In this document: one piece after another, positions 1 to 64,000 of the stretch | How positions within the stretch are numbered: the first letter of the stretch is position 1 | Layout of the letters: every line of letters begins with the position of its first letter | Assembly: GCA_025449115.1 (NCBI GenBank) | Contig: JAHLKC010000135.1 | Location: 50,730 to 114,729 of the forward strand | DNA length: 64,000 nucleotides | DNA from: Chytridium lagenaria | Lineage: Eukaryota; Chytridiomycota; Chytridiomycetes; Chytridiales; Chytridiaceae | Direction: 5' to 3' | Program-made: the position numbers and the translations under genes | Notes under the pieces: generated by a model | What the model saw: only the letters and a program-made list of their open reading frames with translations | What the model was told of the DNA's origin: nothing | The model's database searches: none

Positions 1-1130
1 GAAAAGGAGGCGGGTGCGACGCCACATGGCAATGTAGTCGCGGGGGGTGACAGAGGGGTTGCGGTTGGGACACCAGGGGTAAAGCGCAGTGTTCATTTCG
101 TGGCCGAGACGGATGTAGACGCGACGATCATCAGATGTGCCTGTTGTTACAAACGTTAAGTTTAGGTTTGATATGATCGAGTGGGTTAAACAAGGGGTCA
201 CTGGTATGCGTTGTGGTCCATCACAATAATGGTGCAGTGCAGTAACCATATATAAATCACAACAATGGTGCAGTGTAGTAACCATATATGGTGCCCTCTT
301 TTAAATAAAAGAAACCGGTGCTCAAAGGATCGGCTAGGAAAGGCAGCATCAACCAAATCCTACCCCTCAACCAAAAAAACGAAACAAACTCTACATCAAC
401 ATACCAGCAACTCCATCAGGACCATCCAAAAACCCCTTCAAATTCCTCGCCCACCTCTTCACAAAATCATCATACCGTCCCATCGCAATATCCACCACAA
501 ACGAGTCCCCCGAAGGCGAATCCGGGTCCCAACAAGCCGGTTGCCAAGTCACCAAAGGAACAGCCCCATGATCCCATATGCTAGGAAGTTTTTGGCGAAA
601 CACAATGTCGTCGAGCCAGGGTTTGGGTTTAAGCGCTTGACACCATCTAATGTTTTTAAATGGGATTGTGTAAGTTGGTGGGGAGGTATGGAGGGGCTCT
701 TACTCTGTGTAGAAGGCGATGACGGCAAAGGGATGGCGTTGGAAGGTTTCGACGGATTCGACGTTGGAGAGGGATTGGTCGTAGGTGGGTTGAGGGCTAA
801 ATGAGGGTTTTAGAAGAGAACACTGATCGAGGCATGCACAGAGTAAGTAAGGGAAGAACGCGGAGGACCCCATGAAAACAACTTGTAAGTGGGAGCAATA
901 GCTGTCTTTATGAAGCCTCGACATTCAAAGAATGGAGTCTCTGGCAAGCCATAATCGGAGGAACCATGGGGGTGTCATCTCCAATACCCCACCTCTATTC
1001 AAAAACAACAAAGAACTCACTAATCATATATCCCAAGCAACGTCTCTCCAGAAACTCGATGCACGAAACACCACAAAGACACAGATACAACGAGCGCAGC
1101 AGCCCATCGTGAGACGCTCACCGTTGACAT
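1..1130 (-). CDS. GH26-like glycoside hydrolase, 3' part cut by window edge
   Basis: Secreted glycoside hydrolase, probably an endo-mannanase-type enzyme acting on plant or fungal wall polysaccharide. The start at 1130 gives a clear signal peptide (residues 1-28, hydrophobic core AAALVVSVSLWCF). An exon at about 391-645 carries the stretch PLVTWQPACWDP and then DDFVKRWARNLKGFL. The exon at the left edge carries RLGHEMNTALYPW followed by DYIAMWRR, which matches the GH26 block in which the Glu of H-E-M-N is the acid/base. Introns separate these exons, one at about 142-395 and one near 640-708. Another exon (about 700-900) is less certain, with shifts of frame. The C-terminal half and nucleophile lie outside the window. 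Family assignment is from motifs only; a neighbouring clan-A family cannot be excluded. Confidence 0.65.
220..290. repeat. Two-copy tandem repeat, 35-36 bp unit
   Basis: The unit at 220-253 (core ATGGTGCAGTGCAGTAACCA) is repeated at 256-290 with two substitutions. It lies in the putative long intron of the GH26-like gene, so it does not affect the protein. It is probably a slippage duplication. Confidence 0.8.
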
Positions 1131-2049
1131 TGCTAAAAGTTGGAAATTCGAATCGAGGATGTGACCCAAGATGGAATGGTGCTGAGACGACTTTATTTTG
1201 GTTTTCGCATCGCTTGTTGTCAAGCTTTTTGAGGGCGGGACTTTATGTCCGAACATGTTTTTTTCATGGCCGAATTAGGTGTTGTTTTGGAGGCTGTCAA
1301 AAGCGACAAGTGTCGCCACCAAAAGCAAAGCTTGAGCAGAGCAAGCAGACAAAAGTGAGGGGGGGGGGGGGGGGGCGGCAGCGGCAGAATTAGTCAACAG
1401 ATGGAAGAGAGGGGCCAGGCTCAGGGCCTCATCGTCGATCGGGAGTGAAGAGTCAAAGTAGATCTTTCAACTTGTAAACTCCGTCTTGAGTGGACATGGT
1501 TTCTTTTAAATATGTAAAAGATGTATTTAAATATCATTACTACTGTTTTTAGCACAGATGAGTATGTATCTAGTTGATGCTGCTGTTTGTTTTAATGAAT
1601 TATTAATATTTATTTATTAGTGTGCATCATCCATCCCTTTTATCATTATCATTTCATCACCATTCACCAGTTAAAGTGAGTGATTCACCCATCCATTAGA
1701 CAATTTGTGAATATACAGTGACATTACCCTTGTTACAATAGAAGAATCTTATCTTTTAGGGTTATTTTTATTTTTATTTTTATTTCCTATTATTATTTAA
1801 TTGATTAATTGATTATTATTTACTGATGATGATGATTATATAATTGATTACTGTTGATGATGATGAATCCATTCCTTATCTTTGTGACTCCCATCTGATG
1901 AAAATAAAGAAAGGGCCTGTTTTTTTTCTTTTTCTTTTCATTCCCACACACACACTACTAATACTGCCTATTACCACACAACCACAGTAACTTATACATC
2001 ATCCATCACATCACATCCATCCATCACACATCCAACCATCCATCCCATC
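1131..2049. other. Intergenic region with G17 tract, divergent promoters
   Basis: No gene is supported here. A run of 17 G lies at 1359-1375, and 1500-1980 is AT-rich with short (TGATGA)n and (TTTA)n stretches. The region separates the divergently transcribed GH26-like gene and the DAHP synthase gene and must hold both promoters. A CA/CCAT-rich stretch at 1945-2045 lies just upstream of the DAHP synthase ATG. Confidence 0.6.
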
Positions 2050-3475
2050 ATGATCTCCACAACCCCCGCATCATCCACAAAGCGTCTCAACCTCAGCGAC
2101 GCTCTCAACGAACTCGACGACCGTCGTATCGCCCGCATCAAGCCTCTCATCCCCCCCAACTCCTCATGGAAGACTACCCCATGAGTGACAGGGCCGCTCT
2201 CACCGTCGCCGCAAGTCGTTTTGCAGCAGAGAGCGTCATCAAGGGTACGGATGATCGTCTTCTCGTCATTGTGGGTCCTTGCTCTATTCATGATGTGAAG
2301 GCGGCGAAAGAATATGCGGCAAAGTTGAAGGCGTATGCTGATACTGCGTCGAATGAGTTGGTGGTGATTATGAGGGTTTACTTTGAGAAGCCTCGCACTA
2401 CTATACTGGGTGGAAGGGGCTTATTAATGATCCTTGTAAGTTGATGGAATGGCATCCCACAGTTCCCATTTGTATTCTTTAGACACTCATAGCTTTTTTT
2501 GAAAATCAAACAGTCATGGACGAAACATTCCAAATCAACAAGGGATTGAAGCTTGCAAGAGGACTTCTCTTGGACCTTAACGAGATGGGTGTCCCTAGCG
2601 GTGTAGAGTTCCTCGACTCTATCAGCCCTCAGTACATTGGTGACTTGGTGTCCTGGGGTGCCATTGGTAAGATTTTTATTCATATAATCAGTACACGCAA
2701 GCTTCAAGTACTTATGTGTTGTGTTTTGTTTTGTTTTTCTTTCTGCGAATAGGCGCCCGCACTGTCGAGAGTCAAGTTCATCGTGAACTCGCATCCGGTC
2801 TTAGTGTCCCCATTGGTAAACTTCACTTTCCATCTTAAATTCCTGTGTCATCTTAACGTTCAATACTCACCTAATTAGGCTTCAAGAATGGAACGGACGG
2901 AAACCTACAGATCGCCATTGACGCCATTAGGGCTGCCAGCAACCCTCACACTTTCCTCAGTGTCACCAAGTAAGCCCCTTGTTATATTTACACTATTTGA
3001 TTTCTCTTCAACACCTAACCTTTCTCTCTCCTCCAGGCAAGGTCTCTCCGCCATTGTCGAAACCCTAGGCAACGAATCCTGCCACGTCATTCTCAGGGGT
3101 GGCAACCACGGCCCCAACTACACCTCCTCCGACATCCAAACCTGCGTGACCCTTCTCCGCAAACACAACCTCACTCCAACCGTCATGGTCGACTGTTCCC
3201 ACGGCAACAGTCAAAAGCAATACAAGCGTCAAATCGACGTCTGTCAAGACCTTTGTGATGAAGAGACGGCTGATAAGGGGGGTGATGATTGAGAGTCATC
3301 TTGTGGAGGGACGACAGGATATTCCGAAGAATGTGGAGGGATCAAGGGGATGACGTATGGACAGAGTGTGACGGATGCTTGTGTGGGGTGGGAGGATACT
3401 GTGTCTATTTTGAATGGATTGAGGGAGGCGGTGAAAGTGAGGAGGTTGAATAAGGCGACTGCGAATAACGCTTGA
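2050..3475 (+). CDS. 3-deoxy-D-arabino-heptulosonate-7-phosphate (DAHP) synthase
   Basis: First enzyme of the shikimate pathway, condensing phosphoenolpyruvate with erythrose 4-phosphate; cytosolic, class I AroG/Aro3/Aro4 family. Exons, by eye: 2050-2435, 2514-2665, about 2753-2815, about 2879-2969 and 3037-3475. Recognisable blocks in order are [92 protein letters not shown] and, in a shifted frame, [10 protein letters not shown] and [11 protein letters not shown]. The length (about 365 aa) fits the family. Frame breaks occur near 2155 (C7 run), near 2402 and near 3270; in an otherwise perfectly conserved enzyme these look like sequencing indels. Whether it is the Phe- or Tyr-sensitive isoform cannot be told by eye. 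Confidence 0.93.
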
Positions 3476-4289
3476 ATATAAACCTTTCTTTTGATGTTTA
3501 ACTTCCTCCCTTTTTCCTTCCAGCTCCCACTCTCCCACTCCTCCCCCTTTTCGTACACCCCATATGCGTATTTGCATCTCTCTCTTTCTATATAATGGTC
3601 GCCCCCCCTCTTCTTGTCCTTTCTGTGTTTAGTATTATTTGTATGATCTGTCTCACACCTCTTTCCTTCATTTTCTTGTCGAGAACCCCTCCTCTTTTCA
3701 TTTTTATAGGGAAACCTCTCGGTTTGTCCCAGTGATGGCATCGTCTCATTACATTTTGACGCAAAAAACAAAATAAAGATTTTTTCTATTATATACCTTG
3801 TCGTCATCGTTTAAAAAAAAAAACAAAAGTTACGATGGTTATTTCTTATTCGCTTCCAAGAGCAAAAGTGTGCCCGCAAGAGCTGTTTCCGCGATAAAGT
3901 GTGCCTCCAAGAGCATTCCGCGAGAAAGTGTATGCCAAGTGTGCCTCCAAGAGCATTCCGCGAGCAAGTGTATGCCTAAACACCATGTATTTCGATTTCC
4001 AAAAAGATACAATAGCAATAAGAGATGGGTGTAAGGAAAGACAGTGGGAAAAAAGGCCAACCAAATCTATATAATGGGGTAGGAAGGGGAGAGAGGGTAT
4101 AAACAAAAAGATAGAAAAAAGTCTAATGCAAACAGAATGTCCCCGCCAAAAAAAAAAACAATCACCAAAGCATGAGATGGACAACAATAAGATGAATAAA
4201 GTATGTAGATAAAATATCTGAATGCACCACCAAAAAAAAAAAAAAAAAGGGACGGCTTTTAACGCATACAAGAAAACCGGGGGAAAAAA
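3476..4289. other. Intergenic region between convergent genes
   Basis: This stretch lies between the 3' ends of the DAHP synthase and coiled-coil genes. It is T-rich and A-rich, with several A10+ runs and a diverged tandem repeat (annotated separately). Open frames here are low-complexity and I see no supported gene. Confidence 0.6.
3867..3978. repeat. Tandem repeat, about 39-bp unit, two near-perfect copies plus one diverged
   Basis: The core GCCTCCAAGAGCATTCCGCG occurs twice, each followed by (A/C)AAGTGTATGCC. A more diverged copy with CCGCAAGAGCTGTTTCCGCG precedes them. It lies between two convergent 3' ends and has no coding support. Confidence 0.8.
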
Positions 4290-7200
4290 AAAAAGAGTAT
4301 GCAATCGTCACTCCCTCCCCACCCCAAACTCCTCTCCACCTCCACTTTCGTATGCTCCTCCTTCACCATCTCCACCCGTCTCTTCTGCTCCCTCAAAAAC
4401 CCGCCTCCCGTTCCCTCACCACAACCTCCTCCCTCAACCTCCCCACCTCCCTTTCAAGCTCCTCCCTCGTCCCCGTCCTCCAACAACCCCAAACTCTCTC
4501 CTCCCCGTTCCGCCGCATCCCTCAACAACCCATCAATCCTCTCCTTCAACTCCCCAACAAACCCTTCCTCCCCACGTTCCTCACATCTCATCCGTCGAAT
4601 CTCGGCTCGCGCAGTGGAAAGCTGCATCATCAAGTCCCGGATCCGTGTCTCCTTGGTCTCAGCCAACTTGACGGTCTCAGAGTACGCGTGGGAGAGGAGT
4701 CCAAGTTCTTGTCGAACGGATGGGAGGCTTTGACGACGTGGTCGAACGTCCATGGAAAGAGTCTCGGATGAGGATGAAGTGGAAAGCGGCATCATTCCAT
4801 CCCCCTTCTTCATCCTCAACACCAATGCTTCTGCTTCGACACGTCTCGCACGTTCATGTCCAAGCTTATTCAACACAGATGCACTTCTCGCCCGTTCCTC
4901 CTTCAACTCCCTCATCAAAAACTGCGTCCTCCCCCGTTCCTCGATCAACTCTGTCCCCTCCTTTAATACCTTAACCATCTCCTCCGCCCTCTCCCTCCGC
5001 GCTCTCTCCTCCTCAACCCGTCTCTCAACCTCCTTCAAATCCCGTTCCCTCGCCAACTCCGCCTCCTTACAAGCCCGATCAGCATCAATCAACATCCTCG
5101 AAACCTCATCCAACGCCTTCTTTTGCGCAGAAATCTCTTTATCCCGTTTCATCACCGCCTCTCGGTACTCCTCCTCCCCTTCTTCAACTCCCCTTCAAAC
5201 CCCCGAATCCGCGCCTCACTGATCCGCGTCGCCATCTTCGCATCCTCAAGCGCCTTCACCGCCTTTTTCAACTCCATCTCCATCGCTTGAACCTTCCTCG
5301 TCTCCCCATGTCCCCGTTCAGAAACCTCCAGAATCTCCTTCCTCAACTTCTCCATCTCCTCCTCATGTTCCCCAACCCCTCCCATCCATCAAAACCTGTC
5401 GCTCAATCTCCTCCTTGGCTTTCACCAACTCCCCAACCCGTTCCTCCAACTCTGCAATCCTCCCAGCAGCCTCCCCAGCACTCCCTCTAACCCCTCAACC
5501 TGTCTCACAGCAGCCTCCCTCACCTCCTCCAACTGTCGTTCCGCCATCTCCGCCGCCTCCTCCGCATCATGACATCTCTCCCTATACTCCCCCATCATCT
5601 CCTCCATCTCCACAAGATCATACTTGAGCTGTCCAATCTCACACTTCTGTCGTTCATCATCCCCTTCCGTTCCTCCTCCAACTCCTCCATCCGTCCCCTC
5701 AACACCTCCATCTCAACAACCATCCCAGAAACCCTCTCCTCCGCCTCCCTTTTCAAATCCATCACCTCCGCTTTAGCCTGCGCAATCCTCACCTCACTCA
5801 TATTCCTCTCCCCACCCCTCATCTCCTCTCCTCCTCCAACGACTCCCCCAACTCCTCAATCCGTCTCTCCATCCCCGCAACAGTGTCCTCCATCCTCTTC
5901 CTCTCCACCTCCTGCTCCTCCTCAACCCTCCTCAAAGCCTCAACCCGTCTTCCCAACTCCGCTTCAACCCTATCCAACCGTCTCCCAGCCTCCCTCACCT
6001 CCCTCTCCTTCTCCGCCAACAACTTTGCAGCATCCCCAAGCCGTCCCTCATCTCATCCCGCTCCCCACAAACCTCCCTCTCCCTCTCCTCCAACTCCCTA
6101 ATCCTCTCCCACCCCTCCTCAACCTCCTCTTTCGCCGCCATCATCGCCCGATTCAACATATCCACTTGCGTCGACAACCCCTCCTCTCTCGCACACACAC
6201 CCTCAAGTTTCCGCTTGCTTCCGTTCAAGCACCTCAAGCGCGCTGTCGAGATGATCAGAAAGCGTCTTGATCTGATCAGATTGCGTGGAAAGCGCCTTCT
6301 CATGATCACGTTGCATCCTTGCCGCAGATGCCTTCAACCCATCAATAATCTCCCTGTATTCAACAGATTCCGCGCCTTGCACCGATTCAAGATGTTGAAG
6401 ACGCGTGTGGAGGTCTTGACGGGTTGCTGTGAGCTCATCAGCGATTCCACGGAGTCTTAAAGCCTCATCCTCGGCCGCCTTTTTCTCAATAGAGGCCGTA
6501 TGAAGGTTATTGAGGATGGTTTCATGGTCCATCTGTAAAACCTTGAACCGGTCCATCACGTCCCTCATCTTCTCAGTTTCGCTTTTTAGCCGCGCTTCCA
6601 TGGCTTCCCTGTCCCCTATCACGGCTTGACGTTCCCGCTCAACCGTCTCCAGTTTTCATGAAGATCACGTAACTCTTTAATGTCTTTTTCACGCTCAATA
6701 CGTAGAGCCGATAAGGTTTTAGCGAGCCCATCAAGCCTTACTTCCGCCTCCGCCTTCTCCCTCGCCATCAATTCCTCCCTCCGTTCCATCTCCCTCATCT
6801 CCCCCAAAACCTTTTCCTCGCGTCTCCTTCCCTCCTCGCGCACCCCATCAACAGCCCCCTCAAGCTTCCCGAACCCTACTCCGAATCTTCTCCTTCTCAA
6901 CCTCCACCTCCGCAATCCCCTTTTCAAGCCTCTCCCGCTCTTCCAGGAGATGAGTGACTTGGGGTTTTCAGATTATCAACGATCCCGAGAAGGTCGTCAC
7001 GTTCGCGAAGGAGGACGTCGAGGTGAGCTGTGCGCTTGGGATTCGAGATTGCGGATCTTTGTGGATTGTTTTTCGAGGTCGTCGATTCTGCGTTGGAGGG
7101 AGGTGGTGCGGGAAGCCTTTTCGTGAAGGGATAAAGAGGATTTCTCGGTTTTTTCGAGCTGTGGGAGTGGGATGAAGTGTTGAATATAAGGATGCGGGTA

Positions 7201-8066
7201 GGGGCCGATAGAATATGAAAGAGACTTACGTTTGCTCGTAAAAGAGTTTGACGGTGCATGAGTTCGCTGACTTCTCGTTCTCTTGATGCGGCGAGGGCTG
7301 CAAACGAGTTTTTTTCTTTGATGGAGTTTTGGAGAAGCGCATCAAGGCGAGAGATCCTTTCCTCCAGGATTTGAATGGTGCGTTCATGTGAGAAAACGGT
7401 CCGTTCGTATTGATCTTGCCATCGAGCCGCCTAGAATGATAAAGTGAGAGGTGAGTAAGGACAGCCGGAGTCCAGATAAATGATATGGATATATGGGATC
7501 ATCTTCATGCGAAAGAGATTTAAATGAGGAGACAGAGATGATGGGATCATGCAATATCCAAGAGTAATGGCAGTATAGGCGATGGCTTACCTCCTTTTTC
7601 CATTTGAACGACTCATCCACTTTTCCCCTAACAGGTGTAGATGCGCGATGCATCCCAGCCATCATTCCTCTCGAATAACTCCCACTAGCCTGTGTCGACG
7701 TTGATATCACACTCGCATTATCATCATCCGAGGCAGGTGGACCGTCAACTGCCATGCATGCAAGGGCGGAGAAGCAAAATAAAAATCGGGTGAGTCTTCC
7801 AAAATACCATGCATAGGAATAATATACATACCACTTTGAGTCCTGTATGCTCGGAGTGATTTGTATGAGGATGGAGAGGTGATGCCTTGAAAGGACCTTG
7901 TTCTGGACATGGATGGTGAAGCGGGAGTTGAGAGGTTTTGTTTCGCCTTTGACGGTGACAACATGGCTGATGAGGATGATGAGGATGATGGGTGATGAGG
8001 ACGAGAAGGGTCGTCGGTGACGGATACTGCAGTAGATGTTGATGGCGATGTAGATGCTGCTGGCAT
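4290..8066 (-). CDS. Long coiled-coil protein, unrecognised
   Basis: The first ATG of the open frame is at 8066. The N-terminus (about 8066-7580) is Ser/Thr/Pro-rich with a segment LSPSKAKQNLSTPASPSMSR. From about 7430 to 4300 the protein is almost continuously charged heptad-type sequence (for example LEERISRLDALLQNSIKEK, and KALSTQSDQIKTLSDHLDSA at about 6250-6320). There are short introns near 7165-7230 and 7435-7590. Total coding is about 1,100 aa. It resembles centrosomal, rootlet or golgin-type rods, but nothing specific can be named. The frame switches at least ten times (for example near 6620, 6200, 5820, 5590, 5390 and 5155), each by one or two bases in a continuing coiled coil, which fits indel error. 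The 3' end is uncertain by about 50 bp. Confidence 0.75.
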
Positions 8067-8393
8067 CTCTTGGAACAATGGCAGCGAGTTAGCGCTGTCT
8101 CTGTTTCAAGGATCAGGAAAGGGATTGCGGCGCAACGGTTGAAAAAATTCTTCCAATGGGTTGTTTTCTTGACAAATCCAACGGTTGAACCCACAACCAA
8201 GTTCTAAGGATGCTGGACGCGATAAGCGGCGACAACAGATATTCATCACTAGAGAAACATGCAATACTGAAGATAGATACATGCGTATTTTGATAGAAAA
8301 AGGGGGAGGAACGGGAAGGAATGGAGTTGGGGATGGAGAATAAGATACGTGCTCTGGTTGGATTCAAGCTAGACACACCCATCCACCTCACTT

Positions 8394-8564
8394 TTATTCT
8401 TCCTTATCAGAAACGGCCTCAACAGGCAGCTCGTCCAGTTTAGTAAACTTATCAAACCATATAGGATTACCGTCTTGATTTCCTGTGAATTTGGGTAAGA
8501 TGGACGATCCGAACATCTCCTTCACGCCGGATCGGAACCAATTTAGTGGAACCTGCATGCCCAT
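8394..8564 (-). CDS. Small ORF, 56 aa, unrecognised
   Basis: A clean small ORF on the minus strand with balanced composition, including VPLNWFRSGVKEMFGSSILP and an acidic tail ending SDKEE. A GGTAAGT donor-like site lies just upstream (8571-8577) and an acceptor-like GCATGCAG covers its first codons. An alternative 5' exon starting at 8587 (M-T-V-E) would splice in frame through a 22-nt intron, and that ATG would overlap the ATG of the divergent neighbour. Composition suggests a small mitochondrial-type protein, but I do not recognise the family. It is the only supported frame in the gap between the coiled-coil gene and the cNMP-binding gene. Confidence 0.4.
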   Translation of the reverse strand: MGMQVPLNWFRSGVKEMFGSSILPKFTGNQDGNPIWFDKFTKLDELPVEAVSDKEE

Positions 8565-8585
8565 CCCCACTTACCTTCCACCGTC

Positions 8586-11500
8586 ATGCACTCGAAGGAG
8601 GGCCAGGGGAAGGATGATAACATCCCGACTGTCGTGAGAAGACCTCAAACAGCGAGGACGGTCTTGCTTCCTGCTTCAATCTCTAGACCGTCAACTTGCA
8701 AAGGAAGGGAATCTCAGTCTCGTCCAAGAACGGCAGCTTCAGCCTCCACGAACCGTACGTCAGTTAACGAGTCGTCTTTTACTCCACAACCAATTCGAGG
8801 TGTCACTTCGTGTAAAAAAGGGTCTTCCCTGCCAACGTCTACTTGCTTAAACCCGAGACATACTTATTTCAAGGCTTCTCTCGTCCCCAAACAGCGCCCG
8901 CATCTGGGCGTGCAACAAATCGTTCAGATTCTGCTGCGACGAGGAGAAATGGGGAAGCGGTGGATGTTGTGTATGCTAAAAAGGTTCGAGGAATTCTAGA
9001 GGACGTTGTGTCAAGGCGAGAACGGACAGAGAGGATAGCTGGCTTGAACGGGCGACGGCTCTTGATATCCTTATTAAAGACGCGCAGAATCGTGATGCGC
9101 TCAAACGGCAAGGATCTGCAAACATGCCGAAGCCGGTGCGGGCTAAATCGGCGGGAATGTGGGCAAAGTCGCTCACTGTAGCTATTCCGCCTTTGGAGAC
9201 GATAGCGCGGATGTTGAGATACCACCGACAGCGAGACCTGTGACAGCAAAGGATTTACGCCAAAGCCTCCAAAGTTGGCACCGACAGCGAGATGCCAGTC
9301 TGCTTTTGTGAGAAGAACTTGTGGCAGAGTGATCCGTCGATTGATCATCGATACCCACAATCTCGATGATAGACTTCTTGGGAATTTTGCAGAGACAAAG
9401 AAAGTAACGGAATTGATGAGGGTTAATGTCGAGAAGCTCTACACTCTGACTCGCCGGTTCCTTAAGAAATATGAGATTGAGGATGAGACGTATAAGTTGT
9501 TGAACGCCAAGCACGATGTTCGAATGTCAACAGCTGTTCAAGACACGCAGAATAAGGCAGAAAATGATGGTGGAGGGAAAAAAGCGCGGTTTGAGAAGCA
9601 ATCCGAAATCTCCATGAAATATTCATGTGGATGATTCGGGTTGTATAGACCTCGACAACCACATGATGTCGCACGGTTTAACCAAATGACACACTCACGG
9701 TCTCAGTCCCAAACGCGCTCAAAACATCCTCAAGGCTTCCAATGGTGACGGATACGTTTGATCGACTGATTTGGAATCCCGGAGATATGGGGAATGAGGA
9801 GCAAGATATACCTGACGATTGGAATTACCTTCCGGCTAGTGATGAAAAGTCGTCTGGGAGGGCTACTGTTGGTGTTTATTTTGCGCATCGACTTCCTGCT
9901 TTGGATGATGTGAGGGGAAGGGGTGGGGAGCTGAGACGTATTATGTCAGCTCTTCGACGGAAAAAGAGAGTGGGACCGCCATTAGACTCGTACTACCAGC
10001 CGTCTGGGTTGACCCATGAGGAACTTGCCCGTGTCCGAGAGTACGTAGGGAAGGTTGCCCACCAACGTCGTATTCTCAATGAAGACGAACAAGGATTTGG
10101 AACTCTTACCACGCTATCGTTGAGAGATTGGGAACGTACCAACGAAGGGAGAGATCCTATATGGAATCCCCGAACCTTTTCAGTGAGTCGATTTATCACA
10201 GACTACGTATCCATGTACTGGAAAATGTACGGTTATGACTCAATGGAGGACACGATTGATGCCTTTGAGATTGTACAGCGACAACAGCTCACGGAGATGA
10301 CGGAAAAATTAGAACAAGAAAAGGCCGCAGCAAAAGAAGCCAAACACGTCAATCTAGAATTTGACGGTGAAGACAAGGACGGAAAGCAGACTGATTCCAG
10401 CAAGTTGCCTCGCTCAAGAGCTGCAAGGTACAAGTTTATTTCTGAGTGAGCCTCACATTTTTAAACAGCGTCATTAAACCAAAACGTCAAGCCTCTACTT
10501 TCCGTGGATCTCGATTTAACCTCTCCTCCTCCCGTAAAGCGTCAACTTCATCCCTCTACCAACTTAACAAGAAAAAATCCTACGACGTCACTCGTCGTTC
10601 CGCCATCCTCACTGGTGACGACAATGTCCTACATCGGGCTTCTGAAATTCAAGCAGCTCCTTTAACGGATCCATGGAGATATCATCACAGCGATTGCGTG
10701 AATATTTTAAAAAAACCGGGATGGCAGAGAACGTCGGAGGAGATTCGGGTTGTGGCAAAGATCATGAGGAATCTGAGTGCGTTTAGGGGATATAGCGATT
10801 TCATTATTGGACAAGTGAGTGGGTCACTGAGGTATCAATATGTGGATGCGAATAGAGTGATCATAAAGCAAGGTGTGTTTCGTACCAATTCCTGAGGTAC
10901 ACGATTGATGTTGTTTATAACAGGCGATGTGGCATCGGCTTGGTACATCATTTTGAGCGGGTCTGAAACGTGCAGGTCTCCAGTACAGGAAGAATTGAGG
11001 ACAGCATCAACGTTAAAACCTTATACAACAGGGTTAGTATCAGTTCCCCATGTAGGAGACTAACCACCCCCATAGAGAGAGTTTTGGAGACATTGCGCTT
11101 GTGAACAACGAAACCCGTGCCGCAACCGTCGTTACTGTGGACCCTTGTGAACTCGTCAAGATTGAGAAATCCGAATACGATCGTGTCCTCAAATTCATCC
11201 ATGAGAAAGAAAAGACAGCGATGGTAAATTTCCTGCGATTCCTGGATATGTTTGAAGACTGGAAGTATAGTCAACTTCGGACTATTGCGCAAACCATGAA
11301 TTTTAGACGGATATTACCTGGAGCTTTGATCATAGAAGAAGGTGAGACGGAACTATTAGCTAAGCATTCTAAAGCGAGGAACCAGGAAAACATTGCTCCG
11401 AATTCATGTTGATCAGAGAAGCGTTGTCGCCGTTTTCAAAAACATTGGCACGTCCGGGCGGCGACGTGAAATTAAAGTCGCTGTTTATGGGCCTGGAGAC

Positions 11501-11940
11501 TATGTTTGCGAAGAAGGTGTATTATTTGACAGTTCTTCAGACCAACGCTCCCGCTTCACACTGAGAGCCGGTGAACGCCGTGACGAGATAGCATTCGAGA
11601 AATCGCACGGGGCTGGAATGTTGTATGATCAGATTGAGGGGAAGAAAACAGTGAAACTTCCGACACATCGAAGTCGGAATCCAGGAGTGACCTTGGCGGT
11701 GATTGACGCATTTGATGCCAAAAACAAATTTGGACATATCGTGTCCGCACATCCGAATTTAGAGATTAACGAGAAGGGCATTAAGAATATGCAAAAGAAT
11801 GAGGCGTTGATGACGAGATGGAGAAAGTATCGGAAGACGCATGTGTCAAAGATATTGAGGAACGGAGGGGGAATATGGATGTGAGTTTGGAGAAGGAGGT
11901 GATTACCTGGTATGAGAGGACTTTAGCAAAGCCGGCATGA
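8586..11940 (+). CDS. Cyclic-nucleotide-binding-domain protein (CNBD2-like)
   Basis: Long protein (about 950 aa in several exons and frames). The N-terminal 100 residues are basic and disordered (RRPQTARTVLLPASISRPST and similar). A middle part holds a helical region (TKKVTELMRVNVEKLYTLTR, about 9400) and a conserved-looking segment at 9742-10449. A canonical cNMP-binding fold follows: VIIKQGDVASAWYIILSG at about 10850-10960, then FGDIALVNNETRAATVVTV at about 11080-11140, matching the E/D-I-A-L-x(4)-R-A-A-T phosphate-binding cassette. A second, weaker half-domain carries VAVYGPGDYVCEEGVLFD at about 11480-11530. CNBD2-type proteins are tied to sperm and flagella in animals; a role in a zoospore is inference. 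Introns near 10446-10468 and 10871-10923; frame breaks near 9010-9270, 9640-9740, 11350-11400 and 11880. Confidence 0.7.
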
Positions 11941-12061
11941 AATACGATGGGTTTTTTTAATAAAGTATCATGATAAGAATAATGCTTTTGTTTATCCTAA
12001 TTCCTGACGCGTGTGCGCGTTTTTAAAGGACCCTTTTCTACCATCACGCGACTGGCATGTG

Positions 12062-15000
12062 ATGTCTGAAATAATACAATCATGTCCGATCGTTGAATCC
12101 GAGCAAAAAAAGCGAACAAGTACAAGCATGGACGCCTCCAGAGTCACGACGACCTCCAGAGACGGAGCAAGTGCGTACCCATCTCCAAGAAGCATCACAA
12201 AAACAGTCAGCAGTAGCAAGCTACATGTCGTCCTTCCAGATGGGTCCGTTGCTGTGCAAGCTTACACATCCACTACAAAGTGCATCGAAGTACTCGCTCA
12301 GGTGTGGGGTCAATGTCAAGCCTGCTGGAGGTACTTGGGTCCACATCCTACAGATGCTGCGAGGCTGGTGGTTTTCCCTCCAAGACTTAAGGGATACGGT
12401 GTCCCAACAAAAGGTGCACTGATGACACTTCATGTTGTTTCACCTTTTCTCACTGACTTTCTTGGTTAACAGAATGTCCACTCACCCCGGCAGCAATTGC
12501 AGACATCATGCGTTCAGGTATGAGACGTTCATCCTATCGCTTTTTTAACTAATCTTTTTATTGAAAAACGCGCCGTCGAAACCACCAGGCACCATCATCC
12601 CGTGGACTTTGCCCATCACGGACTTCATCACATCCACCCAACCCTCATCCACCACAGCAGACCCACCATTCACCTCATCCTTCTGGACCACATCATTCCC
12701 ATCACATTCCGCCATCCCCCAAATTCCTGTCTCCTCCCTCTCCGACATCCCCAAAGATCTCATCTCTTCGTCATCCACCATCCACCGCATCGCATCAGCT
12801 CGTACGGGCGCGCCATTATTTGCTCTCTTCGGGTTCCCAGGGATGACCTCCACCGACGTTTTACAAAAGGCCTGCACAGAATTCTTCCTGAAAGACTCCA
12901 CGTTCACTCTTCACATCACCAAAGTTCTCAGTAAAGACGCTGGAGAACAGCTTCTCCAAGCCTCATCATCACGAACCTTCAACCCATATATGGTACGATA
13001 CCAAGGTCCTGGCGTAAAACATATGAGTAGAACAGATAAAAGCTTTCAGGATTTTTATTATGGTAAACCATTATCTTTAATACCTGGCTAACATTTTGTA
13101 GTATCAAATGAATGCCATCATAATGATCACTTCAAACCTATCACTTTCACTCAATTTACAAATTCTGACCTTCCTGAATACTTTGAGATCACAACCCCAT
13201 CACCACTTGAACCCCTTTTGAAAACCTCATTGCCTGTCCCTGATCAGCCTTCATTTTTATCGAGTCCGCCAACATCCCCTGTATTTTCATCGTCATTCAA
13301 AGTAACAGGATTTGTGGATCTTTTGCATAGTATCGTGCCAGGACGGAGGGAGGGAGATGAAGAGGTTAGTGTTTGAAAAGTTTGGGGACGTGCACTGATT
13401 AGCCAAGGTGAAATCATGTGAGGTGACTGTAAAAAATGAGAATTCACCAAAGAATTCAAACGAAGAGGTTAGGTCTTAGCTTTTCTTTCTGCTTTTATGT
13501 CTTCGACTAAGCTGAAGTTTCCAAGATCTGTGAAATAGTCGTACCTGTAGAACAAACCGAACGCATTCGAAGTTTTTTTGAACGCGTCAGAACTAAGTAC
13601 GCCACATAAAACAAATTAACAATTCCTTACCGTCATTTCCATAGTCGATCCAACTTCACTGATATTCTCATTCACCTTCAAGACCTTCTTAATGTTCCTA
13701 TATCACATCTCATCACCCTCTCCCCTCTCGCACCTCTCACCCAAATTCTGCTTGTCACGTTACCTCCCGCGCGATTCACCGATGTTAGCACGCGGCTAGA
13801 AGTTCGAAGATTATGTTTAACGGTATTGAGGGCCATGGAGGGGATATTATGCGGAGAGGAGATCTTGTCGCGGTTTTGGTGGAGTGTGTTGTGGGGGATG
13901 GGGAAGTTGAAAGGATGGAGGGAGAAGAGGTCAAAGCTGTCGTGGAGGTTTTAGGAATGGTGGTGGAGGTGCTTGAGAAGATATGTTGTGGAAATGAGGA
14001 AGGGTTTTGGTGAGTTTGAAGATCTCCTTTATTAATTGTTTTACTGGCTATCTATGGCTGTTTCGTTCTCCTATTCCGTATCAATTATATACAACTTACT
14101 CTATTAATCCCAGGTTCCTTCTTAACAAGCTCGAATCCCTCTCTCCTCCTTCCACATTCATTCACGCCCTTCTCCGCCCCCTTCTCGTCCTTCAGCACCG
14201 TAACCCCACATTTTCTTTACTTCATCCCACACGCGTTGCACTCATCGCTTTCCTTTGCAATCTCATGGAAACCGCGCCGGGAGATGTGAGGGACCGCGTC
14301 AGGTTTAGAGAGATGTTGGAGGATAGTGGAGGATTAGGGAGGATCAGGGGGATGGATTTTGAGGGGAAGTGGGAGGATGTGAGGGCCGTCGAGTTGATGG
14401 AGTTGGAGGTTTTGTTGGGGAAGGAAGTGGAAGTTATGTGAGTTATAGTTGTTTGTTCTGTTTCATTGTTGCTGTCCGATATTTGCGAACTTTCAAGATG
14501 TTTTCGTCTTTTTCTTATAATATTTGCTGAAGGCACCCTGATGACCTCCTCTCTACCATCCTCGTCTCCGCATCCCGCATCCGTGACGCTACTCGCCCAA
14601 CCCTGGTGTATCAGCATGGAGTTGTTGGATTTTATCGGGCCTTGCGAGACTTGTTGTGGGCTTAGAAAGAGAATGTGGAGGTGTTGGGAGGATTGCTGTT
14701 CAAACTTTGGAGGGAATTGTGAGGGGTATTGCGGATGAAGTTTGCGGGGCGGGAAGTGGGAGGGAGACTGTTTATTTTGAAGCGAATGAGGAAGTAGGTG
14801 AACGGGATGTGATGGAGGAGTGGGAGGAGGTTGTTGGAAGGTGTTTAGGAAGGGTTAAGGGGGAGATGTTTGGGACGTTGTTGGTGAAAGTGAAGTAAAG
14901 GTAAACCATTTTTCTGCACGGTTTTAGTTAATGTTAATACTTTAGGGTGAAGAGGTGGGTGACTTTTTAGAAACTGAGGAACGAAGAGAAGAGCAGGGGT

Positions 15001-16599
15001 TGGAAGTAATAATAAGGGATGCCACTCGAACTGATGACATAACGCCAGATGGTGAGGACACGACTGCATTGGCAATTTGTCGTAGAGATGAAGAGGGCGA
15101 AGGTGAGGAGGAGGCGGATGAAGAGGATGACGTTTTTGCTGGGGATGGATTTGGAAGAGATAGCCAATATACCGTTGCATGGGAGCGATCTTCTCGTATG
15201 TTTAGTGGACGGAAAAGTTACAGGATTGGTAAGCAACCATTTATCTTTGTTAAAGCTCATGTATGTTATAGATTCTTTTGCGTCGGATGGGTCGTCTGAT
15301 GTTACGTCCCCGACATCATCTGTGACATTGAGAAGGGTGTCATTTGTGTCTGCCGAAACTTCGCTTGCGAGACCCGTACCGTCGCTTATCATGGGCCCAA
15401 ATGCTGGGATAACGGTACCATCCTGTATTTTTACACATTTAATGACATGTTTGTAGCGACTTTACTGGAAGAAGGTGAATGTGGATGGGGATGTTGAAGG
15501 TACTGTTTGGGAGCGACGGGAACGGGAGGGGTTAAAGGAGCTTGTGAAGGGTTGGGGACGACGTGTGCGTACAAGTTGTATTGTGAAGAACATGGATATA
15601 GATGAACGGGAGAGGTGTGAAGTGTTTAGAAGGGGCTTGGGAGGTGTTGTTGCGGGGATTATGAGGGGGTTGAACGTTGTTAGGGAGGCTGTTGGGGAGA
15701 TTTTGGGAGGGGAGGGGAGGACCGTTGGGGAGAGGCGGTGAGACGCGTGAAAGAGGTGTTGGGATGGGTGGTTGAGGTTGGGAATGTGTTGAATGAAGGT
15801 AGTGTGAGGGGGGATGCAGTCGGATTTGAGGTTGGGGGGTTGATGAAGGTGAGTACTTTACTCCGTGTTTGTTTTTTTTAGTTTTAACCATTTTGGTTTA
15901 GTTAGCGGAGACGAAGAGTGGAGGAACGAGTCTTTTGGAAGTGATGGTTGTTTGGTTTATGAAAAGAGATCCAGGTGTTTTAAAATGGGTGGATTTGATG
16001 CCAAGTGTTGAGGTGGCGAGTCGAGGTACAGTGTATTCGCACTATTTTTTCGGCTCGGACTGATTTGAGATATTAGTGTCTTTTTGTGAACTCTTGGGAC
16101 AAGTTGTAAAACTGCGAAAGGAACTAGAAGCCGTTAAGAGGATTCTTGGGGAGGGTCATGTACGTCTTGCCTCTGTTCTCTTTAAAATTTACAAAGCTTT
16201 TTGTTGATTGTTTTTTTGATTATAGGAGTTCATTGGGAAGGCAGAAGTCATTGTGAGGGATACGGAGGTATGTGCAACGAGGAGCGCAAAAGAGGTCAAG
16301 AGGTTTCTGGAATGGTTAGGGGGTTGTTGTCCGAAATGTGCATTGGAGGTAGCGAATTGGGATGTGAAGGGATGTTCAGGTGAATGGGTAGGGGAGGTGG
16401 ATAGGAACGTGGAGGAGACATTTAGGGTGTTTTACGAATTTGGAATATTGATGGAGGTGTGTGTGTTTTTTCTCGTTAGCGTGGTGGAGCTCATATGACT
16501 TTTTACTTTGGCAGAGAACGCGAAATGAGGTGTTGAGACGGCAGTTGAGAGAAAGTCGAATGTTGAAGGGGTCATCGATTATAGTTTCCGGTATATAAT
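12062..16599 (+). CDS. Formin (Drf GBD/FH3 + FH2), apparently without FH1
   Basis: Actin nucleator. From the ATG at 12062 a basic Ser-rich leader precedes a ubiquitin-fold-like stretch (KLHVVLPDGSVAVQAYTSTT, about 12220-12280). The region 12560-13380 is unassigned. An armadillo-type GBD/FH3 follows, with ALIAFLCNLMETAPGDVRDR then RFREMLEDSGGLGRIRGMDF (about 14240-14360). FH2 starts RLYWKKVNVDGDVEGTVWER at 15459 and continues with VGNVLNEGSVRGDAVGFEVG (about 15780-15835), LAETKSGGTSLLEVMVVWFM after an intron, and a helical tail. The stop is at 16597-16599. At least eight short introns are visible. Between FH3 and FH2 (14,600-15,450) the coding strand is acidic (GEEEADEEDDVF), with no poly-proline FH1. 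Several frame breaks (near 12310, 14680, 15740) are present. Confidence 0.8.
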
Positions 16600-16958
16600 T
16601 ATTTTGGTAGAGACAAAACAAAAATTTAAAACAAGACAAACAAAAATTAGGTATAATGAAAAGCCTACTAAATAAAATCCTCATGCTGTATCTTTTCAAT
16701 GGTTTTTAATTGTTTTTCCTGTGTGTTTTTGCCAGAACTATCATCGGCGCAAAGGATTCATGACAGACTTTATTTTTTTTACGCCAGGCAAACTTGTAAA
16801 CAAATATTTCTAACATAAGCATACTTTTGTAGACACCCGCGCACATCGTCCCCCTCAAAGCCGTCCTCACTTTTTGTGCACACTTTTAACTCTTGCACAC
16901 ATTCACACACAGATCTTCCTTGAGACGAACTCTAGAGGCATTGCGCTGAGGTAAGAAA
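16600..16958. other. Intergenic region after the formin gene
   Basis: AT-rich 3' flank and probable promoter of the next plus-strand gene. No coding frame is supported. Confidence 0.5.
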
Positions 16959-18825
16959 TTGACTTCACCACCTTCAAAAGCAAAAGCTGGTCCTATGATA
17001 AGTATTTCGGCTGGGAATAGGAAAATGAAAGTGGGCTGGGTAAAGGGAATTCCGCCCATCCACTTGAACACCTCGTTTGCCTCGTTTGCTGTCATGGCCT
17101 CGACGATATCGACAGGCACGTTGGATGAGTCCATTTCTTCATCATCTGTGCCGTCATCACCATCCCACCTTCACCATCACCATCATCTGCTACCCCCCGC
17201 ATACAATCATCATCTTTTACTCTACCCCACCTCTACCTCCTTTGACTTCATTACCATCACAAGGTTCAAATGATCTCTCCTCTTCCTTTGGAACCACTGT
17301 GAATGCTTGGATAGATCGTCTTTGCGAATGCATAATCGCCTCGGGGAACGCTTGTTTAGCTCCGTCAGTGCCAAACAGGGAATTCCATATCACCTTTCTC
17401 CTAACACCTCACTCCTTTTTCTCCAGCGTGACTGACAAAGAGCCTTCTCTATTTAACCACATACAGCTCCGACCACTCCACCCCGGATCCTGAACCCTCC
17501 ATTGACATGTCAACCATATCTCCTCAACCTTCCCCTACTTCGCCGCCTAGGACCGTTTCTCCTCCCCTCCATCCACCGCCTCTCCTTTTCCTTCACCCTC
17601 TCCATCTCCTCCACCTCCATCTTCACCTCCACCTCCACCTCCACCTTCTCCGTCTCCGTCTCCGTCTCCGTCTCCGATTCCGCCCGTAGATCCGTCGCCT
17701 TCACGCTCTCCAGAACCTACACCAGATCCAGAGCCGTCCCCTTCTCCGTCGATACCCGCTCCATCGCCCTCTCCAACCTCCCTCAGCTCCCCTTCGCCCA
17801 TAATCACAAATATTCTCGACACACCCATTTACATCAACTGCGCTTCCTTCACCAACTGCCCGCACACTCGTCTCTACTGTGGTGTCGGGATCGTCCACCT
17901 TCTACTTGACTTCTACCGAAACTATTATTCCCACTGACACCGCCTCAGATGAGTCAAGATCCTCCTCTGCTTCCCCCGCCCTCCCATTGGCATTGTCGTC
18001 GCGATTGTTGTCGTCCTGGGTTTCTCATCATGCTTGCCCTCTTTGCCTGGCGTTTTTTTGTAAACCGTAGAAGAGATGAACCCATCTTTTTCTCATCGTC
18101 TATGACCGGTGTTCGACCATCCGTTAAATCAAGAGGTCCCATTGCGAATACGTCCAGTAAAGCTATGAATGACATTCCATTAACGACAGTAGCTGCGTCT
18201 TCAGCAATCAAAGGGACTGGGGAGGGAGGCGTAGGAAACGCAATGGCTGCATCGACTGATCCTGGGTTTTTGGTGGCGTCGACGGGTACCGCAGGGGTGG
18301 TTGGAGTTCAAGGTGGAGATCGTGGGTTTGGGGGAGCGGGTGACTCTCTTAGTGCCTATGGGGCGTATGGAGCTGCGTCTACTTATGGAGCGCAGCAGGT
18401 ACGCGACTTTGTTTGTTTTGGATTTTTTTCTTTCTTTCTTTCTTTTCTTTCTTCTTTCTTTCTCATTGTTTTATCTTTTTTTTTTTTCTTTAGCAACAAT
18501 ATCAACAACAGCAATGGTTGCAGTACAACCCGTCCCAGCAATTTAATGGGTACTATTTACCCGCCTTCGTCCTCGGCCGCTGGGACTGGAACGCTCACCA
18601 CGAGTCCTTATGAAGGAGGCGACAGCGCAGTAAGTATCATTATTCTTTAATTTACAATTTCCAACATTTTTGATAACTCTTCGGACAGTATTGGGATAGT
18701 GGGTACCGTGAACCTGCGGCACCTGCTGGTATACTGCGGAAGCTGCGGCGATGTACGCACAGGCGACTCAGGGGCAGACGATCCAGAATCAATCGCAGCC
18801 AGAGCAGAGATATGGTGGGATGTAA
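16959..18825 (+). CDS. Single-pass membrane protein, Pro/Ser-rich stalk, Q/A/Y-rich cytosolic tail
   Basis: The 5' end is uncertain; open frame is seen from about 16959. The ectodomain includes a low-complexity Pro/Ser run (about 17,520-17,800, coded by (CCACCT)n and (TCTCCG)n) and a Ser/Thr-rich region (GSSTFYLTSTETIIPTDTAS, about 17885-17945). A transmembrane helix IGIVVAIVVVLGFLIMLALF is encoded at about 17985-18045, read across one frame break, and is followed by the stop-transfer RRRDEP. The cytosolic part is Gly/Ala/Tyr-rich (SLSAYGAYGAASTYGAQQ), then after a (TTTC)-rich intron (about 18398-18493) comes QQYQQQQWLQYNPSQQF. The last exon (18690-18825) ends in a Q-rich tail with stop TAA at 18823. 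The architecture resembles fungal surface sensor or mucin-like proteins; no catalytic domain is seen. Confidence 0.6.
17550..17700. repeat. Short-period repeats coding the Pro/Ser stalk
   Basis: Imperfect hexamers CCTCCA and CCGTCT run through this segment of the membrane-protein gene. They give proline/serine in the coding frame and apparent open frames in every other frame, including the antisense strand. Confidence 0.75.
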
Positions 18826-19823
18826 TCCCGTCTTTTCAAAAGTCGCGTTGTGAGTCAGTATTTTTTTTTTTTTTTAGGCTGTTTGTTTTCCTATACATTT
18901 TTATTCTTGTGCCTTGGTTGTGGAGATATTCTTCCGCTTTATGATCTGCTTTTTTATTCGTTCATTCCCTGCCCTATAGTCATATCTATGAGGTTGCGTG
19001 TTCATCTTTCTTTTCGTTTTCAATTCCCCCCCATTTATTTTTCCTATCCTTTATTTTTATTATGGTTCCCAACACTTTTGATTCAGTGTAATGTTATGAT
19101 TGCGTGGTCTGGGTTTTATGAAGGATATATTTTATATTTTTCAAGGAGATTGAATATGAGTGTCCGTGTCGGCTTTAATCAGCTTTTGATGTATTTAATT
19201 AGTGACGAGGTGTTCTTAAAGTTTTAAGCAAAGACAATTGCCCAGAGTGCGCGTTTGAAGATATGTAGTTGCTGCGAAAACAATGATGCATGCAGTGCCT
19301 GGGTAAAAGGTACACACTCATCAAGTGAACAATTTATTTTTATGTTTCTTCCTCAAGAAACCCATCATCACCCACTTCGATCCGTAAATAAGACATTCTC
19401 AAAAACAAAAAGAGCAAGTGCAAAACAAACATAAAACAAAAGAAAAAAAATATGGAAGAAAGAGAAACACAAAGAAAATAGAAAAAGAATAACAAAAAAG
19501 AAGGAAAACGAAAAAAAAACCAAGAAGTTAGGGTATTCCAGCCGAGCCTTTCTTTCTTATAGTCCCCACACTCCCCACAAAATTCCCTTCAATATCATAA
19601 AAAGAAAGAGAGAACAAAATAAGGAGGGCAGAACATCGCGAAACAAAAAAGGGGGAAAAGATATTAGCAAATAAAAACCCTCCGTTAAAACAATCAAACA
19701 AAAGTGCAAAAAGGCAAACGACGGTGGAAACAAAAACGTTTGCCACCCATAAAATTAAAAAAGCGATTTTTAAAGAGTGTCAAGCACTCAAAAAATGGAA
19801 AAGGTTCTTTAACAGTCGGTAAT
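18826..19823. other. Intergenic region between convergent genes
   Basis: About 1 kb of AT-rich sequence between the stop codons of the membrane-protein gene and Sec61 alpha. It holds long A-rich stretches (19380-19530). Small open frames here are low-complexity; no gene is supported. Confidence 0.6.
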
Positions 19824-21794
19824 CTAGAAGAGGTCGGCGAGGAAAGGGGACTCCTGCTGCTCCTTAGCAAAGATCTAAATAGAGGCAAATAAAGTCAGTG
19901 ATAAGAAGGCAAAAAAACAACAAAAAAACACAAAAAACAAACAAACAAGAGCCCTCACCTCAATGTACTGGAAAATAATCGCCACTGCGACAATGACACC
20001 GCTTCCAGTGCCAATCGTTCCCAAGCAATCAGCCGCAACCGAGACCGCTCCAACAACAAGTCCACCAAGGGTAGCCACAGGCATGATAATCTTGGCCAAA
20101 TGCCCTTAGCGGTCGAGTCCCTGTGTCCCTGAATTGAGAGCTGCTGGTCGTGCAACAGCTTGGCGACGTCACGGGGAGCGTTGCCGGAGATCTCAACCCA
20201 GGCACGAGAAAGGTAGGAACAGACGTAGAGAGTGAAGTAGGTGTAGACGATGAGGCGGAGAGGGTCAGAGAGAGCACTGGAAAGGTTATGGGGAGGTGAG
20301 ACGTAGTAGACGAGGCCGCCGGACGCGAATTCTTGACGGGAACCGTTGTAGCTCTGGTTGGAACAACATTGGTTTAATAATTACATTATAAGATAATTCA
20401 ACAGTAATAGTCTAGGAGAGAAGAATCATAAGAAGCTCTGCAGTGAGGCTTTCGCAAGCTCAACATAAATTAACCACTATATTTAAGAGATAAGCCAAGT
20501 GGGAACTTACCGTCCAAACTCCCAAAAGCTGCACCAACAGGTTCCCTCCAAACCTCCTGTACAAAACCTGCGACACGAAGTACACATTCGACGTCAAAGC
20601 CGCCTGCATCAACAAAGGCATGGCACCAGTGTAAAGAAGCTTAATGGGGTAGTTTCCTCCCTGTCCACGCATACGGTTAGACGTGACGCGGACCTCGTAA
20701 CGGACGACGTGAAGGTATGCAATGGCGGCAAAAACAGCGGCAGTTGCAAGGAGACCGAACAGGTTGGGAAGGTTGTACGGAAGAAGGAGTCCTTAACGGC
20801 AAAGAATTTGTCACGACGGGTGAAAATAAGTTGAGCGAAGGACATGACAGCGCCTTCGTATTCGGGACCTTACGATGAGGAGATGTTAAACATAATTGTT
20901 CCATAACTTCCGGCAATTTAAATAGCGATAACTTACCCTTTCCAGTCACGATTACCATGGGACTCATAGCCTTCCACAAATATGCTCGGACGTCTTCGTG
21001 GCAACAAATAACGAGATACCGCTTCCAAGACCATAACCTTTCTGCATGAGCTCATCAAGAAGGACAACGGCAAGGGTGGCGAGCACAAGTTGGCCAATGA
21101 AGGCGGCGCAGCCGCTAGCACCAATCGCAGTGGGCTCACCATACACTCCAGAAAGCAGGAGAATCGATGCCTGAATGAAAGCAATAACGAGGGCAAAGAC
21201 TGAACAGAAATGTAAGAGACGAGCTTACGAATTATAAGTATCCACACTCACACTTCTGAACAGAGCTGAACAAAGCCCTCTCTTCCTTTACAGAGTAGTC
21301 CACAACAATGAGGTTCGCAGCCGCCAAAAGTTGCAAAACCACGGCCGAAGTGATTAAAGGCGAAACACCAAGCTCCATGAGGGTTGCACGGCTGGACCCG
21401 AGGACCGTACGACTCCAGTATAAGGGGTCGGAGGTATCCGTCGACGTCACGCCGTAGAGGGGAAGGTGGGAGGCTATGAGATAGCTTTGCATGGTCTGTG
21501 AGCATAATAGTGTACAGAAAATGGTGTGCTTACAGAATAAGGGCGCCGCCGGAGTAAATCATCTTTTCTTGAGATCCAATCTGAAGATGAAAAGGTTAGG
21601 GTTCGTCTACGAAGCGATAAATTAAATAAAAAGTGGAAAGATGCGTACCTTCCTGTCGGGAGCGGAGACCCCAGGAAGGAAGCTGACAAAGGGCTTAAGC
21701 ACATGGAGCAAACGAACTGTTTTCACAAAAAAGCTAACGTCAGTACTTTATTCTTAAGCTCCAAATAATCTGTGGTAAACTTACGGGGTGCCAT
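19824..21794 (-). CDS. SEC61: Sec61 alpha, ER translocon channel
   Basis: Central channel subunit of the Sec61 translocon, with 10 membrane segments in the ER membrane. The start is at 21794 (M-A-P, then an intron). Recognisable blocks in order are LLHVLKPFVSFLPGVSAPDR, IGSQEKMIYSGGALIL, TLMELGVSPLITSAVVLQLL, VLLDELMQKGYGLGSGISLF, HVVRYEVRVTSNRMRGQGGN, YPIKLLYTGAMPLLMQAALT, YLSRAWVEISGNAPRDVAKL, VGAVSVAADCLGTIGTGSGV and a last exon IFAKEQQESPFLADLF with stop at 19824. About eight introns. Frame breaks occur near 20105 (between helices 8 and 9), 20780 and 20960. As the gene is essential and the residues continue on both sides, these are most likely sequence errors. Confidence 0.95.
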
Positions 21795-22813
21795 TGCTGG
21801 TTGATTTCAAATAATCCAACAGCCTGTACAAAAAGTAAGTATTTACATCCATCATTCATAAAACCCAAAAGCTGATAAAAGGAAAGGTAGAGTTATAATC
21901 GTTGTTCAATTGAAACGGAGCTCGAAAAGGATTCATTGCAGCTTAACCATCCATCATTTCACTTCAACCGAGTTTCCGACATTTATCATCTTCCCTTATG
22001 CTTCCTCGCGTTAAAAGTTTCCCTTAGATCATTTCATCCTTGCTCTCTCAACAACCTCTTTGTCTCGAGCTCCTTGATCTCGTCTTATTGCACTCAACAC
22101 GCCTTGTACATTTTGGCATCCTTTGAGATCCTCCCACTTATCAACCCATCCATCCTTCCACCCATCCTCCATTCCGATCTCACTCTCTCCACCTCCCTAC
22201 CCAGCCAGCACTTCACTGTCGACTCTAATCCCTCTGATCACAATTGCATCAACTCCACACCAACCTCCTAGAATACTATGCAATGAACTCGCTCACCAAA
22301 AACGAAGAAAAAAGACCTCGCTAGAAATGGGGGTGCGAAATCGCTTGTGGTAGGACAAGAGCACAACACCAAAAAAAAAACAAAAAAAACCACCGACAGG
22401 AGCGCCCAAAAGCTGGTTACTGTGATAAGAAAAGTCAAAAAAGTCGTATTATATATTGTGTCAGTCTGGCATTGGGCTTGACTGGTGACATTGAGCACCC
22501 ATCACTTCTAACTTCAATACAAAATATGGTGGTTTCGGTGATTTTTTGATATTAGAAAAAACCCGTCTTCAAAGGGCAATAGGCGACATATCTAGAGTAG
22601 TTCTGTAAAAAGCTGAAAACAAAACAATATGCGAGTATGTAAGATTACTTTTGAATTGCCAACTAAACTATTTTCTATGAAATTGAAATATTAAATCTCA
22701 GAGCTACAATGCAATGGACCAGGCAAAGCGTCCAAATAACAAAACACATATTTGATATGAAAAGAAAGCCAAATCACCCGTCCAAGATATAGTACACACT
22801 TGCAATAACACAA
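21795..22813. other. Intergenic region upstream of SEC61, downstream of NOP4-like gene
   Basis: Holds the SEC61 promoter side (21795-22100) and the 3' flank of the NOP4-like gene. Plus-strand open frames at 21936-22353 are Ser/Pro/Leu low-complexity without any recognisable motif. I see no gene. Confidence 0.5.
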
Positions 22814-25800
22814 TCAAGTATACCACTTCTTAAATCCCTTATCCTCTCCTTCAATCTTCTCTGCCTTCTTCTTCCCTTTTCCCTTCTCAGCGCTCTCTCC
22901 AAACAATCCCTTCCCATACTGTTTTAACAATCCCAAAAATTCAGCTTCATCCTTCTCATCCTTCTTCTGCGCCTTAGTCAACGGCTTCACTTCCTTCTCC
23001 TTCTTAGCCTTCTTATCGGCAGACTTCGGAGTGGGGATTTCGTCATTGTCGTCGGCTTTGCGCTTGACAGCCTTCTGAATGGTTGGCGTCGCTACAGCCT
23101 TCTGAGGGGTGGACTTGGCCGCTTTCTGCGGAGTAGGTGGCGCAACAGCTTTTTGAGGAGTCGGTTTGGCTGCTTTCTGAGGAGAAGGTTTGGCCTCAAT
23201 AGACTTGGCGTACGCCTTCGGCTTAGGCTCAGGAGTTTTTGCTTGCTTTGGAGGGGTAGGCTTCGCGTCAAGTTTTCCCTTAGCCTTAGGTTTAGCCACG
23301 GGAAGTTCAAAATCCTCGTCGTCGTCTCTCTGGGGTGGTGGTTGACGGCCTTCCGCCTTTTCGGCGCTGGCAATGAGCGCCTCAAGCTGCATCATTGTAC
23401 CATCGAGGTCAAGGTTTGCAGCGAGTGTCGCGTCATCATCGCCATCGTCCTGTGATTTCTTTCCCTTCTTAGCCTTTTTAGAGGCCTTGGGTGCGGGTTC
23501 AACGGTTTCTTCGGCGTCGTCTGCTTTCCGTTTACCGTTAACAGGTTTATCGGCTTGACCTTTGGTGCCTTTTGCTAGCTTGTCCCCCTTCACACCTTTC
23601 TTCTCCTGTAATGTCACTTCATCGCCATTACCCTCTTCCTTAGCCTCGGCCTCCTTCCTCCTCTCCGCCGCCTCCTTCCTCCGGTCCTTTCTCCTCTTCT
23701 TCTTTTCAGATCCCTCCTCCTCAACCTCCTCGGAAACTTTCTCCTCCCTCTTCGCTTTCTCCTTAAGTTCTCTCTCAGCCCTCTGCCTCAATACAACCCT
23801 ATTCTCCACCGCAAACTCGACAATAGGTCTCCTTTGGCTCTTCTTGAAGTTCAATCCTTCACCATTCTTCGTCGCATCCTTGAGAGCGGCTTTAACTTCT
23901 TCACCGCCAAGGGGCCGGCCGTCAGCGTCGAAACCGAGGGGGTTGTTGTTGAGCCACCGAAGACAGGCAAGTGCGTCACCGTGAGAATCGAATTCGATAA
24001 AACCGAATCCTTTGGATTGAGGCTTGTTAGTCTTGGGGTCGAGTTGGTCCTTGTCTTTCATAATTTTGACCTAGACAACGTGAAAAATTACAAAGAAAAA
24101 AAGGTTGAATGTGAGTATTATAATAGGAATAAGGTAACAAGGTTAAAATAGCTAACCTGCTTTAACGTGATTCTCCTATCTGGCCCAGGCTTCTCACGCC
24201 CTTCCTCAATCTCCTCATCTACGACCTCCTTTTCTAAGCCCTTCCTGCCTCCCTCCGCCACCTCATCCAGAACCTTTTAACAGCAAGAACCGCCACCCGC
24301 TTTAACCCAGCATCCGTGACCTTATTACCCAAATTCCTCACACTCAGCCTCGTTTTCGAAATAAACAAACTCGGGTTCGTGTCTAGGAGCCTCTTCCTCT
24401 CCGTATAACTCTTTTGCCTCTTCTCCAATTCCACCGGTGGGACACCCTTGGCCGCGTCAGATTTCGAGAAGATCATTCCTTCTTTCAACAAGTACATGTT
24501 ACGCTTATCGTTCGCACGGCGTTTGAGAAGGTTCTCTTCCATAAACTTTGCAGCGTCATCACGACGCACGGCGAACGTGAGGTTTAAGAAACGTCCACCC
24601 ATCACAAATGGCGAGCCAGCAGTGAGGGAGGGTTCAGGAACAAGAATAGATTTCGATTCCTTGCCCTTCTTCTTCTTCTTATCCTTTTCAGCTTCAGCTG
24701 GGTTGAGGTCGAAAAGACCGGATTTTTCGGCTTCCTTGTATTGGATCATGACCTTTTTAGCGTCTTCGGGGTCTTTGTAGTTGAGGAAAGCCGTTCCACG
24801 GGATCGGCCTGTAACGGGGTCTTTCGTGACAACGGCGTATTTAAGAGGACCAAAAGTGACGAACCTGAACCGTGAAATTAGCAAGTGTATTAAAATAGAA
24901 ATGAATACTACTTTTCGTTCAACTCCTCTTGAGTGCTCTCGAATGGAAGGTTTCGGATAAAAATTGTACTATAGTTGTCGATATCAGTGTGGTCAGCTCT
25001 CCTCTTCTTTGCCTCAATTTCTGCTTGCTCGTCGTCGTCGTCTTCGCCCATCTCAATGTCTCCATCTGCGTCATCAAAGGTCACCTTGATGCCGTCCTCA
25101 TCATACTCAACACCCCCATCAGCGTCCTCATCATTAACCGATCCCTCATCGCCATCGTCGTCGTCATCCTCTCCCTCCTCGCCTTCAAAGTCTTCATCGT
25201 CCTCTTCCTCATCACCCTCACCTTCAATCTCATCCTCACCCTCACCCTCAGTCTCAACTGCCCCAGCAGCAACCTCGACTCCATCCTCCCCTTCCTCCGC
25301 AGCCACGTCATTCTTTGTCAACTCGAATAAATCCTTTGGCAATGCCCAATCCACCGCAATCTCCCTCCCTTGAATCTTATTCTCATTCATTCCATTCATC
25401 GCAGCCTCAGCCTCTTCCATCGTTGACATTTGGACAAAGCCGAATCCACGCTTCTTGCCATCCGGCTTGACGGGTATCACCACCTCATTGACGGTACCGA
25501 AAGCCTTAAATGCTTTCTCAAGGTGAGCGTTGTCAACTTGGAAGGAGAGGTTACGGATGATGAGACGGAATTTGCGTGCTTCCTGTATTTACATCACATT
25601 AGACTCTATGATTGAAGAAATAGTTGAAAGTGGAACGAACCTTAACGGGGTCCACAGATGCAGGGCTTTTTGCTGTTTCAAATAAAGATGCGCGGATCTT
25701 GTCTCCTTTGAAGATGTGATCGTTTAGTTTCTTCACAGCGTATTCAGCATCCGCGGGTGAGCGGTAATGAGCGATTGCTGCCGTGAACATCACGATGTTA

Positions 25801-26568
25801 GTTTGCATAACTGTAAAAGTACTCAGTGACGTACCAACAAACTTCCCCTCCTTTGCCTCCGGATCATTTTCAACGGGATACACCAACTCCTTCAAAGTCC
25901 CAAGCTTCTTGACCTTATGGTTCAACTGTTTCTTTGTCACGTCGCTCTTGATATTTACGATCTTAACTGAAGACGGTGGCCTCTTCATCTTCGGGACAGT
26001 CGCCGGATGCGGGTTTTTACGAGCAACCAAAGGTTTTGCCGGCTTTGACTCCTCTGCATCCAAAATGTCAGTCCACGAAAAACCCATCAATTAAAACCTT
26101 TAGGTGCGCTCTTCTTCATTGCCAATTCCAACTGAAGTTTCCTTTCTCCATTAAACTTGACATCCTTGAGCTCCGTCAACGCCCTCTGCGCATCCTCAGC
26201 AACAGCGTATGTCACGAACCCAAAACCCTTGTTCACTTTCGGTCCTTTCTCCATAGCTGCCTCATCTGCAGCTGTAAGTGCACCAGCTGCCACGACGAAG
26301 CATGACTTGACGGGCCCAATCTCGGAAAAGAATGCTTCAAGGTCGCTGCTGGTAGCGCTGAATGGGATACGCGAGCAAAGATGGTGGACTTTGACCTCAC
26401 ATCGACCTTGCCAGCGTTCTTGTCTTTCTTGTCCTTTTTGGTAGGAGTTGCGTCGGGGGTGTCGGGTACTGATGCTTCGACGGGATCGGAGACTTCGGGG
26501 GCAGGGGTGGGAGTTGATGATGCATCTGCATCGTCGGTGGCCTCTGCTTCTCTTCTTCGTTTGGACAT
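22814..26568 (-). CDS. Nop4/RBM28-like multi-RRM nucleolar protein
   Basis: Ribosome biogenesis factor for the large subunit, nucleolar. Start at 26568 (MSKRRREAEATDD). Four or five RRMs: RRM1 with VNKGFGFVTYAVAEDAQRAL (about 26200); a degenerate RRM near 25,700-25,950; RRM with FRLIIRNLSFQVDNAHLEKA then KKRGFGFVQMSTMEEAEAAM (about 25,420-25,580); a long acidic linker (24,990-25,290); RRM with STIFIRNLPFESTQEELNEK then GRSRGTAFLNYKDPEDAKKV (24,750-24,970); a last RRM with KTRLSVRNLGNKVTDAGLKR and SKGFGFIEFDSHGDALACLR (23,900-24,350). The C-terminal 350 residues are Lys/Glu-rich with a run of SPQKA/TPQKA repeats (about 23,080-23,190) and end KGFKKWYT. Introns fall near 24,070-24,160, 24,865-24,910 and 25,585-25,640. 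Few frame breaks. Confidence 0.88.
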
Positions 26569-26595
26569 TATTGGATGATGTATTTTTTAGCGTCC

Positions 26596-26619
26596 TTTTT
26601 TTTTTTTTTTTTTTTTTTT
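26596..26619. repeat. T24 homopolymer upstream of the NOP4-like start
   Basis: A run of 24 T lies 28 bp upstream of the start codon on the minus strand (A24 in the sense direction). Poly(dA:dT) tracts of this kind typically exclude nucleosomes in fungal promoters; a promoter role is inference. Confidence 0.7.
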
Positions 26620-26951
26620 GGTCCAAAAGTCGACAACTCGAGTGTCGGTCACTAGTTCTGACAAACACACACATAACAAAAAGTAATGCAGGCTCCGAAC
26701 AAAGCAAGATGAGAACTATGAACCACTAAACACCGCATTCTTTTCTCATTTGCTGATAGTTCAAGTTGTTTCAAGCTGTATATTTCATCTCCAGATTATT
26801 TCCAGGAAAGTATAGGGTTAACAAAATCATATGCGGAAAGATATTTATACAGTCATTCACGTTCAGTGTTTTTTTAAACAGGTAAATTAAACAATAATTG
26901 ACGATAGCCGTATGTCCATCAGACTGTAATTTATAGAAGCAAAAAAGGCTT

Positions 26952-29831
26952 CTACTTCTTCTTAGCGGCGCTTTTGCTGCTTTGCTTGACTAGAATAACA
27001 TAATGAGTATCACCACCGTCATTACCACAGACTCACCAAGCATATAGAGATTAAGGTAAGCAAGTCCGATAAGAAAAAGAATCAGAAGAAGAAGAAGAAG
27101 ACAGCATCCTGTCACGCTAAGCCCACTGCTTCCAAACAAATTGCTGACCAAAACATCCCCAGCTTTAGTTCCATCCATCACCGCCTTCAACGCAGCTTCA
27201 AACGGTACTTAATGGGGCTTTTAATCATAACAAAGATTAGCGTCACGAGTTGAGCCATATTATTCTTACGATAGGTATTGCACCCAACGAATCCAAACAG
27301 GCATAGCAGACGTATTGACGAAAAGACCGCTGAACAGCTTAAATCAGTTAGTTTATGCAACGAAGGAAACGCGTACCATCAACGGCAGCAAAATTAATGG
27401 TGCCGCGATAAGTGCGACAGGCAAACTTGAGAAAGAGCATGCTAAACAAACACCCAACGCAAACCCTGATATAGACGATAGAATGGTGATCCCAGTCAAA
27501 ATAAAATATTTTGAAGCTTTTGCTTCAAATCCGGCCATCCAGTAGATGATCGTAATTTGTAACCTTTAGAGGAATGATCAGGGAGAGAATTGGAGCACAT
27601 TTTTTACCATGGGAAAACAACTTGCATAGGCAGTTCGACGCCGACTTTGCTGACAAAAAAGGACCAGAGTCCGTAATATCCTGTATACATCAATAACTTA
27701 ATATGCTAGTTTTTTTACCAGCTCCATACTCTCGAATGAAGACAGCCTTCTGTTTACCAAATGCTGAAAGATGCGACTAAGGTGGACTCAGTAATAAGTT
27801 TGAAAGTACACAAAGAGAGGTACCTGAGCCGACATGAAAACGTTGGTGACGGAGATAAAGAATAACGCGCCCATAGCATTTTCGGGGAGGTCCGCATTTT
27901 TATAATACAAAAGCCCAGCAATAAGTGAAAGGAAAATCGTTTGAACAAGTCGACTTTGCAAAACAAGGGGATCTCTGAACGCGTCTTTGCTTTCACGATC
28001 AAACAAGAATGAGAGCTAGAAAAGAAAGAGAATTAGAGTGACCAGGTGGCGCTTGGGTATTACCTGGGCAAACAACGGGGCTTTGTATCGAGCAGTACCA
28101 GGAGGAATACCTCCATTAGTCGGATTCCCTACAATTCTCTTAACCTCCTCATTCTCTGCACTCTTCTCCCAAACATCCAACATCCTAATGATTCGTTCTG
28201 TGTTCGTCTCCTCCGTCACCGCAATCTTCTCTGTGCTACTCCGATCCGATGATGGCATAGCCGCGCCATCCTGATTGTTCAGAACATGGTAAAAAAAATA
28301 ATCCGCAGGGTTGGACCGAATCGGGCACTTAAAGTGATGTTGAGTGAAATAGGGGACGGCGTTTTTGGTTTCGCCATAGTACATGACGCGACCGTCGGAG
28401 AGGAGGAGTAGGTCGTCAAAGAGTCGGAAGAGTTGAGAGGAGGGTTGGTGGATTGTGGCGATGTAGGTTTGGCCGCGGTGGTGGGCAAGGTTTCGAAGAG
28501 TCTGGATGACGCTGAAGGCGGTGAATGTACAAGACCCTAGATGTCATTAGCTTTCTCTCTAAATTACATCTCTTTACAGATGTCGGCTCATCTAAAAACA
28601 TAATTTTTGGGTTCGTCACCATTTCCTGTTGGCATAAAGGGTTAGAATACAAATACCAAAACCAAAACCAAGAACGATAAGATGTAGCAACACCACCCAC
28701 CATAGCCATCGCACATCTCTTCCTTTCACCCCCGACACCCCTTTATGCACGTCTCCGATAATAGTATCAGCACATTTCGTTAATCCTAGATCCTTTATTA
28801 TATCTTCTACACGCTGAGCTTTCTCAGTATCCGGCACCGACATCGGAATACGAAGTGTCGCGGACATGGAAATGGCTACATGATAAGTTTACGGTTTAGT
28901 GGATAGAATTGCTACCTTCGCGAACTGTCATGGAGGCGAGAATGACATCGTCCTGATGTGAAAGAATGGTGAGGATGGGAGATGGGATGTGATACTGTTA
29001 TATACCTGAAACACGAATCTGGACGGCATGGTGTTAGAAGGAATTAATAATGAAGAACAAGCCAAAAACAGGGTTTTGTAAAGATGAAAAAAGAAACAGC
29101 GAATCTTACCCTGAAATCTCCTTGATTCCGTCCCAGTTACTGGCACCGCATCCATTACAAGAATATCCCCAGAAACCGTTCCTAGCTTCGCTTCCCCAGC
29201 TGCAAAGAGATACTTAATAAGAAATGTAGATAATATTCCCATCTAAAGACTTAAACTCGAGAAATTGATTTCGTTTAAAGCATGAGGATATATTTACCGA
29301 TGACGTTTAAAAAAGACGTCTTTCCAGCCCCCGATGCTCCCATGATGGCCGTAAATCGCCCAGGTCTAAAGTACTATTGCAAAGTAAGTAGGTGACGAAA
29401 TAGGCTTCCATGGTATGAAGTAAAAAGAAATGTCGATAAACAAGATAAAAACGCAACGAAACAATAGCTTACCCCCGAGATATTTTTCAAAATATCCCTT
29501 TCCTTTACGACCTGCAATTATAGAATGAGCATGACAAGTCCGCAACGGATCCAAACAAAAATGCTTCCATCCTCCATCCAGCTCCTCCTCAACGCTACAC
29601 CACAGCACCAGATAATCCCGTTCGACCTCCATCTTTACCCCCGAAACTCACCTTCTTCTTATCCTCAACTACAGTCTTACTTATCGTATACGTTAAATTC
29701 CTGAACACGATCTGACACGAATTGCTCGCATCCAGATTCTGCAACGAGGCCCTCACATCCTTTTTCATATCCGTCATCTCAACAAGCCCCAATGTAGGGC
29801 TGAGCTCTCCAGCTCTAAGGCCTGAAGTCAT
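26952..29831 (-). CDS. ABCG (White/ABCG2-type) half-transporter
   Basis: ATP-driven membrane exporter that works as a dimer; the substrate cannot be told. Start at 29831. The nucleotide-binding domain comes first: Walker A GASGAGKTSFLNVI (about 29,300-29,345), Q-loop FVFQDDVILASMTVREAI across an intron, signature VSGGERKRCAMAM (about 28,700; read with one base shift), Walker B KIMFLDEPTS, then the H-loop region IATIHQPSSQLFRLFDDLLL (about 28,400-28,470) and VMYYGETKNAVPYF. The membrane domain follows at 27,100-28,010 with helices such as LVQTIFLSLIAGLLYYKNAD and LSVTGCCLLLLLLILFLIGL near the end. The last exon encodes SSKSAAKKK and stops at 26952. About 14 short introns; a few frame breaks (near 29,150, 28,560). 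Confidence 0.88.
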
Positions 29832-30083
29832 TTTTTGATCAAGTCGAGATTAGGGTAAAATAATTGCGTATAGCGTTTTATTATCTTTCATGTGAATGAA
29901 ATTGGGAGGCCGGTAAAGGTACCCGGAGGTCGGCAAATTTGGCGATCGTACGTCGGGAGGGCGGGAGCAAGGGATTTTCATTTTTTTCAATCCGCAGGTC
30001 AGCAAATAAGGTACGTAATTTGTTATTAATATGTGTTAAGAGGCATGACGGGAAGGATTGACGAGCTCCGGTGCTGTTTGCTT
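29832..30083. other. Intergenic region, ABCG promoter side
   Basis: A 250-bp gap upstream of the ABCG start and downstream of the GPI-anchored WSC gene. No coding frame or obvious element is seen. Confidence 0.5.
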
Positions 30084-30877
30084 CTAGAGGAAAGTAAATG
30101 GAAGTGCAGCGAACAATAGTCCGATAATTAGAGCTGCTGCAGACATGGGGGATTGTATGGATGCAATGGAGATATTATTTCTGGTAGCGGTCGTGGTTCG
30201 AACGGTTGAGACCGTGGCGGATGAACCTGGGCTGGCAGAGTCATCAGGACCATCAGGCATGGGAAAGTTGGGAACAAGGGTGTTCGAAGACGAAACAGTT
30301 GACGTTAAGTTCGAAGGAGATGGTGAGGACGACGGAGAAGCAGCGGTGTTGGTAGGAATTTGATCGGAGGGGTTGGAAGGACTCGGACTAGGGACGGGCG
30401 AGTTCTACATATCGTTAGGTCGCTTTGGCTTTATCAACTTACTGGAGAGGGTGCAGGGGCTGGTACATTTCCTCCTGATGGAATATTCCCAACACTATAA
30501 ATAAACAACGCCGCCAATTCCACATCGTCCAACGCATTCCCACAAATCCCACCGCACCCCAACATTACAAGCCCGACACGAATTCGGACTTAACTGATAC
30601 GTATTCAAGATGGTGTTTGGACAATGACACGAAAGTTGTTGTCAGAGACTTGAAACACCCCATAATACCGAAGACTCCTGCTTGAACAGATGCTGCTGCA
30701 CGCGGAAAAGGATGTGACGGATTCAGAGGGTTGGGGGAGACGTTGCATCAGATAGCATTGGTTGGGTTGGCGAGGGGGACCGGGCCTTGGTCCGGGAAGA
30801 GGGATAGGATCATTTTGAGCTGCAACGGAGACAGAGAGGAGGGTTACTAGAGCGATGATCCCGTAGGAAACCATCAT
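30084..30877 (-). CDS. Secreted WSC-type Cys-rich protein, probably GPI-anchored
   Basis: Start at 30877. Signal peptide in MMVSYGIIALVTLLSVSVAA. The Cys-rich domain, read with frame correction, has ICSSRSLRYYGVFQVSDNNF, a C-H-C step and CRACNVGCGGICGN, which is the C..C, C-x-C, C..C, CGG pattern of WSC carbohydrate-binding domains. A Ser/Pro stalk follows (NSPVPSPSPSNPSDQIPTNT). The C-terminus is a hydrophobic tail preceded by Ser and small residues (SAAALIIGLLFAALPFTFL) with no basic stop-transfer, as in a GPI-anchor signal; stop at 30084. One break near 30,625, another near 30,545, and an intron near 30,405-30,445. It is the first of three neighbouring surface-protein genes in the same orientation and the only one without a cytosolic tail. 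Confidence 0.7.
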
Positions 30878-31288
30878 GACTTTGTATATAGGGGAAAAAA
30901 AAGACGGAAGAGGAAGGAAGGTTGTGTGTTCGTTGTGTACCTATGATATCGCAAAGCCACTTGGCATTACTTGTCCAACACCTGGCCACGAGAAAAATTC
31001 ATAAAAAAACTTACTCGATCTTATATTGAATAGCATACAAAGGAAGAAAAGAATCGATAATGATGGTAAAGCATGATGGGTGTGTAATAAGTGCTAAACG
31101 ATAAAAAAAGAACAAAAAAAGGATACTGCTGCAAGAGGACCAAAAAAAAAAGGTGCACTTTAAACAAGAATAACGTTTTACATATAGAATGGAATGCTTT
31201 GAAAGAAAATATGCTTTTGGGTAAAAGGTGAGCAAAAGGAAGTGTGTTTCAAAAAGTATAAAACAAAAAAAAGGTTTCCAGGGCGGGT
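30878..31288. other. Intergenic region
   Basis: AT-rich gap with several A7-A8 runs between two minus-strand surface-protein genes. No gene is seen. Confidence 0.5.
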
Positions 31289-33090
31289 TTATCTTTTAGG
31301 TGTAGGCGATCTAAACGTCCAAAGCGACGAGACATTATTCCCTCGTCCACTCAACAAAGAAGTCCCCTCCCTCATCGAAGACTCCGAATCTTGTCTCTGC
31401 ACAGACTCTCTTCGTCCACTCTCCCCCGCCGTAACAGCACTATTAATCCTCGTCAACCCATCAATATCCATTTCCAGGACTTGGTGGGACCGGCGATTTG
31501 GTCATGTCAAACTCCCTCCCTTTCAATACAGTTGGGGCTCGATACCTTTGCAAAGTCCCATCGGGCTGCGGCATCACAACATAAAATCCTTTCTCATCGC
31601 CCGAGCCCTTTGTCACTGCCTTTCTCCCAAACCACCCTTTACTCCTCTATTCTTATCTCCCCACGCTGAACCCATCGCATCCCATACCTCCATCACTCTT
31701 CCCTAGGATACGGTGTAGAGCTTGTAGAGCTGGTTGTTGACTCACGTGCAAAAGGTTTAGGTGGTGCACGACTACGACGGTACCCTCTCCATATCGCATA
31801 CGCGCCAATAATGAGACCGATGATAAGGATAGCACCGCAACCCATATGCCTACAACAGTCCCAATCCGATCTCCTGGTTTGAATTCCTCGTGAAGCGTGG
31901 ATTTGCCAAACGTGGTTTGGCCAAATACGCCGGCGGATGATCCGGGGACGGAGAGTTCCGTCGCGCCGATGCTTTGCGTGGTTGACAGAGAAGTTGAGGG
32001 GACGCTGGGTGTAAGCGATGACGATGGGATAGGTTCATTCGGGGGCGCGGTGGAAGAGTTGGAGAAACATCCGGCTGGGAAGGAGTTGTTGCCACACTGT
32101 AGTGACATATGATGGTTTCACTTGATGTAGGTGCTATTGAACCAACTGGTATCAAAAACATGGCAGACACAAGATTAGATCCTTGCGGCATGACACCACA
32201 AATTTCGAAAGCATTACAAGGCACGCATTCGCGTGACTCGACTAAGCCCGACGTCAGCGCCAATGTGATCACGTTTCGACAGAGGAAAGACCTGCGGTCG
32301 AGTTCCTCTTCGTCGTCGTCGTCAAGCCGATCGGAGTCTTCATCAGTTTGAGGGACAGGAGCGGGGCAGGGGGTGCGGTGCAGGTCTTGGTGGATCACAA
32401 CGGGGCGAGGTGGAGTGGGGGTGAAGGCTGAGATTGCGGAAGAACACGGGTGAGGGCGACGGTGCGGGTGATGGTGGAGGAGGAGGAGGGGTTGGTTGAG
32501 AAGGCGGTGGAGCCGGGGCAGGAGCTGGAGGAGCTGGAGGAGCTGGAGGCGCTGGGATAGCTGAAGGAGCTGGAGGAGGAGGGATAGTAACTGCGGAGGA
32601 GGAGGTACAGGAGCTTGAGGTGCTGGCACTGGTTTGCGGTGTAGACGAAGGCGAAGCAACAACAGCAGAAGACGAAGGCGGTAAAAGATTGTGACGAGGA
32701 AGGTGAGACAGATGGCGAAGGTGAAGCCCGAGCATCCACACTTGACGTAACAACAACTCCCGTTGTTGTTGAAATTCCAACGGGTTTCTCCACCGCCTTA
32801 AAACACCCACACCCCATTTCCTGATTCTGCGGCGACGTAGACCCCATCATGATCGCTGTAAAATGAGTTGCTCCCAAACACACTTTCTCACAAGATTGCA
32901 TGGCCTCCATCGCTCTCTCCAGTGACGACATGTCAACCGCAGGCATAGGTACAATCCTCAACCCAACATCCTGCCTACTCCCTTGTAACAGGATCCATGG
33001 GTTGCCACAAGCTTCTGTGCAGGGGTTGTAGCAGATTCCGATGATATCGACAGGTTAACATCTCCTTGCTTAAAGACAGCGATGGGCATG
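31289..33090 (-). CDS. WSC-like Cys-rich type I membrane protein
   Basis: The 5' end is unclear (open frame from about 33,090). The N-terminal Cys-rich part includes ICYNPCTEACGNPWILLQGS, then MEAMQSCEKVCLGATHF and QNQEMGCGCF (32,790-33,040), the Cys spacing of a WSC domain. A Pro/Ala-rich stalk follows (32,440-32,680). A second Cys-rich segment (CRNVITLALTSGLVESRECV..CNAFEICG, about 32,190-32,290), a Ser/Thr stalk, then a transmembrane helix GCGAILIIGLIIGAYAIW (about 31,790-31,840) with stop-transfer RGYRRSR. The cytosolic tail runs through shifted frames to GTSLLSGRGNNVSSLWTFRS and the stop at 31289. Read as one gene this is about 560 aa. It fits a cell-wall sensor type; ligand and signalling are unknown. 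Many one-base breaks. Confidence 0.6.
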
Positions 33091-33830
33091 TAAGCGAAAT
33101 GATGAAAATGAGTGTTGGAAGTTCAGTGAACGTTGTTTTTCAAAGGAGCTAGGGTATGTATGGTGAGAGCTTTAGGCAGATGGTGCCTCGTTCCAAGAAA
33201 AGAAGCTGGACACTTAAGATTAGAGTTGTTGTTTGTCTATCGAAGACCAGCAGCAGTTGAAGAGGGAATTGGTGGTATACAAAAAGTAAGTTATCGAAAT
33301 TGACTTTCGCCGTACTGCACGAGAGAGAAAGAGAATCTCGATAGCAGTGTAAGTGGTGCTGGTGTTGGTGGTGGTGGTGGTCTGGTGGATAGCAAACTTG
33401 AAACGTTTCTTGTTTCTTTGACACTGAGAAACCGATTACAAATAACACCAACCAAAAACACGCGTTGGATGTTTTTCAAGAAAAAAGAAAAAGCCAAACC
33501 TTGTCAACGCCACTGTCACACAATCTTGCGGCTTATGCCAAGAAGTTGTGTTCTAAACGTCTTTCGACGCCTCCAAAGGGTCAAAACAAAAGGAACACGC
33601 GTCAATGGTTAACGACGCGTTTTATGATATTCAGGAGGAAAATTAAGAGTGCTGAGGTGACTTGTGAAATGTATTTACTTGGTTCAAGATTGAAAGTTTT
33701 ATGTAAACCAGGTGGATAATATACCAAAGATATAATGTAGATGATGATGGACAATGAACAACTATGAACCAAAAGAGCAAACAAGAGAAATAATGCACAA
33801 TTGAAAAACAATATATATAAAGAAACTTCT
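33091..33830. other. Intergenic region between two surface-protein genes
   Basis: Upstream flank of the second WSC gene and 3' flank of the third. AT-rich, with a (CCACCA)n-like run at about 33,360-33,385. Open frames on both strands are short and unlike any family. Confidence 0.5.
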
Positions 33831-35687
33831 TCAAACATCATTGACAATGGTATCTGCAGGTGAAGCTGGTGATGGATGCGTGTTCCACATCTTTGCACCC
33901 ATTTCTGGCACAATCGTCCTTGTAGGACTTGCCACATCAGCACTTTCTCGTCTCGATGCACCGTCCGAATCATACATGTCACCCATATCAGGCGTCGCCC
34001 CATTCGAAGCATACAAACCTTTCTCTGACGCGTCATTTAAAACCCTTCTCACCGCTGCTTTGATGGAAGCAGCTCGACGGAGGTCACCACGACGCGACAT
34101 GGATGAATCCCTGGAGGATTTACCGGACCGTATGCCAGAAGAAGCGGGCCGTGATGATGGCTGCGCCGGCCGTGATGACGCTTCATCCTTGGATGGGGAT
34201 GCAAAGCCCAAGCTTGACGCGTCATCAGAGTCGGTGATAGATTGTCGGGATGGAGGAGGTGGGGGTGGTGGTGACAGGTCTGGGGATGAAGGTGGGATGG
34301 GAAGGAAGACGAGGTTCATAGGACCCGAAGGTTTCGCAGAAGTGATGGGGGAGGCGGTATCAGAAGTAGGTGTAATAGAGTCTTGTACTGTGCTTGTTGT
34401 GGGATGTCGGTAATGGGTGTGGCCGCCAGGCGTGCTCCAATCTGGGGACCATTGAGGTGAATGTACAAATCCAGCAGACATGGGTGCAAATGGAAGGATT
34501 GAGTTTGGTAACTCTGCAGAGAGTTCTCGTTCCACCCAGGAATCTGAAATCTCCAAGTCTGTGGACCCGAATTGGTTTGCGTCGATAGAAGCAAATGAAG
34601 ATTCATTTTTGGGAAGCATGGCTTCGTCTCCTGCTGCAAACCATTTCGCTTCTCTAATCCTCCGAGACCCTCGACAGCCCATTTACATTCCCCATTCACA
34701 CACTTAGGACCCTCTTCCCTATTCATCTTTCCTGCAAAAATATTGGGACCATTTCCGCGTTTAGGCCATGCCATCAATTTCCTCCACGGCCTTCTACCTC
34801 TCTTTGCCACCCCAGAAGACAACCCAGCCCATTTGACATGATCCTCTCATACGGCAATGGACCACCCGCCTCCCCTTTCTTTCCAAACCATCCCTTTCCT
34901 TCTCCTCCATCCTCCTTCCTTCTCCTAACAACCCACCCACAACCACCCCTGCAACTGCCAACATCACCACTTGTCCCACAACAATCCCCGCAATCGCTGG
35001 GCCACCCAACCCTCCCCCTCTCTACCCCCACTTCTAACCCTCCAACATCAGCGGTTGGCGCACCCGTCGGTCCACCCTGATACAACTTGGACCAAGTCTT
35101 TGAAACCCCGTCGCCGTCAACGTTTCCGCACCAGACGTTATGGTTGCAACAACCCCAGGATAATTTACCGCCGCTGCCCCGGTAGCCCCCAGGTGACGTC
35201 GCAGCAGTGCTTCGTTCCATTGCAAAACAGGCGATACAGCTGTTCTCATGATAAACACATTCATCCCCAAATCCCCTGAGACCCCTACACCCCACACGCA
35301 AATCCATCCACCCCTCCACAGAACTCCCTTGAAAGCACCGTACACATCGTGGAGGTCTCGCAGATGCCGCACTAGCCATAACGGTCATTCCGTCGTCAAT
35401 GCAGATACAAGATGCAGTACTGGTTGATTTGAGCACCATTCCAAAGAATGGAAAGTTTCCAAGTTCAGCGCAGGATGTTCGACATTGGGTGGGGGAGAGG
35501 CCGTCCCTGAGTGTTCGGATGGAGGTTGTGCGGAGGAGACGGACGCATTGGTTTGGTGTGATGTCGGGGGATGTGGAGAGAAGTCGTTGGTGGGTTTGGT
35601 TTTGGGAAGAGCGTTGCTGGTGACGATGAATGGTAAAAGTATAAAGAGGCAGTAGACTCTCGGTAGTGAGTGCATGTAAGTCGACAT
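33831..35687 (-). CDS. WSC-domain type I membrane protein with long Ser-rich tail
   Basis: Start at 35687; signal peptide in MHSLPRVYCLFILLPFIVTS. The WSC domain (35,230-35,560) shows LSPTQCRTSCAELGNFPFFG, SCICIDDGM, RCVRCFQGS and a CRGLRGFGDEC end. A Ser/Thr stalk with ATITSGAETLTATGFQRL (about 35,110-35,160) leads to a transmembrane helix AIAGIVVGQVVMLAVAGVVV (about 34,935-34,995). The cytosolic tail of about 330 aa is Ser/Pro-rich and carries a basic segment SRRGDLRRAASIKAAVRRVL (about 34,030-34,100) and an acidic-to-Ser end, stopping at 33831. The layout matches fungal cell-wall integrity sensors (Wsc1-like): outside sugar-binding domain, rod, one helix, phosphorylatable tail. Frame breaks near 35,540, 35,100 and 34,680. 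Confidence 0.7.
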
Positions 35688-36443
35688 AACAGTTGAGAAC
35701 AGTTGAAAGTCCCTGTCTAATGAACGTTGTTTATCGTCCCTCTTTGATGAAGGTATTCGAAATATTTAAACTTTGGCAAAATGTATACGTCTCGTCCTTC
35801 AGTAGGTATCTCTTCTTCCCATGCTCAATGCAAAAGTTCAGTCAGAGTGGGCGTCACCTCCTAACTAGTGAGGAGGTGTACTTGGCTGATGCACTGTTCC
35901 AAAACGACGGGGCGTGACGATGGATCCTCAAAAATACGTTTCATCATGCATCCGAGAGCACCAATGACTAGAGAACCATGTCAACGTGAAAAGCGGTATG
36001 TGTAACACAACAAGATCTATAACATTAGACCGCGTATCATCGATCAAATAGGAAAAGTGAAGTACAGTGTAGAATTGAACCAGCCTCGAAAGTGGGTTAA
36101 CGCCTAATAAATGCTCCAGCGCGTATATCTACACTTCAAATTAATTTACAAACAAAACGGGTCATTGCTTTATGGGGATATCTAAAACCCGAATCATGCG
36201 TCACGTACGTCGTTAAGCAAATCTATATCTCATCAAGTTCTAAAACGTTAACAAGATACTGCATTCTTTATACTCAATATCGGTGGGACGTTTTTTGGTA
36301 AGTGAAGTTTGGAAAATTCGGTGAGCGATTGGAGAGCTCATTGTTGTCCTTGTCTCCCAGCTCTCATGTATATCGGTCAAAAATCACGACATAAAAGTGC
36401 GCATATCCATTTGCTATCGCTCTAGGTACAAACGGCGTTTCCA
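35688..36443. other. Divergent promoter region
   Basis: 756 bp between the start codons of the third WSC gene (minus) and the first P450 gene (plus). No coding frame is supported. It should contain both promoters. Confidence 0.55.
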
Positions 36444-38375
36444 ATGTCTCCGTCCCCCATCTCTACTGTGATTGCCGTGGTAGCTGGGACGACGATTGCA
36501 TTGGGGCCGCAGTGGTGGTGATTCGACGCAAGCGACGTTCCCGAGAGAGTGACGAACAACGGAAAGAAAATGATGATGTGGATGCAATGTTTCCTGAAGT
36601 ACAGGGGGTGCCGTTTCTGGGGATGGCGTTGGGATTGTTGAAAGCACAACACCCTGCTCAGTCCATTATGGATGCAACAAAGAAACTTGATCGTCTCCGT
36701 TTTGGGGGACGTTTTTTGGGATGAAGGTGTTGTTTCTGTTGGGTAATTGATGTTGTTTTAGATTTTGTTTTAGTTGACTGGTGGTATAGTGAAACTTATA
36801 ATTGCTTAGTTCTGATCAGGTAAAGTGGGCTCTAACAAAGGGGAAGGAAATATGTCACGTATGGGTGGCCCCAACGGTGGGGTCGACTATTTGGAGGAAA
36901 CTCAATGCATTTAAAGATAAAGCGGATCATCGAAAGCTTCGCAACCTTTTATCAAAAGGCATTTCCAAAAAGTAAGTTTGACCAATACCAGATATAAAGA
37001 AGATTATGCTCATTCTAAATCATTTCTACAAAACCAGCGCCATTTCGTTTTTTTATCCAGCACTTCGTCAAAACTGCTCCACAGTGTTAACCCACCTCGC
37101 CGCCTCTTCGCAGAACGGTACAAAAGACGTCCAACCTCACGAATCTGCCAAAACCTTCACCTACAACGCCATATGCTCCTTCCTCGGGCTGCGCCGACCC
37201 TTCCCATGAAGACATCTTCCTTTCTCTTCGTGACGATTTTTGGCGTGGACAAATGGACTCGGGGATCTGTTCGTGCCAGAGTCCTTGTGTGGATTTCGCC
37301 TTTCGCAAAGGGTATGAAGGCGCGTGAGAGGATTGTGGCGAAAGTGATGGAGGTTGTGAGGGACCGACGAGGAGGATGGAGAGCGGCGAGACGTTAGAGA
37401 CGGGATTGGGTATTTGATTGAAGCAAGGGATGAGGATGGGGATACGTTGACGGATGATGAGATTGCGAATAACTTTATCAACCTGTGTTTTGCGGGATTC
37501 GATACGTGAGTGTTTGTTTGGCTTTCTTAAAAAGGCTTTCATTGTTGCCCATCGCCGTATCCTGACATTAACATGTCCTATTTCGATTATGACTTTAAAC
37601 CAGCACCGCTGCCTCCATTTGCTCTATATTCCATGTCCTCACCCATGAAATTTCCACCGAAGAGCTGCGATTATTACGTACAGAAGCCCTATCCGCCCCG
37701 ACCCTCTAGAGGAGACTTCTTTAACCGCCCTCCCCGTCCTAGACGCCTTCGTCAAAGAAATGCTCCGTCTCTATTCCCCCGTCGTCGGAGTCATGAAAAA
37801 AATGGCAGAAACGACCACCCTCGAAGACGGCCGCACCGTTCGCGCAGGAACGATTCTCAACATCAGTTTCTTGCAAAATCATTTAAACGAAGAAGTCTAC
37901 CCGGATGCTGGCAAGTTTCGATTGAAGCGGTTTTTGGTGGATGAGGTGGATAAAAAGTTTCCAGGAGTTTCACGCCATTCTCAGTAGGGGTGAGGTTATG
38001 CCTTGGTCAACATTTAGCGAGGCTTGAGGTGGGAGTGCCAACACTGAGATTTCTTATACTCATGAATATTTCCAGATGAAAATGTTTACAGTGGAGCTTC
38101 TCCGTCATTATGAGCTCACTCGCGGCTCCAGGCCTTCAGGGTTTCTCAAGTTCCCCATTTACATGGCGACTCCGCATATCCGTCTTAGCAAGTGTGACGC
38201 TCTTCGGCAGTGGCAGCAACAGCAACAAATGGCCGTGAAGCAAGAGCAGATGCTTGCAAATGCAGCTGTGCGGAACAAGAAGGAGGAGTATAACGCATCG
38301 CCAAAGCTGGCACAAAAGCCGTCAGTGGATGCAAGAAGGGCCGTGATGATGTCCAAAAAGAAGGGTTTATTTTAG
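36444..38375 (+). CDS. Cytochrome P450, tandem copy 1, with C-terminal extension
   Basis: Haem-thiolate monooxygenase, ER-anchored by an N-terminal hydrophobic segment (MSPSPISTVIAVVAGTTIAL, then a basic stretch after a frame break near 36,505). I-helix INLCFAGFDTTAAS is split by an intron at about 37,507-37,604. The K-helix E-x-x-R block lies in VLDAFVKEMLRLYS (about 37,738-37,780, shifted frame). Haem-binding loop FTPFSVGVRLCLGQHLARLE (about 37,973-38,030) has the axial Cys in F-S-V-G-V-R-L-C-L-G. After the usual end of the fold near MATPHIRLSKC the protein continues for about 60 residues, Gln-rich (RQWQQQQQMAVKQEQ) then Lys-rich to the stop at 38375. Substrate unknown. Clearly paralogous to the next gene. 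Confidence 0.85.
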
Positions 38376-38858
38376 TAAGGTTATAGCTTATGGGACGGTC
38401 GGTCGGATTCAAATAATGCACCCTGAAGCCCGTTTTTCTAATATTTAATTACCACGAACGTCATTTAACTCTGAACACTCCAAGGCTTATTTGTGTATGT
38501 TTGTGGACGGACGGATTCGTGCAGACATCCAAATGAAAATAAAGTCCGTCCTTTTCCTGCTTCTCTATATATTCAAATACAAAAGGAGCTATTTTACATA
38601 ATAATACAGAAAAACAAAGTTAAAAAAATACCAACAAATTTGTACCTCAATTTAAAATTTATCAGGTGTTTTTTTGTTGCCTTTTTTGGGGGTTTTGTGC
38701 ATTTTAAAAAATAAATGAATAAATTCTAAAATATTTAAAAATAAATAAAAAATAAAGGCCATATTATTTTTACATGCGCCTTGTCAGGAGAGCAGTCAAA
38801 TAACTGAAAAAGAGGACGTTCATTCTCCCCTTTCCCGTGTAGACCTCTTCGACAAATA
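38376..38858. other. Intergenic region between the P450 copies
   Basis: AT-rich 480 bp (A/T-only stretches at 38,590-38,760) between the tandem P450s. It holds the 3' end of the first and the promoter of the second. Confidence 0.55.
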
Positions 38859-40710
38859 ATGTCTGTCGTTCCATCCTCAAACATCACTATCACGACCACC
38901 CTCATCGCTGTCGCTGCTGGCGCTGCTGGCATCCTCATCCTTCGATCCCTCTCAAAGCCTACTGCTACCAAGGATGCACAGGAATTCCCAGACCTCGATG
39001 CAAGTGGTATCCCATCATCAACACGATAAAGAGAATCATCAACGCAAAGCATCCTGGGATGGATATTGTGGAAAGAAAAAAACGTGTGGGGTCACCATAC
39101 TATTCAAGCTTTTTTGGCATTCGATTCCTGTTCCTTGTTGGGTAAGCTTATCGAATGTGTATATGTGCGGTTCTGGTATTGTGACTGACCCCCATCCCCC
39201 TTTTTTTTGGTTGCTTTGTAAAGATCAGAGTACGTAAAGTGGGCCCTTACCAAGGGTGAGGGTAGATACGTGACGTATGCTGGCCTGAGAGGTGGCAACG
39301 TCTCTTTGGACCAAATGCAATCGCTAACCAAGACAGGCTTGCGCACAGAAGACTCCGCGGTCTCCTCTCAAAAGGTCTCAGCAAGAGGTAAGAATCTTTT
39401 TGCAATGCCTCCCCAACAGCCATGCTAATATATATCATGTCATCAGCGCCATTTCCTACTTTTACCCTCACTCCGCGCAAACTGTTCCAAGATCCTCTCC
39501 CACCTCGCCGATGAATCTCAACAAGGCAAAGTCGATGTCCAACCCCTCAATTCTGCCAAGATCTTCACGTACAACGCCATCGCCTCTTTCCTTGCATGCG
39601 CCGATGCCAACGATGAAGCAACCCTCCTGACTCTCCGTGAGGATTTCCTTACCTGGTCTCAAGGTCTAGGAGACCTGTTTATCCCGAATGGCTCGGCTTC
39701 ATGTCTCCCTTTGTCAAGGCTCAGCGGCAAAGGAGAGGATGGAAAGGCCCTTGGCGTGATGGTGAAGGGTAGGAGGAGAAGATGGACAAAGGAGAGTCGT
39801 TCCAGGATGGATTGGGGTATTTGGTTGCGGCGAGGGACGAGGAGGGGAGTGAATTGACAATGGAGGAGATTAGGGATAACTTCATCAACCTCTGTTTTGC
39901 TGGTTACGATACGTAAGTTCACCTTTGTTTTAAACGTTCACAAGTCATACATATAACTGAGTTCTCATCATTCTAATAACAATCCTTTCCCCCCCCATTT
40001 TATTTATCTACAACAGCACCGCTGCCTCCATCTGCTCCATCTTCCACGTCCTCACCCACGAAATCTCCCCCGAAGAACTCACCCTCCTCCGCGACGAAGT
40101 CCTCTCTGTCTCTGACACCGTTGAAGAATCCACTCTCACCTCCCTCCCCGTCCTCGACGCCTTTATCAAAGAAATACTCCGTCTCTACGCCCCCCGTCGT
40201 CGGCGTGTTTAAGAAAATGGCCGTCGATCACGCACTTGATGATGGTAGAATCGTCAAGGCAGGGACGATGCTCAGCATCAACTTTATGGCGAACCATTTG
40301 GAAGAGTCCGTCTACCCTGACCCGTTGAAATTCAAGTTATCAAGGTTCTTGGTGGACGAGATTGATAAAAAGTTTCCCGGAGATTTCACACCTTTCTCGT
40401 CAGGGATTAGATTGTGTCTTGGCAACCAGCTTGCAAAAGTTGAGGTAAGGCATACGCAGCAACACTCTTTTTTTTTCTTTTTCCTTTGACACACAACGTT
40501 TAACACTTTTGTTATGTAGATGAAATTGTTCACTTTGAACTTCTCCGCAACTACGAGCTCACAGCTGGTTCAAAGCCCACTGTCTTCCACACCTTACCCA
40601 TCTGGATGGCAGTCCCCAACATCCGTCTCCGCAACAAGAGCATCGACGCATATGCTCGTGAGACCTCGAGGTTCCTCATAGATGTATTGTTACGCAGTTT
40701 CCTCATATAA
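38859..40710 (+). CDS. Cytochrome P450, tandem copy 2
   Basis: Paralogue of the preceding P450. Start at 38859; N-terminal anchor TLIAVAAGAAGILILRSLSK followed by a short linker and EFPDLDASGIP. I-helix INLCFAGYDT then TAASICSIFHVLTHEISPEE after an intron at about 39,915-40,016. K-helix VLDAFIKEILRLYAP (E-I-L-R, about 40,150-40,190). Then SINFMANHLEESVYPDPLKF and haem loop FTPFSSGIRLCLGNQLAKVE at about 40,388-40,446. An intron (40,447-40,519) precedes the last exon, where the frame shifts once (ELLRNYELTAGSKPTVFHTL); the stop is at 40708-40710. It lacks the long Gln/Lys tail of copy 1. Exon order and intron positions match copy 1, so the pair arose by tandem duplication. Confidence 0.87.
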
Positions 40711-42774
40711 AATCATTTCCTCATGTTTGTTGACAATGACAGCACCATGTATTTAGCTGCCAAGAGGGTAGCCAGAATAAAGTTAAAAAAAATAGAATAA
40801 AAGACAAAGCACAATCTTTTACTTGACACAAGAAAAAAAAAAAAGAAAAAAGAAAAAAGTCACTTCTCGGGGTTCCGCCCTTGGCGCGTGACAAATGAGG
40901 TGCGGAAAGCTGTCATTTGGGTGACGCGGGTTCCTGCCAGTATGTAAGCTTTTGTTTCATTGGTTAAAGCTCTTTTTGAATAAATCTAGTCTGCACCAAA
41001 AGGGCTGCAAAGACACCCAACTAAAATTTTTTGTAAATGCTGTCATATGCAATAGACGCTAATGGATACCACCATGTGTCAATAGCGAATGGTAATGTGA
41101 CTAGGTAATGCCGTCGGTTTTTAACCTCTACAGCGACGGGAATTGGGTGAGAAGATGGTGGCTCTCATCTATGGTGAATCGGCAGAGAGTGGTAAAATAT
41201 CCTTAAGGTCCTATTGTGACAATGAACATTCAACAGACTTCTATGATACAATCTGGGGACGCAGAACCAGATAATGATGATGGTGCAAACTTTCTTGAGC
41301 CCACCGAAATCTCAAGCTATCCATCATCAACACGTTCAAAACAAACTTTGGGAGCATGACGTTTTTTCAGCTTACTTTAACCAATATCTCCAAATTCCTA
41401 TGGAGCTTTGATACTGCGCTTATGCATTCTTAAAGTGGCGGACATACTACATCAGAGTCCCAAATCTATCGGATACAACAGAGCTTACAGCAATTATCGG
41501 CAATGTATCCTTTCTCGCGAGGATCCCATAGATTCATGATATCTATTACCTCATTCCCACCCTACCGTCTACTCTCTTAAAAGACACCTTGATTCCGACG
41601 TTCATCGAATTGAAAAATTCAAAACACGCTGGAAAAGGCTATGTTTGGGTTAGCCAACTTTTGAAACAAGTAGCAAAAGTTCAAGTACCAATGAAGAAGA
41701 AGTAGAACGACGTAGATGAAGTTTAGCTATGGCAGGAAAAAAAAATTTCCCTATCATAAATAATACATCACGACTAAACTTGCAAGCCGTACCAATCTGC
41801 ACTCAGAAACATGGAGACTCATAATGGTAAGGTTGGACATTTCACGTTCAACGAGACCGTGCTTTCTGTCCCTCTACGCAGAAAAAATAGGGAACAATAC
41901 CACCTGGAGCAATTTCGCAATTGTATACTTTTGGACGAACGCACAGTGCCCGCTTACAGAAGCTGCATATGTCTTAAACCATTGAACCGACGGTAATCCG
42001 GTAACAAGAAAGACGTAGGTCAGCGACACTCTGATGGGTGGAGTGAAAACTCAAAAAAAAATCAAAAAGAGTGTAATCACCAAAAAAAAATAAACGAGAA
42101 GAGATAGTCAGGAACGTCCAAGAGTAGCCCACCAAAAAAACCTCGAATCACAAGAAAAAAACGGTAGAAAAAATAATAAATTCATTTACCAAATTCTATT
42201 GTTTCTATAGCACCAACGATGTAATAGACTAGAGTGAGGGCGGGGAAAAAAAGCATACAAGAAAATTGATTTAAAAGGGGTAATGGCTTTAGCAATCTAA
42301 CAGATATGCATGTATAGGGGGTGGGGTGGGGGGGGAGGGTAAAAAACGTTTACGAAAAACGCGTAACAGACAAAACAAAAGCAAGACGGTAACCGTCACC
42401 CGCGTTCAAAGACGCAAAAGTCAGACATAACGAAAAGAGAATGCATGAGACAAGAAAAACGAAAAACATCACAATTCAATAAACCCGGGAACGTTTGTAA
42501 ACAATACCAAAAATAAAACACAAAATAACCATTCGCCCATGTAAAACTTGGAATATAAAGCAGAGAACGAGCCTGAATCTCCCGTGAAATAACCATTTTG
42601 AAAAAAAAAAACATCTCAAAGTGAAACCACAGTAAACATCACAGAAAGAAGAGAAAAAAAGAAATCGCAAAAGGAAAGAGTTCAACTGTGATTTAGTAAG
42701 AATGAAGCGAAAAAAGACAAAATAAGCGGCCAGCACTCATCCCCTCTTTCAAGCCTACAAAGCTTGTTTAAGCG
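40711..42774. other. 2-kb intergenic region without a supported gene
   Basis: AT-rich, with many A6-A12 runs (42,040-42,170). The plus-strand frame at 41,811-41,996 (61 aa) has no recognisable motif. No RNA gene or repeat was recognised. One isolated GTCTGCA lies at 40,989. Confidence 0.5.
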
Positions 42775-44361
42775 TTAGACGCCCCAACAGGCATCACTAC
42801 AACCGTATCATCTCCATCATCATCATCGTAAGTCAAATTCGTCCCCACCGATACCGTTCGCCCCTTCACCACCGCAACTCCCCAACAACACCCTTCCCAG
42901 CTGCAGTTTCCACCTTCCTCGCAGGAAGAGGTACAAGAAGCACCGGTTTTGTCGCTGGCTGCTTTAAAGGAGGGTTCGAATTTGGTCGGGCCGAAGGTGG
43001 TGGACTCCGATGCGTCGGTGCGTCAACGATAAGAACAACTTTTTGAGGTTTCGCAACGGCATCGGGTGAAATGAGTGGTGTGGGTGATGTGGGTGATGCA
43101 ATGTGTTGTTTTGACGTGTTCATAGAAGCGTTGGAGGAGGATGCAGAGACAAGACCGGTCCCACCACCACCCAGTAAACGTACGACCGACGGTGATTCCC
43201 GAAGTTTCCCGCCTCTATAAATGACGGCATCGCGAAGGAGTTTCACATCGGATCGGAGGTTCTTTTCGCGTTCTTTACGGACAGAGGGGGAGATGCAGCA
43301 GAGCCAGCAGAAGATGATGGAGAGAATGATGGCGCCGGAGATGACAGAGATGATGATGATGGTGGTTTGGGAGGGACCTGAGGAGAATGAAGTGGGAGAA
43401 TTTGTTTGGATCATGGAACGGGGGAGGGAGGTTGTAGTAGTAAACGGGAGGATATTGGTGTTGGACTGGGAGGAAATGGAGGCATCGGTTAGGGGAGAAG
43501 TTGAAGAAAGAGAGTCTGTGGGAGTTGGGCCTGACGATGTAGTTGTGGAGGGCTAAGTAATGTGAGGTTAGAAAAAAATTTAATATTAAGACAATAATAG
43601 GTAGAGATCCGATTGAAGAAAAAAATAATAGTCGACATTTAAAAAGACCCAAAGCAGATGAAAGAACATTCAGAGAGAATAGATTTCAGATAATAAAAAA
43701 CATACGTCGCCTTCACTTGTTGCTCCTCCACTTTCATTGTTTGAAGACGATGTTGCCGATGGCTCAGGCTGCGACGGATTTGGACCGGGGTCGGGATTAG
43801 GCACTGTCGGTGATGGTGTCGAAGTCGGCACAACCGTTGGTGATGGCGGCACTGTCAAATCCAGTGGATTCCTCACTCCATACAAATACAGGTACAAGTC
43901 CAAAGATCCAGCCACATTCTCCCCACACATAGACGGACCCGACAATGTTGGCAACTGCCTGATATTGCCACACGCATTGCACTGGTTCGCAATGACAAAG
44001 GAACGAGCGAGTTCAGAGGCGAGAATGCAAAAACATTTGTACGAGTTTTCTTGTTGGTTATGGAGGACTCCATAAAAAATGCTGCCTTTTTCATGACAGA
44101 GAAAGTTGCATTGGTCCATGCTTGTGGTAGCGACGTCGGGGCCAGAGACGTCACCGTAGAAGAAGCCGCAGCATTGCAATTGAGTGCATTTGACGGGGGA
44201 GGCTTGGCGAGGGTACAGGTTGGTTGAGTTTGAGGGAAGGTGGGGGGAGATATCTCTGCGTCGAGGACGGGGAGGATGGGAATCTTGATGATCCCGTATG
44301 GAAATGGATGAGCCGTGTAAATGATCCATCCTTTGAACCCGGATGAGATGATTCTTTCCAA
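42775..44361 (-). CDS. WSC-domain type I membrane protein, fourth paralogue
   Basis: The 5' end is uncertain; the open frame with Met at 44361 lacks an obvious signal peptide, so an upstream exon is possible. WSC domain at about 43,890-44,190: CCGFFYGDVSGPD, DQCNFLCHEKGSIFYGVLHN, YKCFCILASELARSF, QCNACGN, MCGENVAGSLDLYLY. A Pro/Ser/Thr stalk (PSPTVVPTSTPSPTVPNPDP) is followed, after an intron near 43,560-43,705, by more Ser/Thr sequence, then a transmembrane helix TIIIISVISGAIILSIIFCW (about 43,290-43,350) with basic stop-transfer VRKEREKN. The cytosolic tail ends in an acidic run and VVVMPVGASNA at 42775 (one frame break near 42,875). The layout matches the third WSC protein. Confidence 0.72.
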
Positions 44362-45095
44362 AGGTGCTAATAGGAAGGTATCGGCGTTCCGTTGAATGAG
44401 GAGTAGAGATGGAAGAAGCCTATACTAATTTCTCCTCTTCCGCTCCTATTCTCCCTACTTTATCTTTTCCTGGTACTCTGAAGGATAGTTTCCTTTTCTG
44501 TCAAGGCAAAGGCTTGAAGTGTGAAGAAAAAGTGTTTCCCACAAAGACGCCAGTGATAACCTCAAGCGTATGAATGGAATCCGTTACCAGAAACGGATAG
44601 ATATACAATAACGCAGCAGGTAATAAAAGTGACCTGTTAGTATGATTGATCCCCAACAGGTCTCCAGCGGTGACGGCAAGGTGACGGCCCGTTTTTCACT
44701 TGATTTGTGAGGGTTTTGTGTTTAATATTATTTTTCAATAAGAGTTTGTGGGGTTGGGGGTAGAAACATAGGGGATCGAAACACCGTTTTAGGTTTTTAT
44801 TATATTTTAAATAAATATTTAATTAATTATTTACATATATTATGAATATATATTATTATTGTCTTGATGATGATGCAATTATTTAATTTATTTATTTTAT
44901 TTATTTATTTACTTTCTTCTTTTTACTCTTCTTTCCTTCTTTTAATAATTCTTTCTTTTGCATGAAAGTGTATTTTATTAATAACTGTTAACATGGGAAA
45001 TTAAAAAGAATTAAATAAAATAATAATTATGAAATGTTAAGACCAAAGGTTATATAATATTAATGAATGGGGTGACCTTGGCTGGTCAATAATAT

Positions 45096-45135
45096 GGCTG
45101 TGAAGGTATTGATGTCACACAAACATCAATCAGCC
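45096..45135. repeat. Interrupted palindrome (hairpin)
   Basis: ATTGATGT at 45,108-45,115 is the reverse complement of ACATCAAT at 45,123-45,130. It is flanked further out by GGCTG (45,096-45,100) and CAGCC (45,131-45,135), also complementary. Confidence 0.7.
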
Positions 45136-45398
45136 AAATTTTATATATTATTATTATACAAACAAGAAAGCGATCTGATTGGATGCAGCACTGGTCTCAA
45201 AAGAATGAGCCGGTGTAATATTACCGTTCGGCTGGATTATAGCACTTACCGCTGGTATACATATTTCCAGCGTGATGGAATGCTTATATTCCTGACAATA
45301 TTATTTACCAAGCAATTTTCTTTATTTTACTTTTATTTATTATTAGTTACTTTGTGTGACATGCGGTCCAAAGGAGGATGATTGGCGAAAATTTGATA

Positions 45399-45983
45399 TG
45401 CAGACCCAATTTGCGCCTGGAAACCGTGCAGACCGGGGCAGGAATTGACTCTTTTTTTCCGTTTTTCACATAATAAAATGTGTAGTGTTGGGGGTCCATC
45501 GGCTAAAAAGGGAGATTGTCACAGACCTGTCACACAAATAAAAAAGAGTAAAAAAAGGCTGTGCAGACTTGGAGTCCACCTGGTCCAGACAAATTTGCTG
45601 GATGAGTAGTGCTCCTGATTAGGACACGGCTTTGCGATCGGACTTAAAGGACTAAGGCCAAATTATTGTAAGTCATAAACAAACAAGAAAACGCGCATTA
45701 AAACAAAAACAAATCGATAGTAAAAGAGCTAATACACACGTATTTATGGAAGAAATCAATAAAAATAACATTATATACCAAGATCAACGGGACTTCCGAA
45801 TGAAAGACATTTTTAAAAGTGCGGAAAGATTATAGGCGGGATGGATGGCAGTCTGCACGCTTCCTGTTAGAACGGGAGGATCCGATAAAGTGAGCATGCT
45901 TATGGCATAATAAGCAGCGTAGGGGAGTTGTTAGTCTGCAAGGTTTTTGGTGAAAGAGTTATGTTGGATGGCTTTAGTCTGCA
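45399..45983. repeat. Cluster of six GTCTGCA heptamers, three in each orientation
   Basis: TGCAGAC occurs at 45,399, 45,427 and 45,562; GTCTGCA at 45,851, 45,934 and 45,977. Four of the six extend to GTCTGCAC, and four are preceded by A or followed by T on the complementary side. About 0.07 copies would be expected by chance in this length. The group lies 255-840 bp beyond the stop codon of the serine recombinase gene. It may be subterminal binding sites or attachment-site arms of the element; that role is inference. Confidence 0.7.
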
Positions 45984-46237
45984 CGGTTTACACTGACTAA
46001 CCTTATCATTTGCCGTGTATACCCACCATGTTTAAAATAGATGTTGCATTTTAAAACTTCAGGACATTGTTTTATTCGTTATGTTTATTATTCATAAAAA
46101 AAAGAAAAGAATCATGACTAGAATGTGTATCACGATTCTTAACATTCGAAACTATACCATCACCCAGTCCTCGACATTATGTACTGGGTCTAAAACTAAA
46201 TCCGACCACGTTGGATTGGTAAGTGTTGCATCCAAAA

Positions 46238-47452
46238 CTAAAACAAATGTAAAAAGCATCTCACAAAGACATTTTCCTTACTAGTCATCCTAAAAGAAAT
46301 GTCCGCCGCCATTGATGCTTCACATCCAGATTTGATTTGATATTTCACAAATCGCTTCAACGATCGAACAAACACGCTTGCATTCTCCCCTATAAGTTAT
46401 AACATTTTAGTCATATATATGCAAAGTAAAATAAAAAAGCTACCTGAGTTTCTGTAGTTAATATACTTTCCTTTTCCTTTTAAAAAAGACAATATCTGGC
46501 TGGGCTTCGGCCATGCTTGCATTTTCGCATAAAAACTTGCCATGAAGGCGGCACCCTCCATAACACATTCAATCTCACCAGTATGTTGAACCAAACGCAA
46601 TGGCTCTGGGACTCCATTTGCTTGTTTATCCCGGTTCTTCATGTCGGCGACGTCAAAAGAATAGAAATCCTTGCGGTCAAAGGTTCCGGTAAAAATTGAC
46701 CCAAACGGCGAAAACCGCGACTGCCCAACTTCTTGTTCCCTACGCGTCTGAACGTGATCTTTTGTCCGCTAAAACGCGTTTATTAAACGGAAAGAAAAAA
46801 AAAAAAGGGGGCGAAAACCAAACAATAAAAGAAAAGGACTAAAAGTCGAACCTTCATTGCACTAAGTCTTTCGATTTCAGCGAATAGGCACTTGACTAAT
46901 AGCTGAGTCATCGCCGATATTTCCTGAGACTCCACGGCTAAAGGCCCAAATAATAGTCCGTCCTCCGAAATACTAACAAAGTTTTTCCCTTTATCTAGAA
47001 AGTATGGGTGTTAAAAAAAGAGTATTTCAAAGTAATTTACTCACCAACGAGATCTTGAATAGCGCCAAGAGCATGGCAAGTATTTCGCGAAAAACGATCC
47101 AGACGGTAAACCGCGAGTCCAGCGATGGTATCGTTCGAATGGACAAGATCCAGTGCCTCTTGCAACCCTTTTCTGGTTGTTGAAGCACCTGATGCAAGAT
47201 CAGAAAAGCATTCGGAGTGAACCTTGTAACTGTAATTAAATTCAGACCTTTTTCAATAAACTCTTCTCACCCTCGGTAAGTTGCCCAGCGTTTGATCATG
47301 ACTATTTGATCTTCTAACGATCGATTATCCGCCTTATCATCCACCGACTTTCTCACGTATGCGACGAAAGTCAACCCATCGCTAGTGCAGTCGCCTTCAC
47401 CCCCGCAAAAAGTAAAAAGTTTGTTGAGAGCATCATCGACGGAAACGTTCAT
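46238..47452 (-). CDS. Serine recombinase (resolvase/invertase family), five exons
   Basis: Site-specific DNA recombinase that cuts and rejoins DNA through a covalent phosphoserine. Exons by eye: 47271-47452, 47045-47229, 46852-46994, 46444-46768 and 46238-46389. They sum to 987 nt, 328 codons plus stop, with every splice phase matching. The catalytic domain is near the N-terminus: FVAYVRKSVDD with nucleophile Ser36 and Arg34, NRSLEDQIVMIKRW, ECFSDLASGASTTRKGLQEA, AVYRLDRFSRNTCHALGAIQ (D-R-F-S-R active-site block), and LLVKCLFAEIERLSAMKRT for helix E. A C-terminal part follows with RFSPFGSIFTGTF and PSQILSFLKGKGKYINYRNS, in the position of a DNA-binding region. There is no MerR-type N-terminal helix-turn-helix as in IS607. 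It shows no frame break, unlike nearby host genes. Confidence 0.9.
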
Positions 47453-47624
47453 CTTGACGAGATTGATGACAACGGGCTTTATTGTGCTTAAATAAAGATA
47501 AGTAGAAAAGCAAAAAACTAATCAAATTTCCAACCAAGGGACCCCTTGGTTGGATTCACGACGACATACAAAGAGCAAGATTTACATTTGTTCAAACAGA
47601 CACCTTTATATAAAACTGATACAA

Positions 47625-50600
47625 TTAATACATTCTCAATCCAGCTGCGTTGGCCATATTTTCTTCTTTAAACAGGCGGTTGTCGAACTCTTTCGACAGC
47701 ATCACGTCTTGGTGCAACAAGAATCCTCTGACGTTAAATCCGACGGAGGCGAGTGCGCATAACCTTCCTTCTAACGTTGAAACGGTTTGCTGATCGTTCT
47801 TGTAGGTTTCGAGCACACGAAGAGCATAATCTTTTAGCGTATCCAGCGTTTGTCCTGAAGCAGAAAACGGTAGGTCTTGAAAAAGCTTAGCCACACCGTC
47901 AGAACACGCATATTTTCCGTGACCTTTTTGGACCTTCCCGCATCGCTTGCATCTCTGCGGTGTTTTCCGATTCCGATCCTTCGTAACCGAGCCCGGAACC
48001 ATAGACAACAAGGGCGGATTTTCGACCGTTGACGCTAATGAAAGTGAGGACGCCACGCTCGGGTGGGAGGACGAATAGGAGGTAACGGTGTAGTTTGGTT
48101 GCTTGGAGGTTGATTGGAGGGGCAGGGAAGGTGGAGCAAAGGAGAGTAACGATGAAGAAAGCTGTGTACCGGAAGTAGCGGTTGTAAGGACATGGGGCTG
48201 AGGATTATGAAGGGGTTGCCGGTGAGAGACGAAGGGAGATGGATCAGGAGTCGGTATTGCAAGAGAACGATGCAGCTCGAATCGGCCAAAGGCCTCTTGT
48301 TGCTCGGCGACCAGTGGATGGGATAGTTCGAATTCTGAAAAAGAGCGGTCAGCGGTAATATCTCTTGCTTGTTTAACCGGAAGTCCATATTTTTCGTTCA
48401 ATCTCGATTCCCATATTTTACCTTGTATGTCACTTTTGCTTTAAAATAAAGTTACTTTTTTTACCTCGAAAAAAAAGCGGGTTACCTATGAGAAAGCTGT
48501 GGTAGAGCATGCAGGGAAAGGGACCGGGATGCGTCACTGAAATGGGACGGTATCTCAAAAGGGCCAGAAGATGGAATAAAAGGAGCGATGCCGTTATCAT
48601 GCAACCGAAGCGCATTTTCCAGTGGGGCTGTACCGACTTGACCAGTAGGATTTTCGAGAACTTGCTCCTCGTCAAGGTGATTATCTTCTTCGTGGTTGAA
48701 CGCGCCTAACCTTTTATGATGGTAGGATAAATTAACCCTGCAACTTTATTGTTAGGAAAGAAAGAAAAACAATTACTTAAAAATTAAACCGATAAGACGT
48801 TACTTACCTGTCATCGGTATGGACAATAGCACCATGACGACTTAAGGACATTGAAATCGCAACAGCAGGGTCTGTCGGGCATCGAAATCTATAGAGTCAG
48901 AGCTGCAAGTATCCGGCACATCATGGCTAAACATTTAGACAAAAAAGACGTAATTAAGTATACCTCAACCCTTCCAACCCTGGGCGTAACTGCAACTGCA
49001 TGTGCCTTTCCCTTTTAGCCTTGTCAACAAACATCTTCAATAAAACTCGCATCTGAGTCTCTGTAACGGCCTGGCGAACATTGACCTGACTATTCCAATG
49101 TGACCAAAAGGCATTAAATCTATAACGAAAACAAAATGTCGGAAAATGATGTTAAAAAAGGTGTTTAGGAACGAAATTATACTTGTTTTTTGGTACGGAC
49201 AACACACTGGGCTTCTCTACATCCAGGCCATGAATTTTAAATAAGGTCTTCATTACTATACACTCCGCACTAAGACATTGGTTAGAAATAAGTATCTGAA
49301 AATATTTTTGAAAGGAAGTGAGAAGTACTTAGAGATGGGTTTAACATGAAGTGGGACCGCAATGTCTTTGCTAGTTAAAAATGCCCGCCCTTCCCTTGAT
49401 TTTGTTGTAATCGTCGAGAACGGCGCTGATGCCAAAGCCACCTTTGTGTGAGTCAAAGATGGAGAATTTTGCGGGGGTAACGAGAGAGTTTTTTGAGAAA
49501 GGGAGGGAGAGTCTAGTGCGAGATAGCGTGGCGGCGGTGGTGGTGGCGGTAAAAGAGGCTGAGGACCAATGGGGATAGCTGCCGCTGTTTCGACGTTTTG
49601 GCGCTTGCGTTTTACAAGAGGAGACGGCGAACTGTCGTCGAAATTATTCGAGATTTCTGCACGGGCTCCAGAAGTCTCGGGTTCCTCTTCCTCTTCTTTG
49701 AGAACCTTTACAACAATAATTAGAAAATGTAACGCCATTTCGAATTACCTTTGGCAAAAGACATCTGGCCAAGTCATTTCTTTCCAAGGCAAAAGCCCCC
49801 ATGATTACGTCTGAAATTGACGAGCAAACCTCTTTCGCCTTTTTTGTCGCGGTTCGCAAAAGCATAAAAAAATCAAACTTCGGGAAGTTGGGAGGAGGCT
49901 TCGGCCATCGAGGAAATTTTTCCTTGCCGAAGAACTTATTCAATAGTTCTGCCATCCTATCAACTTCCGGCAACCGTAAAGTAAGCCCACTACCAGCGAA
50001 AACCAAGAACGGATCGTGTCGATTTCTTGCACCCCTTTTGCAGTTAAGGTTCAAAAAAAACGAAGAAAAGCGCTCCTGTTGAGTCTCGGGGCCAACGGGT
50101 CCCTAAAACGAATTAGAGAACATAGGAAGGACGATGACCTACTCTGTAAAATGTTGAATGCATGCTTCTATGCGTATTTTCGCAATTTGACGATCCTTGC
50201 TTCTCCTTCACTTTCATTTTATTATCTACGAGATTATTCAATTATTTAACTTATAAACATAAATTAACTAACCTATAAAATAGTAACTTTCGACTCCATC
50301 AGGCCACTGTAGGCAATGATGTCCGCAATGCTTGATGACGTTTTTCACAGCGGATGGAAAGGTCTTAGAGTTATATACACCCTTATCCTTATATCTACAT
50401 GGAAATAAAATGCGTCAAACTAAAAAAAATAAATTGTTTCAGAACGAGAATATAATAATCTTACGTATTTTCAAATTTTTTCAAAGCCTCCGCAATTCTA
50501 TCGTTTGGTCGAACCTTCGTTACTTGAACTTTTTTGCCGTTGGAGAGTCCAATTTCTTTCTTCGAGTAAAAACAATCCTTGACCAATTGGACCATATGCT

Positions 50601-51300
50601 TGAATGACGGGTTGGTGCGAAGAAGGGTCTCGACGACTCGATAGATAATATGTGCAAGATCCTGCATTGATCTTGTTGCCGGAAAGATCTTCTTTATACT
50701 GCCGGAAAATGCTTGGCAATTGTCCTAAAAATAATATGTTTTAATATTGACAAAACAAACTTCGAACACAAATTCTTACAGTAAAAAACGCGTCTGGATC
50801 TTTAAAAATGCCATGTGCGTGCCGGCCGTTTTTGAGGAACTGAAGAACCTCTTCGAATTCTTCATTTCGTGCACTAGAGGTCAGTCCCTTTTTTTTCGAA
50901 TTCAATTAAAAGGAAACGTGAAGAAAAAAGAAAAAGGAAAAAAAAAAATAAAAAAATTACATAAAACGGAGTCTCCCCTGTTTCGGTCAAAACTAGTAAC
51001 GTTCCAGTCGCCACCGGTACGTTCTTTCGCGCTGGCTCACTTAAGTAATTATCGCTTTTTGATAAGTTCGAATTTTCTGCGGAATTCTCCTTTCCTTGAC
51101 GTACTTGAAGCAATTTGACCGTCTTAAAACTCATGTCGGCAGAATATTGTTGTGCTAAAGGAAAAAAAAATGAATCGATTTGTTTAATAAAGACAATGTA
51201 TAACGTAAGATTGAAAAAATACCTGGAACATTGGCCATAACTCGCGCCGCGGTTTCTAAAACGTTGTCAATTTTGGTGAGGGCAGGGAGGATGCATCGTA
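47625..51300 (-). CDS. Large multi-exon companion protein of the recombinase, zinc-motif, 5' truncated by LTR insertion
   Basis: I do not recognise the family. Reading from the break at 51,300: LPALTKIDNVLETAARVMAN (51,224-51,290), SFKTVKLLQVRQGKENSAEN, NEEFEEVLQFLKNGRHAHGI, a helical exon MQDLAHIIYRVVETLLRTNP to NDRIAEALKKFENT (50,465-50,725), VKNVIKHCGHHCLQWPDGVE, DPFLVFAGSGLTLRLPEVDR to LERNDLARCLLPK (49,750-50,060), a Pro-rich exon with basic KRKRQ, FNAFWSHWNSQVNVRQAVTE to MQLQLRPGLEGLR (48,970-49,120), FRCPTDPAVAISMSLSRHGA, and a last exon with the zinc motif CKRCGKVQKGHGKYAC (C-x2-C-x6-H-x4-C, about 47,910-47,955) ending at 47625. About 12 exons and over 850 aa. Most splice phases match; two or three junctions (near 50,920, 50,090 and 48,420) do not by my reading. 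Tight same-strand linkage suggests it acts with the recombinase, for example in DNA binding. Confidence 0.65.
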
Positions 51301-52948
51301 TGTGAACTCTTCTGGCCCAATATCCGAAAAGTTCAGAGAAAACAATAACCAGAACCACCAAAAGTGACCTGAGCCCACCAAAAAATAACAGGGTCTCAAG
51401 CTACACTCACCAAAAATACAACAAAACCGATCTTTCTAACACCTGGGGGTCTTCACCTGCGGGAGTCTTGTTACTGAACCTGGGAGCAAGCCAAGAGGGT
51501 GCCAAGAGGCCGTTCTGAATGAGGTTGGGAGAGGATGCCAAAGTCTGTAGCAGCAAGGTACTTGGGATATAGCAGGGTAGCGAGTTCTGCAGTGTTTCCT
51601 GTTCAAACCGATGTTGCTGGCGACTTCCTTCAGGGTGGTAGAAAGAGAGAGATCTTGAGGTGCCTCACGAGATGACCAAGAGACAGAGGGATTGGGGAGG
51701 TAATTTGGGGACAGCAGAGTTAAAACGAGAGGTCTTTTTATTCTTCAGTCCAAAACTTCTGAGGACCTTCCACACAAAAACTGCCCCTTTTTATAGTCAT
51801 TTCCCTTCACAAAATTAAGTTACTATATACAATATGTCTTTCATCCTCCCTCCTCAGCCCTTTATCAAAGTTCTTGTTCTTTTTCTAAGTTGCAGCTTCA
51901 TCATTGGTTCCTCGCGAGGGATAAGGGTGGCCAAGGTGACGCCGAGGGGAAGGGGTGGGCTGGTGATATATTCTTTACCATGTAGGGGAGGTCTGGTGGC
52001 AGTCTTGGGTCCCAGAAGAGGAAAGGCAGCATGGATGGACTATTCCATGACTACACAATCCAACCTAAAATATCCTGTCTTCTTAGCACACCTGTTGTCC
52101 TTCCAGGTGGGCGCTATTCAATTGGTCAATACTTAGACCCCTTGAATAACCTTGTATGCCTAAAATCCACCCATGGGATGATAGGCGCTTATCATTACCT
52201 TTTCCAGTAACTTGTGTGCTTCTTCCCTGGAGGGAAAAGTAAATTTAGCATGGTTTACTCCAGGATAAATGCCCTTCACGAAAAGTCCACATGGCAGGTG
52301 CTTTTTTTAATGTCAGGAACTTGTCGCGTCACGTCGCGCCAACATAAAACAGTGAGTTTTTGCATGAAATGAGGAAAATATGTGCTTTCCCTTCTTCATA
52401 GTTTATGAGGTCATCCTGTCATCAAAGAAGACCCAAAATTGGTATCAGGAAACTGTATCCGGTGTAGCATGTACTGGGACATGTGGCGGCTGAATTCGCC
52501 AAGTTAACGGCTTGGTTCAAAGCCCCAAAACCAGGTACTCTAAACCTCCGTGAGCTCTTTTTCATGACTTTCTGTGTTAAACTTGTCAGATTTATTTCTC
52601 AAAAATAAATAAATTTCATAATTGACTATCAGTGATTTTGCACGGAGTTCATATTTCTAAAGCCTTGATGTTGGCACTTTGCTGTGGTCCCTATACTCTG
52701 GTGTAACTGATAGACGCGTTCTGACACGTCAAGGAGATTCAGTTTCTTCTCCTCTTCATTCGCTGTCAACAGTTTTTCTCTGAGTTGTTTGTTTACTCTT
52801 TTATGTTAATTTTAGTCTAAGTCTTTTGCCCTCTGGTTTATCCGCGCCTATATGCGGACGTGTCAAGTGAATAAAGCCTTATTCTCAACCTGTTTGGTTT
52901 GGTGTGATTATTGGTCTTTATTGACCGTGAACCATCATGAAGTTCACA
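51301..52948 (-). repeat. Long terminal repeat (3' LTR of the minus-strand element), 1,648 bp
   Basis: Begins TGTGAACT and ends AGTTCACA, a perfect 8-bp terminal inverted repeat with the TG..CA ends typical of LTRs. The first 458 bases match 63,544-64,000 with only three one-base length differences. The bases before it are GCATCGTA, so the target duplication, probably 4-6 bp ending in CGTA, should be found after the other LTR outside the window. Confidence 0.93.
51788..51795 (-). promoter_or_regulatory. TATA box of the LTR promoter
   Basis: The minus strand reads GACTATAAAAAGGGG here. Position and strand fit a pol II promoter driving the element; transcription would start roughly 30 bp further, near 51,755-51,765. 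The matching site in the 5' LTR would be about 30 bp beyond the window end. Confidence 0.65.
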
Positions 52949-53003
52949 GGGTCCAGCTTCTTTAAAGACTGTCATTATATTCATTTCTTTGTAGATCTCT
53001 TTT

Positions 53004-53975
53004 TTAATGCAGCTTTACTTTGAGTGTGCTGGAAATATTTCCTGTATTCAGACTCCTTAGTCTGTTTATTGCTTTCCCAGTACGGGCAACGGATTCTTTT
53101 GGCAGGTCATCTTCATCATGCCAATCGTTATAGGATGACGGCCAGGATTTGTATTTAATCTCATATTGATAAGGCATTCCGTCATATTTAACGTGTTTTA
53201 CAACTTTTTCAATTTCATATTCTGGATCCTCTTCCTCCAACGTTTCGTCAAAGTCATCATCAAAACGGCGTCTTAAGAGTGGATTCACTCCGCTGCTAAT
53301 TTGTCTGCCTGGAGGTCGTTTTCGAACGATGGTGCAATCTTCCCATTTTTTGATTTCTGCTTCATAGTCATCTTCTGCTTTCATTGCAGCTTCTTCAGCT
53401 GCCGTAAGAGGTTTTCGTGATGAATATGGTCTCATTCGACCACGATGAGATACTCTACCCATAATACATTGTCCAGGGAGCGTTTCAACTAACTGAAACT
53501 TCTCACCTTCTTTGCCAATAACCCTCATGGGTCCGGACCATCGGAACATGAATTTTGAGTTAAGGGGAGACGATCCTTTAGCAGCACGCAGTGGTACGGC
53601 TAGCCATACTCTATCACCTTCTTTAAAGTCAAACTCTCGGTCTGTGGTTTCTGAGCGTGTTTTCATACGTTCCTGTGCTTTCCTGTTATTCTCTGCGGCA
53701 ATGCCTCGGGCTACGCGTAGTCTGTGGATTAATTCTATGCTAAAATCGGATAAACCGGCGGTTGGGTTGTCTTCCAAAACTTGTTGTACGTTATCTGATG
53801 GCATCAAACGTACTGAACTTTCGTCGGTTAGTGCTAATGTTAGAGGTGCATGTTCTAAACTTTCCGCAGTGAAATCCAAAGTTATTGGAGAGTTGGAGTG
53901 GACCATAACGGTGTGCCTGATGCTATATGTTGATCCATTGGGTCCAGAATTATATTTCTTCCGTAGCAAAGACAT
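53004..53975 (-). CDS. Pol C-terminal part: GPY/F module and chromodomain
   Basis: C-terminal end of the Pol polyprotein. After about 75 residues belonging to the unassigned insert, the integrase C-terminal module shows IELIHRLRVARGIAAENNRK, REFDFKEGDRVWLAVPLRAA and FMFRWSGPMRVIGKEGEKF (53,475-53,740), the SH3-like DNA-binding fold that ends in a G-P-x-x-V/I box. A chromodomain follows at about 53,075-53,240: EYEIEKVVKHVKYDGMPYQY, EIKYKSWPSSYNDWHDEDDL, with aromatic residues at the usual methyl-lysine cage positions. Chromodomains of this type guide integration to marked chromatin. The frame differs from that of the integrase core, with a break between 53,882 and 53,975. Confidence 0.88.
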   Translation of the reverse strand: MSLLRKKYNSGPNGSTYSIRHTVMVHSNSPITLDFTAESLEHAPLTLALTDESSVRLMPSDNVQQVLEDNPTAGLSDFSIELIHRLRVARGIAAENNRKAQERMKTRSETTDREFDFKEGDRVWLAVPLRAAKGSSPLNSKFMFRWSGPMRVIGKEGEKFQLVETLPGQCIMGRVSHRGRMRPYSSRKPLTAAEEAAMKAEDDYEAEIKKWEDCTIVRKRPPGRQISSGVNPLLRRRFDDDFDETLEEEDPEYEIEKVVKHVKYDGMPYQYEIKYKSWPSSYNDWHDEDDLPKESVARTGKAINRLRSLNTGNISSTLKVKLH

Positions 53976-54948
53976 CCATGTGGTGTCAGGGAGAATAGGT
54001 TTTCATATTGCATCATCCTGAGGGTTATACCTGGCGACGTATAAATCTTAAGTGTAAGGTCAATCTCTCGACTGTCTTTTCGCTCAAACTGAAAAGTTCG
54101 TGTGCCAGGATGTATATACGGCGGCCATTGTGGTCGTCGTCTTCCTTTTTGTATAACTTTATCAGCGTTTCTGTCATGTATAATGTATAAAATGTCAATG
54201 TTATGTCGGCTGATCATTTGCCTTAGCATTTCGTCAGGTGGTAAGTCCACGGGGTGGTCATATAACTTCTTTGCAGCTGACGTAAGTGCTGTCTTCATGT
54301 TTTTTACACGCCAAACAACTATGTGCGGAGAAATGTCTGTGGTGGTGGCAAGGTTCTCTTCCACTAGATGCTCAATGGCTAAGGGGATGTCATCATTTTT
54401 GTCGTCATCAGGACTTTTTATAAAATTGTTTGGAGGGGGGTCTAATTGCTCGGCAATATCGCCAAAGAATAAGTCTGCAGGGACGCGTGCATCACGTCCA
54501 AATTGCAAGAAGAAGGGTGTATCTCCGACGGATGGTTGGACAGTTGTCCGATATGCAAAAAGAACATAAGGGATAAACTGATCCCAGTCATCGTTTAAAT
54601 ATATGTCGACATAACTTCTAAGCATTTGACAGAGAGTTTTGTTGAATCGTTCTACCAGTCCATTTGATCTGGGGTTGTAAGGCATTGAAAAGGTTTTACG
54701 TGCACCAAGTATTCGCGAAATTCTCATCATCAATTGACTGGCAAATGGCTGTCCTCTGTCAGTTTGAACGTACAAGGGGATACCATATCGACAGAAAGCT
54801 TCTTCAACTAGGACTCTGGCAACAACGTCCGCTTCAAGGGATGGAACAGGGTAGGCTTCAGCCCATTTTGTGAAGTGGTCAGTCAATACAATGATATACT
54901 TGTTTCCTCGCGCAGAGTTCTTAAAAGGGCCAACGGCGTCTATGCTTA
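53882..54948 (-). CDS. Pol: integrase catalytic core followed by an unassigned insert
   Basis: Integrase core (RNase H fold, D-D-E). The first Asp is in AVSIDAVGPFKNSARGNKYI (about 54,890-54,945, upstream of the first Met), the second in VQTDRGQPFASQL, and the Glu in PRSNGLVERFNKTLCQML. It continues with FIPYVLFAYRTTVQPSVGDT and PFFLQFGRDARVPADLFF (to about 54,470). From there to about 53,760 lie some 230 residues not found between core and GPY/F in ordinary Ty3 integrases, including HIVVWRVKNMKTALTSAAKK and IDILYIIHDRNADKVIQKGR. A one-base break separates it from the H2C2 part near 54,946, and another near 53,900 from the C-terminal part. Confidence 0.88.
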
Positions 54949-56004
54949 CCGCTCCCAGGGTGTTTCACCTGCTGGCACTGGTCTGATTATTCCTAATCGT
55001 TTATAGGTGACGTCTTTTGCTTTAACGCAGGTTTCACATGACTTTACATGATCTTTTAAATCGGCATTTACTGTGGGCCACCAAAATCGCTCTAAAAATG
55101 TTGGTCGTATTTTGCTGTCTGATAGATGTCCACCAAACAGGTCGTCATGTAAGTATTCGAGAACATCTCGTCGTAATAATTCGGGTATACATATTGCGAT
55201 TCTTTGAGCATGATGCCTTCTCAGTGGGTATGATGGGTTTAATGAGACAAAGTACAATACTTTCTCGTGTAGTATCATGGTTTTGGACGCGTTTATGACG
55301 CGCTCACGTAGTTCATTGTCTTCTGGAAGCACTTTGTTTTCCATGAAGTTTATTACAGCTCCAAACAAAGGGTCTATTCTTTGATTTGTGCAGAGTTCAT
55401 CCCGCTGAATTCCGAACAGCGGGAAGTTGTATGCCTGAACTCGTTCCGAGTCTGAGTTTGCTAGTATTTCCGCAACAAAACCGTCATCAAGTGATTTATC
55501 AATTTTAAAATGTTTTGTCGTTTGATTGTCCAGCCTCAATATAACTTCTAATGTGAGGTGATCGCTACCCTCGTGCATATCTCCATTGGTTATAACAATA
55601 TCACTACCACGTTCAATATTTCTGTCGACTAAAACATAGTCAATTCGGCAGAAAGGCTTCTTTCCGTATTGCATGTCCTTACACGTGAATCCATGTTGTT
55701 TTGGGTACTGTTCGCGATAAAGATCTCTAAAGCCCTGGTTGATTAATTCGTTCATCCACTGTTTTTCGGTTTGGAGAAAACCAGAAACATTAAAGAATCG
55801 TTTAGGATTTGAAACGTCTAAATCCGATCTGATCATGTTGAGGTCGCCTACCACAATAACATTTCGATCTTTCTTTAAGTCTTCAATGTACTGGGCTAGT
55901 TCAGTGCAATACTTTACTTTATACTCATAGCGCGTCTCATTTCGGGTTCCATTGGGATGTAAAGATTGACCAAGCTGAAGTTTGTCGTATGTACGGTTAT
56001 GCAA
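54946..56004 (-). CDS. Pol: C-terminal half of the exonuclease III-like domain and integrase H2C2 zinc finger
   Basis: Begins in the middle of the APE-like domain: NVIVVGDLNMIRSD (Asp and Asn of the G-D-x-N motif, about 55,838-55,865), CRIDYVLVDRNIERGSD (about 55,615-55,655) and the catalytic end GSDHLTLEVILRLDN (S-D-H, about 55,535-55,566). A linker of about 100 residues follows, then the integrase zinc finger: LRRDVLEYLHDDLFGGHLSD, TFLERFWWPTVNADLKDHVK, SCETCVKAK (H..H..C-x2-C, about 55,020-55,170). The frame ends at 54946 immediately before the integrase core, with a one-base shift. Its join to the N-terminal half is broken by one base near 55,950-55,956. Confidence 0.88.
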   Translation of the reverse strand: MHNRTYDKLQLGQSLHPNGTRNETRYEYKVKYCTELAQYIEDLKKDRNVIVVGDLNMIRSDLDVSNPKRFFNVSGFLQTEKQWMNELINQGFRDLYREQYPKQHGFTCKDMQYGKKPFCRIDYVLVDRNIERGSDIVITNGDMHEGSDHLTLEVILRLDNQTTKHFKIDKSLDDGFVAEILANSDSERVQAYNFPLFGIQRDELCTNQRIDPLFGAVINFMENKVLPEDNELRERVINASKTMILHEKVLYFVSLNPSYPLRRHHAQRIAICIPELLRRDVLEYLHDDLFGGHLSDSKIRPTFLERFWWPTVNADLKDHVKSCETCVKAKDVTYKRLGIIRPVPAGETPWER

Positions 56005-56330
56005 CGTCCTTCTGGGTCATCGCTGACTCGTCTATCAGGACCTTCATCGTATGAAATGGTCATTCCTGAGCGAATGAAGGTTACCACACCATTAAAACCC
56101 GTGGCGGGGTCGTTAAGAAAACAATCCCAACCTTCTAAGTTCTGCATAGCTTCTATCAAAGCGGCTGATTTTTTGAGACCTAAGCGCGTTTCTTGTAGAC
56201 AAACTATGTCAAATGGTTCAAGGATACTTTTCAATGATTCTAGCTTGCTTGTTAAAGCTTGTTGTTTTACTTTCTTTTTCAAAAGATTCGCTAGACCATT
56301 TACATTCCATGTCATTAGTCTGTACTCAAC
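55540..56330 (-). other. Exonuclease III / AP-endonuclease-like domain inside Pol
   Basis: About 260 residues, the usual size of the exonuclease-endonuclease-phosphatase fold. All metal-binding and catalytic positions can be seen: Asn in MTWNVNGL (56,293-56,315), Glu in DIVCLQETRLG (about 56,190), the F-N-G-V-V-T-F-I-R strand (about 56,070-56,100), Y-I-P before the frame break, Asp and Asn in GDLN, the Asp in R-I-D-Y, and the final S-D-H. Such domains act as the nicking endonuclease of non-LTR (LINE) retrotransposons and as DNA repair APE enzymes. Here it lies between RNase H and integrase. Whether it came from a LINE or from a host APE/ExoIII gene cannot be told by eye. Confidence 0.9.
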
Positions 56331-58055
56331 TACGGCATCTGGTTGCAATTGTGAATTTTGGAAATTGAATATGTCCAAAGAGTTTTTTGTTTGTTGAAGA
56401 TCCGCAGTCCAATGCGGTGTTGGGGGGGGTTCCTTTAAGGGACCAGTGTTAACAGAAAAAATTCGTGAAAGTGCGGAATTTTCGGCATCAGAGACGTCTG
56501 GACCATACGTTGGCTCAAAATCCGACGGAGTTTCGCCGAATTCTTGAGTAGAGGTGTCTGTGGTATAACCTTCATCTATGCTATCAAGACATACTCGTGA
56601 AAGCGTGTCTGCGATAATTTGATCTTTGCCGGGGTTATGAACAAGGTGCATATGATAATCCTGCAGCGCATAAGCCCAACGGGCAAATCGGCCTTTCAAG
56701 CTACCTTGTTTGAACAATGAAATGAGGGCAGAGTGGTCTGTTTCGACCGTGAATTTTCGATTATATACGTAATGATCAAACATGTCAACCGCCCAAACCA
56801 CAGCTAATCCCTCACGATCAGTATTGGAATATCCCTTTTCTGTTTTTGATAGGGTTCTGCTAGCATAAGCAACAGGTTTTCTTTCAAGCCGAGTGGTGCC
56901 TGGTTGCTGTGCAAATAGTGCGGCACCGAGGCCAAGGGCTGAAGCATCACAACTAATAATTAGCTGATCTGTTTCCTCTGGAATATGTAAGGTCGTATCT
57001 TCTTTTAGGATAGTCCGAAATGCTTGAAAAGCGTTATCAAGTTCTGGAGTCCATTTGAATTTAGCAGTACTGTTAAGCAGCGCGTAAAGGGGAGCGGCGC
57101 GTTCATGAAAGTTGGGGACAAACTTCTTTAGAAAGATCGCAAACCCGAGAAAGGTGTGGACTTCTTTAGTGTTCTTTGGTGTTGGCCAGTTTTCTAGCTT
57201 AGCAAGTTTCTTTGGATCTTTCATGATCCCACGTCGCGAGATACGATAACCAAGTAAGGGTAATTCAGAATGTAAAAAGTGGCATTTCTTAGGTTTGACT
57301 TTAAGACCATATTCTTCCACACGTTCAAAGACGCTGGTTAGGCGCTCAAAGTGTTCTTCTAGTGTTTTTGAAAAGATGATCACGTCGTCTATATATACCA
57401 TGCAATGAACCCATTTGAGTCCAGCCAAAACCAAATCCATTGCTCGTTGGAATGTTGCAGGGCTATTACAGAGTCCGAACGGCATGACATTATATTCGTA
57501 CAAACCTGAGTTTGTGACAAACGCTGTCTTAACTTTATCTTCCTCCTTTACAGGGATTTGCCAAAACCCAGATAAGAGGTCAATCGTGGAAAAATAAGCT
57601 GAGCCACCAAGGAGATCAAGAGTGTCGTCTATACGGGGTAATGGGTATCTATCCTTCACGGTGATTTCGTTCAAGGCCCGGTAGTCAGTACAGAACCTTA
57701 AAGATCCATCCGCTTTCTTTGCCAAAGTTACACCGGCTGCGTAGGGTGATCGACTAGGTCGTACAACCCCATCGCCTAGCATGGCGTCTATATGCTCTCT
57801 TATAATTTTGGCACGTTCAATGCCCTCGTGGTATGGAGCTGAATTGGGGATTCGACTATGTGGTTTGAGTTCAATTGTGTGCGCTGGTACTCTTTTGCTA
57901 CCAGTAGGTACCTTGGGTCGGAATATATTTATGAATCGTGATATGAGACTTCTGAGTCGTGTCTTAGAGTCCTCGTCTAAGTGGGATGTATCCATCTGGC
58001 CAAAGATTTGGTCAAGGGTGTCAAGTTCACCTGCTTGTGGACGCATGTAGTCCAT
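55914..58055 (-). CDS. Pol: reverse transcriptase, RNase H and N-terminal half of the exonuclease III-like domain
   Basis: RT domain (about residues 75-255): YAAGVTLAKKADGSLRFCTD, ALNEITVKDRYPLPRIDDTL, FSTIDLLSGFWQIPVKEED, NVMPFGLCNSPATFQRAMD and the catalytic YIDDVIIFS. The connection has LGYRISRRGIMKDPKKLAKL. RNase H (about residues 345-470) shows SCDASALGLGAALFAQQ (Asp), KGYSNTDREGLAVVWAVDMF (Glu) and VETDHSALISLF (Asp), closing with IIADTLSRVC. An acidic Ser/Thr linker (about 90 residues) precedes the nuclease domain, which starts MTWNVNGL and includes CLQETRLG. The frame stops at 55914 by a one-base shift in the middle of the nuclease. The RT type is Ty3/gypsy. Confidence 0.95.
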   Translation of the reverse strand: MDYMRPQAGELDTLDQIFGQMDTSHLDEDSKTRLRSLISRFINIFRPKVPTGSKRVPAHTIELKPHSRIPNSAPYHEGIERAKIIREHIDAMLGDGVVRPSRSPYAAGVTLAKKADGSLRFCTDYRALNEITVKDRYPLPRIDDTLDLLGGSAYFSTIDLLSGFWQIPVKEEDKVKTAFVTNSGLYEYNVMPFGLCNSPATFQRAMDLVLAGLKWVHCMVYIDDVIIFSKTLEEHFERLTSVFERVEEYGLKVKPKKCHFLHSELPLLGYRISRRGIMKDPKKLAKLENWPTPKNTKEVHTFLGFAIFLKKFVPNFHERAAPLYALLNSTAKFKWTPELDNAFQAFRTILKEDTTLHIPEETDQLIISCDASALGLGAALFAQQPGTTRLERKPVAYASRTLSKTEKGYSNTDREGLAVVWAVDMFDHYVYNRKFTVETDHSALISLFKQGSLKGRFARWAYALQDYHMHLVHNPGKDQIIADTLSRVCLDSIDEGYTTDTSTQEFGETPSDFEPTYGPDVSDAENSALSRIFSVNTGPLKEPPPTPHWTADLQQTKNSLDIFNFQNSQLQPDAVVEYRLMTWNVNGLANLLKKKVKQQALTSKLESLKSILEPFDIVCLQETRLGLKKSAALIEAMQNLEGWDCFLNDPATGFNGVVTFIRSGMTISYDEGPDRRVSDDPEGRCITVHTTNFSLVNLYIPMEPEMRRAMSIK

Positions 58056-58072
58056 CTTTTCTTCGTCGGCTG

Positions 58073-60175
58073 TTATTCGTGAAGGTGGTCGAGAAAGGTT
58101 ATCTCCATCTGATATTCATCTAATTCGGCAGATTCGGACAAATCGGTTGGGTAGCCATTGTACTCGTCATTAAGTGTGGGACCTTCGGTAGGAGTTACCA
58201 GGTACTTCTCACCAGGCATATCTCGATTTGTGGAATCTACAGGCTCTGGATGTTTGCCTGTGTTAATATAGTTGTCTAGGTAACTAGACAGGGAATAATT
58301 GTCTGTAACCTCGGTGCGTGTATGAACAATAAACATTATGTCAAGTAAATAATCGGAGTTCGGGTGATTGACAAGTGAATAAGGGATGTTGACAGCGGAG
58401 GGGATTATTGAGGAGGCTTTGTCTTCAACGTAAGCGACGACAGTACCTCTCTTTAACGTTTTGCGGGTGTTTCCTGTATAGGTTATTGGGTACTTGAACA
58501 TTGTTTTTGATGCATTCCCGTAATGAGAGAACAATATTGATTCAGGGTATATAGAGGATTCATTTAAATGCGCATTAGGTGAGAATTGATATCTTTCAGT
58601 CAATGACGTTAGTGGTCGTGTCAATCTGACTTGAACCATTTCGTGCTTTAGCTGCGGCCTGGACTTAAGACCTGTGATTGTATAATCTGAGCGATTCTTT
58701 CGTCGATCGGCTTTTGACGGCCGGGGGTCAAGCCTGATGTCTTCAGTAGTTACTACAGCAACTAGTGTATCTGTGGGTTCTTTGCTTGAATAAAAAGCGA
58801 GTGGCTCATATCGGGTTATATTGTTAGGGGAAACCGATTTGAATTGCATCGGGATTGAAATTTCGTCACAAGTGTCATCAGCGGCATCCAGCGGGAATCT
58901 CACAGTTTCTCTTCTGAAGTCTAATGTCATTTTAAAACCATGTAACGCAGGATTACCAAGTAAGATAGATAAGAAACTATCATCTAGGATGAAGAAGTCT
59001 ACGTATTGCCAGACCGGGGAGTTGCCTAGTCCAATGCGTAAAGTACATTTTCCAAGAATTGGTCTTGTTCCACCGATTCCGCGGGAGGCATAATTATTTG
59101 GTACAGGACGGGTAGGTATTCTATGTCCGCGAGTCCGGAGAGTTTGAAGGAACTGGGCACTTATTATGCTTGACGTCGCGCAAGAATCAATGGGGATTCG
59201 GTCATAAGGTGTGCCATTAATGCGACCTTGGATTCTCGCCAGCGTGTATGGGCGAGGATTAGTGTCCGATTTTGCAAAGTCTCGTATTTGTATATCTTTG
59301 GTTATCTCACCATTGTCGTCTAAGCCAAACATGGTTACATTTGAATTAAATGACACGTGTCTGCAAGGTGGTTCACCAGCTATGGGAATTACAAGATTGG
59401 TGGATAAAATTTGTTCTGTTTCCATGTTCTGGGAAGTATCCTTCAAATTGTCACTAAGTTCCGTTCTGGATTTTCTTGCTTTCTGCATGCGTCTCTTAAC
59501 GGTGTGGTAATTGTTGAGTTTCTGTTGCCATCGCTTTAAGAGGCGTTCCTCAGCTTCTTCTCGTCGAAGGGCAAGTATTCTCTCGTCAAGATGTTCTATA
59601 TCGCCAATCAAAGAGTAGAGAGGGTCCTGATTTTTGGCGCACGTCTTTCTTTTTAGTATGTGATATTGAGGAGCTTCATTTTCTATGGCTAGAGCAATCT
59701 CTTGCTTTAGCTTGTTATTATTCTCTTTGCTTGTGTCATTATCGGTTGTTGATGGTGTTTGTGATGGTCGGATAAGCCGGAATTGTGGTTGAAATTCAAA
59801 GTGTATATATGCAGCAGGGACTTTGAGAGTTTTTATGGTACCAATAAGAATTTCAGAGCTGTTTGGTGTAGAACCGATATCCAGTAAGGTCTTTTGGTAT
59901 TGTACATTGTCGTTGGGTATTCCACTTAAGAACCATGCTATTTTAATTGAGGTTTTGTTTGGTTCACGACATACTACAATTATTTCTGGGCTTCTACAAC
60001 TCATGTCTAAGTATGTGCTATGCCAAGGGCCTGGGAGACCATAATCGGTAACAACGATGGCTTTACACTGCATAAGTTTTATTTTTTGACTAACTGCATA
60101 ATAAGTGCAGTCGTTTGGGGGGGGTTCCAAAAAAAGGGCTGCAAATGGCAAGGTGCCAGTGTAAGCGGAAAACAT
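58073..60175 (-). CDS. Pol N-terminal part with variant retropepsin
   Basis: A 700-residue open frame. The N-terminal 280 residues are unassigned and include a charged coiled-coil-like stretch (ILALRREEAEERLLKRWQQK). The protease fold lies at about residues 320-430: RIQGRINGTPYDRIPIDSCA, TSSIISAQFLQTLRTRGHRI, WQYVDFFILDDSFLSILLGN and PALHGFKMTLDFRRETVRF. The catalytic Asp is present, but the usual D-S/T-G is D-S-C here. The C-terminal 250 residues before RT are unassigned. The frame ends 18 bp before the Met of the RT frame and overlaps it by about 40 bp when the RT frame is read upstream. That could be a programmed shift or another indel. Confidence 0.8.
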   Translation of the reverse strand: MFSAYTGTLPFAALFLEPPPNDCTYYAVSQKIKLMQCKAIVVTDYGLPGPWHSTYLDMSCRSPEIIVVCREPNKTSIKIAWFLSGIPNDNVQYQKTLLDIGSTPNSSEILIGTIKTLKVPAAYIHFEFQPQFRLIRPSQTPSTTDNDTSKENNNKLKQEIALAIENEAPQYHILKRKTCAKNQDPLYSLIGDIEHLDERILALRREEAEERLLKRWQQKLNNYHTVKRRMQKARKSRTELSDNLKDTSQNMETEQILSTNLVIPIAGEPPCRHVSFNSNVTMFGLDDNGEITKDIQIRDFAKSDTNPRPYTLARIQGRINGTPYDRIPIDSCATSSIISAQFLQTLRTRGHRIPTRPVPNNYASRGIGGTRPILGKCTLRIGLGNSPVWQYVDFFILDDSFLSILLGNPALHGFKMTLDFRRETVRFPLDAADDTCDEISIPMQFKSVSPNNITRYEPLAFYSSKEPTDTLVAVVTTEDIRLDPRPSKADRRKNRSDYTITGLKSRPQLKHEMVQVRLTRPLTSLTERYQFSPNAHLNESSIYPESILFSHYGNASKTMFKYPITYTGNTRKTLKRGTVVAYVEDKASSIIPSAVNIPYSLVNHPNSDYLLDIMFIVHTRTEVTDNYSLSSYLDNYINTGKHPEPVDSTNRDMPGEKYLVTPTEGPTLNDEYNGYPTDLSESAELDEYQMEITFLDHLHE

Positions 60176-60234
60176 AGAAGATGTGAAAAAGGTACTACTA
60201 AAAGGTGTTTCACCATCAACAAGAGGAACATGAA

Positions 60235-62250
60235 TTATGTGTTGAGATGTAAACGAGGTACTGAGGGTAGAAAAGATACTGCTAGAAATACTGAAGTGGT
60301 TAAGAAGTGCGGTTGAGTATCGAGGTCAAACTGAGGATGCATTAGATGACGTTTGATAAACTGGTGAAGTATACCTTCTTTGGTGTCAGCCTGAGAGGCA
60401 GCAATACGCTGGCGTGCAACAGGCAGGTGAGGGCAACCCATCAGAAGATGGTCAGGGGCATTGCAAAGCATGCAAGTCAAAGGTGGGCGGCGACCTTGGG
60501 GGTTGGGAAAACCAGATTGGTAGTTGTTGTCGCGGTTCATACCAAAAGCGAAAACTTGTTCAAGGTTTTCAAGACGTGACGTGAGATCCGAATTGACTGC
60601 AAGAACAGTGTGGTCTGCCTGTGCGGTAGGGACGCGTCGTTCAGTGGAAGGAGCTCGAGTTTGAACTGTTGAAGCAGGTGGCGTTCGGTAGCGGGAGCGG
60701 CTGCGGTCGCGGTGTGAACGTCGTTTGGACAAGTGTTTCTTTGCCTTCTTGCTTTTGGACTTCTTCTTTTTTCTGCGAGCGTCATTGGAGGAATCAGAAT
60801 CTGATGAGGTGGATGAGCTGGAGCTCGAAGAAGATGATGAAGAAGACGTATCATCATTAGAGCTCTCAGTATGCAGGTCGCGGCACAGTGAGATGCTTGT
60901 TTGACAATAGCTTCTAGGGTGACAGCTTTGTCATGCCAGGTGTGGTGGGAAACCGAGGGACCAGTTGAAGAGGTAGACGGGACCTTATAGAGGTGATCCT
61001 GAAGTTCACTGGAAATTTTCTTCTGGCGACAGCCCGTAATAAAGAGGTGTTTCAACATTGCTTCATCAACACGATCAGCAGCCGGGAGGCGGTTGTTCTT
61101 TTCGCGGAGCGAGGATACAGCGTAGGTGGGTCTGGTGCGTTTGGGTTTCCAACTGAACTCAAGAACCAACTTTTTGAGTTCAGAGTCGGTGCGGCCCATG
61201 CCAATATACATCGTGAGGTAAGACACAGTGCCGTCCCAAGTTTTGAACGCTTCCGGACCATTGTCGTAGATGTGAGAAGCCTTATCGGCAAAAAGGCTGT
61301 CGTTGATGATGGTGTTGGCAAACTCATCCCGAGTGGAGAACGGTGAATCAGAATCCAAAGTCTCTGAAGTGGTGTTGGTCTTCATGAGGTTCTCAACACG
61401 TTGCAAGAACTTCTGTACATCAGATGGCTTGTCTGTCTTCAGACGCATGTCGCGGGCTCTCTTGAGTACATTCTTAAGGCGTTCGTCTTTGGAGAAGGCC
61501 ATGGTGGAGAGTGGGGCCCTGAGGGGTGTGGGGGCCAGTTGGGTTCGGCGAAAGGCACGCGGGACAAAGCTTGAGGTGTCTGCTGTATTGATATGGGGTG
61601 TCAATACTGATTCATGTAATAAGGAGGCTTACCCGAAGGAATATTCTTTAAAGGTGTGCTGAAATCACTGGTCGGCAAGGGTTGTGATGTCCTTACAACT
61701 GAGGGGGTACTTTCGTTGTCAGGTGGGTTTTTGTACTCTAGCTTTATAGCACGGGGAGTTCTAAAATCATCAATGTCACAGGACTCTTGTTTTATAGTGG
61801 TTTCAGGCAGTGGGGTGCTTGTAAGAGATGGGAATCGAATTCCAAAGAGAGTCGAAACTCTGAATGGTTTTGTCTGCCGCAAAAGTAACATTGGGGTCAA
61901 GTGGTGAGGTATCATAGTCCTCATTGTCGTAAAGTTCTGGCTCAACATTGAAAATGTTGCCTAAGCTTGTTCCAATGCTTTCCATAGTGGTCAGAAAATC
62001 GCGACATAATAGAAGAACTTCGTTTCTGTGGGGTGTAGTCAGTCTGCTTGATATGCTTGTGTCGTGATTGCAAGCATTCAGTGTCATAAGTTCTGTCTTG
62101 AGAGGAGTTTTTCAGTCTGTGGGACTTCATCAGTGGAGTTTGGAGAACAGTCCTCATTTGATGCAGTGGGCTCAGTGGCCTGATTAATTCAGGATTAAGG
62201 CGCGCTGAGCGTCGAGGTTTACCCACTATGTTTCTTTTTTGTTTTGTCAT
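60235..62250 (-). CDS. Gag with CCHC zinc knuckle, several frame breaks
   Basis: Structural capsid/nucleocapsid protein. A basic N-terminus (MTKQKRNIVGKPRRSARLNP) and an acidic region continue through shifted frames (breaks near 62,030, 61,850 and 61,610). The helical capsid-like core is MAFSKDERLKNVLKRARDMR, KPSDVQKFLQRVENLMKTNT, TWDGTVSYLTMYIGMGRTDS and AMLKHLFITGCRQKKISSEL (60,990-61,505). A frame break near 60,880 leads to a poly-Ser stretch, a very basic Lys/Arg/Ser block (SKRRSHRDRSRSRYRTPPAS) and the nucleocapsid knuckle CMLCNAPDHLLMGC (C-x2-C-x4-H-x4-C, about 60,430-60,475). The 3' end is taken as the stop of this frame at 60235; how Gag connects to Pol is not clear. Confidence 0.8.
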
Positions 62251-62493
62251 TCTATCTTTTTTTATGATGTAGGTAAGTTTGTTTTTATTTCTTTTTTTGT
62301 GGGTCTTATATGAAAAAGGAAATATTTTTGGATTTATTCTATGATTTTTTTAAACTGGCACAACAAGAATTGCTTAGAAAGGAGGGACTAGGGGGAACCT
62401 AGTAAGATGATACTACTAAAACAGGTACTGATGTAAAAGAAAAGCTAGAGAGCCAAAAGTCGCGAAAAAGGAAGCAGAACACGAGATGTATCG

Positions 62494-63290
62494 TCAAATG
62501 GTAGTGTTGTTTTGATCTGGATTGTTGATAGGCAGCTCAGGGGAAGATCCCACAGACAATATCTCGTCAATGACACTCTGAATGTCGTCGTTATCAGGGA
62601 GGAATGGTCCTGTAGTGCCGTTTTGTTCGCGGGAAATAGCAGTGTCAACAGATGCAGCTGTCCAGTTGAGGGAGGAGCGTAAACTGTCAGGGGCAGCAAG
62701 GCGACGGCGATGGGCAAGGCGTTTGCTGCGGGCTCTTTCAGTGATGGCGTCAAGGACCTGGCGACGTGCAATTTCGTAGCCGTTATAGAACTCCTTGTCA
62801 GTCTCCCAAGCGTAACCTTGGATCTCTTGTAAGCGGGAGCACTGGCGGCGAACTTCGTTCTTGAACCAGGGCTTCACCTCAAGTGGGGCGCGTTGATAGG
62901 GGTGTGGGAGTCTGGTGGAAGGTCCAAATCGCGTGTTGTGGCGTGGATCACGTGGCTGGCCGTTTTGGCGTTGGTTCTGGGCGTTAATGTGTGGTGGTGG
63001 AGCGTCAGGGTCTGGCGTCGGTGAAGAAAGATAGAAGGCTCTCAAGGCGTGAGATTCAGGAAGACTGGGCACAGAGGAGGTGCTTTCAGTAAGAGATGGG
63101 CGGCGACCTGGAGGTAGGGTGTGTGGAGAATGCTGAACACTGGCTCTTGGGAGCAGGAAGTGGGTAGCAGGAATCGATGGGATTGGCGCAGATGAGCCTG
63201 AAGTTGGCGCAAATTGTTGGTTGGATGGACCAGGAGCGCCCTGAGACCGCGGCAGAGTACGTGGGGTAGGATGTAGAGCTCACTGAATGT
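62494..63290 (-). CDS. Extra ORF between the 5' LTR and Gag, unrecognised
   Basis: The first listed Met is at 63072, but the frame stays open upstream to about 63,290 with the same Pro/Ser-rich composition (PIPSIPATHFLLPRASVQHS), so the true start may be there. The first half is Pro-rich and disordered; the second half is helical and basic: EVKPWFKNEVRRQCSRLQEI, YEIARRQVLDAITERARSKR, SVIDEILSVGSSPELPINNP. No domain is recognised. It has the position of a Gag-like or accessory protein and has no frame break over 190 codons, so it is likely translated. Confidence 0.5.
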
Positions 63291-63543
63291 GGAAAAAAAA
63301 TAGCAGAGTTTAGGCTGGTTGGCCGAAAAATGAACAAATGTGGAGTAGATAAGAGTTTGAACTCACTTTTGTAGTAATGCAAAGCCGTTGGGAGTTGAAT
63401 AGACTGAAAAAAGTCGTTAGGACCCAGAAGGGAACGTAAGACCGTGTTTTAAGTGGTCGCTGATCAAAAAAAAAGTGCCGAAAGGCGAAAAAAATGGTCA
63501 GGGGTCGAGAGGAGAACACCTCACACGTTAGGTTGGGCCCCCC

Positions 63544-64000
63544 TGTGAACTCTTCTGGCCCAATATCCGAAAAGTTCAGAGAAAACAATAACCAGAACCA
63601 CCAAAAGTGACCTGAGCCCACCAAAAAATAACAGGGTCTCAAGCTACACTCACCAAAAATACAACAAAAACCGATCTTTCTAACACCTGGGGGTCTTCAC
63701 CTGCGGGAGTCTTGTTACTGAACCTGGGAGCAAGCCAAGAGGGTGCCAAGAGGCCGTTCTGAATGAGGTTGGGAGAGGATGCCAAAGTCTGTAGCAGCAA
63801 GGTACTTGGGATATAGCAGGGTAGCGAGTTCTGCAGTGTTTCCTGTTCAAACCGATGTTGCTGGCGACTTCCTTCAGGGTGGTAGAAAGAGAGAGATCTT
63901 GAGGTGCCTCACGAGATGACCAAGAGACAGAGGGATGGGAGGTAATTTGGGGACAGCAGAGTTAAAACGAGAGGTCTTTTTATTCTTCAGTCCAAAACTT
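63544..64000 (-). repeat. Right LTR (5' LTR of the minus-strand element), truncated by window end
   Basis: Begins TGTGAACT and follows the left LTR base for base for 457 bp, to a point matching 51,758. The only differences are single-base length changes in A, T and G runs (equivalent to left positions near 51,435, 51,692 and 51,697). The remaining roughly 1,190 bp lie outside the window. The sequence next to it on the internal side (minus strand GGGGGGCCCAACCTAACGTG) should hold the primer-binding site; I see no obvious tRNA 3'-end complement there. Confidence 0.95.

Follow-up and report, generated by a model that had tools for sequence, protein, structure and literature searches.

In LTR retrotransposons the set of pol domains is rather stable, and LINEs have neither an integrase nor LTRs. 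The AP endonucleases ExoIII and APE1 cut AP sites and clean blocked 3' ends, and ExoIII also degrades RNA in hybrids. Additional enzymes have been described in some LTR elements: AlkB occurs in Ty3/Gypsy elements of orchids, where it is located in a separate ORF (PMC9289625), and a dUTPase occurs between PR and RT in LTR elements of fungi, rotifers and planarians (PMC6431247). Another paper describes 'complex transposons' with additional domains and ascribes them to multiple insertions (PMC3248453), and the accessible text of a fungal chromovirus survey that includes one chytrid copy (Batrachochytrium) contains neither the word endonuclease nor the word exonuclease (PMC2864245). A Ty3/Gypsy element with a captured enzyme is a known kind, and a nuclease of the EEP superfamily between RNase H and integrase appears to be new: we found no description of the order RT, RNase H, EEP and integrase in one LTR element in the open-licence literature, mostly at the level of titles and abstracts, in keeping with the initial annotation of this DNA, which knew of no named Ty3 lineage with this order.

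The window (the whole stretch of DNA analysed here, 64,000 nucleotides of Chytridium lagenaria) carries an element that, judged by its domains, is a chromovirus-like LTR retrotransposon of the Ty3/Gypsy type. On the minus strand, Pfam matches follow each other over 57719-53097 in the order RT (YIDD), RNase H, EEP, H2C2, rve and chromodomain, within these features:

51301..52948, minus strand: 3' LTR of 1648 bp, TGTGAACT...AGTTCACA
53097..53219, minus strand: chromodomain at the C-terminus of pol (PF00385, 31.0 bits against a cut-off of 25.1)
53885..54454, minus strand: unassigned region separating the integrase core from the chromodomain (no Pfam match)
54455..54949, minus strand: integrase core (rve, D-D-E; PF00665, E 2.4e-11 over 54949-54671, the extent past this profile being an estimate from the aligned segment)
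55015..55188, minus strand: integrase zinc finger H2C2 (PF17921, E 7.2e-16)
55540..55995, minus strand: C-terminal part of EEP with GDLN, RIDY and SDH (TIGR00633, 83.5 bits over 55995-55540)
55950..56321, minus strand: N-terminal part of EEP with WNVN and QET (TIGR00633, 45.7 bits over 56321-55950)
56655..57053, minus strand: RNase H (PF17917, E 2.1e-30; PF17919, E 4.5e-27)
57240..57719, minus strand: reverse transcriptase with YIDD (PF00078, E 8.9e-39)
58073..60325, minus strand: open frame upstream of RT with a putative aspartic-protease-like motif (sequence reading; no Pfam match)
60235..62349, minus strand: putative gag-like region in several frames (sequence reading; neither of the two frames scanned has a gag match in Pfam)
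63544..64000, minus strand: 5' LTR, cut by the contig end, which is the window end (99.35% identity to the 3' LTR)

The matches to RVT_1 and RT_RNaseH are those of a Ty3-type pol, the integrase with its H2C2 finger and DDE core (PF17921, PF00665) lies downstream of RNase H with EEP in between, and the chromodomain sits at the C-terminus of the integrase, as in chromoviruses. The motifs named in the initial annotation (YIDD, WNVN, QET, GDLN, RIDY and SDH) are present in the window sequence, and the LTR retrotransposon with EEP between RNase H and integrase that it proposed is borne out by these profile matches and by copies across the genome. PF03372 matches both EEP parts of the window, with profile positions 1-84 on the N-terminal part (E 3.4e-6) and 134-225 on the C-terminal part (55902-55558, E 2.8e-6), and the whole domain in L039, a copy elsewhere in the genome, has a Pfam E of 3.4e-19, well beyond a chance resemblance. 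By the extents of the NCBIfam xth profile the whole EEP domain of the window spans about 56321-55540 on the minus strand. Its two parts overlap in different frames, with a frame break near the end of the N-terminal part.

The single Pol frame that had been read here does not hold for the window copy, whose pol is broken over several frames: one ORF (58115-55914) covers RT, RNase H and the N-terminal part of EEP, a second (56016-54946) the remainder of EEP and H2C2, a third (54964-53882) the integrase core and a fourth (54002-53004) the chromodomain. It does hold elsewhere in the genome, in L039 and L040. Contig C6 carries a near-identical copy with both EEP parts in a single frame, open over 323 aa, and the break inside EEP is therefore private to the window copy. 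The two LTRs are 99.35% identical over 459 aligned positions, which indicates a young insertion. The stretch 50800-53000, which includes the 3' LTR, has 49 matches in the genome. Neither an Rfam match nor a tRNA was found in the window, and the counterpart in L040 of the region between integrase and chromodomain (L040:3129-4118, minus strand) matches nothing in Pfam and nothing significantly in the PDB.

Three further observations concern the surroundings of the element. Two further occurrences of the flank outside the 3' LTR (window 50800-51300) lie on contig C18, accompanied there by the LTR, and C32 has one at 74%, so that the element lies beside or in another repeat. A direct duplication of ~1 kb with 66% identity occupies window 37035-38011 and 39444-40426. 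A cysteine-containing open frame at 43670-44419 (minus strand) reads as a putative WSC-type secreted or surface protein.

The same arrangement is found throughout the genome searched (41.9 Mb in 356 contigs). L039 (contig C95) has RT, RNase H, EEP, H2C2 and rve in one open frame of 1,604 aa, and L040 (contig C198) has these domains and a chromodomain in 2,573 aa, the frame being open at the contig end; the chromodomain scores below the cut-off of 25.1 bits in both (20.7 bits in L040, 18.7 in L039). At nine places (C95, C198, C76, C234, C155, C11, C137, C185 and C238) one unbroken frame covers both EEP and H2C2, as judged from equal open-frame lengths in the two profile searches. Genome-wide there are 105 Exo_endo_phos and 84 Integrase_H2C2 matches. 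An EEP match lies 307-943 bp upstream of H2C2 at 45 of the 84 H2C2 places, and at 29 of these 45 RNase H is matched 1.3-2.6 kb further upstream of H2C2. The 39 places without an Exo_endo_phos match include 25 with RNase H, at a distance of 289-545 bp in 24 and of 2,066 bp on C16; with the xth profile C16, C10 and C138 gain an EEP match. This spacing count took all 84 H2C2 rows, 78 of the 85 RNase H rows (the seven weakest omitted) and all 105 EEP rows plus four more, one of which (C340) repeats a place.

Two clades of EEP-bearing elements can be told apart in the RT-RNase H tree. Clade I forms one group (98/99), and clade II pairs with C160, which carries no EEP (99/96). A single clade of all EEP elements on RT was rejected (p-AU 6.6e-5, with long branches), and the nuclease was therefore either captured twice or passed between lineages.

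Within clade I, EEP is found within 3 kb upstream at 44 of 55 integrase places, a place being defined by at least 42% identity to L040 (96 of 146 rows used). The EEP rows of this count were a hand-picked part of the 117 xth rows (clade II and some others omitted) and one row more; omission can only lower the figure, and 44 is thus a lower bound. The 11 places without EEP are contig-end, truncated or fragmentary, six of them as read and five by position and size. Among the six that were read, two lie at a contig end and three are truncated, two of them within the zinc finger and one between this finger and EEP; the last starts just behind EEP. The stretches fetched at these six places contain no RNase H. 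As for the other five, one starts at base 54 of its contig and the rest are fragments no longer than 338 bp. Among the clade I integrases, no copy was seen in which RNase H is joined to the integrase without EEP. Two clade I RTs (C115 and C109) have no EEP or H2C2 match up to 6 kb downstream, contig C115 offering only ~4.3 kb there. In clade II, EEP is present at all seven integrase places (at least 49% identity), and its EEP-less relative C160 has the ordinary short spacing between RNase H and H2C2 (478 bp). EEP pieces from 55 loci entries, some of them overlapping, form nine clusters at 80% amino-acid identity; pieces below 80 bits or shorter than about 105 aa, among them that of C94 of clade II, were omitted from the clustering.

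As a separate observation, in several clade I elements the stretch from RNase H to EEP includes a conserved domain of ~90-105 aa, once or twice, at residues about 855-945 of P0001 in L039, at about 979-1334 in L040, and also in L048, L035, L012 and others. An ASCH/PUA reading of this domain was dropped: one single-sequence PDB match has an E of 0.14 (5y6b, which we take to be an ASCH protein), and neither the PDB profile search nor Pfam gave a match.

The element nuclease looks ExoIII/APE1-like and not LINE-like, to judge from profile scores, structural matches and active-site residues. The equivalog cut-off of the NCBIfam ExoIII profile (xth, TIGR00633), 99.05 bits, is exceeded by L039 (148.4), L040 (127.8) and L041 (128.0), and by 28 places in the genome; below it are L043 (72.0), which is cut by a frame break, and the two parts of the split window copy (45.7 and 83.5). 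The best of 55 PDB matches to the EEP of L039 are ExoIII and APE1 (9e-29 and 1e-23), and a PDB search with two LINE-like nucleases from this genome gave nothing at 1e-3. Residues were compared in an alignment of 45 rows, 20 from elements and eight LINE-like, the latter so named by reading the nuclease sequence; many element rows are gapped at contig ends or frame breaks, and residues were scored where covered. In APE1 numbering, the 20 element rows retain the catalytic residues N68, E96, Y171, D210, N212, D283, D308 and H309 at every one of these positions that they cover. Clade I rows retain the AP-site residues N174, R177, W at 266 and W280, with the exception of the window family, where the C6 copy has Cys at 266 and 280 and the substrate may therefore have shifted. 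Clade II shows the AP-site changes N174A and W280F. The LINE-like rows lack W280 in eight of eight cases and N174 in seven of eight. The nuclease had initially been taken for the non-LTR type and the element for a chimera of two retrotransposon classes; xth score, PDB matches and AP-site residues all speak against this.

The EEP tree, from which eight of the 45 alignment rows were omitted, is less decisive. It groups clade I with the proteins of the chytrids Irineochytrium annulatum and Phlyctochytrium bullatum (99/98) and sets this group apart from bacterial ExoIII, human APE1, clade II and the LINE-like rows, which branch far from the element EEP. A common ancestor of the clade I and clade II EEP has a support of 35/24. 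The tree is at the same time compatible with a common clade with LINE-like nucleases (p-AU 0.42-0.46, with long branches), so that it is profile, PDB and residues that carry the assignment to ExoIII. A LINE origin of the nuclease is disfavoured by profile score and residues and compatible with the tree. For a host APE1-like gene as the direct source, p-AU is 0.12 with clade I and 0.23 with clade II, values that neither favour nor reject it; the C71 gene takes a place among the other rows that is not decisive. Two intron-bearing genes, APE1-like on contig C71 (L095) and Apn2-like on contig C26 (L096), were read as host genes, and the host therefore seems to have AP endonucleases of its own.

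Outside this genome, a protein search with EEP, in which 8,000 candidates were scored, gave P0003 of Irineochytrium annulatum as the best match (2e-58) and bacterial ExoIII-type proteins at 3e-30 and weaker, among the 120 of 5,225 matches that were listed. A second protein search (53 matches) contained two chytrid proteins and added P0123 of Phlyctochytrium bullatum, in which EEP is joined to H2C2. Both species belong to the Chytridiales. Relatives are therefore present in two chytrids, one of them with EEP joined to H2C2. A scan of IMG/VR with P0123 gave no relative, and a search for long EEP proteins gave a single match, P0002, a bacterial fusion of ExoIII and RT.

Selection on the nuclease was estimated as Nei-Gojobori dN/dS, reported only for pairs with at least 90 codons and at least eight changes; many pairs are saturated in dS. 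Among seven copies (C324, C234, C120, C229, C184, C185 and C37), dN/dS of EEP is 0.04-0.08 at an informative divergence (dS 0.7-1.1), and the nuclease is under purifying selection in this group of families. In young pairs (dS up to about 0.2) the EEP values range from 0.02 to 0.49, and some pairs of families other than that of the window reach 0.3-0.5. The window family gives 0.49 for EEP (one pair) and 0.91-0.96 for the integrase (two pairs), with few changes and no clear sign of selection, an expected outcome for copies that are young and decaying. That both enzymes are conserved across copies, as the initial annotation had it, and that the nuclease is no one-off insertion is supported by the 44 clade I and seven clade II places, by purifying selection and by the two chytrid relatives.

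In the window family the LTRs have TG...CA ends; nine of their places were inspected. Five are solo LTRs with outside flanks at both ends, and four of these show 4-bp target duplications (GCGC, GAAT, TGGC and AGCT); in two of these (L087 and L088) one LTR end is mutated and was placed by eye. At the fifth, AGCT is displaced by one base. The remaining four comprise three with internal element sequence as one neighbour and one at a contig end. Marks of target-primed insertion were not seen in this family. The TG...CA ends and the 4-bp duplications point to integrase-type insertion and speak against target-primed insertion; the integration of the window family looks to be of the ordinary integrase type, and the unusual integration route envisaged at first is not supported by these marks. 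The stretch after the 5' LTR (window 63480-63543, minus strand) starts GGGGGGCCCAACC, and its first 25 nt lack the TGG with which a tRNA primer site usually begins. Self-priming between the LTR and the primer region was considered and set aside, the match being no better than chance, and the RNA of the primer region folds in an unremarkable way (z 0.48).

With this in mind, we hold it to be moderately probable that the pol of fungal Ty3/Gypsy (chromovirus-like) elements captured, in the interval from RNase H to integrase, a nuclease of the ExoIII/APE1 type, and that this nuclease acts on the element's own nucleic acid before integration. The model builds on a domain that has a fixed place in pol, an ExoIII/APE1-type sequence with its catalytic residues and selection in one group of families, and on the integrase-type marks of the window family. 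According to this model, the nuclease would travel with RT and integrase and would work on the nucleic acid of the element prior to integration, cutting AP sites, cleaning blocked 3' ends of the cDNA and perhaps removing leftover RNA, and the integrase would thereby receive usable cDNA ends. It would not serve as a target-nicking enzyme that primes reverse transcription. By analogy, the dUTPase and AlkB of other LTR elements fit such a role in nucleic-acid hygiene. Several points go against the cDNA-repair reading: the element protease could release EEP to act elsewhere, an ExoIII-like 3'-5' exonuclease could also damage cDNA ends, AP-site residues are changed in the window family and in clade II, the window family shows no clear sign of selection and some young pairs of other families reach 0.3-0.5, and two clade I RTs (C115 and C109) have no EEP match downstream. 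A broader proposal, which we offer tentatively, is that two distant Ty3-type lineages independently fixed an ExoIII/APE1 nuclease at the same pol seam (or passed it between them), which would make them retrotransposons with a base-excision-repair step of their own, used for cDNA maturation or for the choice of damaged DNA as a target.

A nuclease that steers integration, by binding or cutting AP sites or other damage in host DNA where the integrase of the same polyprotein then inserts or uses the repair machinery, would suit a frame in which EEP precedes the zinc finger of the integrase, and the AP-site residues that are mostly kept; the chromodomain, however, already provides a targeting part, and we regard steering as unlikely. 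We see an equally low probability for a nuclease that is mainly a remover of RNA beside RNase H, acting on RNA-DNA hybrids or on the primer as ExoIII might. E. coli ExoIII has RNase H activity, EEP comes after RNase H in pol, and the missing TGG past the 5' LTR would agree with such a function, but the element's own RNase H matches its Pfam families well and the self-priming match stays at chance level. Less probable still is a chimera in which a LINE-type endonuclease nicks the target and primes reverse transcription, providing a second integration route. The EEP fold is indeed the one used by LINEs, both enzymes are present and the tree allows a common clade with LINE-like nucleases; against this, xth score, PDB matches and AP-site residues point to ExoIII/APE1, and the solo LTRs have TG...CA ends and 4-bp target duplications, making target-primed integration unlikely. 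Insertion of a LINE or gene into a single element, by chance or by nesting, which the several broken frames of the window copy might suggest, has a negligible probability and is ruled out by the nine EEP clusters, the two RT clades, the EEP-H2C2 join in another chytrid, the unbroken frames and the dN/dS of 0.04-0.08.

Returning to the captured nuclease acting before integration, its fixation in two clades and its selection where measurable suggest a step of the Ty3 cycle that standard elements leave to the host. This step may be the repair or trimming of cDNA or the use of damaged target sites, alternatives that are testable with a single isolated enzyme. The annotation rule by which EEP beside RT means a LINE needs correcting.

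With the Ty3 elements and chromoviruses (Metaviridae) the elements described here share RT and RNase H (the closest PDB match of the L040 RT is yeast Ty3 RT, E 7e-83), the H2C2 and DDE integrase, the chromodomain, the LTRs and a short target duplication. They differ in the ExoIII/APE1-type nuclease added between RNase H and integrase, in the one or two further conserved domains before EEP in several clade I families and in that no TGG primer site was seen within the first 25 nt in the window family. Like the ExoIII/APE1 AP endonucleases (xth), they have the catalytic and most of the AP-site residues, with three copies over the equivalog cut-off, but their EEP is part of a retrotransposon polyprotein and no stand-alone repair enzyme. 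APE-type LINEs also have an EEP superfamily nuclease beside the reverse transcriptase, whereas the LINE-like nucleases of this genome lack W280 (all eight) and N174 (seven). The bacterial P0002 (933 aa) likewise combines an ExoIII-type nuclease and an RT in one protein; its RT is group II-intron-like by precomputed Pfam, its nuclease is N-terminal and no integrase domain is listed, and it is apparently a separate pairing of ExoIII and RT. The elements with AlkB or dUTPase are also LTR elements that fixed an enzyme of nucleic-acid repair or hygiene, the enzyme itself being a different one.
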